Part shown: positions 1-64,000 of the stretch, piece by piece | Layout: each line of letters begins with the position of its first letter | Numbering within the stretch: the stretch's first letter is position 1 | From: Lobosporangium transversale | Lineage: Eukaryota; Mortierellomycota; Mortierellomycetes; Mortierellales; Mortierellaceae | Direction: 5' to 3' | Assembly: GCF_002105155.1 (NCBI RefSeq) | Contig: NW_019028998.1 | Coordinates: 372,001-436,000 of the forward strand | DNA: 64,000 nucleotides | The notes under the pieces: generated by a model | What the model was told of the DNA's origin: nothing | Databases searched by the model: none | The model's input: only the letters and a program-made list of their open reading frames with translations | Position numbers and translations under genes: made by a program

Positions 1-722
1 GAGCATTTGAGTCACCGCTAGTGGTATGATCGACTACATCTACTGCGGCTGGTCTAGTAGTTGACTCTCCTCCAGCTTCTACCTCTGTAGACCGTAGTTT
101 TGCGATAATAGCATCTTTATACTCAATCTCCTTTTGCAACCTCACTACTAATTTCTGCAGTCGCTCTACCTCTGATTCAGCCTCCTTTGCTACAAACAAC
201 TCGAGCGCTTTGTCATCCAGAGTTGATGTGTAACTGCAAGACGCTTTAGAATCATTGGTAGGATTCGTTATTGATGGCTTTTGTTGCGATAATGACGATG
301 GATCAGAAGTGAGTTTTCTACATGTTTCCGAAGATGAGGGCGTCTCTTTAGCGCTTGTTGAGGAAGCTATAGTAGGAGGCGTGTTTTGCTTCTTCTTGCC
401 CTTCTTATCCTCGTGAAGATCCAGATGCACAGTTGTTGGTGGAGGGGTTGAGACGAATGAGGGGTTCTGTGACGAGACTAAAAGTGGAGATTGTGATGAA
501 GCTGAAGGTGCCACAGTTTGAGATGATGTTTCAGACTGTTGACTATTGCCACTAGCAACAGCGCAAAGCTCGTTCTGTGCGCGCTGCTTGGCCCGTTTAG
601 CTCTCTATCATATTACGATTCATCGATAGTGCCACTTATGAGAAGGACTATTGTTTGGTGCGACATGGTCAAAGAAAAGGGAAAGCAATGTATACCTTTT
701 TAGCATTCTTTACTTTCGACAT
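1..722 (-). CDS. Partial gene: Ser/Pro-rich protein with a coiled coil (C-terminus beyond window)
   Basis: A minus-strand gene starts at 722 and runs off the left edge. Exon 1 (696-722) encodes a short basic start, MSKVKNAKK. A 91-bp GT-AG intron (605-695) follows, and exon 2 (1-604) stays open to the window edge in matching phase. The basic start continues as RAKRAKQRAQNEL. A Ser/Thr/Pro-rich stretch with a KKGKKKQ basic patch comes next, then a heptad-like segment (LVVRLQKEIEYKDAIIAKL) that should form a coiled coil. The layout (basic N-terminus, low-complexity linker, coiled coil) would suit a nuclear or scaffold protein, but I do not recognise the family. The intron and start are inferred from splice signals and continuous phase. 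Confidence 0.6.
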
Positions 723-1205
723 TTTGTAAGAATGACAAGATGGATGTATAAATATACAATTATAAAATGTGCTGTCAAATGAACGTTGAAAGAGAAGCGT
801 CTATTTTTTTTTTTTTGCATTTAGTGGCAAAATTTAAAGTTGATCTCGTGACCAAAATAAACTGCTACTGCTTTTTTTTTTTACCTTGACCAACAGACAT
901 GAATCCTGACCTTTTGCATTGTCTTAGAAAGTGGTTGCAGTTTTTTTGTCAAAAACAGTATCGCTTCTCAACGAATGTCATGGCTCGTCATAATAGGTCA
1001 AGCCTCAACAAAGTCCATTTCATTCTCAGTTGAGGCATGTAAATAGACAGCACTGTTGGATGAAAGTATATCCATTGGATCAAGTTACAACAAATTCTTA
1101 AGTCAAACGACTTATAAATTTCAAGCTAAAAGTGTCTGTAGAAGGGTCAAAATAATAAAACCACCTGGAGAGAGATTTATTTCTTATGCAACTGCATCTG
1201 CTGGT
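723..1205. other. Intergenic, AT-rich
   Basis: This lies between two minus-strand genes: promoter side of the left-edge gene and 3' side of the FHA gene. It contains two short T tracts (about 807-818 and 872-882). I see no gene or recognisable site. Confidence 0.5.
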
Positions 1206-2123
1206 TTATTCGTTAATGTTATAAATATCGCCTCTATCACCGTCAAAACTGCTATCCAGGTCCGAGAGATCTTCACAGATGATGCTTGATTCGATGGAAA
1301 TATCAGCGTGCCTTTTTCTCCTAGAAGAAAAGAGTGTCTCGTTTCCATGATGCTCAGATTCAGCCTCAGAGTTCGATGTGCCCTCAGACATGCTATGGTC
1401 ATCCGCCTCCCATTCCTTATCCTTGTTATCGTCACTGTTGTAGATAACTCGCTGCACACCTTTACCGGAAATGATCGATTCCGGTACTGATGCACTTACT
1501 TCTGTTTTTATATTAATTTCTTCCATTTTCACAATACTACCAATATTTTCAATGTCTTCCGCGTGGCCGTTAATATTATTGCCGCTGGATGGCGCCGAAA
1601 GATGTAATTCAATAGAAATAGGGTATTCGCGCTTAAAGTTTTCGTCAAAAAAAAAAAAAAAAAAAAAAAAGGATTAAGATCGACTAAAACAATAGGCCCT
1701 CAGGTAAATGATTAGAGAACAAAAGCAATACCTCAAGTAAAGTGAGAGTACCGTTTTTGCAGATAGGGATAGGAGTATCCTTCGGAAGTACTTCCCCATC
1801 CAACATAGAGCGGTTAGTCCCTAGTCGTGTGATGGTCACATCGCTTCCAGAAGATACGATTTGGACTATTGGCGTATAAAACAAAATAACGATAATAAAA
1901 AGTCTTCAGATTCAGCAGCCGTTGTAAATGCGCATTGAGTATGATTGAATTTTTTTTTTTTTTTTTTTTTTTTTTCCTTTCAGTAACCTTGCTTGCGACT
2001 AATATGATTTGAAGGAAGGTTGAATGTTCCACGGCCGATGATGAGTGTCGCATCTTTCTTTAGCTCCAAAGTCTGGTCAGTGCTCTTAAGACAAAACGAA
2101 GCAATTACTTCGTGCATCGTCAT
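1206..2123 (-). CDS. FHA-domain protein with an acidic C-terminal tail
   Basis: Model: exons 2123-1988, 1865-1732 and 1631-1206, closing in phase to 231 aa. Residues about 1-95 form a forkhead-associated (phosphothreonine-binding) domain. IIGRG followed by NHISRKQ gives the glycine-arginine and serine-arginine signatures, and LGTNRSMLDGE matches the later Gly-x-Asn loop. The short GRG...SRKQ form resembles the FHA domains of the aprataxin, PNKP and APLF repair proteins more than kinase-type FHA domains. The rest is polar and acidic (SDDNKDKEWEADD, runs of Glu and Asp) with a SSRRKRH patch that could be a nuclear signal. No kinase, phosphatase or zinc finger is visible. A nuclear, DNA-repair-linked adaptor is the best guess. 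It is divergent from the PDR16-like gene, which starts at 2696. Both introns carry homopolymer tracts of 24-26 nt. The acceptor of exon 3, next to the tract, is the least certain junction. Confidence 0.65.
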
Positions 2124-2695
2124 GTCGTCCTTTCCACTCTTCTGTCATAAGCAATCAATACAGAAAGAAATCAAGTATATAGTTGAATGTCTGATTCCGA
2201 ATGAAATTTTGATTCGACAATTAAGGACAGGTGATTCTCACCGCTTAGTTCGTTTTATCTTTCTAAAACGAACCCGATAGTCTGGATGCAGGATTCATGT
2301 TTACATTTTTTTACATGGTCAGTGCTACAAATGGTTACCAGTCTATTTTTGTTGTCTCAATCTTTCTCCGCCGGCAGAATGCAATTCCCGAATTCGGTGA
2401 AGCCTTGGATCCAACTGGAAAAAAAGAGTAAAAAAAAAATAATTTATTCACATCTCAATGGTCTGGACTACGCTCCACGAAACTGTAACGTAAATGGGCA
2501 ATATATAAATTGCCAATTGATTGTGGCAAAGACATCATAGACAATCATCGATCGCTCTCTGTTGATTTTGATCTACATTTGTAGTCCAGAGCGCAGTCTT
2601 TTTTATTAGCAACTCTTTCTCTTTCTCTCTCTCTTTTTTTCTTCACTTTCCCCTCTCTCTACTCTTTCTATTGATTGATTCTCACACTCACAAAT
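2124..2695. promoter_or_regulatory. Divergent intergenic region between FHA and Sec14-like genes
   Basis: This 572-bp region separates two divergent genes. The last 100 bp before 2696 are a long CT-rich tract, a common fungal core-promoter or leader feature. A perfect 10-bp inverted repeat, TCTGGACTAC at 2462-2471 and GTAGTCCAGA at 2581-2590, flanks about 110 bp. The 11-mer TCTGGACTACG recurs at 10365. No TATA box is obvious. Confidence 0.4.
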
Positions 2696-4305
2696 ATGGC
2701 TGTTCCTGATACATCTTCGGCTTCTTCAAAATATTATCCAAGATTCACACTCTCTGCAGAATGTCGGCGTCCAGCTCCTGATGCACCTCTGACAGACCAA
2801 CAAATCTCAGCTCTTAATACTCTCCGCACTCAAATTCATACTGCGGTCGCAAAAACAGAGGCTCAACGTCGATGGGCCGATGACCGTTGTCTTTTACGGT
2901 ATCTCAAAGCCAGGCGTTGGAATATTAATGATACTAAACAAGCTATTCAGGATTCGATCCAATGGCGTGAGGATTTCAAACCTGATATACCTGATAAAGA
3001 AAGTCTTTGGGTTGAGGTAAAGATTAAAAAATAAAAATCACTTAATGTCCATGTCAACATGTCAACGTGCAATTGCATTTGGAATCAGACGAATGAAACA
3101 AAGGAACAAAGGAACAAAGGAATCTACGCAATTATTTCTCACGGAACCAATGTTTTGGGTTGTAAAAACGTGGAAAGAAAAGATGAGCACAGACAGAAAC
3201 GGTAAACAACTGAACACAGGTTTTTTTGTACATAATCAACAATTCAACTGGGCAACAATTCAACTGGGCAACAAGACAACATCGGATCTTATGGAGGAAA
3301 GAAGACTAGAAGTAGTGAAATCCTTCCACTCGAATCTCGAATCGTGCAAAATCTTTTTTCTTTCTGCTTGCATATCATGCTATGCGCATAATGCTGACTG
3401 ATCCTCCCCGAATCTTTTTTTTTTTTTTTTTTTTTTTTTTTGTTATTGTTGCTGTAACAATCCTAGACTGAACCTGGCAAGTTATATGTTTCTGGATTTG
3501 ACATGGAATCACGTCCTTTACTCTACATGAAGCCACGGTTAGAAAATACGACGGCCTCGATTCGACAGATCCGTCATGTGGTTTTTCATCTCGAGACAGC
3601 GATTGCTTTGATGCCGGAGGGTGTTCAGAACCTCTGTATCATCATTGACTTTGCAGGATCATCCATGACCAAGAATCCCGGCGTCGGGATTGCGCGTGAG
3701 ATTATTCATGTCCTCGGAAGCCATTACCCAGAGCGTCTAGGCAAGGCCTATATTATCAATGGTAAGATATGTGAATAGAAAAAAAAAAAAAGAAAAAAAA
3801 AAAAAAAAAAAATAAGAGAACGAACAGCTAATCAATCAATCGTTTGCTTCTTATAGCCCCATGGTTCTTCTTCCCATTCTACAAGTTGATCTCACCCTTC
3901 ATTGACCCTGTCACTAAAGCCAAGATTAATTTTGTGGATATGAAAAAGCAAAAGCCTAAATCGACTGTGATCTCGACTCCATCCTCTGCCACTGCATCTG
4001 AAACAGATCTATCTTCAACTACAACATCCACTAAAACATCCCCGTTCAAGAAAATCTCATCAGTGTCTCATCCCACTTCATCATCGTCCTCGTCTTCGTC
4101 GGTCTCTGATAATGTCAATCTGCTGGATGTAATCCCTGAAGATATGCTTGAGCAAGCTTTCGGGGGTTCATCAAGCTATGAATACAATCAGGAGATCTAT
4201 TGGAATGAAGCCTCCAGGGTCTTGGCTGAGGCTAGAAGCAATCTTGAGCAAGGAGCCCCTGTCGCTGCAATTGCCCCTGATACTAAGCCTAATACAGATT
4301 CATAA
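2696..4305 (+). CDS. PDR16: Sec14-like phosphatidylinositol transfer protein, PDR16/PDR17 type
   Basis: Three exons (2696-3016, 3467-3761, 3857-4305) close in phase to 354 aa. Residues about 50-105 are the CRAL-TRIO N-terminal helices (DDRCLLRYLKARRWNINDTKQAI). The lipid-binding CRAL-TRIO domain follows: GFDMESRPLLYMKPRLENT, CIIIDFAGSS, HYPERLGKAYIIN and then APWFFFPFYKLISPFID. That order and the PERLGKAYIIN...PWFF...LISPFID motifs match yeast Pdr16/Pdr17, which move phosphatidylinositol and sterol between membranes and affect azole tolerance. The C-terminal 100 residues are a Ser/Thr-rich low-complexity tail. Intron 1 (450 bp) is long for this window and ends with a 27-T tract. Intron 2 holds a 35-nt A-rich tract. 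The start is the first Met after the CT-rich leader. The family call is secure; the choice between Pdr16 and Pdr17 is not. Confidence 0.88.
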
Positions 4306-4536
4306 GACCTTCATAAATGATAGAAGGCTAGAGGGCTAGAGGGCTAGAGGGCTAGAGGGCTCCCAAATCCAAATACTTTTATTCAATTCATATTCATAGA
4401 TTCAACAAAAACATAAAGAAATACGATATACATGATATTATTTTATTGAAGATTAGTTACTACAGATTGAATAAAGATGATTATAAAACAGATTAATAGC
4501 CCCATAAGGAAAAGAAAAAAAAAAGAGGTATTTTTC
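4306..4536. repeat. Convergent 3' region with an 8-bp tandem repeat
   Basis: The 3' ends of the Sec14-like and ceramide synthase genes face each other here. An 8-bp unit GGCTAGAG is repeated four times at 4326-4357 plus a partial copy. It probably lies in the 3' UTR of the Sec14-like gene. Confidence 0.7.
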
Positions 4537-6430
4537 TTAGACATCCCTACGCTTGCTGTTATCCTCAGCCAATTCTTCTTCATCTTCACTACGATCGTCT
4601 ACCACGCCACCTTTGGTGGCAAACATCTTGTAGACAATCCTGAAGATGGACCAAAGCCAAAAGAACATGAGTGATTGTAGTGTAAACAACAGGACAATGA
4701 CAACGCGATGCGTCAATTGAGAGTAGTACTCGCTACCATAAACAATCCACGCGTAGATAATGTGTCCATACAAGAAATGGCGGGTGTAAATCCAAATGAT
4801 CATGAAACACGCAAAGATGGGGTCACAGATACTGTCAGGCATTTCAATGTACTTGAAACATTTTCCAAACGATAGCACAATATCTGCCAGATCCATCGAT
4901 ACGAACACTGCAGTACCAAACGTTGTCACATTCAATGCCAATGAGAAAGTAATCAAGCTCACTGTGACAATATGGTGGCTAAGACATGAGAGAAGAGGAA
5001 TCATAACAGGAACAATAGGTTAGGAAAGTTACACTTGTAGCCAAGAACAAAGAATAGACAATTCAACAATGACATCATTGCTTATCACACTAACCAGACA
5101 GTTGCCAAAAAGTCTTTACGAGGTGCTTCAATAAAGAGGACAAACATTTGTTGGAGCCAGAACGCAAATTGGAGGTAATAATAGTACTTTGTGATGACAG
5201 GCAAGGCTGTGAGTGGATAGTCGTGAAAGAATTGGTCTGAATGAAACCAAACAAACCAGTTGTTCCATGTCGGAGTCAATTGGATACAGTACTAACACAA
5301 GTTCAACAAGTGGGGACGTTAATTCCTGATAAGCATTCATTTCATAAGGACTGATTGATTAACCCAAAATTTGAAATTTAAAGAGGTTCAAAGGAACAAA
5401 GAAGCTCTTTCAAGTGAAAAGATCCTTTCTTTCTTTCTTTTTTTTCTTCCTTCCTGTCCTCCCATTAATCTATCTATTCAAAGCTTGTCATCTTTTCTCC
5501 TTCTGATGAAAAATGATTTGATATTGATCGAACGCTCAAGGTATGTTGGATGTTTGTGTATGGTATGAGAAATGCGTGTCTCTTTTTGTGTCACGAACTG
5601 CGCTGTCTTGTATTTTGCTCTCACAAAGAGGTACATATTGCGTTGTTTTAGCTGTCTCCCTTTGAAATTGGATTTTTTTTTTTTTGAAGCTTCAACTAGG
5701 CTTAATAAATAACCTTCTTTTTTTTTTTTTTTTTTTTTTTTCTGTTTTACGGCTGTTGTTTCTTACCATGCCAAGGACCCAACTGCAAGAGTAATAGATA
5801 CAGATCCATCCTTGCTCTGCAAATCGAACCACAGATCGCTCACTGTTAGCGCCGAGATTTCGAGCCATGGGCGTCAAGATATAAGTCATGACCGAGGCCC
5901 TTAAAAATGTGAATGCTGCCACCCAGAAGATTACAAAATATGTATCGTTCCACGATTTTTCGTAAGTGGCTGTTATGGCATCATATTCCTGGAAGAACAA
6001 AAACTTCTTTGCAAAAGAGGTCGGAAACAAGACATAGATACTCATGATGGTGAGGATGAAGAACAGAGGGCCATCTAGTAGATTGTTTTATGTCCAAAGG
6101 ACAAAAAAGTAATAGGGTTAATAAAAATAAATAAAGGAGTGTCAAAATGGCGGCAAAAAAAACCCCAGGGGTTGCGGATAAATGAATAAAACCTGCTCTT
6201 CCTGAAAAGGGTTTCATTTGTTTACAACTGTCAATGCTATTTCAAGCAAAAGCAAATACGTTACCAATCTGGTGTCTGTCTAATGTTCCCAAGAACCCCT
6301 TTCTGCGTTGTTGCTGGCCATATTGCTGTTGTTGGGTGAACAGTCCTGCTGAGTTACTAGAAGCTTGCTTCTCAGTCGATGCGAGTACATGAGCACTGCC
6401 ATGAGGCTGTCTCAATGAGGAGGCCGCCAT
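4537..6430 (-). CDS. LAG1: Ceramide synthase (LAG1/LAC1 family, TLC domain)
   Basis: Four exons (6430-6265, 6074-5767, 5291-5095, 4978-4537) give 370 aa in continuous phase. The enzyme N-acylates sphingoid bases with acyl-CoA in the ER membrane. After a Gln-rich cytosolic N-terminus come several hydrophobic segments. The Lag motif is present as CHHIVTVSL, with the paired histidines essential in the family, followed by the acidic DLADIVLSFGKCFKYIE segment, which is also characteristic. The C-terminus is very acidic (DDRSEDEEELAEDN), a feature of fungal Lag1/Lac1 and a likely casein-kinase-2 target. The codon for the Cys just before the two His is split by intron 3. The gene is convergent with the Sec14-like gene. 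Intron 2 contains a 24-nt homopolymer. Confidence 0.9.
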
Positions 6431-6753
6431 GAGTAAAAAAAAAAAAAAAAAAAAAGAGTCTAACAAGGGACACAGAGACGAGAACGAGAGAGAGATAGGA
6501 GCAATTGAAGCGGTAGTGAACGAGAATAAGAAAAAAGGAAGAGAAAGAAAGAAAGAGAGAGAGAGAAAGATAAAAGGTGAATGTCCATTTTTCAAATACT
6601 CCAGAAAAGACGCTTTTATACTAGACTTGATCCTCTTTCTTACCTGTCTTATGGTAAATGATGCAGAGAGATGAAAAGCACAACTAGTATAAATACCATT
6701 CCATGCAACCATGCAATCTGGTTCTATTTGTATTCCTTGAAATCATGCCATGT

Positions 6754-6784
<31 letters not shown>

Positions 6785-7315
6785 GCCATGTGTTTTGCTC
6801 TCTTCAATGATCAAATATTATTTTGTTTTCAGGCAGATCTATTTTGCGAAAGATTGATGCGCAACATGCAGTCGTTATGCACATGTTTATATTTTTTGAA
6901 CCCTGAAAGCAAAGACAAATAAAAGAAATGACAGAACTTGGATGACTAAAGACCATTGTAGGTCAATCAACATTTACTTCCTAAAAGCGAACGCCTGAAT
7001 ACTCACTTTCATAGGCGATCAACGGCTTTCAATTCGCTTTTTACTTTTTCTTTGTTCATCCCAAAATGTGACAAGAAGTTATCGACATTGATCACAAGAT
7101 ACAGATTATAATTATGCTACAGAAACAAGATATATTAATGCTATTTTGCCTTATTACATCCTTCGGAGGGCTATACTATGATGATACTAACGAGCTAACG
7201 AGCAGCAAAATTATGAAAATGATGTATAAAAAGTGAAGTTTGGGGAATATTGTGCGCTAGAGAGGAACTAAACGCACATCTCAGTGTATTTTTTTGTATG
7301 CAAGCATTGGCTTTT
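6431..7315. other. Intergenic between LAG1 and the MFS transporter
   Basis: This 885-bp region holds the LAG1 promoter and the 3' end of the transporter gene. It contains a 21-nt A tract right upstream of the LAG1 start and a GA-rich stretch. A 27-nt A tract at 6754-6780 is flanked by a perfect 13-bp direct repeat (listed separately). I see no convincing gene. Confidence 0.5.
6741..6791. repeat. Pure poly(A) flanked by a 13-bp target-site-like duplication
   Basis: The sequence AATCATGCCATGT occurs at 6741-6753 and again at 6779-6791, with only A residues between. This matches the target-site duplication left by LINE-type target-primed reverse transcription, but with no retroelement body. Replication slippage could also make it. 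Confidence 0.6.
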
Positions 7316-8906
7316 TTAAAGCTCAGACTTTTGGGGCTTCTCCTCGATAGCACCAGGAACAGAGGACTCGGTCTCATTCTCCATGTTGTTGTTGCCAAAC
7401 TGGTCCTGATGAAGATCGACATGCTTCATGAAGATCGTAGAGAAACAGGCAAATACTGCCAAGCTCATAGAGATGATCGACATTAACATCTGGGAGTCAC
7501 CCCAAGCCCGGATAACCTGTCCCTTGGTGGTAGGATCCAAAGTAGGGATGTAGAGAATGGGGGAGTCCATAGCCAACCTCTCATCATAAGGGCCAGTTAC
7601 ATACTGGCGCAACTTGCCGGGCAAATACTGGGTCCAGACACCTCCAGCTAAGGCACCTCCGAAAGCGCTTCCGAAAGATCCCAAAATTTGAGTCACACCA
7701 ATGAGGATAGCAATGTCTTTCCTATCAACCGCACCTGTGACAGCGACAGAACTGGCAATATTGGCCATACCACCAGCAGCACCGACAAGAGTCTGAGAGA
7801 TGACGACAAAGGCATCCGAAGAAGTAGGCAGGCGAGCGGGGATCATGAGGCCGATACCGATCGTGTGTACAACAATGCCAACCCAGACAAAAGGACGGAT
7901 GGTGTTGAAGCGTCTCATGGCAAGGGAGGTCAACAGCTGGAAGACCAGATAGGCTACTTGATAACCACGTTCGAGCAACAGGGCTTGACCATAGGTACGA
8001 TCACGTGAAATCATTAGGTAATAGGTATAGTATTGCCAGTTCATCGCGGCCATGACAGTCATAAAGAAGTTGACGACAAGACCTCCAAAGCAAGTAGGGT
8101 TAGCCCAGATACGCATGGGCATAATGGGCCTGTTTGTATACTTGATCTCCCAGAAAGCCAAAAGCGCCAAACAAATAACACCACTTATGAACATGCCCAG
8201 AATCTTGCCGTTTTTCCAGTTACCCTCAAAGGATTGGGCCAAAATCATGGGCAAAAGAGTCAGAGACATTCCAGCAGTGATCAAGATAGCTCCAATTACA
8301 TCGTACTCGTGCAACAACCAAAGAATCGAGCGGCGCTTAACGCTTTGGCCTTTGCGCTCAACTTTCTTTTGCAAATACCAAAGAGGAGTCAAGATGGCAA
8401 TAGCTCCAATGGCAGAAAGAACACCAATGATGACATAAACCATACGCCAGTTCTTATCAGGAGCGGTCAAAGGGTCAGTCAATGGTTGAGTTGTGAAGAT
8501 GTTTATGGCAGAGGGCAAGTCCCAAAGAGCAAAGACAATACCACGATTCATAAGAAGAGTGGTATCGGCAATCAAAACCTGTGTCAAAGTCAGCATACCG
8601 GTCGAACCAATTCCGTACGCGATCTGACCTAGAGCGTACTGCAGGAATGCTACAGAAGTGCCCTGAATTGTGTATCCGATCAAATAAAAGATCATGGCAA
8701 CAGTCAAGGCCTGAGCACGACCTACAACATCCGAAACCTTGGTATAGAAGGGAACCAGAGCAGCAGACAAAATTTGAAGGATCGTGGGGAGGATACTGAT
8801 ACGCGACGACTCCTCAAAACGGGCAACAATAGCTCCCTGGCAGTTGTACATTAAGTTGACCTCAAAGGAGTAAATGAAGGCCTGAATCAACACTCTGCAG
8901 GCAAAA

Positions 8907-8954
<48 letters not shown>

Positions 8955-9252
8955 AAAAACAAAAATAAAAAAGTTCGGATACAGAGCTTTCTGTTAGAAA
9001 TCAAGGCTCCGAGTATGATAGCAGGCAAATAGAAGTTCTGTATAAAAAGGTCACTGAAATAGCTCAGGAGACAGGCATGAAAAATATGAATGGAGTGGCT
9101 TACCCAGAAACAAGAAATAAGTATTCTTTGCGGCTGAAGAGGGAGCGATCCAGAATCTTTGAAATAGTGGCATCGCGTCCGTCTGGTTGCTGGTCCACGT
9201 TGTTTTGGAAATGAGGTTCCTCTCCCTTTAACTCTGAGTTAGTAGAGTTCAT
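7316..9252 (-). CDS. MFS transporter, siderophore-iron transporter (SIT/ARN) type
   Basis: Two exons (9252-9104 and 8894-7316) give 575 aa. The protein has about 14 hydrophobic segments. Family-specific stretches are the first external segment FEVNLMYNCQGAIVARF, the A-loop region DVVGRAQALTVAMIFYLIGY, and DIAILIGVTQILGSFGSAFGGA followed by GGVWTQYLPGKL near the C-terminus. These match fungal siderophore transporters (yeast Arn1/Sit1), which import ferric siderophores by proton symport. The 208-bp intron carries a TTA/TTTA microsatellite; reading straight through it would give a spurious hydrophobic start, so I splice exon 1 to AGTGTTGATTCAGG. Upstream lies a cluster of ATCWGATAA sites, the binding sequence of iron-responsive GATA repressors, which independently supports an iron role. 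Substrate is not determined. Confidence 0.87.
8921..8950. repeat. TAA/TAAA microsatellite inside the transporter intron
   Basis: A run of AATAAA and AAT units lies in the 208-bp intron of the siderophore-type transporter. It is short, low-complexity sequence with no inferred function. Confidence 0.7.
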
Positions 9253-12200
9253 GATGGAGAGATGAATAGTATGAACGTAAAAGCGTAAGGTTGTGCGTGA
9301 GTGCTCTTGCGAAGACTAAAGAAAGATAGCTCGATCACGAACAAGAGCGTTTCGGTGAAAGAGAGGATGATGTGGAGAGTAGAAAGGTGGAACCAAGGGA
9401 CTCTTTGAAGTGGAGTGAAGAGGCAAAGGAGAAAAAAAAAAGAAAAAGAAAAAGAAAAAAAAGAAGGAGAAAGAAAGAGGAAAATCACATATGAGAGAGG
9501 TACTTTTATAGATGCTAATGCTTAATGTGGGAGTTTAATGGCGGCTCTTGAGTTAGAGGAGAGTAATAGGAAAATAAAGCCCGATTCTATTCCGCATCTG
9601 GCTTTAGTATACCCTTCAAGAGTGGCTTAAAGTTGACTTGTTATCTGATAGAAAGAAAAAAAAAAAAAAAAAAAAAAAAGTCCAGACCATTGGCGGTTTT
9701 TTTATCAGATGCAACCTATACAATTATTAGAAAAGTATATATATATCATAAATCCATGTTGACAAAACGTAAGTGACACCGAATGCTGAAACTGATCTTA
9801 AAAAAAAAAAAAAAACTGAGCTACAACAGAAGGAACATTATTGATTCTTTCCATGGTATCCTCGCTAAAGAATTTGATGTACGCTTCAGAAGTAAGTGTT
9901 ATAATGTATATGTATATATTAGAAAATGAATAAACCCTGCGACGGGACTTTGAGCGAGAGTGAAAACGGATGATGGAAGGATGAGAAGGTTTCCATTAAC
10001 TGAAAATAAAAATAAAAATAAAAAAAAAAAAGCTTTTCAACTCTCAAAAGACTTAGCCCGAATGCGGCAAGAACCTGCATGGCTTGCTTCGGGTAGAGCA
10101 GGGAGTATAACGCACTGCAGTTCACTTGTGTATGTCATAGACACATCTCCACCCTTTGGATGGATGTTTTGTTTCTCAGTCTGAGTTATCAGATGCAATG
10201 AACTTTAAAAAATTTTCGCGCCCACGCCGTTTTCAGTGAACCTTATCTGATAAACAATTTATTAATTTTGTATCCGCTCACTCACTAACCCAAACTAATA
10301 AAAAGGGCAGTGTATAAAATAACAAATCATGACTTATCTGATCCTTTCTCTTGCCGATGTTAGCTCTGGACTACGAGCGCTGATAAATGAACTGAATGAG
10401 AGGACACTAGTACAAAAAAAAAGAGGGAAGAGGAAGAAGAAAAGAACATCGTTGTTTAATTTTTTAATCTTTATTCATGTTGATGCTTTCGCAATTATGA
10501 TCTATCTTTCTATGAACACACGAACCAAAAAAAAAAAAAAAAGGTTCGATCTGTCGCTTTTCGATCGGGCACTTGCTCGTGAGGGTACAGCGATCGACTA
10601 GAAACAAAAAAGAAGAATCTTGGTTGATTTAGCGGCTCAGCTGAACTGTTCCTTTTAAACAAAACGCATTCATGATTACCATTAATTTTAAAAATGGCAA
10701 GCCAATGCTTTACAAAAAGATTGGGCTAGAACGAGATCAGGCCTAGCTTCCGACTCATTTGATCGACCTCACTCATGGATCCGTAACAATAAATCCTCTC
10801 CTACTATCCACTAGCCGAGTGTAGAGCCCAGGTGAAAGAAAGGCTTTCAGGCGCCTCTGCATGCTGGGCCATCTCTTTTTTGTTAGACTATCTCTCATCC
10901 CTTGCTTGCATGTTTGTTATTTTGTTTCTTTGTTTTGCTTGCATTATATATATATATATATTTATACATGTATATGTTTGTGTGGATTTTTTATTACGTT
11001 ACAAATGTAACAGAATCATGTTAGTCAATGCTATTTGTTCCATGCCACTGTTTCAGTGACGAAAGCTATCCATCTAACAGTTGATGCCAGCCTACCCTAA
11101 ATCGAGTTGAGTTCGCTGCTCAAGCAATTGGCAAGGGTAAGCTGGTCCTGTAAAAACAACCTGAACATCTAATGGTTACATTTCATCTTGGTCACACACA
11201 GATAAACATCCACGCGGGGGATGTATTTGCCTTCCGTCATTCTGTCATGTGTACATGGCATGTATATATATATATATATACTTTTGTTGACACTCTGTTC
11301 GACTATGAAAATAAACAAACCTAAAAAGTTAAATGCCTTCCAGTCTCAACCTGTCATTGGGCCACTGTAAACAAATGTCCGTAGAAGAGTCACTGAACAA
11401 CTAACAAACAATGTCCTGGGCCCCTCAGTAGGTGTTACATGGTTAAAGTTTTGCTTGAGCCAAAACACCATAACAACATCTCTTTTTTTTGTGTTCAAAA
11501 ATATTTGGTCTTTCAAATGAACTCGGAAAAAAAAGAGAAGGAAAGGAGGCTCCACACAGCCGTAGTTCTATTAGTGGAGGTTTCTTAATAGTCGCGAGTT
11601 TGGCAGTTTACAAATTCTCCATTGTTTTTGGTAATCGGCTGTTGCGATGAAGCTAACATGAACAAGATGAGAGATTCTTTAGTAAAACCATTATAGGATT
11701 ATATAACACTAGCTAACTCAACTTCACTCGATTTACAGAGTGACAGAAAAAATACAATTGGGTATCACGTCTTCAAGAGGCTCCAACAATAACAAAACGC
11801 CCAATCAGACCAAAATCTCATTCCGAGTATGGGACAGCCCGCCTGTATAATTCAAAAAATGGGTACAGCGATCATTTGAGACGCTTCATGCGTAGCCTCA
11901 ACTTTAATGATGACCCTGTAACCACCTTGATTCTCCTTTCAAGGAGTGCGATTAACAGCACACTTTATAACGTTGCTTCCCTCCTGTTCTTGGTATAAAC
12001 TATACAAATTCCGTCTGACCAGAATGGAAAGGAAGCAGCTTTTTAATCGACCGCCTCCTTTTTTTTTTTGCACGGAGTGCATTCTTCTTCCAGACCGAAC
12101 TCCTGTTGATTCCTTTTCCTGCGGGTGTGTGTAGAGTATATGATGAAATGGATGGGGTCATCCTGTACCGACGCTTTTTTTTTTTTACATTTTTACAGCT

Positions 12201-12301
12201 ATATTGAAGCTTTAATTGACAGACGCTTATTTATTTTCTCATTTTCTTTTCCTCGAGAACGATTCACTAATTTTACAATTTCATTAACAGAGATTTTGAA
12301 G
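9253..12301. other. 3-kb intergenic region upstream of two divergent genes
   Basis: This is the shared 5' region of the siderophore-type transporter (minus) and the O-fucosyltransferase-like gene (plus). It holds the ATCWGATAA cluster (9641-10342), A tracts (about 9657-9679 and 9800), and TA repeats near 10945-10961 and 11262-11281. Small open frames here lack any recognisable motif or coding bias, so I call no gene. Confidence 0.5.
9641..10342. promoter_or_regulatory. Cluster of five iron-type GATA-factor sites (ATCWGATAA)
   Basis: Exact matches are: TTATCTGAT at 9641-9649, TTATCAGAT at 9702-9710, TTATCAGAT at 10186-10194, the palindrome-like TTATCTGATAA at 10243-10253 (a match on both strands), and TTATCTGAT at 10334-10342. 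ATCWGATAA is the established recognition sequence of the SRE/Fep1/Urbs1 repressors of iron uptake. The sites lie 0.39-1.09 kb upstream of the siderophore-type transporter start at 9252. I noticed one further exact match, at 30211, in an unrelated intron. Predicted effect: repression of the transporter when iron is replete. Confidence 0.7.
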
Positions 12302-15300
12302 ATGTCACTTATCGCGTTCCGACGACGATTCTTAGTCCTTTTAGTGCCGCTTATCAATTTTATCTTTCTTGCACTTTTTATCTTCTCACCATCTTCACTC
12401 CCGACGCTGTCCAAAGATCTCGCTTTCCGAGCATATCATAAATTATCATCCCCAATCTCATTGACAGATGATGGCCCCGAGTTTGAACATATCCGCTCTA
12501 ACTCAGCAAGTCTTCAAAGTAGCGACGATATACTCACTAGATCAAGCGACCCTTCTGTAAATGCTGGCCATGTTGATACTGAAATAAATGCAGCTGGATT
12601 GATGTCAGGTAGCAATAGCGCTGGATCAGGATACAGATACCTCCTAGAGCAACGCAAGCTTGTTGAAGGAATTGAGTTGAAACCTTTACCAGATCATCTT
12701 ATCACATCCTATCGACCTGGGTACTTAGACCTAGCCCTATCATCCCTTGGCAAGCAAGAGCAGGGACAGCCGAAAGAAAAGCTTCAGGCGCCAAAGGACA
12801 ATGATATAGACATGGACCCAAACACAAAGTATCTTACCTTCTTGCCGCATTCAGGGTTTCATAACCAAAGGACAGAACTCGAAAATGCATTATTATTGGC
12901 AAGGCTTTTGAACAGGACACTGATCTTACCCAAAGTTTACCTAGGCCCTCCAATGCCATGGTTGACATTCCGACAATTGCATGCACGGTTGCTTTATCAG
13001 ACCAAGATTGGGCTAGAGCATTGTCGTGCGATCATTGAGGGTCAAAAAGAAAAAGAACATGATGAGGCCGTTTTAAATGAGCAGAAACAACCTCAACAGC
13101 CACAGTACGCTTTAGAACAGGAGGAGTACCACCCAGGTACGAAGCCATTGTTTGATCAGTATCATCATCACGCACAGCAATTGGGGTACAATGAGGTTTC
13201 CGCTCGGATAGAACAGGTAGCGGCCATCGATCCTTCCCTTTCACCAGTTACAAGCACTAAAGACGGTAGTCTGTCCAGCTCTGGAAGCGAAGGCCCCGTA
13301 GCATTGAATGATCCGGACAATAGTAGCGAGGACACACCGAATATGAAGGGGGTTGTCTTGGTAAACGAAGTCAAAGACAATGTAATGCAGGATACAGCTT
13401 CTCAATTCGATACAACAGTAATGGTTGATAGTGAAGGAGCGAATGATAGAGATGAGAACGACAAGAGGCCATCTTTCTTGGATGAAGGCCAATTTGACCA
13501 GGAAAACGCAAGACTGATAACCGAAAATGAAGAAAAGGATGGTGAAAGAAAGCATGCTATCAATGGGCTACAACATGGCCAAGCGCCAGGGAACAAGCAA
13601 AAAATGAGTGAAAGCGAGAATGCTGAAGAGGACAGCATGGAACAGCTAAAAGCCTCAATTGATTATACTTTTGGTCAAAGTATCTCAAGTCACAAGGAGG
13701 ATAGTACGTCAGAAGAGAAAGAACCTAATTTAGGCTGGACGACAACCGGGAAGGAGGCATATCGAGCCGATAAAATGGATAATGACCTTGATGATTACGA
13801 TGATTACGACAGCTTCGTTGGCATTCCGGTAGATACTAGTGATGGCCTGGAAGACGATGAAGACCCGGCTGATAAGGTCGAGGATGAGCTTGATTGGAGG
13901 TCCAAATATTTTCCCTCACGCCAACAACAACCTCATCTACAGAGGCGCGGCAGGGGTTGGGATCGAATGTTGGCTCGAAGAACAATGGGTGGCCCCAATG
14001 CGGCTTCATTATCCCTTTACGCGCCAGCGATAAAACGGAGCTATCCAAACCAGATGAAGGACGAGCGATCATTATCATACGCTGATCAAGGGATACCACA
14101 AGCCCAGGTTCGAGACCCTTTTCAGGATAATACATCAAAGCTTGATAAGCGGCAAAGGCAACTTCTTGGTCAAGAAGAACAGCAACAACAGCTTAAAAGC
14201 GCATCGAGGCCTCAAATGCAACAGAAATCGGTAATCATCGACCCCATACCGATACAACAGCTGCCAATCGAAACAGCACCACGATCCGAACTACAGCGGC
14301 ACAGCGTAAAGTGGGAGCCACTACCTGCGGCATGCTTGCAATACGAGTCATGGACCATGACAGATTGGGATTTATTCTTTGATCTAAATCCGCTTCGCCG
14401 TTATGTCCGTATTTTGACTCGTGACTCTATGGCAATGACCTACCTCGCAGCTCGATTCAATCTCACAATACCCACGGAGGAAGTAACGAACATGCCCAAG
14501 TGTGATGGAGCCAGCTCTACTGAACGTAATGCATGCCCAGGATCTATTAAAGTGGAGACTCCAGGACCTTTGGATAACGGGCAAGAGAAAGAAAGCGATA
14601 GCAGCACTGGAGGCAATGTTAGTAATAAAGACTCGGATTCTGAAGGAGATTCAGATAGCGACGAAGCTACGGGGGATACCGATGGGGATGCAGGAGAGGA
14701 AGAGGAAGAAGAAGAGGACGAAAAGAGAAAAGTTCCATTACTCCGCTCCATAGGAGATATTTTAATATTTGATGATACAAGTCTCTATGACTATCGGTTT
14801 ACAGAAAATCCAATGGCAAATGAATCCATTAGAACGAGACCCAAGTTCAGACAGGAGTTCACGATCGAGTGGCTGAAGGGTCGACCGGAACGGTTGATTC
14901 ACCTGGGCTCAATCTTCGGTACAGGGCGTATTAGTATCGATTCTTTGGAGAGCAAAGCCTGGTTGTTGATGATTCGGGATCATTTGATTCTCCAAACAGA
15001 TATTTTACAAACCACCAGTCAAAAAATTGTCAACAGAATAACCGGAAGGCTGGAGCAAAACCTAAAGAAGCAGCAACAGCAACAGCGACCAATTTCTTCA
15101 TCATCTCACTCAGCATCTTTTTTGGATTCTATGGAAGTTGGCTTTGTAGGGGTTCATGTCCGAATGTCTGATGGTCATTTTTCATTGGCAGCGCGCGACA
15201 CGATTGAAAATATCCGCCAAGAGCTTATGTGGCAGATGGGAATCGAGGACAACGATGATCTTGATAATCAAGACTATGGTAACACGTTTTTGACCGAGGA

Positions 15301-15856
15301 TACAAAGGTGCAAGACAGATTAACGATTGAACAATGTCGAGCTTTGGCCCTCAACCACCACCGGAAATTACAAAATCAGCTCAGGCAACAGCAGCAGTGG
15401 CAGCAACAGCAACCTGCTCAACCCCCTCCATATCCGATCCATTACCACGAACAACAACAGGACCAACGTGCTTTTACTCCATCGGAAGCAACCCCCTCTG
15501 ACAAAAACTTGCTCTCTAACTCCCCTTCGGTCAGGAAACTACGTCGTTCCAATGGTCGGTTCACGCCCATCTACCTGGCGACGGATGCTCACCAGCCACG
15601 AGCAAACCCAATTTTCAACAGGCTATTCAGGACATTCGATTGTGTCTTTTCACTAGATGACTTCTCAGAGGATCTGGAGGTCTTGCACCAGTTCCGGAAT
15701 CCTGAAGATGGGACATTGATGGCCAATTTTTTGATTCCGATGGTAGATGCAATGGTGGTGGCGAAATCCGCTGCATTCTTTGGGACTCCCGCAAGCACGT
15801 TCTCCAATTATATCCAGAGACAGCTTCGACCAGCGTACACAGGTTTATATGATTGA
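12302..15856 (+). CDS. Type II membrane protein with a split O-fucosyltransferase-like domain
   Basis: This is a single-exon gene of 1184 aa. The start chosen is the Met directly before MSLIAFRRRF, because it gives a clean signal anchor (residues about 9-31) for a Golgi or ER type II protein. The same frame extends upstream, but as implausible sequence. Residues about 176-215 (FLPHSGFHNQRTELENALL, then RTLILPKVYLGPPMPW) match the start of a GDP-fucose protein O-fucosyltransferase-like fold, where the Asn-Gln-Arg loop binds nucleotide sugar. The rest of the fold appears at the C-terminus: VGFVGVHVRMSDGHF (about 945), PIYLATDAHQP (about 1088), and the terminal FFGTPASTFSNYI. Between them sit hundreds of residues of acidic, Gln-rich low-complexity insert, including an EEEEEEDE run near 800. 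The acceptor and whether the enzyme is active are unknown. Confidence 0.72.
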   Translation: MSLIAFRRRFLVLLVPLINFIFLALFIFSPSSLPTLSKDLAFRAYHKLSSPISLTDDGPEFEHIRSNSASLQSSDDILTRSSDPSVNAGHVDTEINAAGLMSGSNSAGSGYRYLLEQRKLVEGIELKPLPDHLITSYRPGYLDLALSSLGKQEQGQPKEKLQAPKDNDIDMDPNTKYLTFLPHSGFHNQRTELENALLLARLLNRTLILPKVYLGPPMPWLTFRQLHARLLYQTKIGLEHCRAIIEGQKEKEHDEAVLNEQKQPQQPQYALEQEEYHPGTKPLFDQYHHHAQQLGYNEVSARIEQVAAIDPSLSPVTSTKDGSLSSSGSEGPVALNDPDNSSEDTPNMKGVVLVNEVKDNVMQDTASQFDTTVMVDSEGANDRDENDKRPSFLDEGQFDQENARLITENEEKDGERKHAINGLQHGQAPGNKQKMSESENAEEDSMEQLKASIDYTFGQSISSHKEDSTSEEKEPNLGWTTTGKEAYRADKMDNDLDDYDDYDSFVGIPVDTSDGLEDDEDPADKVEDELDWRSKYFPSRQQQPHLQRRGRGWDRMLARRTMGGPNAASLSLYAPAIKRSYPNQMKDERSLSYADQGIPQAQVRDPFQDNTSKLDKRQRQLLGQEEQQQQLKSASRPQMQQKSVIIDPIPIQQLPIETAPRSELQRHSVKWEPLPAACLQYESWTMTDWDLFFDLNPLRRYVRILTRDSMAMTYLAARFNLTIPTEEVTNMPKCDGASSTERNACPGSIKVETPGPLDNGQEKESDSSTGGNVSNKDSDSEGDSDSDEATGDTDGDAGEEEEEEEDEKRKVPLLRSIGDILIFDDTSLYDYRFTENPMANESIRTRPKFRQEFTIEWLKGRPERLIHLGSIFGTGRISIDSLESKAWLLMIRDHLILQTDILQTTSQKIVNRITGRLEQNLKKQQQQQRPISSSSHSASFLDSMEVGFVGVHVRMSDGHFSLAARDTIENIRQELMWQMGIEDNDDLDNQDYGNTFLTEDTKVQDRLTIEQCRALALNHHRKLQNQLRQQQQWQQQQPAQPPPYPIHYHEQQQDQRAFTPSEATPSDKNLLSNSPSVRKLRRSNGRFTPIYLATDAHQPRANPIFNRLFRTFDCVFSLDDFSEDLEVLHQFRNPEDGTLMANFLIPMVDAMVVAKSAAFFGTPASTFSNYIQRQLRPAYTGLYD

Positions 15857-16179
15857 AAAAGGGCAAACGACACGAAAGAAGAAGATTGCATGTCTCGCTC
15901 AATTGTTGACGTCTCTCCTCTGTGTGTCATCAATGGTACTTGAGGTTCCGAAAATACATTAATAAAATAAATATATAGTGTACGATGCACATACTAGCCT
16001 TTACATTTGTTCTTTGGTGCGGTAGAAGTAAGTGAAGGCAGATGTGATGGGGCAGGAGGAGGTTGCTCGGTAACTCGGTCAATGAACGCAAGGACGTCTA
16101 CTGTCGCTTTAGTGTTTCATCGTAGCATTAAATGCAAGCAAGTTTATTCAGACATTACATTTAGTCCAGAAACCGTCTC
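15857..16179. other. 3' region of the fucosyltransferase-like gene
   Basis: About 320 bp that includes an AATAAA-type signal near 15960. I see no gene here. Confidence 0.45.
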
Positions 16180-17111
16180 ATGCTACCCAATGCTAGTAAC
16201 AAAGAAGCCCATCGTGCGAGCATGGGCCGACCAAAGGCCGTACCTTTCATCACCAATGGGTGCTTGGGGCGCTTGGAAGTGACGCTTGAGACTGGGGTCA
16301 TGATCATTGAATGGGAACAAAAGCTGAGGACTCAGAGTCCGCTTATGTGCTTGCCATCAAATGTTCATCCCAACACTGCAAACATGCACGAACATGTTGA
16401 ATTCCTTGACGCATCCTAGTTTGTATTCCTACAGTTACCTCTCGTTTATTGAGCATGCACATACAGATCCGCTATGGAGGTGATCCTATCATGGGAATCG
16501 AAAGTGCAAGGTATTATCCGCCCATTATCAATGAATATGAAGCGACTTCGTCTTGTTGCTTATATATGCATATGAGTGATATGTCTCACCACTCAGCTAG
16601 TACTCTCAGCTACCCGATCACCGAGGTCACCCTCGTGAATGCCAGAGGTGAGTTCATCACATACTCGAAGGATCTGATCCCGCAGTTGAGCACCATCTAC
16701 ACTGTGACACTCCGAGTTGAGCTTATGAATACTCGTCTACAGATGAATGCTCGTCTACAGATGCAAAACTCGAGCCCCACAGCGGTTTCCTTCGTGGGGG
16801 AGTCTGATACTGGATGGTCCTTCGAGCTGATTTGAGTTTTATTTTTATTGATCATTCAAGCATTTTATGCGACTTGGATCAAAGAATGGGAACGCACAGA
16901 CCAGCCCGCAGAAAAAGCAAATTTAAATCGTACTCCCCTAATTGATAACCCTGTCTTCTCGACCTCTTTTGTGGAAATGCCAGATGCTTTGTATTTCGAG
17001 TTTGAAGATGGAAAGACCACTAAATTGAGCGTCAATTGTGCATTCAAATCCGATAAGAGTTTCAATAATACAATCAAGCTTTCCTTGATTGAGAGAGTAA
17101 ATGCAATGTAG
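16180..17111 (+). pseudogene. Uncharacterised locus with an in-frame stop or unresolved introns
   Basis: Two stretches in the same frame look coding but are separated by a single TGA at 16833-16835: 16449-16832 (SMHIQIRYGGDPIMGIESARYYPPI...) and 16836-17111 (QAFYATWIKEWERTDQ...). A 213-bp intron from 16648 (AGAG|GTGAGT, a strong donor) to 16860 would remove the stop and keep phase, but the removed part itself reads like protein. An earlier stretch, 16180-16419 (GRLEVTLETGVMIIEWEQ), may be another exon, spliced to the acceptor before 16431. A short duplicated block (MNTRLQMNARLQM) comes from a tandem DNA repeat near 16727-16764. I recognise no family. It is either a spliced lineage-specific gene or a relic. 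Confidence 0.3.
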
Positions 17112-17795
17112 ATGTTTATAAAGACAAATGGCGTTATATGTATATGGAGAGGTCTTCACAGCAAGTACACTGGAACGTATGGAGATGTTTTTTTATCAAG
17201 CCATTTGGCAAAATCGTGTCGCCTACATTGAGGAGGATCCTGAGGTCACCTAGTGCATTGCATACTCAATGTCATGGGGTCATCAATCACTCCTGGTTTT
17301 GAACACTGTTCCATGAAGCACTAGGTTGATAAATTTAACACAAAGTATGCCGGAATTTTTTTTTTGTCATAATTAGGCCACACTTGCCAAAGCTTTAGGA
17401 GAAGGTCTTGGGAGTATGGAAAACGTCTCGGACAGTTCAATCATGTCCGCCAGACGCAAGCTCCTATGACATGCTCCTTTATACCTTGCAAATATGATTA
17501 TGTGGTCCCTTCAAGTATTTTCGTGAATAGGGCTTCTTCCTCTTCAACAAAAAAATATTCATGCAAAAATTTGTATTCTCGGTTTTATTCGGTGTTCTTC
17601 TTCTTTCCTGACATAAAATTCTACTTTTCATCGACCCAATTCTAAGTATCCAGAAAAAAATGAAAATAAAAAGGCATCACATGCACTTGTTAGTAAGAAA
17701 AAAAAAGAAAAAAGAAAAATCTTGAGGTTTATCTTGTAAAGGTATCCTAAGGTACAAAAAACTCACTAAGAATTAGGTAGACATAATCTAGTTAG
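17112..17795. other. Intergenic, AT-rich
   Basis: About 680 bp downstream of SKP1. I checked the minus strand for a further SKP1 exon encoding the usual Trp-Cys-Glu-Glu end and found none. No gene seen. Confidence 0.45.
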
Positions 17796-18655
17796 TTAAA
17801 TTTGAACTTGAAAGATGAAAGTGAAAGGGAGGATTGAAGATTCGCGTTGCTTACCATTTTCACGGCGCACTTGGTCCTCTTCTTCTGGCGTAAAGTCGTT
17901 CGTGATATTGAAGGTCTTTCGAATTTCTTCTGGCGTTTTTGCTAATTTATTTTTAGTCGGGAGATGAGTTAGCATAACATATCCATACAATATGAAGACT
18001 AATTGAAACAATGGGTACCTTTGATCATGTTAGCGACAGTTTTGCAAGTCAAGTCCAAGAGTGGTTTAATATCAAGGTAGTTGGCAGCCTACAAAATATG
18101 AAAAGACGAGCCCATTTAAGAAAAATAGCTCTTCATGCTCCTCATCATTTTCATCAGTTTGCAAATAATAATAATAATAATAAAGTTGTTGTTACCAAAA
18201 TCAGTTCATAAAGTGTCCCTTGGTCAACTTTACAATATTCAAGATCCCATTCCCCAATATCTGCTGCAGCATCATCATTAGCGCTTTGAAAGTTGGGGTT
18301 ATTGCGATGATGTGTGCAATACTCGATTACTTTTGTAAGAATCGGTCCTGAGACATTGGGCAAGGGTATAGCTAATATGAACAGATATAATCAAGAAAGA
18401 GAAAAGTTGAAGACGCCATTCCTCTTTTAATAACATATCGGTCAATCCAGTATTTACTAGTCCTTAACGATCAAAAGTCAGCATGTTACAGCGTTTGTTT
18501 TTGTCTTCTCTTTGTTTGTTACCTTGCCCAATTTCACCAATGTCCTCGAGCATGCATTTCAAAAGCATGCTCTTATCTGCAATGTCGCGGTCGATTAAAA
18601 ACTCTGTGCCTTCAGAGGATGTGAGCAAGATCTGTGAATGTGATGATGATGACAT
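17796..18655 (-). CDS. SKP1: SKP1, SCF ubiquitin-ligase adaptor
   Basis: Model: exons 18655-18523, 18371-18196, 18088-18019, 17941-17855 and a short 17806-17796, giving 158 aa. SKP1 links CUL1 to F-box proteins in SCF E3 ligases and is also in kinetochore and RAVE complexes. The N-terminal BTB-like fold is clear: [20 protein letters not shown], then CMLEDIGE and [20 protein letters not shown]. The dimer region follows ([41 protein letters not shown]), then [28 protein letters not shown]. The usual terminus (N-x-W-C-E-E) is not found. The best acceptor gives a three-residue end, VQI; without that splice the protein would end [23 protein letters not shown] microsatellite sits in intron 2. The identity is certain; the last exon is not. 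Confidence 0.92.
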
Positions 18656-19151
18656 TATTATTGCTACTTTTCGGTGAGTAGAGGGATAGAGGAATGTATG
18701 GTAAGGACATGTTGGCTTCTCTGGCTTTCTTTATGATCACAGTCACATGAAAAAAAGGGTTTGTTCCTGTCCACCACTTTCTCAGGGCGAAGTCTCAAAA
18801 CTTTCATGCTGTGGAACTGTCATCTTGATATCAACTGATGCATTGAGGTAAAAGAAGGGAGAGAGAGGAATAACGCGTTGAATTTATTCATTCGTAAAGC
18901 TCCATTTTCATTTCAAGCATTCTGTTAAACATTTTAATCCAAAGAATGAAACCCTTTTTTTAGTCAGTTCAACACGCGAAGATCTGCGTCTGTGTTCACT
19001 CGATCCGCTGTCACATGGTCGGCTATTTTCACATCCGCTGGACCGATCACTTTTTTTTATCTTTTTTACGGTTCGGTCAATTGAAAGTTCTTTACACACT
19101 TTCCTTTGCAACATTGTTCATTTCTTTGTTTCTAACTCTTCTCATTCCATT
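18656..19151. promoter_or_regulatory. Divergent promoter between SKP1 and the dienoyl-CoA isomerase gene
   Basis: A 496-bp divergent region with T-rich stretches near both starts. I found no recognised factor site with confidence. Confidence 0.4.
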
Positions 19152-20635
19152 ATGCCAGAGTACTCGTTCGAGACTATTAAAGTCACATTCCCATCTCCTT
19201 TTGTCGCTCATGTTGAGCTCAACCGTCCAAAGAAGTTAAATGCTATCAATGGAGCCATGTGGGCGGATATTCGCTCTGTCTTTGATACTCTCCGTGACGA
19301 CCCCGATGTCCGTGCCATTGTCCTTTCTGGGTCTGGTCGAGGCTTCACCAGTGGACTCGACTGTATGACACCTGTTGTTTGTGCTTCTGTGTCTAATAAT
19401 TTGGAGTTGGTGTTCTCATATGCTAATATTTCTTTCTAATTTTGATAAAATTAAACCAGTATTCTCTCTTGAGCTCCCCACTGTCGAAGGCGATCCCTCA
19501 CGTACTGCGTTCAAAATTCGTCCATATGTCAAGGTATAGCCAAGCACTAGGCCGATATAGCCTGCTCTCCCAGAGTAGTAGAATGTGGAGACTTTCTGGA
19601 TCCGAAATTAATCATTATACTTTCTTTTTTTTTTTTTTTTTTTTTTTTTTTCTCGTAATGCTGGAATATTCAGTCACTTCAAGATAGTTTGAGTGCAATT
19701 GAGCGTTGCGATAAGGCTGTAGTTGCTGCTATTCATGGCCCTTGCATTGGTGGTGGTATTGATATCACCACGGCCTGCGATATCCGCTATGCTTCTAAGG
19801 ATGCATTTTTCTCAGTGAAGGTAAGTTCCGTGAATTTGAAATGCACATATTATACTTATTACTAAGTTTTCTTGGGCTCCGATATGTAACCTGTTGTTCC
19901 AATTGCTAATTGATACTATAGGAAGTTGATATCGGCCTGGCAGCCGATGTTGGAACTCTCCAGCGTCTGCCCAAGGTAGTCGGCAATAACAGCTGGGTCC
20001 GTGAGCTCTGCTTGACTGGACGCAAGTAAGTTATTTGTTGAATTGGTCGGAGCATCTCTATTGATCGATCATAATTGGCTCCATAATAGACAAGTCTTTA
20101 ATTGATCGAACGTCATCTGGTATACATTCATTAGCTTTGATGCAAAGGAAGCTCTTGAATATGGTTTCATCTCTAAGCTGTTCCCAGAACCCGCCAATGT
20201 TTTGGAAGAAGCTTTAGCTACTGCCAAGTTCATTGCCGAAAAATCGCCTGTTGCTGCGATAGGTACAAAGTAAGTCGAAATAAAACAAAACAAAACAAAA
20301 AGTCCTGGTTCTGGATAACCTGCATAGTATCATTCACAGCACTTGGAATATAAATATTAACGCTATTTCATTTGTAGGCATCTATTGAACTATTCACGCG
20401 ACCATACTGTTCAAGAGGGACTGGATTACACCGCGGCATGGAACATGGTTATGTTGACTACACCTGTACGTGTTCTTTTCAAAGTATAACGTGTCAATTG
20501 TTGACAAAATAGGCATTTGGACTAACTTTATGTTTCTATTTCAATACTCTATCTCTTTCTCCACATTTTCAGGATCTCCCTGAAGCAGCTGCAGCAAACA
20601 TGCAGAAGAAGAAGGCAACCTTTGCAAAATTGTAA
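19152..20635 (+). CDS. ECH1: Peroxisomal delta3,5-delta2,4-dienoyl-CoA isomerase (crotonase fold)
   Basis: Seven exons (19152-19362, 19460-19533, 19674-19820, 19922-20025, 20135-20269, 20378-20465, 20573-20635) give 273 aa. The enzyme shifts double bonds during beta-oxidation of unsaturated fatty acids. The first oxyanion-hole loop is SGSGRGFTSGLDL and the second is AAIHGPCIGGGIDITTACDIRY. The ECH1-specific acidic triad is present in SKDAFFSVKEVDIGLAADVG (Asp of SKD, Glu of KEVD, Asp of AAD). This separates dienoyl-CoA isomerases from ordinary enoyl-CoA hydratases. The protein ends in AKL, a variant type 1 peroxisomal targeting signal, so import into peroxisomes is predicted. Intron 2 carries a T tract of about 26 nt. 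It is divergent from SKP1. Confidence 0.93.
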
Positions 20636-21585
20636 ACAGGCACTGGAGGAAAAAAGAAAGCACTGTTGCATTGCATATAAAATGAAATAAAGTAAAATAC
20701 TGTTTCGGTCCAACAGCCAGTTAGGACGAGTATGAACGGGCCATGCCTTGAAACGCGTGTGCCAATTTTTTGTTATTGTCTAATTATTTTTCTGGATGTG
20801 CACAAGATTGATCGAGCATCTTGAACAAGTTGAAGGATGTCAAATGATGATGCTTGATGAATAAAAATAAGGAGTTTTTCCTGTGCCTTTTGAGCATCCG
20901 TTCTTTTTTTTTTTTTTTTTTTTTTTTCTCTGTGACGTGGCATAGAATTGGAACGTACAAAAAAAGTTCATGTCCATCTCTATTTTCATTCCACTCAGTA
21001 CTCATCCATTCTTTACTCTCTTTTTGTCCTCCTTCAAGTTCTCTTTTTTATATTACCTTTATTCCTCATCTTATTCCCTGACTCCTCTTCCTCTTGCGCA
21101 AGAGGTTGCTCTTTGTCGCGTTCAAGTCATTTACTCTCCATCGCTTCTAGTATCTTGTCTAGTGTAAGGTGATCCTCGTCTTCATGCATGCAATTTTATT
21201 ATTTTATTTTTTTTCCCTAACTGATTCTCTCTTAAAAGAAAGAAAAAAGATTGTGTGGTTTTGCATCATCATTCCTTCCTTCCATGCGGATGCGATTTGC
21301 TCATCTTTCAGACTGCATAGTAGACATTTTTCTTCTTTTTAAAAAATTTACATCGACATACTGAAAAAACGCGTTCATGCTCGTTGACACACGCGTCTAT
21401 GATTCGTTCTCTCATCTCCCCTGACTCAGCTCTTAAATTCTCATCGCTATCATCCCTTCCTGTCATTTTATTAGACATTCCATCAGCGCTTTTGACGAGA
21501 CACGGCGGACCGAGATATTATTCTTTCATCCAACACCATCATCCTCTACCATCACCCTTGTTTTCTCATTCAATAGAATCTAACC
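20636..21585. other. Intergenic upstream of SEC31
   Basis: About 950 bp between the isomerase 3' end and SEC31. It includes a 22-nt T tract near 20905, then CT-rich DNA that is probably the SEC31 promoter and leader. No gene seen. Confidence 0.5.
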
Positions 21586-23181
21586 ATGAGGCAAAAAATT
21601 GTTTCAAGGACTTCAACCTTTGCTTGGAGTCCAGGTCAACACGCGCCTCTTCTCGCTACAGGAACAGTCGCTGGTGCCTTTGATGCCAACTTCTCGAACG
21701 CATCTCAGCTTGAAATTTTTGATCTGAACCTAACAGACAAGTCGCCCGAGTCGATTGAGATTAATCAACCTGCTGGCGTTGTCTCAAGCAATGCCAGGTA
21801 AAATACCGAGAGATTTTCTTCGCTACTTCATATTAAAAACGTCATGCAATCAGGAAAGAAAGAGGAACTACTTGGAAATCAGGATATAGGACAGCGGAAC
21901 TGATGAAATTTTTATGATTGTTCATTTCAATGCTAGATTTAATCGGTTAGCATGGGCAAATCCAACAGTCGATCGACCTTATGGTATTATTGCTGGAGGA
22001 ATGGAAAATGGAGAGCTGAACTTGTGGGATGCTAATGCTATTCTCAACGGAAGGTATTGTACCATTACTTTTTGTCTTAATCAAACCTGGTTAAAAATTG
22101 ATATCCCAAAGACTAAATAGCTTGGCTTGCTGCTGACATCTTTACCCTGCCTTGTATGTCCATCATGCAGTGATGATGTTCTCTTCTCAAAACAAACCAA
22201 CCATTCAGGCCCTGTTCGTGGTCTTCATTTTAATCCTTTCCAACAGAACCTTCTCTCGTCTGCCTCTAGCAATGGCGAGGTAAGATGCGCTTTTCATTTT
22301 CTTGTGATCCCTTGACCTCTGATCTCTCATCTGTGTGTGACAATTTTTTTGTATCCTGCCTAATGTCAATCTCTACCATTGCTACTCAATTTCTTCTACT
22401 AGATTTTCATCTGGGATCTCGGCAATCTAACAAAGCCATACACCCCTGGCACAAGATCCTCCAAACTCGAGGATATCACCTGCGTTTCCTGGAACAACCA
22501 TGTCCAACATATCTTGGCCACCAGTTCAACTACTGGATATACAGTCGTCTGGGATCTCAAGTCCAAGCGTGAGGTGTTGACTCTTTCTTACCCTGGTGCC
22601 ACAGTTGCAGGCATAGGAAGCATGAGCAACCTTGGACAGATGGGCGCCAGCCGCCGCGGTATCACAGCAATTGCATGGAATCCGGACGTTGTATGTATTG
22701 CAATCAAAGCCTATCACTCTTTCAAGCATATGCTGGCATTTATTAAGACATCCACCATCTGACTCATTGGGCGTTCTCACATTGCATATCGTTCAATAGG
22801 CTACTCAAATCATCACAGCGACGGAGGACGATAACAACCCTGTCATTTTAGTTTGGGATCTCCGATATGCACATGCTCCTGAGAAGGTATGTTGATATAT
22901 TAGTTAAGGGTAACTTGAAGCACTCTCAGGGGTTTATTTTTACTAATCAATCTATATACATAGACTCTTACTGGACACACTAAAGGGATTTTGTCATTAT
23001 CCTGGTGCCAGCAGGACTCAGATCTCCTGTTATCTGCAGGCAAAGACTGTCGATCGCTTTGTTGGAATCCTAAGTCTGGAGAGGTCATTGGCGAACTCCC
23101 ACCAAGCTCTAGCTGGACATTCGATATTGCTTGGTGCCCACGCAATCCTGATCTGTTAGCATCCGCATCGTTTGATGGCAA

Positions 23182-23212
<31 letters not shown>

Positions 23213-26200
23213 CGCGATTCACCATGCGATTGTGTTATTTAATGCTCTTTTGTCCCATATTAAAATAATGACCCATCTATTTGCAGATCAATGTCGATTC
23301 TATCCAATCTACACATGATAATGATTTGACGTCAGCAGGCCATGCTGCTCAGGAAGCACACGATCCTTTCGCTCCTCAGCAGTACCAATCTCAGACCAAT
23401 GTCGCCACTATCTCATTAAAACAGCCCCCTAAATGGCTCCGTCGCCCTGTTGGTGCCTCGTTTGGATTTGGAGGGAAGCTTGCCATCTTTAGGAATAAAC
23501 CTGTACCTCCCATGAACCTTCCTCCTGGTGCTGTTGTTCCAGTGGGCGTGCCAACAACTATTTCATCTGTTACTCTGGCTAATGTAGTGACAGAACCTGA
23601 GCTTGTCCAGCGCGCTGCAGATCTTGAATACGCTTTGGAAACAAAGACTCTAGATAAGTTTTGTGAAAATCGCAGTCAAGTTAATGGATCTACAGCAGAG
23701 TATTGGACTATTTTACGCGCATTATTTGAGCCTAATCCTCGTGAGCAGCTAGTCCATCACCTTGGTTTTGATAAGCAGGAAATGGTGGATCAAGTCGCAG
23801 CACTCACCCGCCAGATGAGCATCAACGGTAACCCCTCGGTTACATCGCCTCGTCCTGATGGTGCTCTCGATCAAGGCGGTCTTCAAAATCATCGTGGCTC
23901 TAACTCTGAAATGAGTGCATTGTTTTCAGGGGCAAATGCAGACCAACAACAGCTTGGTGAAGATGCTTTTGTTAACTATCCTAGTGTGCCTGCTAGCAAT
24001 GAGTTTAAGATCAAACCAGCAAATCCCTTCCATATCTATCCTGCCACTGACACAGATATCGATAAAAAGATCACTCGTTGTATCATTGCTGGAGACTTTG
24101 ACTCTGCTGTCAATGTCTGTCTTCATGATGGTCGTCTCTCAGATGCCCTTGTCTTGGCCATTTGCGGTGGCCCCGAACTGTTAGAACGTACTCAGAAAGC
24201 CTATTTTGAGCGCCGTGCTGCCTCGACCCCATATATCCGTCTTTTGCAAAGCGTTGTCACAGGTGACTTGGAGGATGTAGTGCGCAATGCTGATCTGGTG
24301 GACTGGCAGGAAATTGTTGTCATTCTCTGCACATTTGCCCGCCCAGATGAGTTTGGAAAACTGTGCGAATCACTCGGAAACAGACTAGAGGAACAATGGA
24401 TTAGCAAAGTTCAAGCTGGAGAACAGGCGGACCAACTCCGTTGCAACACTGTTCTTTGTTACTTGGCGGCCGGAAATCTGGAGCGTGTTGTTGCCATCTG
24501 GATTAGAGAACAAGAGGAGGAAATCGCACTCAACGCCTACGACCCATCGACATCGGAGTATGAACGGAATGCTCGCTCACTGCAAGCATTCATTGAAAAG
24601 GTCACTGTCTTCCGCAAGGCTATTGGCTATGTGGATGTTGCTATTGCTGGAAATCCTAACGAAGATCAACCTGAGGAGCAGGATAGCCGCCACAAGCTCG
24701 CTGCTCTTTATGACAAATATACTGAATATGCTGAAGTCATGGCTGCACAAGGTCGCTTGGCGACTGCCCTCGAGTACTTGACTCTGACACCTGTGGATTA
24801 CCAGAACAAGGATACGCTGGCCGTGATGCGCGACCGTCTGTATCATTCTGGAGTAGATGTTAGCAAAGTCCCTGCTCCTGAGTTCCCTTTCGAGCCTGTA
24901 TATGTGATGGCTGAAGGCGAATATCAGCAGCAGCAACAATACAACCAGGAGCAGCAATATGGTCAACGATACAGCCAGCAGCCACAGCACCAGCCACAGC
25001 ATCAGCACCAGGCATACCAGAACCCATACCAACCGCAGCATCAACAAAACACATACCAACCTAGCCAATATCAACCTCACCAACATCAACAAGCCAACAA
25101 TTATGGTGGTATCCAGAACCAGAACACTTATGGTGCGCCCAATGCCTCGCCTTTTGATGGTGCTGGCTATAATACACAAGGTTATCAACAGCAGCAGTCC
25201 GCTCTCCCCCCGCCACCAACCCAGTTCACCGTTCCACCACCTCCACAGCAGAACGAACAACGCCCTTCTCAGCCCGCTGCCGTGAACAACCCCTACGCTC
25301 CTCCAGCTCCTACTTATGGTGGATACACACAGCCTGCACCGCCACCAACATTCAATCAACCTGGCTTTCCTGGACAAAATGATGCAGGGCTTCAGCCCCC
25401 ATATGGCGGAGCTTACAACCAGCAGGCTGCACCAGTGGAGAGAGCTCGCTCAGCTGAACTCCCACCATCACAGCGTAAGGATACAGGTAACTGGAATGAT
25501 CCTCCAGCGTTGCCTTTGGCCAACGCTGCTAAGCGTCAAAATGCAGCTGCGGGCTTGAACAAGGCTCAGTTCAATTCGCCTTTCCCTGGTAGTCCTGTGG
25601 CTGGTAGTGCTCTTGTAGGAGGCACTCCTCCTCCGCAAAATGCGTATAGCCAACCTCCTCAAGCATCAACTATCCCTCCTCCACCAATGGCCGGTACTCG
25701 TCCTCCTCCAGCAGCATCCTCGCCCTATTCGCCTATCCCAGCAGCTTCACATTTGCCGCCTCCACCCACGAATGCTGCAGGCGCAATGTCCCCACGCAAT
25801 GCAAACCAACGGGCACAACCTTCGCCATACCAAAATTTCGGCGGTGGCCAGAGCAATTTGATGGGCGGAGTCAGCGTTCCGCCTCCTAGTAATGCCTACG
25901 GTCAACCTCCGCAACAGCAACAGCAACAGCAACAGCCTTATCAGCAGACCTATCAGCCACAGCAATACCAGGGATATGGCCAATCCTTGCCTAACCCCAA
26001 TCCATATGCTGCACAACAAGGACCTATGGGAGGGATGACCAGTGGCATGCCCCAGGTCCTTCAGCAGCGACCCGTAACACCTGCTGCGCCTCCAACGCCA
26101 CCAAAGCCTGTCAAGTCAAGACATCGTAGGTTTTGAGGAACAACGTGAAATAGACAGAAGACAGTGATGAAAATGATAAGCAAGAATGATGGTGACTAAC

Positions 26201-26677
26201 TTTTTTGGCAATTTTTGAACAAATTGGTATGGATAATTAGCCGCAGGAGATAGAACACATATTCCTACAGGACAAAAACCCATCTACACTGTTTTGTCCA
26301 ACGAGCTTGCCCTTGCACGTCAGTACGCACCGGTATGTTAAATGTGTCTTTATCGTGTTCATATTTTTTTTTTCTGTCTATAAAAAACTATATTGACGGT
26401 TTCTCTTTTGTTTTGCGAGATTCAGCCTAGTGCAAAGCGACCTTTGGATGACGCGGAGAAGAAGCTGAACGTGTTGTTTGACATGCTGAACAATGAAGAG
26501 GTATCTGGACCGGTAGTGGAACAGATGCTATTGCTGGCACAGGCTCTACAGAGCAAGAACTACAATTCTGCGTATCAGATCCACTTGGAGCTTCACTCGA
26601 CACGCACCGACGAAGTGTCAAGTTGGATGACAGGAGTCAAGCGTTTGATTGTAGACAATGCAAAGATCCAACAATAA
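21586..26677 (+). CDS. SEC31: SEC31, COPII outer-coat subunit
   Basis: Nine exons (21586-21797, 21937-22053, 22171-22279, 22403-22690, 22800-22886, 22964-23182, 23287-26125, 26241-26332, 26426-26677) give 1404 aa in unbroken phase. Sec31 pairs with Sec13 to form the cage of ER-derived COPII vesicles and stimulates Sar1 GTP hydrolysis. Residues 1 to about 345 are the WD40 propeller ([46 protein letters not shown]). [22 protein letters not shown] then leads into the alpha-solenoid (to about 850). Pro/Gln-rich DNA encodes the Sec23-binding and Sar1-activating linker. The SRA1-like C-terminal domain begins at [26 protein letters not shown] and ends in exon 9. Exon 7 would stop shortly after 26125 if unspliced; splicing at ACATC|GTAGGT restores the conserved C-terminus. 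Intron 6 starts with a 28-A tract. Confidence 0.95.
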
Positions 26678-26844
26678 GAGATTAAAAGGGTAGCAGCTAG
26701 CAGTTAGCGGATGGTTATTGTCAAGCGAATATCTTTATCACCTCTCACAGTTTAATGCAGCAAAACAAAAAATAAATAAATGACCAAAGAAAATAGTAAT
26801 AAAAAATAAATGGAATAGACATTCTACAATGCATTCGGAAAATC

Positions 26845-26883
<39 letters not shown>

Positions 26884-27161
26884 CAATTGCCATGTTAATC
26901 CTCATATCCTCATTTCTGTCTATACCAGCCTCTCTTTTGATCAATTTCACCTTGAAAGACAGCCTGAAAAGGGGCAAAGATGTAAATGATGAGGCTTGGG
27001 GCATGGATTATAAAATGAGAACAGTGCTCTTCTCTTGCCGAAACAATTGCCTTTGCAGCTGTCAATGAAGGAGAACTTTTGAAGGAGCCGAGAAACAGCC
27101 AAATGGCCCCAGTTGTTTATGCACAACCTCACAGCTAACGAAAAGTAGTTCAAACAAAAGA

Positions 27162-27192
<31 letters not shown>

Positions 27193-27346
27193 GATATAAA
27201 ACGCGCTGAGTGTCGAAGCTCTGGAAACATATACACTCATTCCTGTAATAGTCTCTGAATCCCCTCTACCCTCTTTAACCTCCTCGTTCAGCACGTTTAG
27301 TAGGCCCTTTCTATCATTTTCGACATTCGAAAATAAGAAAAACGAA
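26678..27346. other. Intergenic between SEC31 and the small secreted protein gene
   Basis: About 670 bp with a long T tract (near 26850-26883) and an A tract (near 27164-27192). A TATAAA sequence at about 27196 lies 150 bp upstream of the next start codon and may be its TATA box. Confidence 0.5.
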
Positions 27347-27772
27347 ATGATCAAGCTACTGACCTTGGTACTTGTCGCCGCTCAGACATTTACCATTGTG
27401 GGCATTGCTAATGCCACTCACTACATTGCGTTTGCAAGGGGATGGAGCAATGGGTTCACTCAAAAAGTCGGGGTTTGCATCCGAGGCAGAGAAGGACTCA
27501 TTATGCAAGACTATGACACTTTCTGGGTGGGCGTCAAAAACTATGGGTTCCACAAAGACGGATATTCGGCCCTTGTGGGTGCCAAAGACAGACAAGTGAG
27601 GATTCCAGGCTGGGGTGTTTACCAGCTTCAGTCTGCCAGTTCCACACATGATTATTGGCTTGGTTGCTGGAATACCAGTCCAAACAAATGTTCAGAGTTC
27701 TATTCGAGTGCCAAGGAAGAATGCGAAAACTTTTTCAAAAAAAAAATCGATCAAAGCATTGGGAATAACTGA
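27347..27772 (+). CDS. Small secreted protein, four cysteines
   Basis: A single-exon gene of 141 aa. Residues 1 to about 22 are a clear signal peptide (MIKLLTLVLVAAQTFTIVGIANA), with cleavage probably after NA. The mature protein (about 118 aa) has cysteines at 44, 107, 115 and 126, enough for two disulfides, and several aromatic Gly/Trp motifs (ARGWSNGF, IPGWGVYQL, WLGCWNTS). It ends in a Lys-rich, charged tail. It has no membrane segment or GPI signal. This is the profile of a fungal small secreted or effector-like protein, but I recognise no family and do not assign a function. A TATAAA box lies about 150 bp upstream. Length, signal and lack of introns support a real gene. Confidence 0.7.
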   Translation: MIKLLTLVLVAAQTFTIVGIANATHYIAFARGWSNGFTQKVGVCIRGREGLIMQDYDTFWVGVKNYGFHKDGYSALVGAKDRQVRIPGWGVYQLQSASSTHDYWLGCWNTSPNKCSEFYSSAKEECENFFKKKIDQSIGNN

Positions 27773-28256
27773 TTGCATCACCATCCAACCCATCCTCTTC
27801 CCCTCGATCTTTATTATAATTATAATAATTATAATTATTACTATTATTACGACTATTATTACGACTATTATTACGACTATTATTATTATATCATTTTACT
27901 GTTATTATTTTCGATACACATTATGATTCCTTCCCTTGAATGGCTGGTACAGGAAGTCTCCAGCTTAATATATTTTGAGACACCACAATAAACCGCAAAG
28001 CTTGACTTACTATTAGACGCTCTCAAACACTGTCCTGTCTACACTGTTTACTCTTCAAGAAATAGAAATAGAGAAAAAGAGGGTAAGAGGCTGTGCTTCG
28101 GGGTCTGTGCCCATGCCTCCTTTTTTTTATTCGCCCTCGAAACACTCGGCCATTGTTTCGGATACATGGCCAGAAAAGGATTGGATGTTGTACGCTATCA
28201 ATGACTACTATTTTTTTTTTTTTTGTTATCGTTTGCTTATTTGCTATATACATTTT
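27773..28256. repeat. ATT-rich microsatellite and intergenic DNA
   Basis: From 27811 to about 27891 the DNA is almost entirely TTA/TAA units, including three to four copies of the 12-bp unit CTATTATTACGA. The rest, to 28256, is 3' DNA of two convergent genes. No gene seen. Confidence 0.75.
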
Positions 28257-30394
28257 TCATTCGCGCTCTGCTACCCAGAGTCCGACAAGTGACCAACCAA
28301 GGATGCAAGGAATGCCGAAAATGCAGTAGCTCCAGAAGAGGACTGAAGCCATCTCCATCTCAAAAAAGCCCTTGATCTGACACATTTGAATGGTATTGAT
28401 CGCTGTTGGTGCTGCCACCAACAAGACCAAGGCCAAGGAGAACGTTGGGTCCATTGTTAATATAGGAGACAGATGGTCAGGATGAAAGATTACGGCCGGT
28501 AAGCATAGTACTGGGACCACTATCATCCTTGCAAACAGGACAAACGGGATGGGCTTGATCCATGGAATGCGGTAGTTAGAGGCGCCGGATGCCTTGATGG
28601 CAACGGTATCTTGAAAACGAGGTGAGGGAGAAGACTGGGTTGGAGAGGACTTGAGAAGAGGCAATGCTTCATCTGCATCTTCATTATCCGAGTCATCTGA
28701 AATAGCTGTAGAGCGGAAGCTCGGACGACCTTGGTCAGAGGGCTGATGAAAATGAAGGAGGGTGGCTGAAGAAGAGGCGTTGGACTGTGCAGTGGCAATA
28801 CCATTGCCATAAGGGGCTTGCTTGGAAGTAGGAGTGGTGTTGTAGGTTTTATGAACAGAGAGCAATGCAGGATTGCGCTCTTCGTCGCTGGACGAGTCGT
28901 CCTGGCTGGTCGAGGCGTAAATACCTAAACCAGTCTGTGGGGGTGGGGAAGATCCTTGAGGTGCTTTACCTCGAGACTTTGACTGTTTGGGAGCAACAGC
29001 TTCAGAAGAAGAGAGGATGTTGGTGGTGATATTGTCGTTGGATGAGGATGAGGAAGAGGATGGGGAGGGGGAAGGGGAGGAAGAAGAGGATGCAAAGTGA
29101 ACGACCTGTGCGCCGAGACATAACAGGATCATTGGGATAGCCGCGTCACCACAGCTTTCAATTGGACGAATCAGAAATCTGTAGACAACCGACTGTGGAC
29201 TCATGAACAGGTGATGAAGTGCCGGAACGAGGCCAATGAAAAGAGCTATCAGAGCAGTCGTCAATGGTGGTGTAAGGACCTGGCGAAGCCTTTCATTTAC
29301 TGTTGAGGTTGCACGCATGAGAACAGATTTAGTAGCGCTTTTGACCGAGAGAGCAGGCGAAGGCGCAGACGAGTTCGCGTACGTGGGATGCAGATAAGAT
29401 GTATTGATGGGAGCAGGTTTAAAAGTTTGGAGTGTAGGTGTGGCTGCAGGATCGTCTGGCCCAGCACCATTATAGGATGGATGTAATGTTGAGGCTGTGG
29501 CATCAGTGCGTCTAGATGTCGACGGATCGACATTGATTACAACAGATGGCGGTAACTGCTCATTATAGTCTGTTTCTTCTTCCTTTGTCTTGTCCCTGGG
29601 CACTAACAAGGAGAAACCATAGGACCATCGCACTAAATTTCCAAAGATGGCATAGAAAAGAATGTATGAAATTCCCCTGGAGTTGCAGGCATGGATCGGT
29701 TAAATTAGTAAAATCACTTTCTTTAAGCGAGTCGTACACAACAAAATAATTGAGCGCAAGAGCTCGAATACGCCCTATTTAAAAGAAATATGATATACAT
29801 ACCTTGCAGCGACATCTGCTTTGGTATCGTTCTCATCTCTGAGCAGGTGCTCTCCTGCAGCACTAAAAGCCAAGGACTGCATCAAGGCCATGGGTAGTGA
29901 ATTTGTATTAGAGAATAGCACGGAGGCAATTACAAATTTCTCCTCATCTTTTGAGAAACCCAGAAGGCGCGATCCAATTTTAGCGACGAGCCATGAGATA
30001 GAAGAGAAGAGGCAATAGAAAACAGGAATGGGCCAATATGCTTTAAATTGCGTCCAACTGATAGTAGACGCTATTTTTGTGAACATTAGACAAGGAGTCA
30101 TGAAATACAAGTTCACTTTTGATATTGCCTGGTAAATGTACAGCATTCATGAATAAAAATTGCAAATATATATATAAAAAAAATAAAAAAAATAAAAAAA
30201 TTTTAGTTCCATCTGATAAGATCAAAGCAGGGGTACGCCATAGAACACAGCGAGCGGGATCACAAAGTATCGGAGAGCGAACAATGTTGAATGCAATGTT
30301 GCATACCTTTTGAGCTGGCTGTGAAAGATAACCATTCCGCGAAAGGATCACACCACACGCCACTACGATGAGGACTTGACTGACAGCCTTTAAC

Positions 30395-30432
<38 letters not shown>

Positions 30433-30690
30433 TGGTAATAATGGTAATAATGATAAATGGCATTGTTAATATTTTTCCGCAATGAGAGTTGAGAGTAAAG
30501 ATCACTTTTATCATTAATATTACGTGTTTGTCATTAAATGAACAAAGCACAGACAATTTTTTTCTTGCAGAGAAATGATGTATTGACATCATTTGCTTGC
30601 AGCCAGTCCATGCACAAGTACAATACATAGCTCATAAGTCAAAACAAAACTTACCTCACCCGCAGCTGTGGTGAGTACAATCCAATCCAT
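28257..30690 (-). CDS. Auxin-efflux-carrier (PIN-like) family transporter
   Basis: Four exons (30690-30655, 30387-30307, 30128-29803, 29676-28257) give 620 aa. The N-terminal half holds the first transmembrane bundle: AVSQVLIVVACGVILSRNGYLSQPAQKAIS, then KVNLYFMTPCLMFTKIAS and SVLFSNTNSLPMALMQSL, all typical of the membrane-transport family that includes plant PIN proteins and fungal Ecm3-like proteins. A cytosolic loop of over 200 residues, rich in Ser and Pro, follows. The second bundle (FARMIVVPVLCLPAVIF, LALVLLVAAPTAINTIQMCQI, WSLVGLWVAERE) ends the protein. The membrane is probably ER or plasma membrane; fungal members are poorly characterised and the substrate is unknown. Intron 1 contains a TAA/TAATGG microsatellite (about 30391-30450). 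It is convergent with the secreted-protein gene. Confidence 0.85.
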
Positions 30691-31385
30691 GTTATTTTAA
30701 TATATTTATAAGCAGGTAATGTGAAGTGAACTGAAAAAGGAGGGGGAGAGAAAAAGAGGAGATAATAACCAACCCAGCACAAGAGTAAGAGAGAGAGAGA
30801 GAGAGAGAGAGAGAAATGGAACTGAAGGGGAGGAAAAGGAATTTAAGTTTTTTCTTATTTCAACTGGTTACTGTCGAATAAAAAAAGTAAAGACAAAAAA
30901 TCAGATTCAATTCAGTCCAGTCCAGTATGGATGATGAATACGATAGAGGCGATAGTATTCTTGCTTATGTAGAAAAAAGAAAAAAAAGAAAGAAACAATT
31001 ACAGAGAAGAAAAAGAAAAGAGAATGGAGAATGAAGAAATGAATGAAGAAATGAATATTTCGAAGCAATAAAATTTTTTTAACTAGTGTTCAGATCCAAC
31101 TCATTTTTATACTTTATTTTCTTCTAAATTCTAATTACAGAAACTGCGTGCATGAACAAAGTTGCCTTTCCTCTGCCCCTGCTCTGGTCTGGTTCACTGC
31201 TTAAGTAGAGACATCCATCCCATCGTTTGACACGGTATGCAAGCCTATCTTGCCAACCCCTATCCCTTTTGGACAAGGCATCCCTTTCCCCACATCCTCC
31301 ATGACTATTTTGGAAAAAAAAATGTCACCAACCTTGGTCTACTCATCCCCAGGCCTCTATCGAAATTATGCAGGGTTAAAAGTGT

Positions 31386-31421
<36 letters not shown>

Positions 31422-32030
31422 GAGGACAAAAGTGTTCCGAAGGAGGGGTGGGAGTGAAAGGGTATTTGTATTGAATGTCCTCCAGGAGAGAAACACAGGT
31501 ATGGTTGATGCATATGGAGTAAATAGATGGAGGAAGAAGGGAGGTACGGGAGGAAGGGTCTACTTTTCAACATCGACATGAACATGAAAGTAAGATATGG
31601 TCAAAGAAGCATTTCAAAGAGCAAAGACGATCCTAATAGCCATTATGAATATCCTACGGACAAATGCATTTTCTGTGGATCTTCGCTTTGAGTGGTATCC
31701 AATAGATGTCCAGGCCAATGAATGACATGTTCCACTTGAGAGACAGACACCAAGGACCAAGCCAAACAAATATGCACTATGATTTGTTAATATAGAGTAT
31801 GAAATGTCAAACGTGTTGATCGATGTGGGAGAACGTGTGCGTGCAGACATAATGATTGGCTGGTGTTTTTTCTTTTGCTTGTGGGATGATAACATTGTTT
31901 TTCTCATTGACAGTCGACACTTTTAACTCTTACATGTCAAAAAATATGTCACTCTTTTTTTTTTTTTTTTTTTTTTTATTCACCTGCTCTCTTATTGCCT
32001 CTGTCTCTGTCTCTGCCCAGATAAGGCTTA

Positions 32031-32062
<32 letters not shown>

Positions 32063-33045
32063 CATTGCTTCTAGCGGCTCCAGTCTCGCTATTCTCTTTT
32101 ACGGCTTTTTTCTTTTTTTTCTTTTTTCCCTAATTCCGGAAGTCTGTAAGAAGTTATGGAATAGAACGATAAGAACATGACCAAGGAAGAAAAACTTAAG
32201 AAAAGGCTACTAGGAAGGCTAGGAATCTTCTGCGCTGACCAAAATTAAAGATCAAAGGCAGTAATCGAAGTAATTTTCTAGACACTTTCTTGAAACTCTA
32301 ACCGCCGTTACAACTGAAAAACGTTGCCACTTTTCTTAAACATCTAGTCTATTTTTTCCTCCCTTTGCTTCAAGTTTACACTGTGGAATGGGATTAAAGA
32401 AAATTGTATTGCAGGTTATTCAAGATTTTCAGATACACCCGAAATACAGAACACGGCATGATAAACAACGCGACTTGTGTAGCCCTACATAAGCATAGCA
32501 TTGCAATATTTACTATGATTTAAAAAAAATAAAATAAAATAAAATAAAATAAAATATACAATTTATATTACATGTATCGCCTATTTCGCTGTATTGCAAG
32601 AGTCCATGGACAAAGTGGACAGTGTCCATATGCTTTTCAAGTCATGCTGTAATAGGTGCTGTATACAAAAAATCTTTGTTTTGATTCATTTTCGTATGCA
32701 TGGATATTTACAAGGCTGCTTTGTTTTTGTTTTTTGTCGTGTGGACAAAAAAATACTTTTTCAGACCATTGACCATTGAGAAAACATTTTTCTATCTTTT
32801 GTCCGTGGACACCTTCTTTTTAGAGAAGGATTGGATTTAATATGCAAGACATTAGTAGTCACGTAAACGTTATTTCCATGCGGAATCGTAAACAAAAACC
32901 TACCTGTCCTTCCACCAACCTTCACATTCACATTCGCACAAGCCTGAAAGAACAAGTTAGGGACTAAAAAAAAAAACCAACACATCAGCATCGTCTTTGA
33001 ACAAATACCGTCAACTTTACTCAAAACAGGCAGTTCATTACAGCC
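30691..33045. other. 2.35-kb intergenic region, low complexity
   Basis: It contains a GA dinucleotide run (about 30787-30815), A/G-rich DNA, T tracts at 31388-31418, about 31957-31978 and about 32033-32062, and an AAAAT pentamer repeat (about 32521-32555). An 8-bp sequence AAAAGTGT flanks the 31388 tract at 31378-31385 and 31428-31435. Small open frames show no motif or coding bias. It holds the promoters of the two flanking divergent genes. Confidence 0.5.
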
Positions 33046-33828
33046 ATGCTTAGGACGTTCACTAGTCGCGTGTCCGGCTTTGCCTCACATACTAATCTAG
33101 GTAAAACAAAATAAGACGAAAGCAAAAAAAAAAAAAATAGATGTTCATATACTGATATCCTTACCTTTTCTTCTTCTTCTTTCGATCTTAGCCATTACTG
33201 CCTCAACCTCTCGTTTCTTTTCGGTTCTTACTCCTACTCCACAAGGTACTTCAAAAAAAAAAAAAAAAAAAAAAATACACAAACGAGGCAAGGCATACTG
33301 TGCACATAAGAGTTTAAAAAATAATTAATTGCTTCTTTTATACTTTATATTTATTTTTCCTGAATAGCCGCGTCCACCACAGTAGCATCACCTTCATCAT
33401 CAACAACACCAGTAACAGGAGTAGCATCATCGGGACCAGGAGCAGGGGCAGGACCAGGACCAGAACCTTCTATCAACTTGCTCCGCAACCAACTCCGTTA
33501 CTACGCTGTGGCAGAAATTAAGAACCGTCCTTACTTGATCACCAAGAACGATATCATTGTTCTGGACCGTCTCAAGGACGTTTCTTTAGGCGATGTCATT
33601 GAATTGAACCAGATCAAGGAGCTTGGCTCTAAGGACTATGCTATCAAGGGTCAACCTTATGTCTCTCCTGAATACTACTCCATCAAGGCCACTGTCATTG
33701 AGCAGCCCAAGGGCAAAATGGTTGAAACTTTCAAGAAAAAGAGGAGAAAGCACTTCCAGAGACGTTATCATATTAAACCATTACACACTCTCTTGCGTGT
33801 TAGTGAGCTGGAGGTCAAGGCTCAGTAA
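33046..33828 (+). CDS. MRPL21: Mitochondrial ribosomal protein bL21m
   Basis: Three exons (33046-33100, 33192-33245, 33368-33828) give 189 aa. The first roughly 70 residues are basic, Ser/Thr/Pro/Ala-rich and suit a mitochondrial targeting sequence plus linker. The bL21 domain follows: YYAVAEIKNRPYLITKNDII, DVIELNQIKELGSKDYAIKG, GQPYV and ATVIEQPKGKMVETFKKKRR, ending RRYHIKPLHTLLRVSELE. Bacterial L21 has the same order (GS..Y..G.P, EQ.KG.K...FK.KRRK). The protein sits in the large mitoribosomal subunit near 23S-like rRNA. The two introns are small and contain A tracts. The yeast orthologue is named Mrpl49. Confidence 0.9.
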
Positions 33829-34006
33829 AAAAAGAAAAAAAAAATTGCAAAAAATAAAATAAAAGCATGGCGGTATTACAAAAGCAGCTTCTTTTTTGCT
33901 CGTTCAGAGATCAGACAAAGAACGATGGGAGAGATGTAATAAAACATTTATGTAACATTCCTATCAAAAATACAGCTATGTTACTCGGTTCTGTAACATC
34001 TTCTGA

Positions 34007-34044
<38 letters not shown>

Positions 34045-34075
34045 TCAGCCGATTTAATCTTTAATAATAATTCTT

Positions 34076-37000
34076 CTATGGATTAAGAACGTCCACATAT
34101 TTAGCACGTGCTCCTCTCCGTACAGTTCCGGCTCCAGGTCTGGCTTGTGGAGGTCCAGGCACGGGCGGACCGCCTCCAGATGTGGGGGGTCCGGCAGGAG
34201 GTCCACCGGCCCCTGCAACGCCAGGCGACGTAGGTGCAGCAACTGGTCCTGGACGAGCCTTGGGAGGAGGAGCCAATGACTGTGCGCTATTCTGGCTCTC
34301 AGGCCCTGCTTTCTTGTTGACCCATTTTTTCAATTCCTTGTCGAAATAGAATGAAGACTCCTCACCCAGGTTAGCTTGCACTGGCTTTGGGGTCGATTCG
34401 CGCCTCTCGCCGCTAAAAAGACTGATTTTTGGCCACCATCCAGCACCGCTCGCTATATCACCAGAAAAAAACATATAGATATACATTTACTTTTGGTGTT
34501 GACAATAAATAAACTACAGAGATGTGACAAAAATCAAGAGTTACCTTCTTCCGAAGCTTGCATATTCTGGTTGTTGGAGCTATCGGCTTGTTGCCCACCA
34601 GCAGAGTCACTAGTGTCCTCGGTAGCTGAGGTGCCAGCTGCAGTGGCCGTTTTCTCCTTTTTGAGTGAAGAGTTGCCCATGCCAAGATCCTCCATATCAT
34701 CATCACCTTGTTGACCATGATCTTGTTGAGTTGAAGCCACAGTTGGGTCGCTAGGCTGTTGAGTGCCTGAAGTTGGGAATGTTGGTACAGCACCAAATGA
34801 AATGAACTGTCCTTCTTCGTAATCTTCTTCTTGGAGCTCTTGCACACCTTCCGCAACCGCAGGTGCTGCAGGCTCAACAGTCCCTTGATCTTCCTCGCTT
34901 GATACAGGCAAGACTCCGGGCTCTGTCGATGGTTGAGCATGCTGTTGCTGGTGATAGTCGCCTGATTGGTATCTATCATGTTGATGATCTTGCTGGTATT
35001 CACCTTGGTGGTAGTTCTCTTGCTGATATTCGCTCTGCTGATTACCTTCCTGTTGATATTCTCCCTGCTGGTAATCACCTTGTTGGTAGTCACCTTGTTG
35101 GTAGTCACTTTGTTGGAAATCGCCTTGTTGATAGTCACCTTGCTGGTAATCACCTTGCTGGTAGTCACCTTGCTGGTAGTCACCTTGTTGGTAATCACCC
35201 TGCTGGTATTCAGCATGTTGGTAATCACCTTGTTGGTACCCTTGCTGGTAATCGCTTTGTTGGTAACCATCTTGTTGTTGTTCTCCTTGTTGATAATCGC
35301 CCTGCTGGTAATCGCCCTGCTGATAATCGCCCTGCTGGTAATCGCCTTGTTGGTAATCGCCTTGTTGGTAATCGCCTTGTTGGTAATCAGCCTGCTGGTA
35401 ATCATCTTGTTGATAATCGGTCTGCTGATAATCAGCCTGCTGGTGATCCTCCGGTTGGTAATCTCCTTGCTGGTAGTCCCCTTGCTGGTATCCATCTTGA
35501 CCATAACCTTGATGCTCATAGCCATCCTGTTGTTGATGCTGATCATAAGATACATCAGCATTGGTTGATTCCCCTTTATGCTGGTTTGCATGACTGTCAT
35601 GTTCGGGTTTGGCTTCACTGATATTTGCATCATTATGTTGGTATGACTCAGTTTGTTGCTCTAATGTCGGTATGTCCGCGAGCTTTTCTGGAAGAGTCTC
35701 GTACTGTTGTTGCTTCTGGTATAACGCTTCATTGTTTCCATAACTATCGGTTTGCTGGGGACCAGATTCGTTGTATTGGGCTCCTAAACTACCCTCTGCA
35801 GCCACATCCCCAGCTTCATCTATCTGCTGATACCCTTGGGCCTGGTCATAATATTGGCCAGATGTTTCATATTCGATAGCGGCTTCAGAATACTGCTGTT
35901 GATCTTGATATCCATTATTGCCTTCATCAAAAACCAAAGGTTCCTGTTGACCATACTCATAGCCTGCGGTATCGGGATACTGGGTTTGGTCATTATTATA
36001 GCCAGAGTCCTGATGCTCATGACCAGCTGCGGCTCCGTTATTATAATCAATAGGTGAGCGCTTTTCAGACCCTGCAACAGCTCGCGTCGAAAGAACTGAT
36101 TCAGCAACAGCAGATGCACTATCATCAAGGCGTTCAGAAGCAGTGGTCGAAGTGTCGTATTGAGGGTAGCTTTGGTTGCCATCTGCGCCATAGTAATTCT
36201 GGTTCTGTATCTGCTCATCTCCAACGTTGACAGCACCTTGACCTTGCTGTTCCTGCCCATGCTTTTCCGTTACGGAAGTATCATATGCTTGAGTATTATA
36301 AACTTGACCTTGTGCATCATATCCATATCCGGCCTGAGTATCTGTGAAAGAATCATTGCCATAGTAATCTGGATGGCCTTGAGCGTCTTCAATCTGTACA
36401 GCGTCAGTTTGCTGTGTCGGTATCTGCTCGGTAGGGTCAGTTGTGACATGTTCATCACTGGAAGCGGCATGCACTGCAGTCTCTCCAACTGTCGAATCAA
36501 AAATACTAGCTGTAGAAGGCTTAGGAACCTTCTTGGCTATCCAAGATCTACGTGAAGTAACATGGTGTTAAAGAGCAAACTCATTGATTGTAGTGGATTG
36601 AATGGCCATGGTTCATTCATTGGAGGCTTACCCAGCATGAGGAATGTGCACGCTTCCTGCGACACGCTCTGTAAGATCTTTCAGCTGAGCCAAAAATGTT
36701 GAGTTGTAGTAAGGAGAACCCTTAGTTTGTGACTTTACAATCGTCTCAATGGACTCAAGATATCTAGATTCCAAATCCAAATATATACAGGTCAGAGATC
36801 AGGAATCGACCCAAAGACGCAATTTTTATGAATAAAATACTAACCTTGCAGCTTCAAGTACCATTCCTCGGTCCAAAAGATGGGATATGTAGAGCAGCTT
36901 ATACGGCTGCAAGAACGGTAATCCCCCAGTCGCACCTGCACTCTTCAAAGCACAGCCAAACTCATAAATTTCCGTCTTCTGGAATGACTCGAAATTTTTG

Positions 37001-37723
37001 TAGTAGGGGTACGCAGCATGGGGACTATGATCCGATCCAAGAAGGACCATGCTAATGTTAGCAGCATCTGGACCTGAATGAGTGGAAACCTGGGGTGAAA
37101 GCAAGTAACAGATGTGGGCCGCCTCTATCCATCCTTCCTTCCGGAGCAGATTGCCCAAGGCATTGATGGTAGCTTGGTCGCCTTCGATACGATTTGACAA
37201 TATCAAAATCAAAGTGTCACGCCACTGAGCCAGACTTTCATTAGGCACATTAATGGGCGTAGACGGCCCATGAATCTCTGTCAAATACTGTGATCGAAGA
37301 TTTTCAGGAATCAACTCGGTGATGGCACGGTCTGACTGGTGCGAGAACAGGCTGTAGAGAACACGCAAAGATTCTCGTCCATTGGCATGTAGTCCTGTGC
37401 TAGTAGAAAGCTCGTATTTCAAAAACCCATTCACGGCCTCTTTCCACAAGTCTCGATCACCATGGCTGCTGATGACCAGCGCGTGCCCCCACAGTTTAGT
37501 GCTGATGGCATGGCGAACAGCTCCTACAAGGTCCCCTTCACGAAGAATTTCCTGAAGGGTATCGACCGCGGCTGAGATATCATCTGCGTCATTCTTTTGC
37601 AATGTTGGAGCTACAATTTTAGCCAAAGGAATCGAACGCAAGACGCTCTTAACAGCTTGATCGACCTTGGCACTACATTACAATAAATCGCAAATGTCAT
37701 TGTCACTTAGTTAGTATGTAGAC

Positions 37724-37784
<61 letters not shown>

Positions 37785-40059
37785 GTAAAGGATTTAAAGG
37801 TTACAAGATGTAGTCATGTAAACAAGCAAAAGAGACATACTTTCCAACAAGAGTACCATCTTGCTCAAACATAACTTTGAAAAGTTTCCAAATCAAAGCG
37901 CGGTGAGCATCAAAAGTATTTTCTTGGAGCTGGTTAAGCTCATTGATCTTGTCCTCAATCAACTTCAGAGCCTCTTTCCGCTTGTTCTTCAGCTGAACTG
38001 AGCTGTCATTCAATAGTGGTCCAGGGAAGTTGGCGATGGTAGGGTCGACTGGTACGATTTCGCCGAGCTGCTGAAGCTTGACCTCACGCTGAATCTGGGT
38101 TCCTTCATTAGCATGGCGTGGGTACCAAGTCATCACCTTGCCGCCGAACCCAAAAGCGATGATTGGACAACCCGCACTCCTATTTAACGGATCATCGATA
38201 CGTACTGGTTCAGGTTCCTGTGCTTGTGGCTCCTGTTCAGGCACAACTTGATGATACTGGCTGTAATCCTGACCAGGATAATACCCTGTAGAAGGATCAT
38301 ATTGCTGCTGCTGGTAGGCTTGGTAATCACCCTCGCTATACTGTTGGCCAGTCCATGGTTGGTCCTCTTGAACATACTCATGCTGGATATGCGCTTGCTC
38401 CTGTTGCACAGGCTGGTAGGGATCACCTTGGTTCTGTTCCAAAGGGTAAGAATTCATGCGATCCAAACCAGGCATGGGTGAGCTTTGACCAGAAATGAAC
38501 GCGGAACGGTGAGCCAGTAATGGGGTAGCTGCTCGACTTGCTGCCGCAATGGGCCGTCCGCATTCAGAGCAGAATTTGGCCTGGGGCTTATTCTCGCCAG
38601 AGCACTCTGAGAATGGGCACGGCTGGAGAGCAAGTTGCGTTGAACTGAACTGTGGCTGCTGATATGCACTGAGCTGAGGCGTTTGCTGCTGCCCCTGATG
38701 ATTGTTTCCAGGGATCATAGCTGCCGCTTGAGTTGCAGAAAGCAATGGTGTTTTAGGGGGAATATGAGCTGTATGAGGAGACGCAGGAGGTGGCCCTGTG
38801 AATGGTCCATGACGTGGGGTTGCAGGTGATGTCTTTCCAAATGGCGTATGCTGAAATTCTACTTGTCCTGGAGCAATTTGACCGGGTTGCTGGGTACTGT
38901 GAGGGCCAGGAGGGGCGTTTGGACTATACCGCTGAGTAGGATGACCCAGGACTGAAATTGGTACTTGCCTCAAAGGGCTTTGCTGCTGTTGCTGTTGGGA
39001 ATGTTGATGGTGCTGAAGAACACTCTGCTGCCGTTGATTAAGGAATGGTGGCGCTGAAGGGGTCTGCTGAGGCAGGGTTGCAGGTGTCAGCGACGGTCTC
39101 TTTTGCGGCATGGCTGGTGGAAGCGGTGGACGCCCCTTGGACTGTGAACCACCAGAAATAGGAGCATTCTGTTGATCCTGCTGGAATGGAATGGAGCCTG
39201 TTGTATTAGCTACAGGCGTAGGAGTGGCCCTATTCACGTTTGGTGAAGTAATTGGTGCCGAGGATTGTTGGCTCGCGTTCGCAAACAAATCCGACACGTT
39301 GCCAGAAGGGTCAGCCTGGTGTTCCATTTGAGGGAATGATGTGCTGGCATAACCCTGAGAGAACACGTCGGCCACAACAGGGTGATGTGGGTGTCGTTGG
39401 AATAGCTGCTGTTGCTGCTGTTGTTGTGGCTGCTGATACTGTTGCTGTTGTGATGGATAGCCCTGCTGCAATGACTGTTGAGACGGCACTCTATGTTGCT
39501 GTTGTTGTTGATGTTGTTGGTGCTGCTGTTGGTGCTGTTGTTGGTGCTGGTTGTTGAAAAAGGTTTGAGCAGCATATCCTTGAGGCTTAGGTGGACCTTG
39601 TGTCAGTTGGCGATTGGATGTTGGCGGGCTTGCAAACAAGTCAGCAGCTGGAGTCAGTTCAGAGGCGGTTGGTTGCTGCTGAGCGGGCGCGAATGGTTGC
39701 TGTTGTTGTTGGCTTTTCTGAAATGGCATTTGCTGCTGGTGCTGCTGGTGCTGGTGCTGGTGTGGGTGTGGGTGTGGGTGTTGTGGCTGTGGCTGTGGCT
39801 GTGGCTGTTGTTGCTGTTGCTGTTGCTGATATGGCTGTTGATATTGTTGAGGATGCCTATGAAACTGAGGTGGTCTCGGATGCTGCTGCTGCATTGGTTG
39901 CGGCGGGGGTACGCCTGGCCTACGAGCAGGAGGTGCACCCCCTCCAGCTCCGCTACCACTACCGAAGAATGGGATTGGACCATCCTCGACAGGTGGGGCT
40001 TGTTGGGAGCCCTGGTACTGTGGGCGTGTATGCTGCTGTGGACGATACGGCAGCGACAT
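34076..40059 (-). CDS. SEC16: SEC16, ER exit-site scaffold
   Basis: Five exons (40059-37841, 37672-36845, 36763-36632, 36547-34545, 34452-34076) give 1852 aa. Sec16 organises ER exit sites and recruits COPII coat. The N-terminal 600 residues are Gln/Pro/His-rich and disordered, with a four-cysteine CPFSECSGENKPQAKFCSECG motif. The central conserved domain starts near 630 with CPIIAFGFGGKVMTWYPR. It continues through the ancestral coatomer element helices (VRHAISTKLWGHALVISSHGDRDLW, AAHICYLL, AYPYYKNFESFQKTEIYEFG) to about 1050, where Sec13 binds. Exon 4 is disordered and contains a long pentapeptide array (listed separately). The last exon holds the conserved C-terminal motif GWWPKISLFSGERRESTPKPVQANLGEE then FYFDKELKKWVNKK, followed by a Pro/Gly/Ala-rich end. 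Intron 1 contains the T33-A19 tract. Confidence 0.94.
34960..35500 (-). repeat. 15-bp tandem repeat encoding a (G/A/S)DYQQ array in SEC16
   Basis: Within exon 4 of SEC16, about 35 imperfect copies of a 15-bp unit encode the pentapeptide GDYQQ, with variants ADYQQ, TDYQQ, SDYQQ, GEYQQ and EGNQQ. They correspond to residues about 1410-1590. The composition is prion-like (Gln, Tyr, Gly, Asp). The antisense strand is also open across the array, which is a shadow of the repeat. Confidence 0.85.
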
Positions 40060-41971
40060 CCTGTCTCACTGTTAAAGATGAGCCCTGAAGCTTAAAGTAA
40101 AAAAGACAGATGGGCAGAGGAGAAGGGAAGAAGGAGATGAGAAGGAAGAGGGAAAGGAGATGAAGGTGAGATTAGTGAAGGAAGAAAAGAAGATGTGACA
40201 AAAAGGATGAGGAACGGTTTCTTATTCTGATAACACTCAACAGAGAGTGGGGAAACGCGACAATATTCTTGTGTGTAACACAAAAACGGATCATATACAG
40301 CTCAAATTACGTTAACATGCCTAACGAAGGCTTAAATCCATGCAGTATTTCTGCAAGGGAAGCTCCCTACACTTAGAAAGATGAGTATCACCCAGATCGC
40401 TATTTGATAATGAAGAGGCGGCTGTAGAGTATATAAATCAGACAGTGGCTCTAGCTTCAGTAGAGATCAATGTTGTTGTAATTAGCGGCCATTTATATGG
40501 GTTTTTACTATAGTTAAGCTTTTCCTCTTTTTATTTAATGAAGTTCCCAGGATCAGAATAAACACACCTTTATTTTTTATGATCCTGAGAAATTTCAGGT
40601 CGCGCTTTTATTCCCTCCTTCCGACCTAAGGAGAAACGGTGGTATCCAAGTATAATGCAGCGGCTTGAATGCTGTATATGTACCACCCTAGGGCCTGTTA
40701 ACGATATATGAACAACTTATCGTCCCATAAAATTGGATCTTGCGTTTTTTCGCATGCCAGTTTGAAACATTTGTTCGTTGTTGATATTCAAGAGCTCCAT
40801 ACCGCGTTCGGCATTTCAAATACGCGGTAGCTGTCATTGGATCTTTTAGAATAGCTTCATTACTCCTTCACGATTTTTCTGCACTATGTTATTGCAAAAT
40901 AAGAGTTCATCATGTCCGGTCTACTGTGATCATTTTGTGGATGCGACGCTGTCCTCATTCCTCTATTATGGATAGGGAAGTGGTCCCTGCTGTTGACTGG
41001 GTTAGACTGGGAGGCAAAATATTTAATATCTTTATAGTTCTTGCTAGCTGCTGCATGTCAATTGTCTGTAGCCACGTTGATCCCAACGACTTTATTGATC
41101 AGTCACCATACTATCCGCTAGCTGATGAGTCATAAGTAAGTAATTGAATGTCTTGAATCAGCTACGAACAAACTCTTATCATCCTATGCTCTCGAGCAAC
41201 GTAGGAGTGGGGCCGGGATAAATAAAGCGGCTTCTGAACAGACAAAGAAAGTAAAGTTTACTGATCACTTGCTGATTAAACATGTTATGTCATGCCTTTA
41301 CTCCTGGCTCTCGTATGACCACAACCATAAATACCTATAGTTTTAGGGGCCTCATTTTCTATCATTTGGTTGTTTATTTCTAGTCTACTCTTAATTTATT
41401 CCTTCTCAGTTTATATTCTCCTTCATGAATAATAATAATAAAAAAAAAAAAAAGCAAGCTTGCTGTCAAGATGTGTAAATGTAGATGATATCTATATTTC
41501 GGTGATATATTGGCTACCTATGCCAGATAGCTCCTCATGAACCCTCTTGTTCTAGCCACCTTTATTGTACTTGCTCCTACTTGAACCCCCTCTATTGTAA
41601 GAAGATGCAAATGTCTCCAGCCAAAGCAAAGCAAAAAAAGATTGTAAGGAAAAGATCCAGTCTGGTAAAAGACTTTGCTTGGAGGATTGATATCGTTCAT
41701 TAAACAGGGAATAGAAAGAATCAGCTTGAGTACTGTTTCGCATCTTTGCTGGAAGTTATACTGCATTATTGAGAGGTAGGAGTATCATCGAACTCGCTGT
41801 GAGCCTCTTGAAGGTGCGATGGCATTCATTAGCAAAATGGAGGCATTTTTTCAATAGTGTAGTATGTAAACCACTTAATAGAAATCCATGTACTTTATTA
41901 CACACCTCCCTGCTTTCGACTACCTATAACGGTATTGCAGCCATTTACTCCAATGTGATAAATAAACTGGA
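40060..41971. other. 1.9-kb intergenic region between SEC16 and VMA8
   Basis: This is the SEC16 promoter (40060 onward is GA-rich) and the 3' side of VMA8. A 69-residue open frame on the plus strand (40926-41135) has no recognisable motif, and I do not call it a gene. No other feature seen. Confidence 0.45.
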
Positions 41972-43332
41972 CTAGAAAATAACATCCTCGTCCCCGTCTC
42001 CCAGTAAATCGCCTGAGTCTGCAAATGATGGATCTGCAACTGTACTGCTTCCAACTTTGGTAGCCTGCATGCCTATCGTAGCCATTGTCAACAAGATATA
42101 TTCATGTTAAAACCTCGCGTAAATAATAAAATATATATATAAAGAATCAGCGCCTTGCCTTCTTCAGCTTGTCTAGCTTCTCTTTCCAGGGTATCACGGG
42201 CTGCAGCCTCTTTCTTCTTGCCTTGGACTTTCTTCAGTCTGAACAATTATAGGGGGAAGAAGAAAAAAAAAACAGGTTAATTGAAGTTTAAATATGTTTT
42301 CAACTTGACTCCTGAGAAATGTTGCGTTTCACATATTACCTGAAGAATTCCTCACGGTCCTGCTCGTCCAGTTCCGAGATAATAAACTTGATCGTATTCT
42401 CATAGCGGGGAATAATGATGTGTTCAATTGCATTAACGCGACGGTTGGTCAACTTGATCACTTCATCCAAAATAACAAATGCAGTCTTATTATAGTCAAT
42501 CAGAAGTGCCAATAAATTAAAAAAAAAAAAAAAAAAAAAAAAGTCAGGTTGTTTCTTTTTTTTTTAGGGAGATGAAGCTCCATGGATCGGGAAAAAAAAA
42601 GAAAAAAAAAGAAAAAAAAAAATACCTGCAGCGATGCCAATTCGACTAATGTTTCGACAGCCTTGATATATGTATCTTTGCATTTCTGAACCTGCTGTCC
42701 ACCACGACCAAGACCCGTAAGTTCATTGGCTGGAGGAAAAAAAAAAATCTCTTTATCATTAGTATGCTTTCCTTTTTTTTCAGACATTGGTGGTCCATAT
42801 GTAATCTGTCCCCATTACCATTTGTTCCCTCCTGATAACTTTCAAAGGCAGGAAGCATGACACCGGAGACATTCTCCTGCTTTGCACGGACACGAAACTG
42901 AGCATTCTTCACACTCTCCTGAACTTGATAACCGATATCTCCAGTGATGTACGTGACCTCCGCCAAGGAGAACGAGGCAACCTGCATGACCCTGCCCATT
43001 AAACGTTTGGCCTGAAAAAACAAATAAATAAAAATTATCATTCCAAAAACATAGAATGTCAGTTTAAGGACAGAATCTCGAAAACGCTTGGATCATACAT
43101 CGAGCCTACAATGGTTAATAAGGATATGGATGGGATAGTCATAATAACATCAACAGCAACAACAAAAGGCGTGCTTTATTGAGATAGAGCATACGTCGTC
43201 GATTTTCTTGACAATTTCTCGGAATCGTTTTGTTAGAGCTTCACTCTTGCGCTTTAGTAAACTGTGCCCTGTCTGAGCGCCTTTAAGCTTCTGCTTCATA
43301 ACACTCAGTGTCCTGTATCGTATATTATTTGA

Positions 43333-43368
<36 letters not shown>

Positions 43369-43520
43369 GGTAGAAGAATTAATTTATATTTCTAATGGAT
43401 GCAGTAGTCGTGTCATTTTTCGTTTTACTATTTTAGAATGAATATGCGAATGAAAGTTTTCTTTCTTTTTTTTTACATTCGTGTTGGGAAGACAGCCAAT
43501 CGGTTGTTTGTACCAGACAT
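41972..43520 (-). CDS. VMA8: V-ATPase subunit D (V1 central stalk)
   Basis: Seven exons (43520-43477, 43312-43195, 43011-42819, 42729-42626, 42485-42340, 42238-42159, 42072-41972) give 261 aa, near the usual length. Subunit D forms the central rotor coiled coil that couples ATP hydrolysis to proton pumping in vacuole and endosome membranes. The long N-terminal helix is [20 protein letters not shown] then [17 protein letters not shown]. The C-terminal helix is [20 protein letters not shown] then [20 protein letters not shown], ending with DEDVIF. Intron 6 has no GT donor: the junction GAAG|GCAAGG to GATAG|GC needs a GC-AG intron, and this restores frame and the conserved end. Introns 1, 2 and 4 contain long A/T tracts. 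It ends with TAG, so TAG is a stop here. Confidence 0.92.
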
Positions 43521-43565
43521 GGTGTAATATGTGAAGGATGGTGCGAAGAAAAAAAAAAAGCGAGT

Positions 43566-43607
<42 letters not shown>

Positions 43608-43829
43608 CTGACCAACGACCTTGTGATGCATCCTATTTTTTTTTTATTTTCGAGTGACGTCTGCCGCCCGCGATCTAGGGAAGTCGTGTTTATCTAGACG
43701 ACGCGTAGCATATTGTATCTTTCTCTTACTGTTTGAAAATGTGTAAACGCGCAACTATGATACATAGCACTAAGCAACAAGAAACAACAAATACGCTGTT
43801 CCTAGTTGATTCTCTCTTTATTTAGAAAA
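43521..43829. other. Short intergenic region, VMA8 promoter
   Basis: About 310 bp with a 32-nt A tract (43570-43601) just upstream of VMA8 and the NUR1 3' end. No gene seen. Confidence 0.5.
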
Positions 43830-45578
43830 TCACAGTGAATTGATAGGATGAGGCACTCTGGGTTCTTCACCTTCTTCATCATAGTCAACATCTGGATCTA
43901 CTCCATCCTCTTCTTCCTCTTCTCCTTTTGACCCACTATCACTGGAGTCCTCTTCGTCTTCGTCACCTTCACTCCTATCCAACCCTTCGTCCTCGTCCTC
44001 ATCCTCTTCATTTTCTTCAACATCATCTTCACTAATAGCCGAACTGGATGATTGGGATTCATCTCGTACTGGAGCCCGCCGAGAGGATGATCCTCTAAAA
44101 TCTGTTACTCTAGTTGGTGGGGGGACCGAGAGTGGAGCCCGAGATGCTGGGACACTCAGATGTTTAAACTTCCTTGGTTTGCGTCCAAATATAAAGTGAG
44201 GCGATCCCGCACCAGTAACACTACTGCCTTCGTCCAATGTTTGATAAATCAAGTCTGAGGTGTCTGTTTCAGTAGAGACTTGCTTATCAAATTTGCGTAC
44301 AAATATCCTTGGGTGTACAAACTTGGCATTGTATTCTCTTTGGACCTCTCCAAAAAGGATTTGTTTGTCCTAGAAAAGCATTTGTCACTAAAAGTTAACA
44401 AAAAAAATTTTTTTTTATAAAAAGGAAAACCATACTTGACCTCACCTTAACATATGATTGATACACAGACACAAGAAAATGCACTTGTAACGCGACTATG
44501 ATCGAAAGTGGAAAGAACATATGGAAGTTTTCACCATCCATGAATATCAGAATAAGTACTTGTGCAGGCGAATACCAACTAGTAAAAAAAAGCATTTAAA
44601 AGATTAATTTAACTCTGCGGATCAAATTGTACAGTGTCTTATCAATGTGATCATTCTTACCAGAAAAGGTTGCGACTTAAAATGGAGGGATTCCAAACAG
44701 ACATTTCCCAAACTTGGCGCTTGTTATCCTGAGGTTTGGATCCTTTCATAAATGGTGAAATGAAAGGATAACTAGAAATCAAGGGAAGAGCAAACATGTA
44801 TTTGAATCCCCTTGTCAGTCTTTATTGGTGGTTTGGATGTCTCAATAAAAAAAACCGCTAGGGCTGCTTACATATATTTTCCAGGAAATTTGAATGACCA
44901 ATGTGCCTCATCCTGCTGAACCTCTACCATCTTGACATTTGAAGCCGATGGCCGTTCGTCCACATCCCTTTCCAACATCTTGTAATTTTTTTTGCTTTGG
45001 AACAGCCAAATTGTATTGATGAAGCTGATAGCCACTAAAATGTACTGTAACCATGCCAACTTTATGGATTTGATGATCATAACAAATATTAGAAAACGAT
45101 AACCTAGATTATCCATGTCCACCCAAGTGTCATGTCAAGATGACCCATAATGTGTTTTCTTACAATATTTGCGAATGTTGGTCGCAATGACTTTGGATAG
45201 TATGTGCGATCGTCCCTCAACACTGTAGGCGTGTTAGCTAGAGGATCATCCAACCAGTACCCCATCCTAACCGAGATTAGCAACATGTTCAGCGATATTG
45301 CTAAAGGCCAGCTTTTGATGCAATCAATACGATACCAACGTCAGTATGAGTGAGAGGACTCACGCAAATACATTCATATAAAATCAAAGAAAAAAAAAAA
45401 AAAAAAAAAAAAAAGTTGCCTCCAAGGCTATTTCGCACCTGAATCCTTCTTGAAGCATGTCCCAGTCCAAGGCTCGAATGTCGTTTCCGACTTTCATCAT
45501 CCAGTCATCGGGTCCATTAATTATTCTTTTATAAAGTGGTGCTCGCCTTACAATGCGAGGTCTCCTGTTTTGCTCCAT
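43830..45578 (-). CDS. NUR1: NUR1-like nuclear rim protein
   Basis: Six exons (45578-45439, 45311-45164, 45044-44872, 44771-44661, 44578-44446, 44369-43830) give 414 aa. Nur1 is an inner-nuclear-membrane protein that works with Heh1/Lem2-type proteins to tether and silence rDNA and heterochromatin. Characteristic pieces are PLYKRIINGPDDWMMKVG near the N-terminus, the membrane segment WPLAISLNMLLISVR, YILVAISFINTIWLF, VWEMSVWNPSILSRNLFCWYSPAQVLIL (the most diagnostic block) and FPLSIIVALQVHFLVSVYQSYV, then a nuclear tail. The last about 110 residues are Ser/Asp/Glu-rich. Exon 3 could start elsewhere, because the sequence between 45045 and 45163 also contains hydrophobic frames. A transposon end starts only about 36 bp upstream of the start codon. 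Confidence 0.83.
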
Positions 45579-45717
45579 GTTTGTTCTATTTGGTTGTTCT
45601 TGCTGATGAGATTCTCCTTGCCAAAAAGTCGTAAACTAATTTATTTTTCAAGATTTTAAATTGAATAAAATACTCCCATTTTTAAACACCGAAAAAGTAC
45701 GTACAAAACTCAAAATT

Positions 45718-47592
45718 TTAATTTTTTCGAAAGCGTTTTCTATTATCAATGAGACGCTCCTCCTCAGACTCACTATCCTCCACTAAATTTAATACGGTTC
45801 CAACATCTTGGACAAGATCCTCTATCTCAGACTCTAGGGTAACGGCATCGGCTTCATCTTGGTTCACTACTCTATCAAGTTCCATGTCCCACTCGTAGCT
45901 GTCCACTCTAATCGTGTCTTCCAAGTCCTCAACAGTCTCCTGTTCATCAGTGGCCTCTTGATAAACTTCTTGATCAAAGGTTTCTGCTTGTACACGACCT
46001 CTCTCATTGTAGTACCTCATACCAATTTTCACAGATTTTTTCCATACAGAGTAGAAGACTCTACAAGGAATCTGGGCAAACAAGCTGAGTAGCCTTTTCT
46101 TAAGTAACAAGGCTGTCATTGTCGTCCTTGCTTCTGAAGCGATTATATTTTTCACGACAGCCCAGATCTTTTCAATAGGCTGTAGCTCGCAATGGTACGG
46201 TGGGATCTTGAGTATTTCATGACCGCCGTTCTCCTGGGCAATCCTGCTGACAGAAAAATACGACTCGTCAGGAATTGCGCTAATCAATCCCATAAGCTCG
46301 TCTTTATTTAATGCTTTTCCATCTTCCCTCGTTGGAATAGCAATATTTTTATCCGCAAGCCATGCTTTGATAGTCGCCACAGTGTCTCTCTTAGTCGGCT
46401 TTTTATTTTCCTTGTGGAAATGATATGAAGCGCCATCATGATGGATTTGGCAAGGTCCAAGTCCCATCTGGTTGAGATTCTCACAAAGTCGTTTAAATAT
46501 ACTATCAAATATATTGGCATTGAAATTCCCATGATAGTCGTGATCCGTGGCTACAACTCCTGCGTCCCTGATCTCTACTGGCACATCGGCCCACAGCTCA
46601 GCCTCCTGTTCTTGGCCTTTCTTCGATTGAGGCTTTGGCCCTTTAGCTGGCCAGACATACACGCTGTCCCTGACAAATTTGCCCTCGACTTTTTTCATGG
46701 CTTCATCATAGTACACAACGAATGCCGCGAATATAACCACCATTGGTTTCCTTCCCGCGTCGTTAACAACGCCACCACGCCTTTGGACCCAACGTCTTGC
46801 TGCAGCATGGTCAATGTGGCAATAGGATTCATCAAGGAAGACCTCTGGCATTTTAGGCACCCAATTTCTGTCAATAAATCTTAAATTCTTGAGGCACCGC
46901 TCAAGGTAAGTTGCCCGGAATGCGACATTCTTCTTGGAGTCATGCAGGAAGTTCTGTCTAACCCCTTTACCCCAATACAAGCCCATTTTATGAAGATCGC
47001 GAGTGATTGACCTCGCTGATCTGCCGATTCCATAGTCTTCTTTAAGTTGGTTAGCGACTATTGCCGCCGAATTAGGGGTCCCAGCCTTGTTTGATTCTAC
47101 TATGATAGACATCACCTTTGAGCTTACATTCTGATCCATTTCTTTCTTTGGGCGTCCAGTTCTTCCACGCTCAGTTCTCTTACATCCCGTTCTTCCACGA
47201 TCTTTGATATCGAGGATGCCTGTGGTAGCAAGTTTAATTGCTGTCAAACAAGCGTTCCTCCCTACACTCGTCAGAGCCGATAAATTGTCCGCTCTATCGG
47301 GAGTTTTCATAAACCACTCTCGAACCGCTTGTGGTGTCTCCTCCGCGGTTATAGCTTTAAAGATATGCGCTATCATAACGTATTCATTACGTGTTATGGT
47401 CGCTTTACTGCGAGTAATTTCATCAGTGTCCTTCTGCTCGTTCGACAAGAATGGGTTTGAATCGGCGGAAATGGAAGACTGCCTGGCTTCTTTCTTTGAA
47501 GAAACACCCTTGGTCCTACGTCTAGGAGGAGTGATCCACCGATATTGTGTGGGATCTTTGAGGTGATCTTCGGGGTGGAGTTGCTGATGTTC
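45718..47592 (-). CDS. DDE transposase (IS630/Tc1-mariner-like superfamily)
   Basis: The frame is open from 47592 down to 45718 (624 residues). A TTG at 47448 is not needed as a start, because coding continues upstream (EHQQLHPEDHLKDPTQYRW) to an acceptor TTTTCAG at 47593. A short first exon must lie between 47593 and 47690; I could not fix it in phase. Domains in order: a DNA-binding helix region with RGRTGRPKKE; helix-turn-helix-like GIGRSARSITRDLHKMGLY; then a DDE nuclease with VFLDESYCHID (first Asp), CQIHHDGASYHFH (second Asp) and IPPYHCELQPIEKIWAVVKN (Glu). The last block is the Tc1/IS630 signature P-x(n)-L-x-P-I-E-x-x-W. The C-terminus is acidic. With no stop or frameshift and recognisable ends, the element may be active. 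It is longer than classic Tc1 transposases (about 340 aa). Confidence 0.85.
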   Translation of the reverse strand, partial: EHQQLHPEDHLKDPTQYRWITPPRRRTKGVSSKKEARQSSISADSNPFLSNEQKDTDEITRSKATITRNEYVMIAHIFKAITAEETPQAVREWFMKTPDRADNLSALTSVGRNACLTAIKLATTGILDIKDRGRTGCKRTERGRTGRPKKEMDQNVSSKVMSIIVESNKAGTPNSAAIVANQLKEDYGIGRSARSITRDLHKMGLYWGKGVRQNFLHDSKKNVAFRATYLERCLKNLRFIDRNWVPKMPEVFLDESYCHIDHAAARRWVQRRGGVVNDAGRKPMVVIFAAFVVYYDEAMKKVEGKFVRDSVYVWPAKGPKPQSKKGQEQEAELWADVPVEIRDAGVVATDHDYHGNFNANIFDSIFKRLCENLNQMGLGPCQIHHDGASYHFHKENKKPTKRDTVATIKAWLADKNIAIPTREDGKALNKDELMGLISAIPDESYFSVSRIAQENGGHEILKIPPYHCELQPIEKIWAVVKNIIASEARTTMTALLLKKRLLSLFAQIPCRVFYSVWKKSVKIGMRYYNERGRVQAETFDQEVYQEATDEQETVEDLEDTIRVDSYEWDMELDRVVNQDEADAVTLESEIEDLVQDVGTVLNLVEDSESEEERLIDNRKRFRKN

Positions 47593-47710
47593 CTGAAAAC
47601 CTTAGATCGATAGGGCCTAGCTCGTTATACAGATCACCTGTCATCATATGCGGGCAAGTTATGGGTTTCAGGAGGGAAAGACATTTTACTCCTTGATAGA
47701 TGAGAATATG

Positions 47711-47763
47711 AATGAGGATGAGGATGAGGATGAGGATGAGGATGAGGATGAGGATGAAGAATG
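47711..47763. repeat. GATGAG hexanucleotide repeat inside the transposon
   Basis: About eight copies of GATGAG form a low-complexity block between the transposase 5' end and the right inverted end. Read on the plus strand it would encode only Asp-Glu repeats, which I treat as chance. Confidence 0.75.
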
Positions 47764-47912
47764 AGTGATAGTATTGATCAATAGTAATCCATATATTTTT
47801 TTAAATAAGCTCTATTGATTTAAAATATTTGTACGTAAATTTCTTATTTCTCAGAGCTCAATTCAAATTGAGTATTTTAAAAATATATTAGTTTACGACT
47901 TTTTGGCGAGGA

Positions 47913-48368
47913 TGGTTGGTAAATTTTATTCCTGATCGCGTCACTGTAGAGCTTAAGTCCTTCAATATAATTGAAATTCTACATTCGCATTCCCTTCTCC
48001 CTCTTGATCTTGCATGTTGACAATGTAACTGCCGTAACGGATTCGGCCGTCAACAATGTCTCTTCTACTGCAATGTCAATAAAGGATATATGCTGAACAA
48101 ATAGCTGTAGCGTCTCTTTGCTTTCTGTACATCTCTCTATGCCGGTACATTTTGCATCGCGGCGTTTTAAGGCAATTTGTATCGAAGACACAGGCATTTT
48201 CCAAAGGAGCCTCCAGAAGAAATAAACAGACAATCCTCGCCTTCGCTACGACCAACAAATCCCTAGTAGTTTTCCTCTCTTTTCATGAAATATAAGAAAA
48301 GTTCATTTTTGTTTATTCGATTAAATTAAATGAGAATCCATTGACAAGCGGGGCGGACTGTACTTCAT
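47913..48368. other. Region between the transposon and the PD-(D/E)XK-like gene
   Basis: About 455 bp. Short open frames on the minus strand show no motif. I see no gene. Confidence 0.4.
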
Positions 48369-50637
48369 TCATGCCTCCACTATACCCTTCCTGCGCTTAA
48401 CTTCCCCCCCCTCCACGGATTCCCGGCCCCTGCGTCTGACCACCCCCTCCCCGGACCGAATTCTCATCACCATATTCCGATAAGGCGTATCCAACGTCGG
48501 AAATGCACTACTGTCTCCAATGTGCTCCTGTCGCTTTTGCTTTAAGCGCTTGCTGGTAAGTCGAACCAATGATTGAATCTGGAATAGCCGGAAGAAAAAC
48601 AGCTGATCAACCGACTTAAGCTCAGATAAACAGATCGGCATTTTGAGGTCTGAGATCCTCGCATGGATGACAGTATTGCCAATCCTTGCGCCAAGGAAAA
48701 ATACTATGTCGTTGCCGATAGACTGAAAGCTTATAAGTGGCAGTTCCTCTTCTAGTTCTGGAAGTAGGTTGTCGAGGCTGTCTTTTGTGAAGACTGCAAT
48801 TCTGAGGGTATCGGCATTCTTCAGCTGCGTCGAAGGGTGCATGCCCTTGAGTTCTCCATAGTATGCTTCATGTCCCTCCTCCGTACGGCCCACAATGTCG
48901 GGGTGCCTAGCTTGTCCACCCTGACCCAAGACAGTTTTCCTGCTCTTGCCCGCAGTCGACATAGCGTTAAGGCTGTTGAAAAGAAATAGCGACAATTAAA
49001 CTAAGGAAGATCAACTCATATATCATATGATATATCGACAATCAGCCAGGGACATTACCATTTGAATTGGACATGGCCTGTAACGTTCATAAACTCACGT
49101 AAAATTGGCGAGATGACTGACAACATGGCATCACTTTCACTTTCAATCTTACTCCATGTGTTATAGTTTCGAAACACATATAGGGCCACAAACAAGATAG
49201 GCAATATATCTTTTTCTTGGCATGCATGGTATGATTCCATTATCAAGTCAACGACTGGCCCGACATCCACCTCGACCTCCTTGGCGTCTCCAAGTTCCTT
49301 AGAGAGGCAGCTCAAGAGATGCATCGATCCCCATTTCTACGTAGTCGGTTAGTATTCTCTTTCAGCTCGAAACAAAGCAAATAAGCAAACAAGAAGTCCT
49401 CAGCTATAACTACAAACCTGGACCCACGTGCCCCATAGTGCAGCTGCCTCGATTGAGCGCTCTACATCCTTCTCTTTTTGCTGGTTGCTATAGAACCGAT
49501 GGAGGACATCATTTGTAATAACGGTAATCTCATTAGCTTGGAACCCAACATGCGCTTTGTTAAGATGCAAGACACCAGAGAGTAGCCTAGATTGATAAAT
49601 TATATACTGATTAGTTTGTATGATTCCGCTCAAACGTGAATTTTATTTGCTTGGATCAAGCTCCTTACGCAATCTCGTCTACTTGTTCGTAGCCCAAAGA
49701 TGTTTTCTCCTTGATTTTGTTGTAGGACTCAGTTATCTGAGGTCCCCAGTCTTTCGACAGTGGGAGACTGAACGTGAATTCCGGCCGCTCCTTGATCCAT
49801 GACATATCTCCACAAGGTCGTCCAAATACTTCATCCTTATCTCCGTTATCTCTATCAAAAACCTCTTCACCATCAGCCTCATTCTCTTCATATTCATCGT
49901 CGCTGCTATTAAAGACTGGACGGGGCGGAGGCGACAGTGTTGGTGATGAAGAGCCCGACCCTAATGGCGGCGTGTGAACAGCTGAAAATGACGGGCGAGG
50001 GCCTGGAGACACAACGACGCGGCGTTGATTGTCCCTATTGGCAGATCCTGATGTATGTAATAAGGTTGCCTGGGCTACTGATTTAGAAATATCAACCGTT
50101 AGAGCTTAGATTTTCCGTAGTAATCTAGCATTCACTGTATTTATACGCACCTTTCTGTCCTCCTAGTTCGACTTCCGTCTGATTGGCATGTGAGGTCAAA
50201 TTGCGGCTTGGAGGCAGGGCCTCAACACCCTGTAAGGACATCTTTAATGCCAGTGCTCCTGTCTTGATGTCGGTCAACACTTGAAGGTTTGCAAGGTTGT
50301 CTTTGGCCGCCAATGTCTTGGCAATCTTCTTTTGCTCAATATCTTGCCAAAATACCTTGATTTGGCCACTCGTTTCGTTGTCCTTCGTCTGCTTCCGAAG
50401 GCGAGTGCCGAGATTTCGGAGCACCATGTCCCGATGGCGGATGAGCCAACTCAACATGTCGGTCCACCACTCTTCCATGCCCTGTTGATGTTCAGGTTGA
50501 GGTTGCGCTTCTCGGAAAAGATCCATCTGCTGAAAGTGGGAAGGATCCTCTAGGTTTATAATGTATAATGAGACGAGGGATGCATTGACGGGACACTTCT
50601 TAGCCCAAGTGATTAGTGCGCTGTTCCAATTGGCCAT
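48369..50637 (-). CDS. Uncharacterised protein with a PD-(D/E)XK nuclease-like motif
   Basis: Five exons (50637-50151, 50077-49669, 49586-49418, 49336-49059, 48972-48369) give an intact 648-aa protein in perfect phase. Residues 1-160 are helical and polar. A Ser/Pro/acidic linker follows (SPGPRPSFS, DDEYEENEADGEE). A helical domain at about 240-440 contains WIKERPEFTFSLPLSKDWGP. The final 200 residues contain GQGGQARHPDIVGR, then AYYGELKGMHPS: Asp473, Glu488 and Lys490 have the spacing and hydrophobic context of a PD-(D/E)XK nuclease core, and the next strand is ADTLRIAVFTKDSLD. The end is Arg/Lys-rich (possible nuclear signal). I recall similar repeated proteins from Mortierella-type genomes, but that needs a search. 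Function unknown; it lies head-to-tail with the XPG-RuvC gene downstream of that gene. Confidence 0.7.
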
Positions 50638-50899
50638 TTCCGTTATGAATAGAGTAGCTGCAAGAGTTAGATGGCTCTAATGGCTATGACCACAAATTTG
50701 GCCCTTTAGTCTCGTCACCAGCTTGAGAGGAAGCGCCTATGTACAGTACAGTACGCTACGTGTACGTGGTGCGAGGCAAATTGCCATTGAAACAGTAGCA
50801 AGGGAGCGGAAGTAAGTGAGAATAAGATGTGGGTACACATCACATCCATAGGATATTTATTCAGATCCATATCAAAGTATAACTACAAGTTTGTCTACG
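50638..50899. other. Spacer upstream of the PD-(D/E)XK-like gene
   Basis: It is the promoter side of the 648-aa gene and contains the first copy of the dispersed hairpin element (50815-50861). Confidence 0.5.
50815..50861 (+). repeat. Dispersed hairpin element, copy A
   Basis: A 47-bp core starting AGTGAGAATAAGATG and ending GGATATTTATT. It can form a stem of GATGTG and CACATC around GGTA. Weaker similarity to copy C continues for roughly 80 bp (shared ACTACAAG/GCTACAGG and TGTCTACG/TGTGTACG). It lies immediately 3' of the XPG-RuvC gene. Confidence 0.65.
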
Positions 50900-53800
50900 G
50901 GCGCATGTTTTCTGATACACAACCGTTAGTATATATATATATATCTTGTGTATATATTAAGTTTGAAATATGCAACATTCAGCATCCCAAGGTCCCCATA
51001 ATCCAAATTCTTTGATCCTATCTGTGTCTGGGACTCCTCGTTCATCCATTGAAAGTACTCATTGTACGTTCCCTTCCAAACACAGGGATAGCGCTCTCAA
51101 CCTCAATCATTCCTTTTTCACGCTTCCTTTTGTTCAACAGGTGATTGAAGCGGAGGACGGGGAGGTACAACCTGCTTCTCACCTTTACCGTTTGCCGCAA
51201 GTTAGGGTTGTGAGGATCCAGGGAGGAAAACGTAAGGGCGTTAACAATACCAGGATCGCATCCGACGATAGTTGTGGTGTTTGCGGATGGGCACCGCCCT
51301 GGTTTGTTGAATGTGAGCTCAACGTTTTCAAGCAGTTTGGAGCTCCTCTTCCAGTTTATGTTTGCATAGTCTTCATCTGTCAGGTCTTCACCAGCTGCCT
51401 TTGAACACGTCGTGTTGAGAAATCCCTGAGAAAGCCCCAGTTCTTGGCTGGGGTCTTCTTCATCTACGTCAGACTGCTGCTGTCTCTTCGTCTGGGTTGT
51501 GTCATAGGCAAGTAGATTCAGAACTAGACCATTGGTAGAAATCGTTCCTTTGAGTTTGAACCGAGTTAGATCTTTGCCCTGTGACTGCAAGGATACTTTG
51601 TCTCGATATCCAAGAACCATGCGATCGCCTCCAATGTCACAAAAGAGAGCCTGAATCAAAACCCCTTTTGTTCCCTGTACACACTCAAACATTGCAGTCT
51701 TGGAAGGATTGTCGAGAGGCAGAATACGCTCTAGTAGCTGCTTGGTATCTTCGTTCGCCCAGAGGATGTCAACTAGGACGTGTTCAGACAGATACACATA
51801 CCCGGGTGGCCAGGGGGACGTAGGAAAGTCTGAGTATTTTTTCACTTTTTTGTTCTCCCGCAAAAAAAACTCAATGTCGCTCATATCTTCGTTTGTTTTC
51901 TCGACATCAAACTAGAAAAAAAAAAAAAAAAAAAAAAAAGTCTGAATAAAGAGCATTTGATTGCAGAATATGCATGAAAATACCCTACACAAGCTATACC
52001 ATTGCGTTCCTGTAGTGCTGCCTTAATGATGTCTGTACTTGACCCATTAGTAGCTCTGACGCTCTGGAAATGAGATCTTTTTGGGATCAAAGCCTTGCAC
52101 GTCCCCCAATGTGATGTCTATTTCCTTTATTGGGGAAAGTTCAGTGGTGGCCTTGAAATATTCATAAGCGAGGAGGTAATGGGGCGTTTCTACCGCCTTT
52201 CCTTGTTTTTTTGCCCTCGCGTAAGCTGAATTGGGGCCACCTTGACCACTTAAAAGAAGGATGGCGAGACGGAAGGAATAATCATTGCTATCCAAGACCT
52301 CGTCCAGTGCCTTTTTCCTCGACTTTACTGCCCCTGGTAACCGCATGATCCTCTCAATGTCCAAGGCAATCGCCCAGTATGCATATCGGCGTAGTCGGTT
52401 GAGGACAACAACTGTCCCTCGGATCTGGCTTGCAATACTATCCCTTTCATCTGCGTCCAGTCCGCCTTTCCTTGCCATGGAGGCCTTAAGAGACCCAATT
52501 GTTAAGGCCTTGATAGGGTGCTTACTGCTGTAGCTGTGATCAACCCTCGTAGCATCCTTCAAGTTCCTAATTGGTGCACCTTCTTTTTTAGCCCTGTGGG
52601 GCTTCTTGCCTTTGTGCTTCCGCTTTTGTTTTTTCTGTTGCTTCTTTTTTGCCTTTCTCCGACGTGGTGGATGCTTAAGACCCGGCCTATCGTGCTGACG
52701 GCAGTTACTGATATCAACTGTGCGCCCATTCAATATGCTCGCCTTGTCAGAAAAGATGGGCCGGAACTGGTTCCTATGTGACCCTTCCGCTATATAGAAT
52801 GATGGTGCGCCTCTACATTATCCAAGAAAGGGACTAACGATTAGTATTGGGATGTATGGTTTCAAGGCCAAAACTATAGCTTGAGCTTTCTTACGTTCTG
52901 CGGCGCTGCGCTCGCCTTTGCTGAGCCATTCTATGGCGAAGATCCTTTCCATTGAGTAGACGCTGCTTGAAGTTATCGAACTCACTGTTCAATGGTAATG
53001 CTTGGGCCGACGTTTGATGGCCGGAAGTAAAAACGCGGAGAGCTACTCTGAAACGGCCTTCTTCAGAGGCTGCGTTCCTTCCCAACACCTTACTAGCTTC
53101 CCTTAGGTAGTCCCGAAGCATTTTATTGTAGTTCTCGTTCCACGCAACCTTTCGAATTAATCGAAGATTATTAACCGGGCCTAACGTCTCGAGGTTCCTT
53201 GAGTAGTCATTGCCTGCGATGGCACAGAATAACACCAGATGCGCGTGTGATGGCAGTCTTAGTGCTTGGATAACGTTGCCTACATCGTAAACCCCAAACT
53301 TCCGTCTACGGCGCGGAAGGGGTCGCACTAGGAAGCAGACCGTTCGTACGCAAAAAAATCAGAGTCTTGGGATATCACGATTCTATCATTCTCCTCATTA
53401 TGGCACCCTATACATGGGTCCGCTTCATATGCACACAGACAGACATCGAAGACAGAGCTAAGGCCTGTTGTCAGCTGATCCTTGTCCTGGGCGCTCAGGG
53501 TGTGGACTTCTCGAAGACCCTTCTGGATGCGCCTCATGACTTGAGGGCGAGTCCATACCCCACTCCGAGAATTTCTCTCGAAGGTGCTCATAGCGTTCTC
53601 CAAAGCATCCATATTTTTTTCTGTTATGACTTGCCATTCTGTCCTTGCTTTTTCTTTCTAAGGTTCCCCATCAATATGTATAGTCAGATTGTCCGTTATG
53701 AAAAGATCCTTTATCACGAGAGCCAGGGACCTTCCTACATCAATGATGGATTCGTTTTTCATCTTTGCATGGACGACTCTGCGGAGGATGTCGTAATAGA

Positions 53801-53924
53801 ACGTACCGAGGAGATCTACATGAACAGAATGGTCAGGGTTTGCCGCCAAGAAAGTGCCCACGTCAGTTTCCGAAGGTAAAACCCCGCGATCCGCAACCAG
53901 TTTGAAGAAGGACTTCAGCCCCAT
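50900..53924 (-). pseudogene. Decayed XPG/FEN1-like nuclease fused to a TnpB/Fanzor-like RuvC segment
   Basis: The gene starts at 53924 (MGLKSFFKLVADRGV). XPG-family metal ligands are all visible: Asp37 (VHVDLLGTFYYDIL), Asp85 (IHIDGEP), the Glu of AYEADPCIG, the two Asp of ISQDSDFFAY, and Asp of IAGNDYSRNL before a helix-hairpin-like segment. Breaks: an in-frame TAG at 53658-53660, a frameshift near 53335 (after YER), another near 52070, and one near 51060. Two introns look intact (52813-52894, and 51912-51999 with a T tract). After a Lys/Arg-rich linker and a helical region, FKLKGTISTNGLVLNLLAYD leads to TTIVGCDPGIVNALTF (about 51250-51290), a RuvC-I motif of TnpB/Fanzor type, then RKREKGMIEVESAIPVFGR. 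The RuvC-II, zinc-ribbon and RuvC-III parts are absent. Parent family: RNA-guided-nuclease relatives, by inference only. Confidence 0.72.
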
Positions 53925-53984
53925 GGCCAATATCTAAGCGAAAGAGAAAGAAAAAAGGAAAAATGGTGGCGATGAAAAGAAATG

Positions 53985-54019
<35 letters not shown>

Positions 54020-55185
54020 GACAAAGGTATAAAAGGATGAGCTTTTTTATATTGAGGAAAAGATACAGGAACAAGTGGCAGTGGTAAAAGGGATGGGACT
54101 TTGAAGGAGGAAGACAATGATCCCTTTTTATATCCTGGATTGATTGAGTTTTATCATTGTCTCATATAGTTTTGATATCGATCCTTTGCTTCACAGGCCA
54201 CATCAATCTTTATTCAGTTCCTTTGTTTGGATTGGGGTTTTGTTCAAGTCAATAGCAGAGATTGACAAATAAATACAAGCTCTCGTATGAACGGCAGATT
54301 GGAAACAATAGCATTGAGATACCAAAGTGAGCATTCGAAAAAATCATCTCCAGATACAGCATACAGTGTCGATGTCGATCCTTTGTTACATAATTTTTTT
54401 TTTTTTTCAGTTTCTTTTGTTTGCACTGGCCCTTGCTTTGTGCTTTGTGAGGAATTTAATGAATAAAAGAAGATTTATAATTTTGAACAGGGGTAATAAA
54501 TGCCTCGGTGATTATATCCTTGTCAAAGGTAACAACTAAAGAAAAAAAAGTCTTTTTTATCAGAGAATGGCTTCATATGATGCTCTTTGCTCCAACAGCC
54601 CCAGTACTATTGCGTTAAAGCAGAGATATTCGTTGACTCTCAGATTCCGGCATCAATGGCGGAGATAGGAGTGATGTAGTTGCATGCGCTTATTGCTTGG
54701 AGTAAAAGCTATCTAAGCACCCTTTCTTACTGGACGATGCCTTGTTAATGGTGATATTGCGCAGCGCCTTGTGGATGGAGGGAGAGCAGAAGCGAGAGTG
54801 GTGGTTTTTGGCGGTCGTTTGGTGTGTGTATGTGTGAATTTGATAGTTGATATCAATCGCCAAAACATATGCATCTAGAAATACAGAAGCGAGATTGATA
54901 CCGACGCGTTTGATCCTTTCCTAGGGATTGTTATAACCATGGGATGATTGTGGAGTGGCCGCCAAAATAAAGTTTGTTTGGAGGCACCAATGGAAAACGC
55001 TTGTGTTTTGAACAAAAAAAGACGTCGCGATGTAAAATGTGTTTATACATGTACAGAAACTTAAGAGATGCTTCAGCTGCTTATTCGTGCACACAGTGAT
55101 TGACGAACAAAAAAGGAAAAAAAAAGCCCGCGATGAAAGAAGGCATGTGCAGACAACAAATAAACACAGCTCACATACATTTTTT
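53925..55185. other. Intergenic between the XPG-RuvC pseudogene and a small unknown gene
   Basis: About 1.26 kb containing a 30-nt A tract (about 53985-54014) and a T tract near 54391. Short open frames look non-coding. No gene called. Confidence 0.45.
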
Positions 55186-55658
55186 TCACCGTTGTGTCTG
55201 TATCTCTTCTAAGCTTTCTGTCTAGCCGTTTAACACAAGGAACCCTCAGAAAAAGAAATACCTCGCATGATTGGTGCCAGGTCTGAAAACAACAACAATG
55301 CATTGCTGTACGTGGAAGATAGGGTCTATAAACTATACCATTGATCACAACCGCTACCCATGCTCTCTTGCCAAGGACTTTAACAGGCATAGCAGCCCCT
55401 TCTTCCTTGCTCTCATAACCGCTCACATCCTTTCGATGCATTCTTTCGCCATTTATGTCCACTACATCTGAACCACACACAATTCACCACTCACTCCAAC
55501 AGAGATATTTGTATCACCTTGGGTATGATATGTTGCTGTGGTTCCCTCCGGTTTCAACAGGCCCAACAAACTCTATAAGCTGTTTACCAAGCCAGATATA
55601 TCAAAGGAATGCAAGAAGACGAGGAAGCGAACGATGTGACAAATCAAGTCTTGCCGAG
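55186..55658 (-). CDS. Unknown multi-exon gene, N-terminus unresolved
   Basis: At least five exons join in phase: 55658-55588, 55572-55518, 55467-55339, a 21-bp exon 55282-55262, and 55208-55186 (ending TGA). The deduced C-terminal sequence runs RQDLICHIVRFLVFLHS, FDISGLSLLGLLKPEGTTAT, YHTQDVVDINGERMHRKDVS, then GYESKEEGAAMPVKVLGKRA, WVAVVINDLAPIMREEIQTQ and a final Arg. Every junction has GT-AG signals, and the introns are very short or modest, including one of about 15 bp (55573-55587), which is suspicious and suggests that the first two exons may be one or misread. The first coding exon, which must end in phase 1 upstream of 55659, was not found. I recognise no family. It may be a relic of a mobile-element cargo gene. 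Confidence 0.35.
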
Positions 55659-56909
55659 CTGTACAAGAAAAGATCAAGTTAGTCAAGCTCCATGGTGCGG
55701 AAGAATGGTTCCACTCAGATTGCCCTCCTTTCAAGTCGATACTACGGCAGCGAATATTATCGCTGTTATATTACATCAGTCAATAAATAAACGATACAAT
55801 GGACTCCCAAGGGGATGCTAGGGTCATGCGAAAGTCTTTCTTTCGATGTCGAAATAAATGACCGAAAACTAAATTGTCATGGAGCTATCCTGGCTTCTTT
55901 ATTTGTGCAAATAAAAAACTCATGAAATTTCAAGACAATGCCCATGGATTGCTGGCAAATTTGTGAGTCCCCTTAGATACTCAAGTTAGCCAAATATGCG
56001 ACAGCGACACCCTTAAACAAAAAATAAAAGTTATTTCATGTGGGTCATGTGAGCCAAAATATATATGGAAGTTCACTCTAACCTGTCTCTAAGTCCATAA
56101 TCATATGGGAAAACCATATATAAAAGTCAATTAAATGAACCTCAATCCAAACCGAACTTTGGATAATGCCAAAAGACACTAATATAAAGCGATATAGAGT
56201 AATTGAAGTTTCTGAAGAAATTGAGTATCCGTAGTGACATAAAAACCCAAGTGTAGCTTGGTAGACACTTGTTTAAAAAAATGTTTCGTTGAAATTAGTA
56301 AAAAAAGCAGAGCTCTATGATAAAGCCTTCAAACTTCACCATATTTTCAGATTAAAAGGACATGTCAATGCTGAATCCAACTGTGGTATTTTTACAGCGA
56401 CTTAGTTTACAAAAATAACCATCCTTACTGTTTAAAGATGGAGGAGAGACTATAAATTCCAGAAATTACTCTATTTAGAGAATTCAATGGGCATATTCTT
56501 GACAACCGCATTGCTAGTTCCTTGAAGTGCATATACATGGCTTATAGATATAGCTTTTGGGTACCAGAATCTATATTTTGCAATGTGTATCGCCATTACT
56601 GACAGAGTGATATTACTTTTGAACGAAATAAGATGTACGTAATCTTGAATATTTTCAATGTACAAGTTCTTTGAATGGAGGTATCTTACTGAAGACTTAA
56701 CCGAATCTTCTCAAGTTTTTTTTTAAATCGTACCAATGGATCTTACCTACAAAATATATGGTTTTCAGTCTTGTAGATACTCTATCTCAACAGAGAATGG
56801 ATTTCTTTTTTTCATTGTTCTGTATAAAAAAAAAAAAAGAAATCCTGATTTCTGATTGGCTATTTCAATTGTGCTCTCTTTGATTGAATTGGGTTGAATA
56901 GTTTTTTGA
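55659..56909. other. AT-rich DNA flanking the Mutator-like gene
   Basis: About 1.25 kb with no recognisable gene. I compared it by eye with the DNA right of the transposase for terminal inverted repeats and found none. No other feature seen. Confidence 0.4.
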
Positions 56910-59634
56910 TCAAATATATACATGTAAATATTTTTTTTTTTGGCGCTGCCGTTTTTGGTTCCCAGATGTATTTATCGTTCTTTGTAAAGAACAAAACCGT
57001 TCAACTATATCACTTAATTCCCTTGCTGCGTCGGAACTTCTCACAATGCTATCTGAATCATGGAGACTCTTTTTGAGTATCTCCAAAGATTCAGTAACCA
57101 CATCAGCAATCCTCTCCGCCTCAGCAACCTCCTCTGCTTCAGCATCCTCTACCTCCAACAGAGCATCACTCATGCTGGGGTTAACATTCCCTTCCAGGCC
57201 ATCTTGAAAACTCTGGATCATAGCATGTCTATCAGGGACCCTCTCAAGGACATCATGTATGATGTGGAGTGGTGGGTCTGGGTTATCCTTATGAACTTGA
57301 TGCAAAAGATACATATGTCTGCAGGGGCGCTGAAAATACATAAAGTACTGACAGTTACATCTTGAGATAGTTTCATTCGTGGCAACCACGAAATAATATC
57401 CGCCAGATACGGAGAACGAGCGCACACAGTAAACGGTTCGGTCTCCCACTTGCTGCTCGTGAACAATGCGCTGTGGAAGGTCTTCTAGACCATCTAGAAA
57501 TTTTCTTTGGTGAAAGTCATCTCTCTCGCCTTTTAAATGTTGCCCATAGCGTCGCACAGTCTGCATTGCCATCATTTGGTAAAACTCATCTACATCATGA
57601 GTTAAGATATAAACCAATCTATCTCCCCTGCAGTTTGTATAACCTCGTAAGAAGTGCGACTTAAGGTGGTTGTGCCAGGACTCGACGTAATTGTTAGTAT
57701 CCATCCCGGCATAAAACTTTCCCATACGATAACATTTCATCCACCTTCTCCTTCGGTCTTCACTGAGGTACCGTTATCTAAAATAATTCCAGACTTTGCC
57801 CTGATTATGATCCTGCCATTTCAACTCGAATTCTGAAATAAGAGTCTCAGCTCGCGTACGGTTTGGATCAAACAAAATTCTACGGAGCTCCCCCATCGCT
57901 TCCTCCCTCAACTCCTTAGCTGCCTTGTCTTGCGTTGCACAGATAACATTTCGAAGCTTGGTGCTCCAAGCTTTCATAACATGCCATAGACATAAATGAA
58001 CTGTGACTGAGTCTCCAAACGCCAATCGGATTGCTTTGTATTCTGCTCGAGCATCATCAGTGGTGATGTATTCAGGAGAGCCAATGGTTTCTCTGATATG
58101 TTTCAACCATTTTGCCAACGGTACATGGCTATGATCGTTCGTAAGCAAGAAGGCAACTGGGATAGCACTCAGACTTTGTGGGTTCCGCACAATTATGGTG
58201 TAAAGCTGGTGTTTAGAGCGATTTGTTCCATGCGTTGAATCTAGCCCAATGTGTTTAAAATTGGATCCATAAACTGATTTCTGGAACGGCGACATAAACC
58301 CATATGCAAATCTTGCATGATTCACCCCGTCTATTATGATGTGGTAGTCGAGCGTGAATACAGTGAAGCCCTTGTCCTTTAGTTTGTCCATCCAGAGCCT
58401 CATCGAGACTAAGTCATTCTTTTCAAGCTGATTCTGCCCACTTGAATATTTATAATAAATATTGTACACATCCTCATACTTCAGGACATGGTCACGCTGC
58501 AAAGACCCTCTTTGGTGTCGCGAAAATGCCTGGCTGCCAGACAGGTTTATCCTTGTCAGAATCTTTCTTGTACAGAGACCTAAACGGACAAGGTTTCGAA
58601 TTCGTGATTTTGTTTCTTCTGTCACTCTGAGATGTTGAAAGACCTCGAGACTGGCAAGAGTATGCCCAGTGTGCTTGTAGTAATATATCACACGCAGCTG
58701 GCTCCTTTCTCCTCTACTTGCGAACTCTTCCATATTGGGTTTTACGTCATGAACAATTAGTCTGGCTTTACAGCCTACTTTCTTGGTCGGTTTATAAACA
58801 TTGCGAGTTTTCTTGGCTGGCCTCTCAAGTAGTTGATCTTGGTCAGCAATCTTTTTTTTGCGTGGGGCGCCTGCACAGTGGCAGAAATAAAGTTGAAATG
58901 AATGCAGTTTGCCTTTGCTATCATTGTCGTTGATGATTTCAGAGTCTTCATTGTCTTCATTTCTACCATTTATCTCAGAGTTGCCTTTATTCCAAATAAA
59001 AAAGTGATCGCTGCCATCTCGATCCTTCCACAGTTCAAAGTCTCTTTTGTCCACATAGAATACGTGCGGCAAATAATCGTAGTCCTGTTTTTTAATCCTG
59101 AGGCCATCAACAATATCCCTAATCTTAGCCTCTGGGACCATCGACTCAATCCAAGAGTATTCTTGTAGCTGCGCAGACACAATTGTGGAAGCCAGACTGA
59201 TTGCACGAGCCTCCTCATCTTGACTCAACCCCGATATATCCTCTACTTCTTCTACGTTATTTTCAGATGGCGCCTCAACGAAAGTTTTCTTAAGAGATTC
59301 TGTTGCGAGATCATTCCCAGAGGTATTGTCTTCACCGGATGGTTCAACTGGCCCCCACACTATTTCTGGCTCGGAATCTGACACATCCGAAGAATAGTCT
59401 TCACCATCATCACAGTCGTGCTCTTCAGGATCCGTATCAACGTCGGTAGCTTCATCATGATCGTAGAATTCGAAGCCTGGCTCAAGGACCTCTTCAGTTG
59501 CATCCTCACCGTTACTCGAGGCAACTAAGGTATCAGTAGTGAGGACCTATAACTTGCATTAAGAAAAATAATTAACTATAAGCTAACGAACTAATCGAAA
59601 TAGCTAGCATGTTCGTGATATTTATAAATACCAT
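56910..59634 (-). pseudogene. Mutator-like (MULE) transposase with SWIM zinc finger, in-frame stop
   Basis: A long frame runs from 59546 to 56910, interrupted by one TAA at 57774-57776. A first exon of only ATG (59632-59634) spliced to 59546 is possible. The N-terminus is acidic. A zinc-binding-like segment (CHCAGAPRKKK, KVGCKARLIVHD, HTGHTLASLE) precedes the MULE DDE domain: HIGLDSTHGTNRSKHQLYT (Asp), YITTDDARAEYKA (Asp) and VHLCLWHVMKAW. After the stop come TNNYVESWHNHLKSHFLRGY and the SWIM finger CNCQYFMYF then PCRHMYLLH, typical of Mutator transposases. Both halves are in the same frame, so the stop looks like a single nonsense change, and no intron can remove it. Terminal inverted repeats were not found. 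The element is probably immobile unless helped. Confidence 0.8.
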
Positions 59635-60297
59635 TGTGGAAAGGACGGCTATCTCAGAAAGGAAGACAGAGAGTTAGAAATGAAGTAGGCTAATTTGAAT
59701 TTACGCGTTTTTTTTTTTTTTTTTTTTTTAAAAAAAGTAAAAAGGTTACCTGGGACAAGAGATGGACTACAGAAACACGAGAAGGGCCTGAATGGAGTCT
59801 GCAGGAGAGCTATCCTGACATAAATAAAATGGGTAATGAGCGATGGAAGAGGATTAAATGGCGGTGATTCGGAAGTATCAACTGGCAGAAAGGGATGGAT
59901 TTAGCAAAAAGCCTACTACGTCACCTCATTATAAGTTATAACTAAAAACCTTGTGACGGACGAAGGGATAAGCCACACAGCCTGGTGACGAACCTCCTTT
60001 CATCAGCACACCAACTCATTCCTTACAGCAAGCAACATTTAGAAGAGCTGTTTGCTCACTACAGACGACTTACTAAACAGTCTTTCTCTTCTCTCTTTTC
60101 TGTAGCCATAGCCACATGAATACTTGGAAATACCTGGCAAAGGAAGAGGACAGGACAGTAAGTGATGGAAAAATTTATACTAATTCATATTGATCATCAG
60201 TGCTGGAGACATAATTGAGGACTCATTCACATTTTCCTCCTCGGTCTTTCTCTTCATCATAGTTACCTCTCCTTTCATCTAAGGCACCTTGCTGAGC
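59635..60297. other. Region between the MULE and the repeat array
   Basis: It contains the T22-A7 tract (59708-59736) and otherwise unremarkable DNA. No gene seen. Confidence 0.4.
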
Positions 60298-61055
60298 ATT
60301 GAGTCCCTGCCTATCTGGATGCCGCTGAGCATTTGCTCCCCGCATCTGGAGACGTCGCCCAGGACGGTTGGCACGGACTATGCAACTCTGCCCAATGGCT
60401 ATGCAGTCCTAGCCGCTGATCTTGGTTCCACGGCAGTTGGAGAGATACCAATGAGTGAGAGGGACCATATGGTTCGTCGAGCTCACCCCGCACTGGGGTA
60501 CTCAGCGAATTCTTTCTTGTCCTTGCGTATTGCTGAACATTGAGTCCCTGCCTATCTGGATGCCGCTGAGTATTTGCTCCCCGCATGCCGCTGAGTATTT
60601 GCTCCCCGCATGCCGCTGAGTATTTGCTCCCCGCATCTGGAGACGTCGCCCAGGACGGTTGGCACGGACTATGCAACTCTGCCCAATGGCTATGCAGTCC
60701 TAGCCGCTGATCTTGGTTCCACGGCAGTTGGAGAGATACCAATGAGTGAGAGGAGCTACATCGCTCGTCGAGCTCACCCTGCTTGGAGTGGGTGTTCAGC
60801 CAAATTTTGATGTTTTACGCAATGGGTGCCTTTCTGGATATTGAGTCCCTGCCTATCTGGATGCCGCTGAGTATTTGCTCCCCGCATGCCGCTGAGTATT
60901 TGCTCCCCGCATCTGGAGACGTCGCCCAGGACGGTTGGCACGGACTATGCAACTCTGCCCAATGGCTATGCAGTCCTAGCCGCTGATCTTGGTTCCACGG
61001 CAGTTGGAGAGATACCAATGAGTGAGAGGGACCATATGGTTCGTCGAGCTCACCC
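60298..61055. repeat. Nested repeat: three 191-bp units with an internal 25-bp ladder
   Basis: Three near-identical copies lie at 60298-60488 (191 bp), 60539-60780 (242 bp) and 60840-61055 (216 bp), separated by unrelated spacers of about 50-60 bp. Each begins ATTGAGTCCCTGCC and ends TCGAGCTCACC. The length differences are explained by one, three and two copies of an internal 25-bp unit starting GCCGCTGAGTATTTG and ending CCCCGCAT. The unit is richer in G+C than its surroundings. Both strands are open through it, which I attribute to repeat composition, not to genes. Confidence 0.88.
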
Positions 61056-62439
61056 TTCATTGGGTGTCCAGAGTTTCATCTCTTTTGTCGCTTTTTTATC
61101 TATCGATTTTTATCCGCCTGCTTTCTTTTTTTAGTAATGGACCGTGGAAGCAAGATCACGTTGCAAGTAAGCATTGACTGCTATAACGGTAGAGCCGGCA
61201 GAAGAGATCAACCTAGATGCTTGTCTGCTAGGGCCATGGGCTCACCACAGAATCCTTCTTTTGGTCTTTCTCCTCCTCCGTTCATTGTAATTAGGAAGAC
61301 AACCAAGATTGTTCAAATAACATATGAAATACTGTTCACAAACGAGACGAATGATGCATAATTTAGCGTCTTCAACCAAAATGAATAAAAGTCTCTTCTA
61401 CATTCGTCACTCTAAAATAACGTTCGGGATTCAGCAAGTCGAGCTGTAAAAAGACTCCGATATCTTATCCTAATACATAGTCCACGCATAAATCCTCGTC
61501 TGAAAAACTGCTTCCTCTAGTTCTTAAACTAAAAATAAACCTCAATATAAGCGTTATCCCATCTTATTCAACTTGGCAACCTCTTAATATTTTTAATTGG
61601 ATTAATCTAATTTGCAGCCTAGGTGCCAAATATAATGAATTTAGAAGACTCTCTTTGGCAAACCAGTTGTCAAGGAACACCCTCATGATTTGCTTGGCAA
61701 CCTATCTAGTGTTATTTGACCTCTATTTCTTGTTTTTCTGTAAAATTCTCGTATCTTGTTTACTGAGAACTATCCTGTGTTGATGAGAAGCACAGGAGTT
61801 CCTGTTGAACTTGTTGACATCCAACAAAAAAAGGTTTCAACGAGCTTTTTGATCGTGACATTCATCTATAATCCAGTGACAGTAACGGCTAGAGGTGCGT
61901 CAACATATTTATACGATCCTAATGCTTCCTGTCTTTCGACATTTTTATTTAGAGGAAGCCCGCCGATTAAAAGCGAGTTTTAATTGAAAGACTGAAATAA
62001 GGATAAAGCTATTTGCGCGACTCGTACACCCCTTATTTGTACCACCCCCGTGCAAATAAAAATAAAAACTATTTGCAAGGCGTCTTTATTTCATCTACAA
62101 GCGGCAACGTGTATCCTACAGACTACATTATTCTAGCTTTTTTATTTCGAATGAAATAAACAAAGATGAGTCTAGAGTAGTCTAGAAGTATTACTGTTGG
62201 AAGTTGCAGTGCCGTAGGAGCCGCGATACTCATCGCGTTCTGTTGCATATTCCACAGTATGCAATATTATGGTAGAAAAAAATTAGGGTAAAAAACACTA
62301 ATGCGCTAAAAAGATTAGCAGTAGAAATTAGTGGCAATAACGCGCCACACATAGACGCGATAAATCTTTGATTTGAAGTTTTTAAAACGAATTTTTGTCA
62401 TCCTATAGATAGATACGTAATTACCTCCACCAGAAAATG

Positions 62440-62488
62440 AATAAATGCCCCATGGGTGTGATGTGTAGACCCATATCCTGTTCTCACT
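62440..62488 (-). repeat. Dispersed hairpin element, copy B
   Basis: Inverted relative to copies A and C. On the minus strand it begins AGTGAGAACAGGATATG and ends GGCATTTATT. It can pair ATGGGT with ACCCAT around an 11-nt loop. Confidence 0.65.
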
Positions 62489-63562
62489 TACTTTTCTATC
62501 TACAAAATATTTTAACGCTCTATTCCGCTCTACAGTCACCCGAAAGAAAGTCTGGTCAGAGTTTTTTTTTTTTTGAATTCCTGACAAGCAGCTCATTTGT
62601 GATATACAAAAATACTTCACCACCCAAGATGGAATTTACACTTTTATTAATGAGGCCAATGTGGATAATCACTGAAGTTTTTGGGCAGTACATGCTGATT
62701 GAAGAGTACTTCTCTTTAAAATTTTATTTTTTGAGCAAACTTTCTTTCAGGTGATTGTACAATATGAAGCTCTACATGTGCTGCTGAGTATGCGACACTG
62801 CGTGCTTCAGACGACCCAAGGCAGGTTCTGACTATTTTATTGGTGAAAAATCAACCCTGATAATAATAAACTTGGAATGTAATGAGACAAAAATAAGGAT
62901 CTTTATCAATGTAACAAAAAAGAGTGTTTTGGTCTCTTCGCTATCACTATTCTATTAAAGTATTTTAGCTATTTAGATATAGGGATATAGGTAATTATAG
63001 CACGATCGGCTTTGAGTGAGAACTGCCACCAACTATCAAAAGATTAGTAATCTCTCGGGTTACAAACGGGTGAGAGGATAAACATTCCACAAAATAAATT
63101 GAGGTCTACCCATTGCATTTTGGTGAATTTAAACAAAATTTAGTACCGAGGAAACACACTCAAACGCGTCGCTTCTGTTAAAAACCATGTTGTAATCTAT
63201 ATTTCTGTATGCATATATTTTCTCAACTATCCAATTCACACACCCACACATCAAAAGATTGCCCTCTTTCTCGCTCTCCCATCCATCTACAAGACGCACT
63301 GTACAACATCACCAACAAGGTACCACCCAGCAAGAAGAGGGTGATTAAATAGCTTTTACCTCCAAGCAATAAACACAATCAACAATGTCGCTCCTATTTC
63401 CACCATTGATGCCGAAATCTGAGAGCCAATGAATATCTAACGCACGCAAATGTACTGAAGGTGTTGAAACAAAGAGCAACATCTGAATCCATTTTCTGAT
63501 AAAAATAAAACAGTCCATGCATTCACTGATGAAAAGTTTTTGGCAGACAAGATAAATAGTAG

Positions 63563-63611
63563 AGTAAGAACAAGATGTAGGTCTACATACCATACCCATG
63601 GGGTATTTATT
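63563..63611 (+). repeat. Dispersed hairpin element, copy C
   Basis: It begins AGTAAGAACAAGATG and ends GGGTATTTATT. The start contains the near-perfect palindrome ATGTAGGTCTACAT. Weaker similarity to the DNA after copy A continues for about 80 bp. Confidence 0.65.
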
Positions 63612-64000
63612 GAAGTTTTTATCATATTTATCAGAGCATATTAAAAGCATAGCTACAGGTCTGTGTACGAGAAACATAGAGAGAGGTATGTTCAGAAAAA
63701 GTATAAAATGTGCGTCATTAATACAGGATGAATGTCCATAAGCACAAGAAAAGTATTTTCTTTAATCTTTTATGCAATGGGCGCCCTGTAAAGAATGCAA
63801 CAACTGTCTCCATCCCTGTGAGAAATTATAATTTACTATTTTCTTTCGACCTTGAACGTAACTCAGGCAAAGCATTAGATTTTCCAACAAGACAAGAGCC
63901 GACCGCGGCGAGGCCATGATCTTTGGCTCGTTTATTTTATTTCTTTGGCATTTATAATATCATGAGGTTTTATATGTGCTGTGCCTTGTGTGTATACTTG

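Follow-up and report, generated by a model that had tools for sequence, protein, structure and literature searches.

Mobile elements of Lobosporangium transversale carrying a gene predicted to join an XPG/FEN1/EXO1-type nuclease to a Fanzor-type RuvC nuclease

Introduction

The genome of Lobosporangium transversale contains numerous copies of a gene whose product, as deduced from the reading frames, would be a single chain of about 1200 residues, in which an N-terminal XPG domain (about 341 residues) is followed by a basic linker and then by a RuvC nuclease of the Fanzor1 type. L. transversale is a soil fungus, and Fanzors are eukaryotic relatives of the CRISPR nucleases. An open copy, together with relatives from other fungi, strongly indicates that the two halves belong to one fused, spliceable protein, and the proposal that the gene is carried by a mobile element is supported. 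The copy that led to this work lies in a window of 64,000 nucleotides (contig C41, positions 372001-436000, of the 42.7-Mb L. transversale genome). On balance, we favour the reading that it is a broken, 3'-truncated copy of an element whose XPG-Fanzor gene would serve RNA-guided homing with its own resection nuclease.

The copy in the window

A preliminary description made from the sequence alone had placed in this region a minus-strand gene with the XPG-type acidic ligands followed by a RuvC-I motif and its adjoining segment, and both are read in the frames as claimed: the XPG motifs (MGLKSFFKLV, HVDLLGTF, HIDG, YEAD, SQDSDFF and GNDYSRN) and, downstream of them in the Fanzor half, TTIVGCDPGIVNALTF. 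Regarding the extent given there (50900 to 53924), the start agrees with that of exon 1, but the other limit reaches about 100 bp too far, since homology ends at 51001. The features are collected in Table 1.

Table 1. Features of the XPG-Fanzor copy in the window (positions of the window)
Feature	Position	Strand	Basis
Truncated family A element	51001..55926	-	blastn with copy L009 as query, pieces 83-96% identical
Exon 1, XPG/FEN1/EXO1-type nuclease domain (predicted)	52895..53924	-	frames; open homologues; predicted fold of family B protein P0035
Intron 1, GTAAGA ... ACTAAT ... TAG, phase 2	52813..52894	-	sequence; position and phase match family B
Exon 2, basic linker and N-terminal part of Fanzor half	52000..52812	-	frames, other copies
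Intron 2, GTATAG ... polyT CTAG, phase 0	51912..51999	-	sequence, canonical borders
Exon 3, 5' part, Fanzor half with RuvC-I	51001..51911	-	frames; homology ends at 51001
RuvC-I catalytic Asp codon (in GCDPG)	51255-51257	-	exon 3

The nonsense codon and several frameshifts reported earlier have been located as one stop (53658-53660) and, by comparison with the frames of other copies, three frame breaks, near 53340 in exon 1, near 52060 in exon 2 and near 51070 in exon 3. Homology with the 39 other copies scored stops exactly at 51001, and this junction is unique to the window among the 40 copies scored out of 164 candidates, the window's own copy included. It follows that the element has lost its last 700 bp or so, which would have held the remainder of exon 3, the whole of exon 4 and the right end and, with them, RuvC-II, the zinc ribbon and RuvC-III, in agreement with the loss already described; owing to this 3' truncation the copy also lacks the Fanzor pattern that ends in C4 and RD. 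At its other extreme the element has its outermost 97 matching bp (55830-55926) in inverted orientation. No Pfam cut-off was reached by the open pieces of this copy.

Some further observations concern the surroundings of the element. Weak repeats matching the family B 5' region are present at 50790-50902 and 62438-62489 (81% and 88%, respectively), and another one, matching the family A 5' region (76%), at 63268-63505. Downstream of the element, between 48369 and 50676, there are four minus-strand open frames, perhaps exons of a host gene, for which no Pfam match was obtained at 0.01.

Copies, families and the fused reading frame

The best protein matches of the copy are models from L. transversale itself. 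In the genome, at least 159 matches to its Fanzor half were obtained (fragments counted apart); for the XPG half there are 70, and these fall into 60 loci. At 51 of these 60 loci the RuvC half follows on the same strand at a distance of no more than 4 kb, and the spacing is 1.28-1.75 kb in 47 of the 51, a count into which 79 of the 159 RuvC matches entered; the association is therefore not due to chance. Two main families have been distinguished, A (that of the window) and B, with 31% identity between them over the XPG half and 38% over the Fanzor half.

Three family B copies were fetched (L029, L030 and L031). Exons 1 and 3 are open in all of them, exon 2 is broken in L029 and L031, and only L030 is open throughout: its four exons, separated by three GT-AG introns in phases 2, 0 and 0, give an open frame of 1209 residues, whose C-terminal tail, after the last domain, is read in a frame different from that of the other two copies. 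The dN/dS values are mildly below 1 (0.36-0.71), with five of six comparisons computable, three copies and few changes. The introns of family A agree with these in position and phase. The frame of L009 stays open for 984 residues and then breaks, those of L013 and L023 break after 34 and 129 residues, respectively, and no fully open copy was found among 20, of which 17 could not be fitted by the strict splice search.

It could be argued that the two halves are separate neighbouring genes, as automated models of family B often end with exon 1 (P0035 represents 13 of them). The conservation of splice sites and phases between the families, the open 1209-residue frame and the fused models known from other genera speak against this reading, which has been rejected as highly improbable. 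A separation into two distinct genes, mentioned in the preliminary description as a possible objection that transcripts might raise, finds no counterpart in the gene structure, where the halves share one spliced frame with matching intron positions in both families.

Other features of family B deserve mention. In all three copies the antisense strand of the gene contains one frame of 177 aa. L029, L030 and L031 also carry, in the 5' region some 450 bp ahead of the start codon, an antisense, stop-ridden piece of family A exon 3 (553 bp, 86% identical), which about 30 further genome matches resemble in extent; this piece might give rise to antisense RNA directed at family A. A family B derivative of 2.07 kb (L070, C67:246500-248660) has kept both ends and the antisense piece and has lost the gene. 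A family B copy on C85 bears an inserted stretch with only two frames of at least 110 aa (138 and 116 aa).

The two nuclease halves

The XPG half is predicted, from the family B protein P0035, to adopt the FEN1/EXO1 superfamily fold, with EXO1 as the closest fold, and its identity with the solved superfamily members listed is only 11-17%. Seven acidic ligands are found in family B, in ELDL, HIDG, EAD, GDSD and NDY; all but the first were aligned with EXO1, in its residue numbering, and the first was placed by motif. The set is incomplete in relatives, as some of its members are absent or replaced in each of P0037, P0049 and P0051. The Pfam XPG cut-offs are not reached (13.2 bits of 24.2, 13.8 of 24.9 and 18.7 of 24.2), and a PDB sequence search with one protein gave, in the alignments shown, glycine- and acid-rich low-complexity matches only. 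Membership of the XPG/FEN1/EXO1 superfamily is based on predicted fold and motifs.

For the C-terminal half, the model of another copy (P0014; of low confidence overall, pLDDT 59.6, with about 80-93 in the core) predicts the RuvC fold anticipated in the preliminary description, closest to the Fanzor SpuFz and to Cas12f, which are tied on Z. The RuvC-I motif reads GCDPG in family A and GIDPG in family B and in the Benniella protein P0047; deviant forms are EPG in Mortierella alpina P0049 and DIG in the aphelid P0051. The alternative catalytic glutamate, six residues before the zinc ribbon, lies in HEFYTSARC in family A and in HEYYTSAKC in family B, P0048 and P0049. The CxxC ribbon and RuvC-III, expected in intact paralogues, are indeed present in other copies: the Fanzor pattern D-X(125,275)-[TS][TS]-XX-C4-X(5,50)-RD occurs in L030 with a gap of 223 and TSAKCPRPHC..CRNCKAYFDRD. 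In the aphelid protein the first ribbon cysteine is shifted.

Relatives in other fungi

The search for paralogues outside L. transversale also yielded fused gene models. The Benniella protein P0047 (1160 aa) is 34% identical over 96% of the query and ends before the ribbon, that of M. alpina (P0049, 1404 aa) is fused and misses the EAD stretch, and that of Amoeboaphelidium (P0051, 1119 aa) has motifs of both halves. The M. antarctica protein P0050 (1037 aa) is partial, without RuvC-I and most of the XPG part, and relatives of one half only are present in Gamsiella, Entomortierella and other Mortierella. No match to the aphelid protein was detected in viral contigs with this single-protein query. 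In trees of six fused proteins, family B and Benniella are joined by the XPG half (support 90/93), and family A and M. alpina by the Fanzor half (96/95); the two trees do not conflict, and the identities of the halves correlate (r = 0.86). In Entomortierella lignicola, gene model P0040 joins the tail of a DDE_1 transposase (26.9 bits, cut-off 22) directly to an XPG start, which means that at least one relative sits beside a pogo-type transposase.

Element ends and insertion sites

The ends of family A are precise (TCCCTT... and ...CAACAGA) and lie between TA dinucleotides, as seen in 20 loci fetched as best matches, with the left end readable in 16 and the right end in 19. In the left flank the base before TA is C in 11 of 16 copies, and the one before that is A in 14 of 16. 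There are no inverted repeats. Empty sites were found for one of seven flank pairs, that of L028, as three paralogues on C40, C59 and C13 (72-77% identity) reading GTATTATAGACATC, the filled site being GTAC-TA-element-TA-GACATC. As the empty sites have TATA and the filled one TA-element-TA, no target was duplicated at this one family A insertion. A TA duplication of the Tc1/mariner-pogo type, which the flanks by themselves allowed, was ruled out for this copy by these paralogues. Family A copy L022 sits inside the right end of a family B element and is consistent with the absence of duplication, provided that TATA, as usual, was present there.

An imperfect inverted repeat of 16 bp marks the ends of family B; the genome contains 41 exact matches to the pattern of these ends and none to the reversed pattern, and G precedes the left end in all 12 copies with both ends read. 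No empty site appeared in seven flank pairs, a weak negative since 40 of 104 candidates were scored and a repeated sequence in one of the flanks took up the list. The mobile nature suggested in the preliminary description is consequently supported by repeated copies with precise ends, inverted repeats in family B, conserved left-flank bases and empty sites. In the 5' regions of L009 and L030, considered also with regard to an HUH transposase of the IS200/IS605 or Helitron type, no uninterrupted frame exceeded those of shuffled sequences, so that no gene other than the fusion is recognised in either family. The folding of the right end of one A and one B copy gave no signal (z 0.5 and -1.0) and hence no support for a structured guide RNA.

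At the right end, read in L009-L028 and L054-L064, most copies of both families have a short GC hairpin behind the stop codon. Next comes the splice-donor-like AAAAAATTTGTAAGT or AAAAAAATTGTAAGTA, and an acceptor-like AG lies 11-35 nt before the element end; the donor-like motif is absent from two of 14 family B ends (L056 and L060). The two sites may bound an intron in the 3' UTR, whose removal would bring the hairpin next to host sequence of the flank. Besides, L009 and L015 have about 2.8 kb of right flank in common (to the end of the fetched DNA) and left flanks that differ from the element left end on, as after one-sided capture or recombination.

Proposed mechanism and alternatives

According to the favoured proposal, a guide RNA from the right end of the element would direct the Fanzor half, which would cut the allelic or emptied target beside the motif of the left flank, ACTA in the case of family A. 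This would act as target-adjacent motif, while the guide would correspond to the right flank. The XPG half might then resect 5' ends or trim flaps at the break, and repair of this break would copy the element into the site. Sequence and models show the fused, spliceable architecture, the catalytic motif sets, the precise ends of both families and, for one family A insertion, entry between TA and TA with no duplication; RNA guidance, resection and copying are inferred, and so is the idea of the preliminary description that the element cuts and processes its own target. Resection is the role of EXO1, and it is because EXO1 is also the closest fold that the XPG half is proposed as a resection nuclease or flap trimmer. 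For the Fanzor half the proposal follows a passage of PMC10432273, where a TnpB break at the sister chromosome is thought to let the element copy itself by recombination. A stronger version, in which the fusion alone would be the mobility machine of a novel kind of eukaryotic element, RNA-guided cutting and 5' resection copying the element into TA^TA without a separate transposase, is regarded as unlikely.

Several alternatives have been considered with regard to how the elements move. They could be mobilised in trans by another transposase, of the pogo-type DDE or rolling-circle HUH class, while the fusion would only secure retention or attack competitors. The DDE_1 tail of P0040, the 44 DDE_1 matches in the genome, the 2.07-kb family B derivative that keeps both ends without the gene and the antisense family A piece in the three family B elements read fit this explanation. 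The four DDE_1 loci read, on the other hand, form two pairs, each in a larger duplicated stretch and without element ends, so no helper with matching ends was found among them, and the family A empty site lacks the duplication that DDE transposition would leave; we judge this explanation improbable. It is also conceivable, at somewhat longer odds, that the XPG half itself serves transposition by nicking or trimming branched intermediates at the element ends during excision or insertion, the Fanzor half choosing or restoring sites. Points in favour are the lack of any other recognised gene in the two families (from the 5' region of one copy each), the FEN1 and EXO1 structures solved, by their titles, on flaps and recessed ends, and the structure of family A, which, unlike DDE transposons, lacks inverted repeats and, at one site, a duplicated target. 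However, we know of no XPG-family protein acting as a transposase, family B carries 16-bp inverted repeats as transposase-recognised elements do, and DDE_1 genes exist in the genome. Very unlikely is an action of the XPG half on the guide RNA or its precursor, that is to say RNA processing instead of DNA cleavage.

Comparison with known systems

Neither "Fanzor" with "XPG" nor "Fanzor" with "Mortierell" is co-mentioned in the open-access literature searched, outside which the 2023 Science Advances survey lies. Under the terms tried, the passages of Fanzor papers retrieved contain no fusion of Fanzor to another nuclease, and the literature on "Fanzor" and "flap endonuclease" deals, by its titles, with animal viruses and gene therapy. 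As far as these searches show, XPG-Fanzor would be the first Fanzor whose chain also contains another nuclease, one that processes DNA ends. As to what Fanzors do for eukaryotic transposons, a fused EXO1-like domain points to break repair by copying, which can be tested directly. A natural RNA-guided cutter with a built-in resection domain would also interest genome engineers.

The XPG half has in common with the XPG/FEN1/EXO1 superfamily the predicted fold, the acidic ligand set and a Lys/Arg pair, and it differs in falling below the Pfam cut-offs and in being joined to Fanzor in a mobile element. The IS200/IS605 elements are not known to duplicate their target. Together with the IS607 elements, they resemble the fusion element in having a TnpB-type nuclease, a conserved short left-flank motif and, as at one family A site, no duplication, whereas the latter is eukaryotic, bears introns and has no recognised TnpA gene. 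IS200/605 insertion takes place downstream of a short motif, according to a passage of PMC10711439. The unclassified Fanzor elements of Mucor, MCi-2 and MCi-5, are likewise fungal and without recognisable inverted repeats, but they have target duplications of 11-12 bp or putatively 6 bp, and the section devoted to them does not mention an XPG domain (PMC3627910). With Fanzor1 (SpuFz of Spizellomyces and PpFz of Parasitella) the fusion shares the RuvC fold, the DPG motif, the alternative glutamate, the zinc ribbon, the RuvC-III RD and the transposon setting, and what sets it apart is the predicted XPG nuclease of about 341 residues at its N-terminus, in a total of about 1200.
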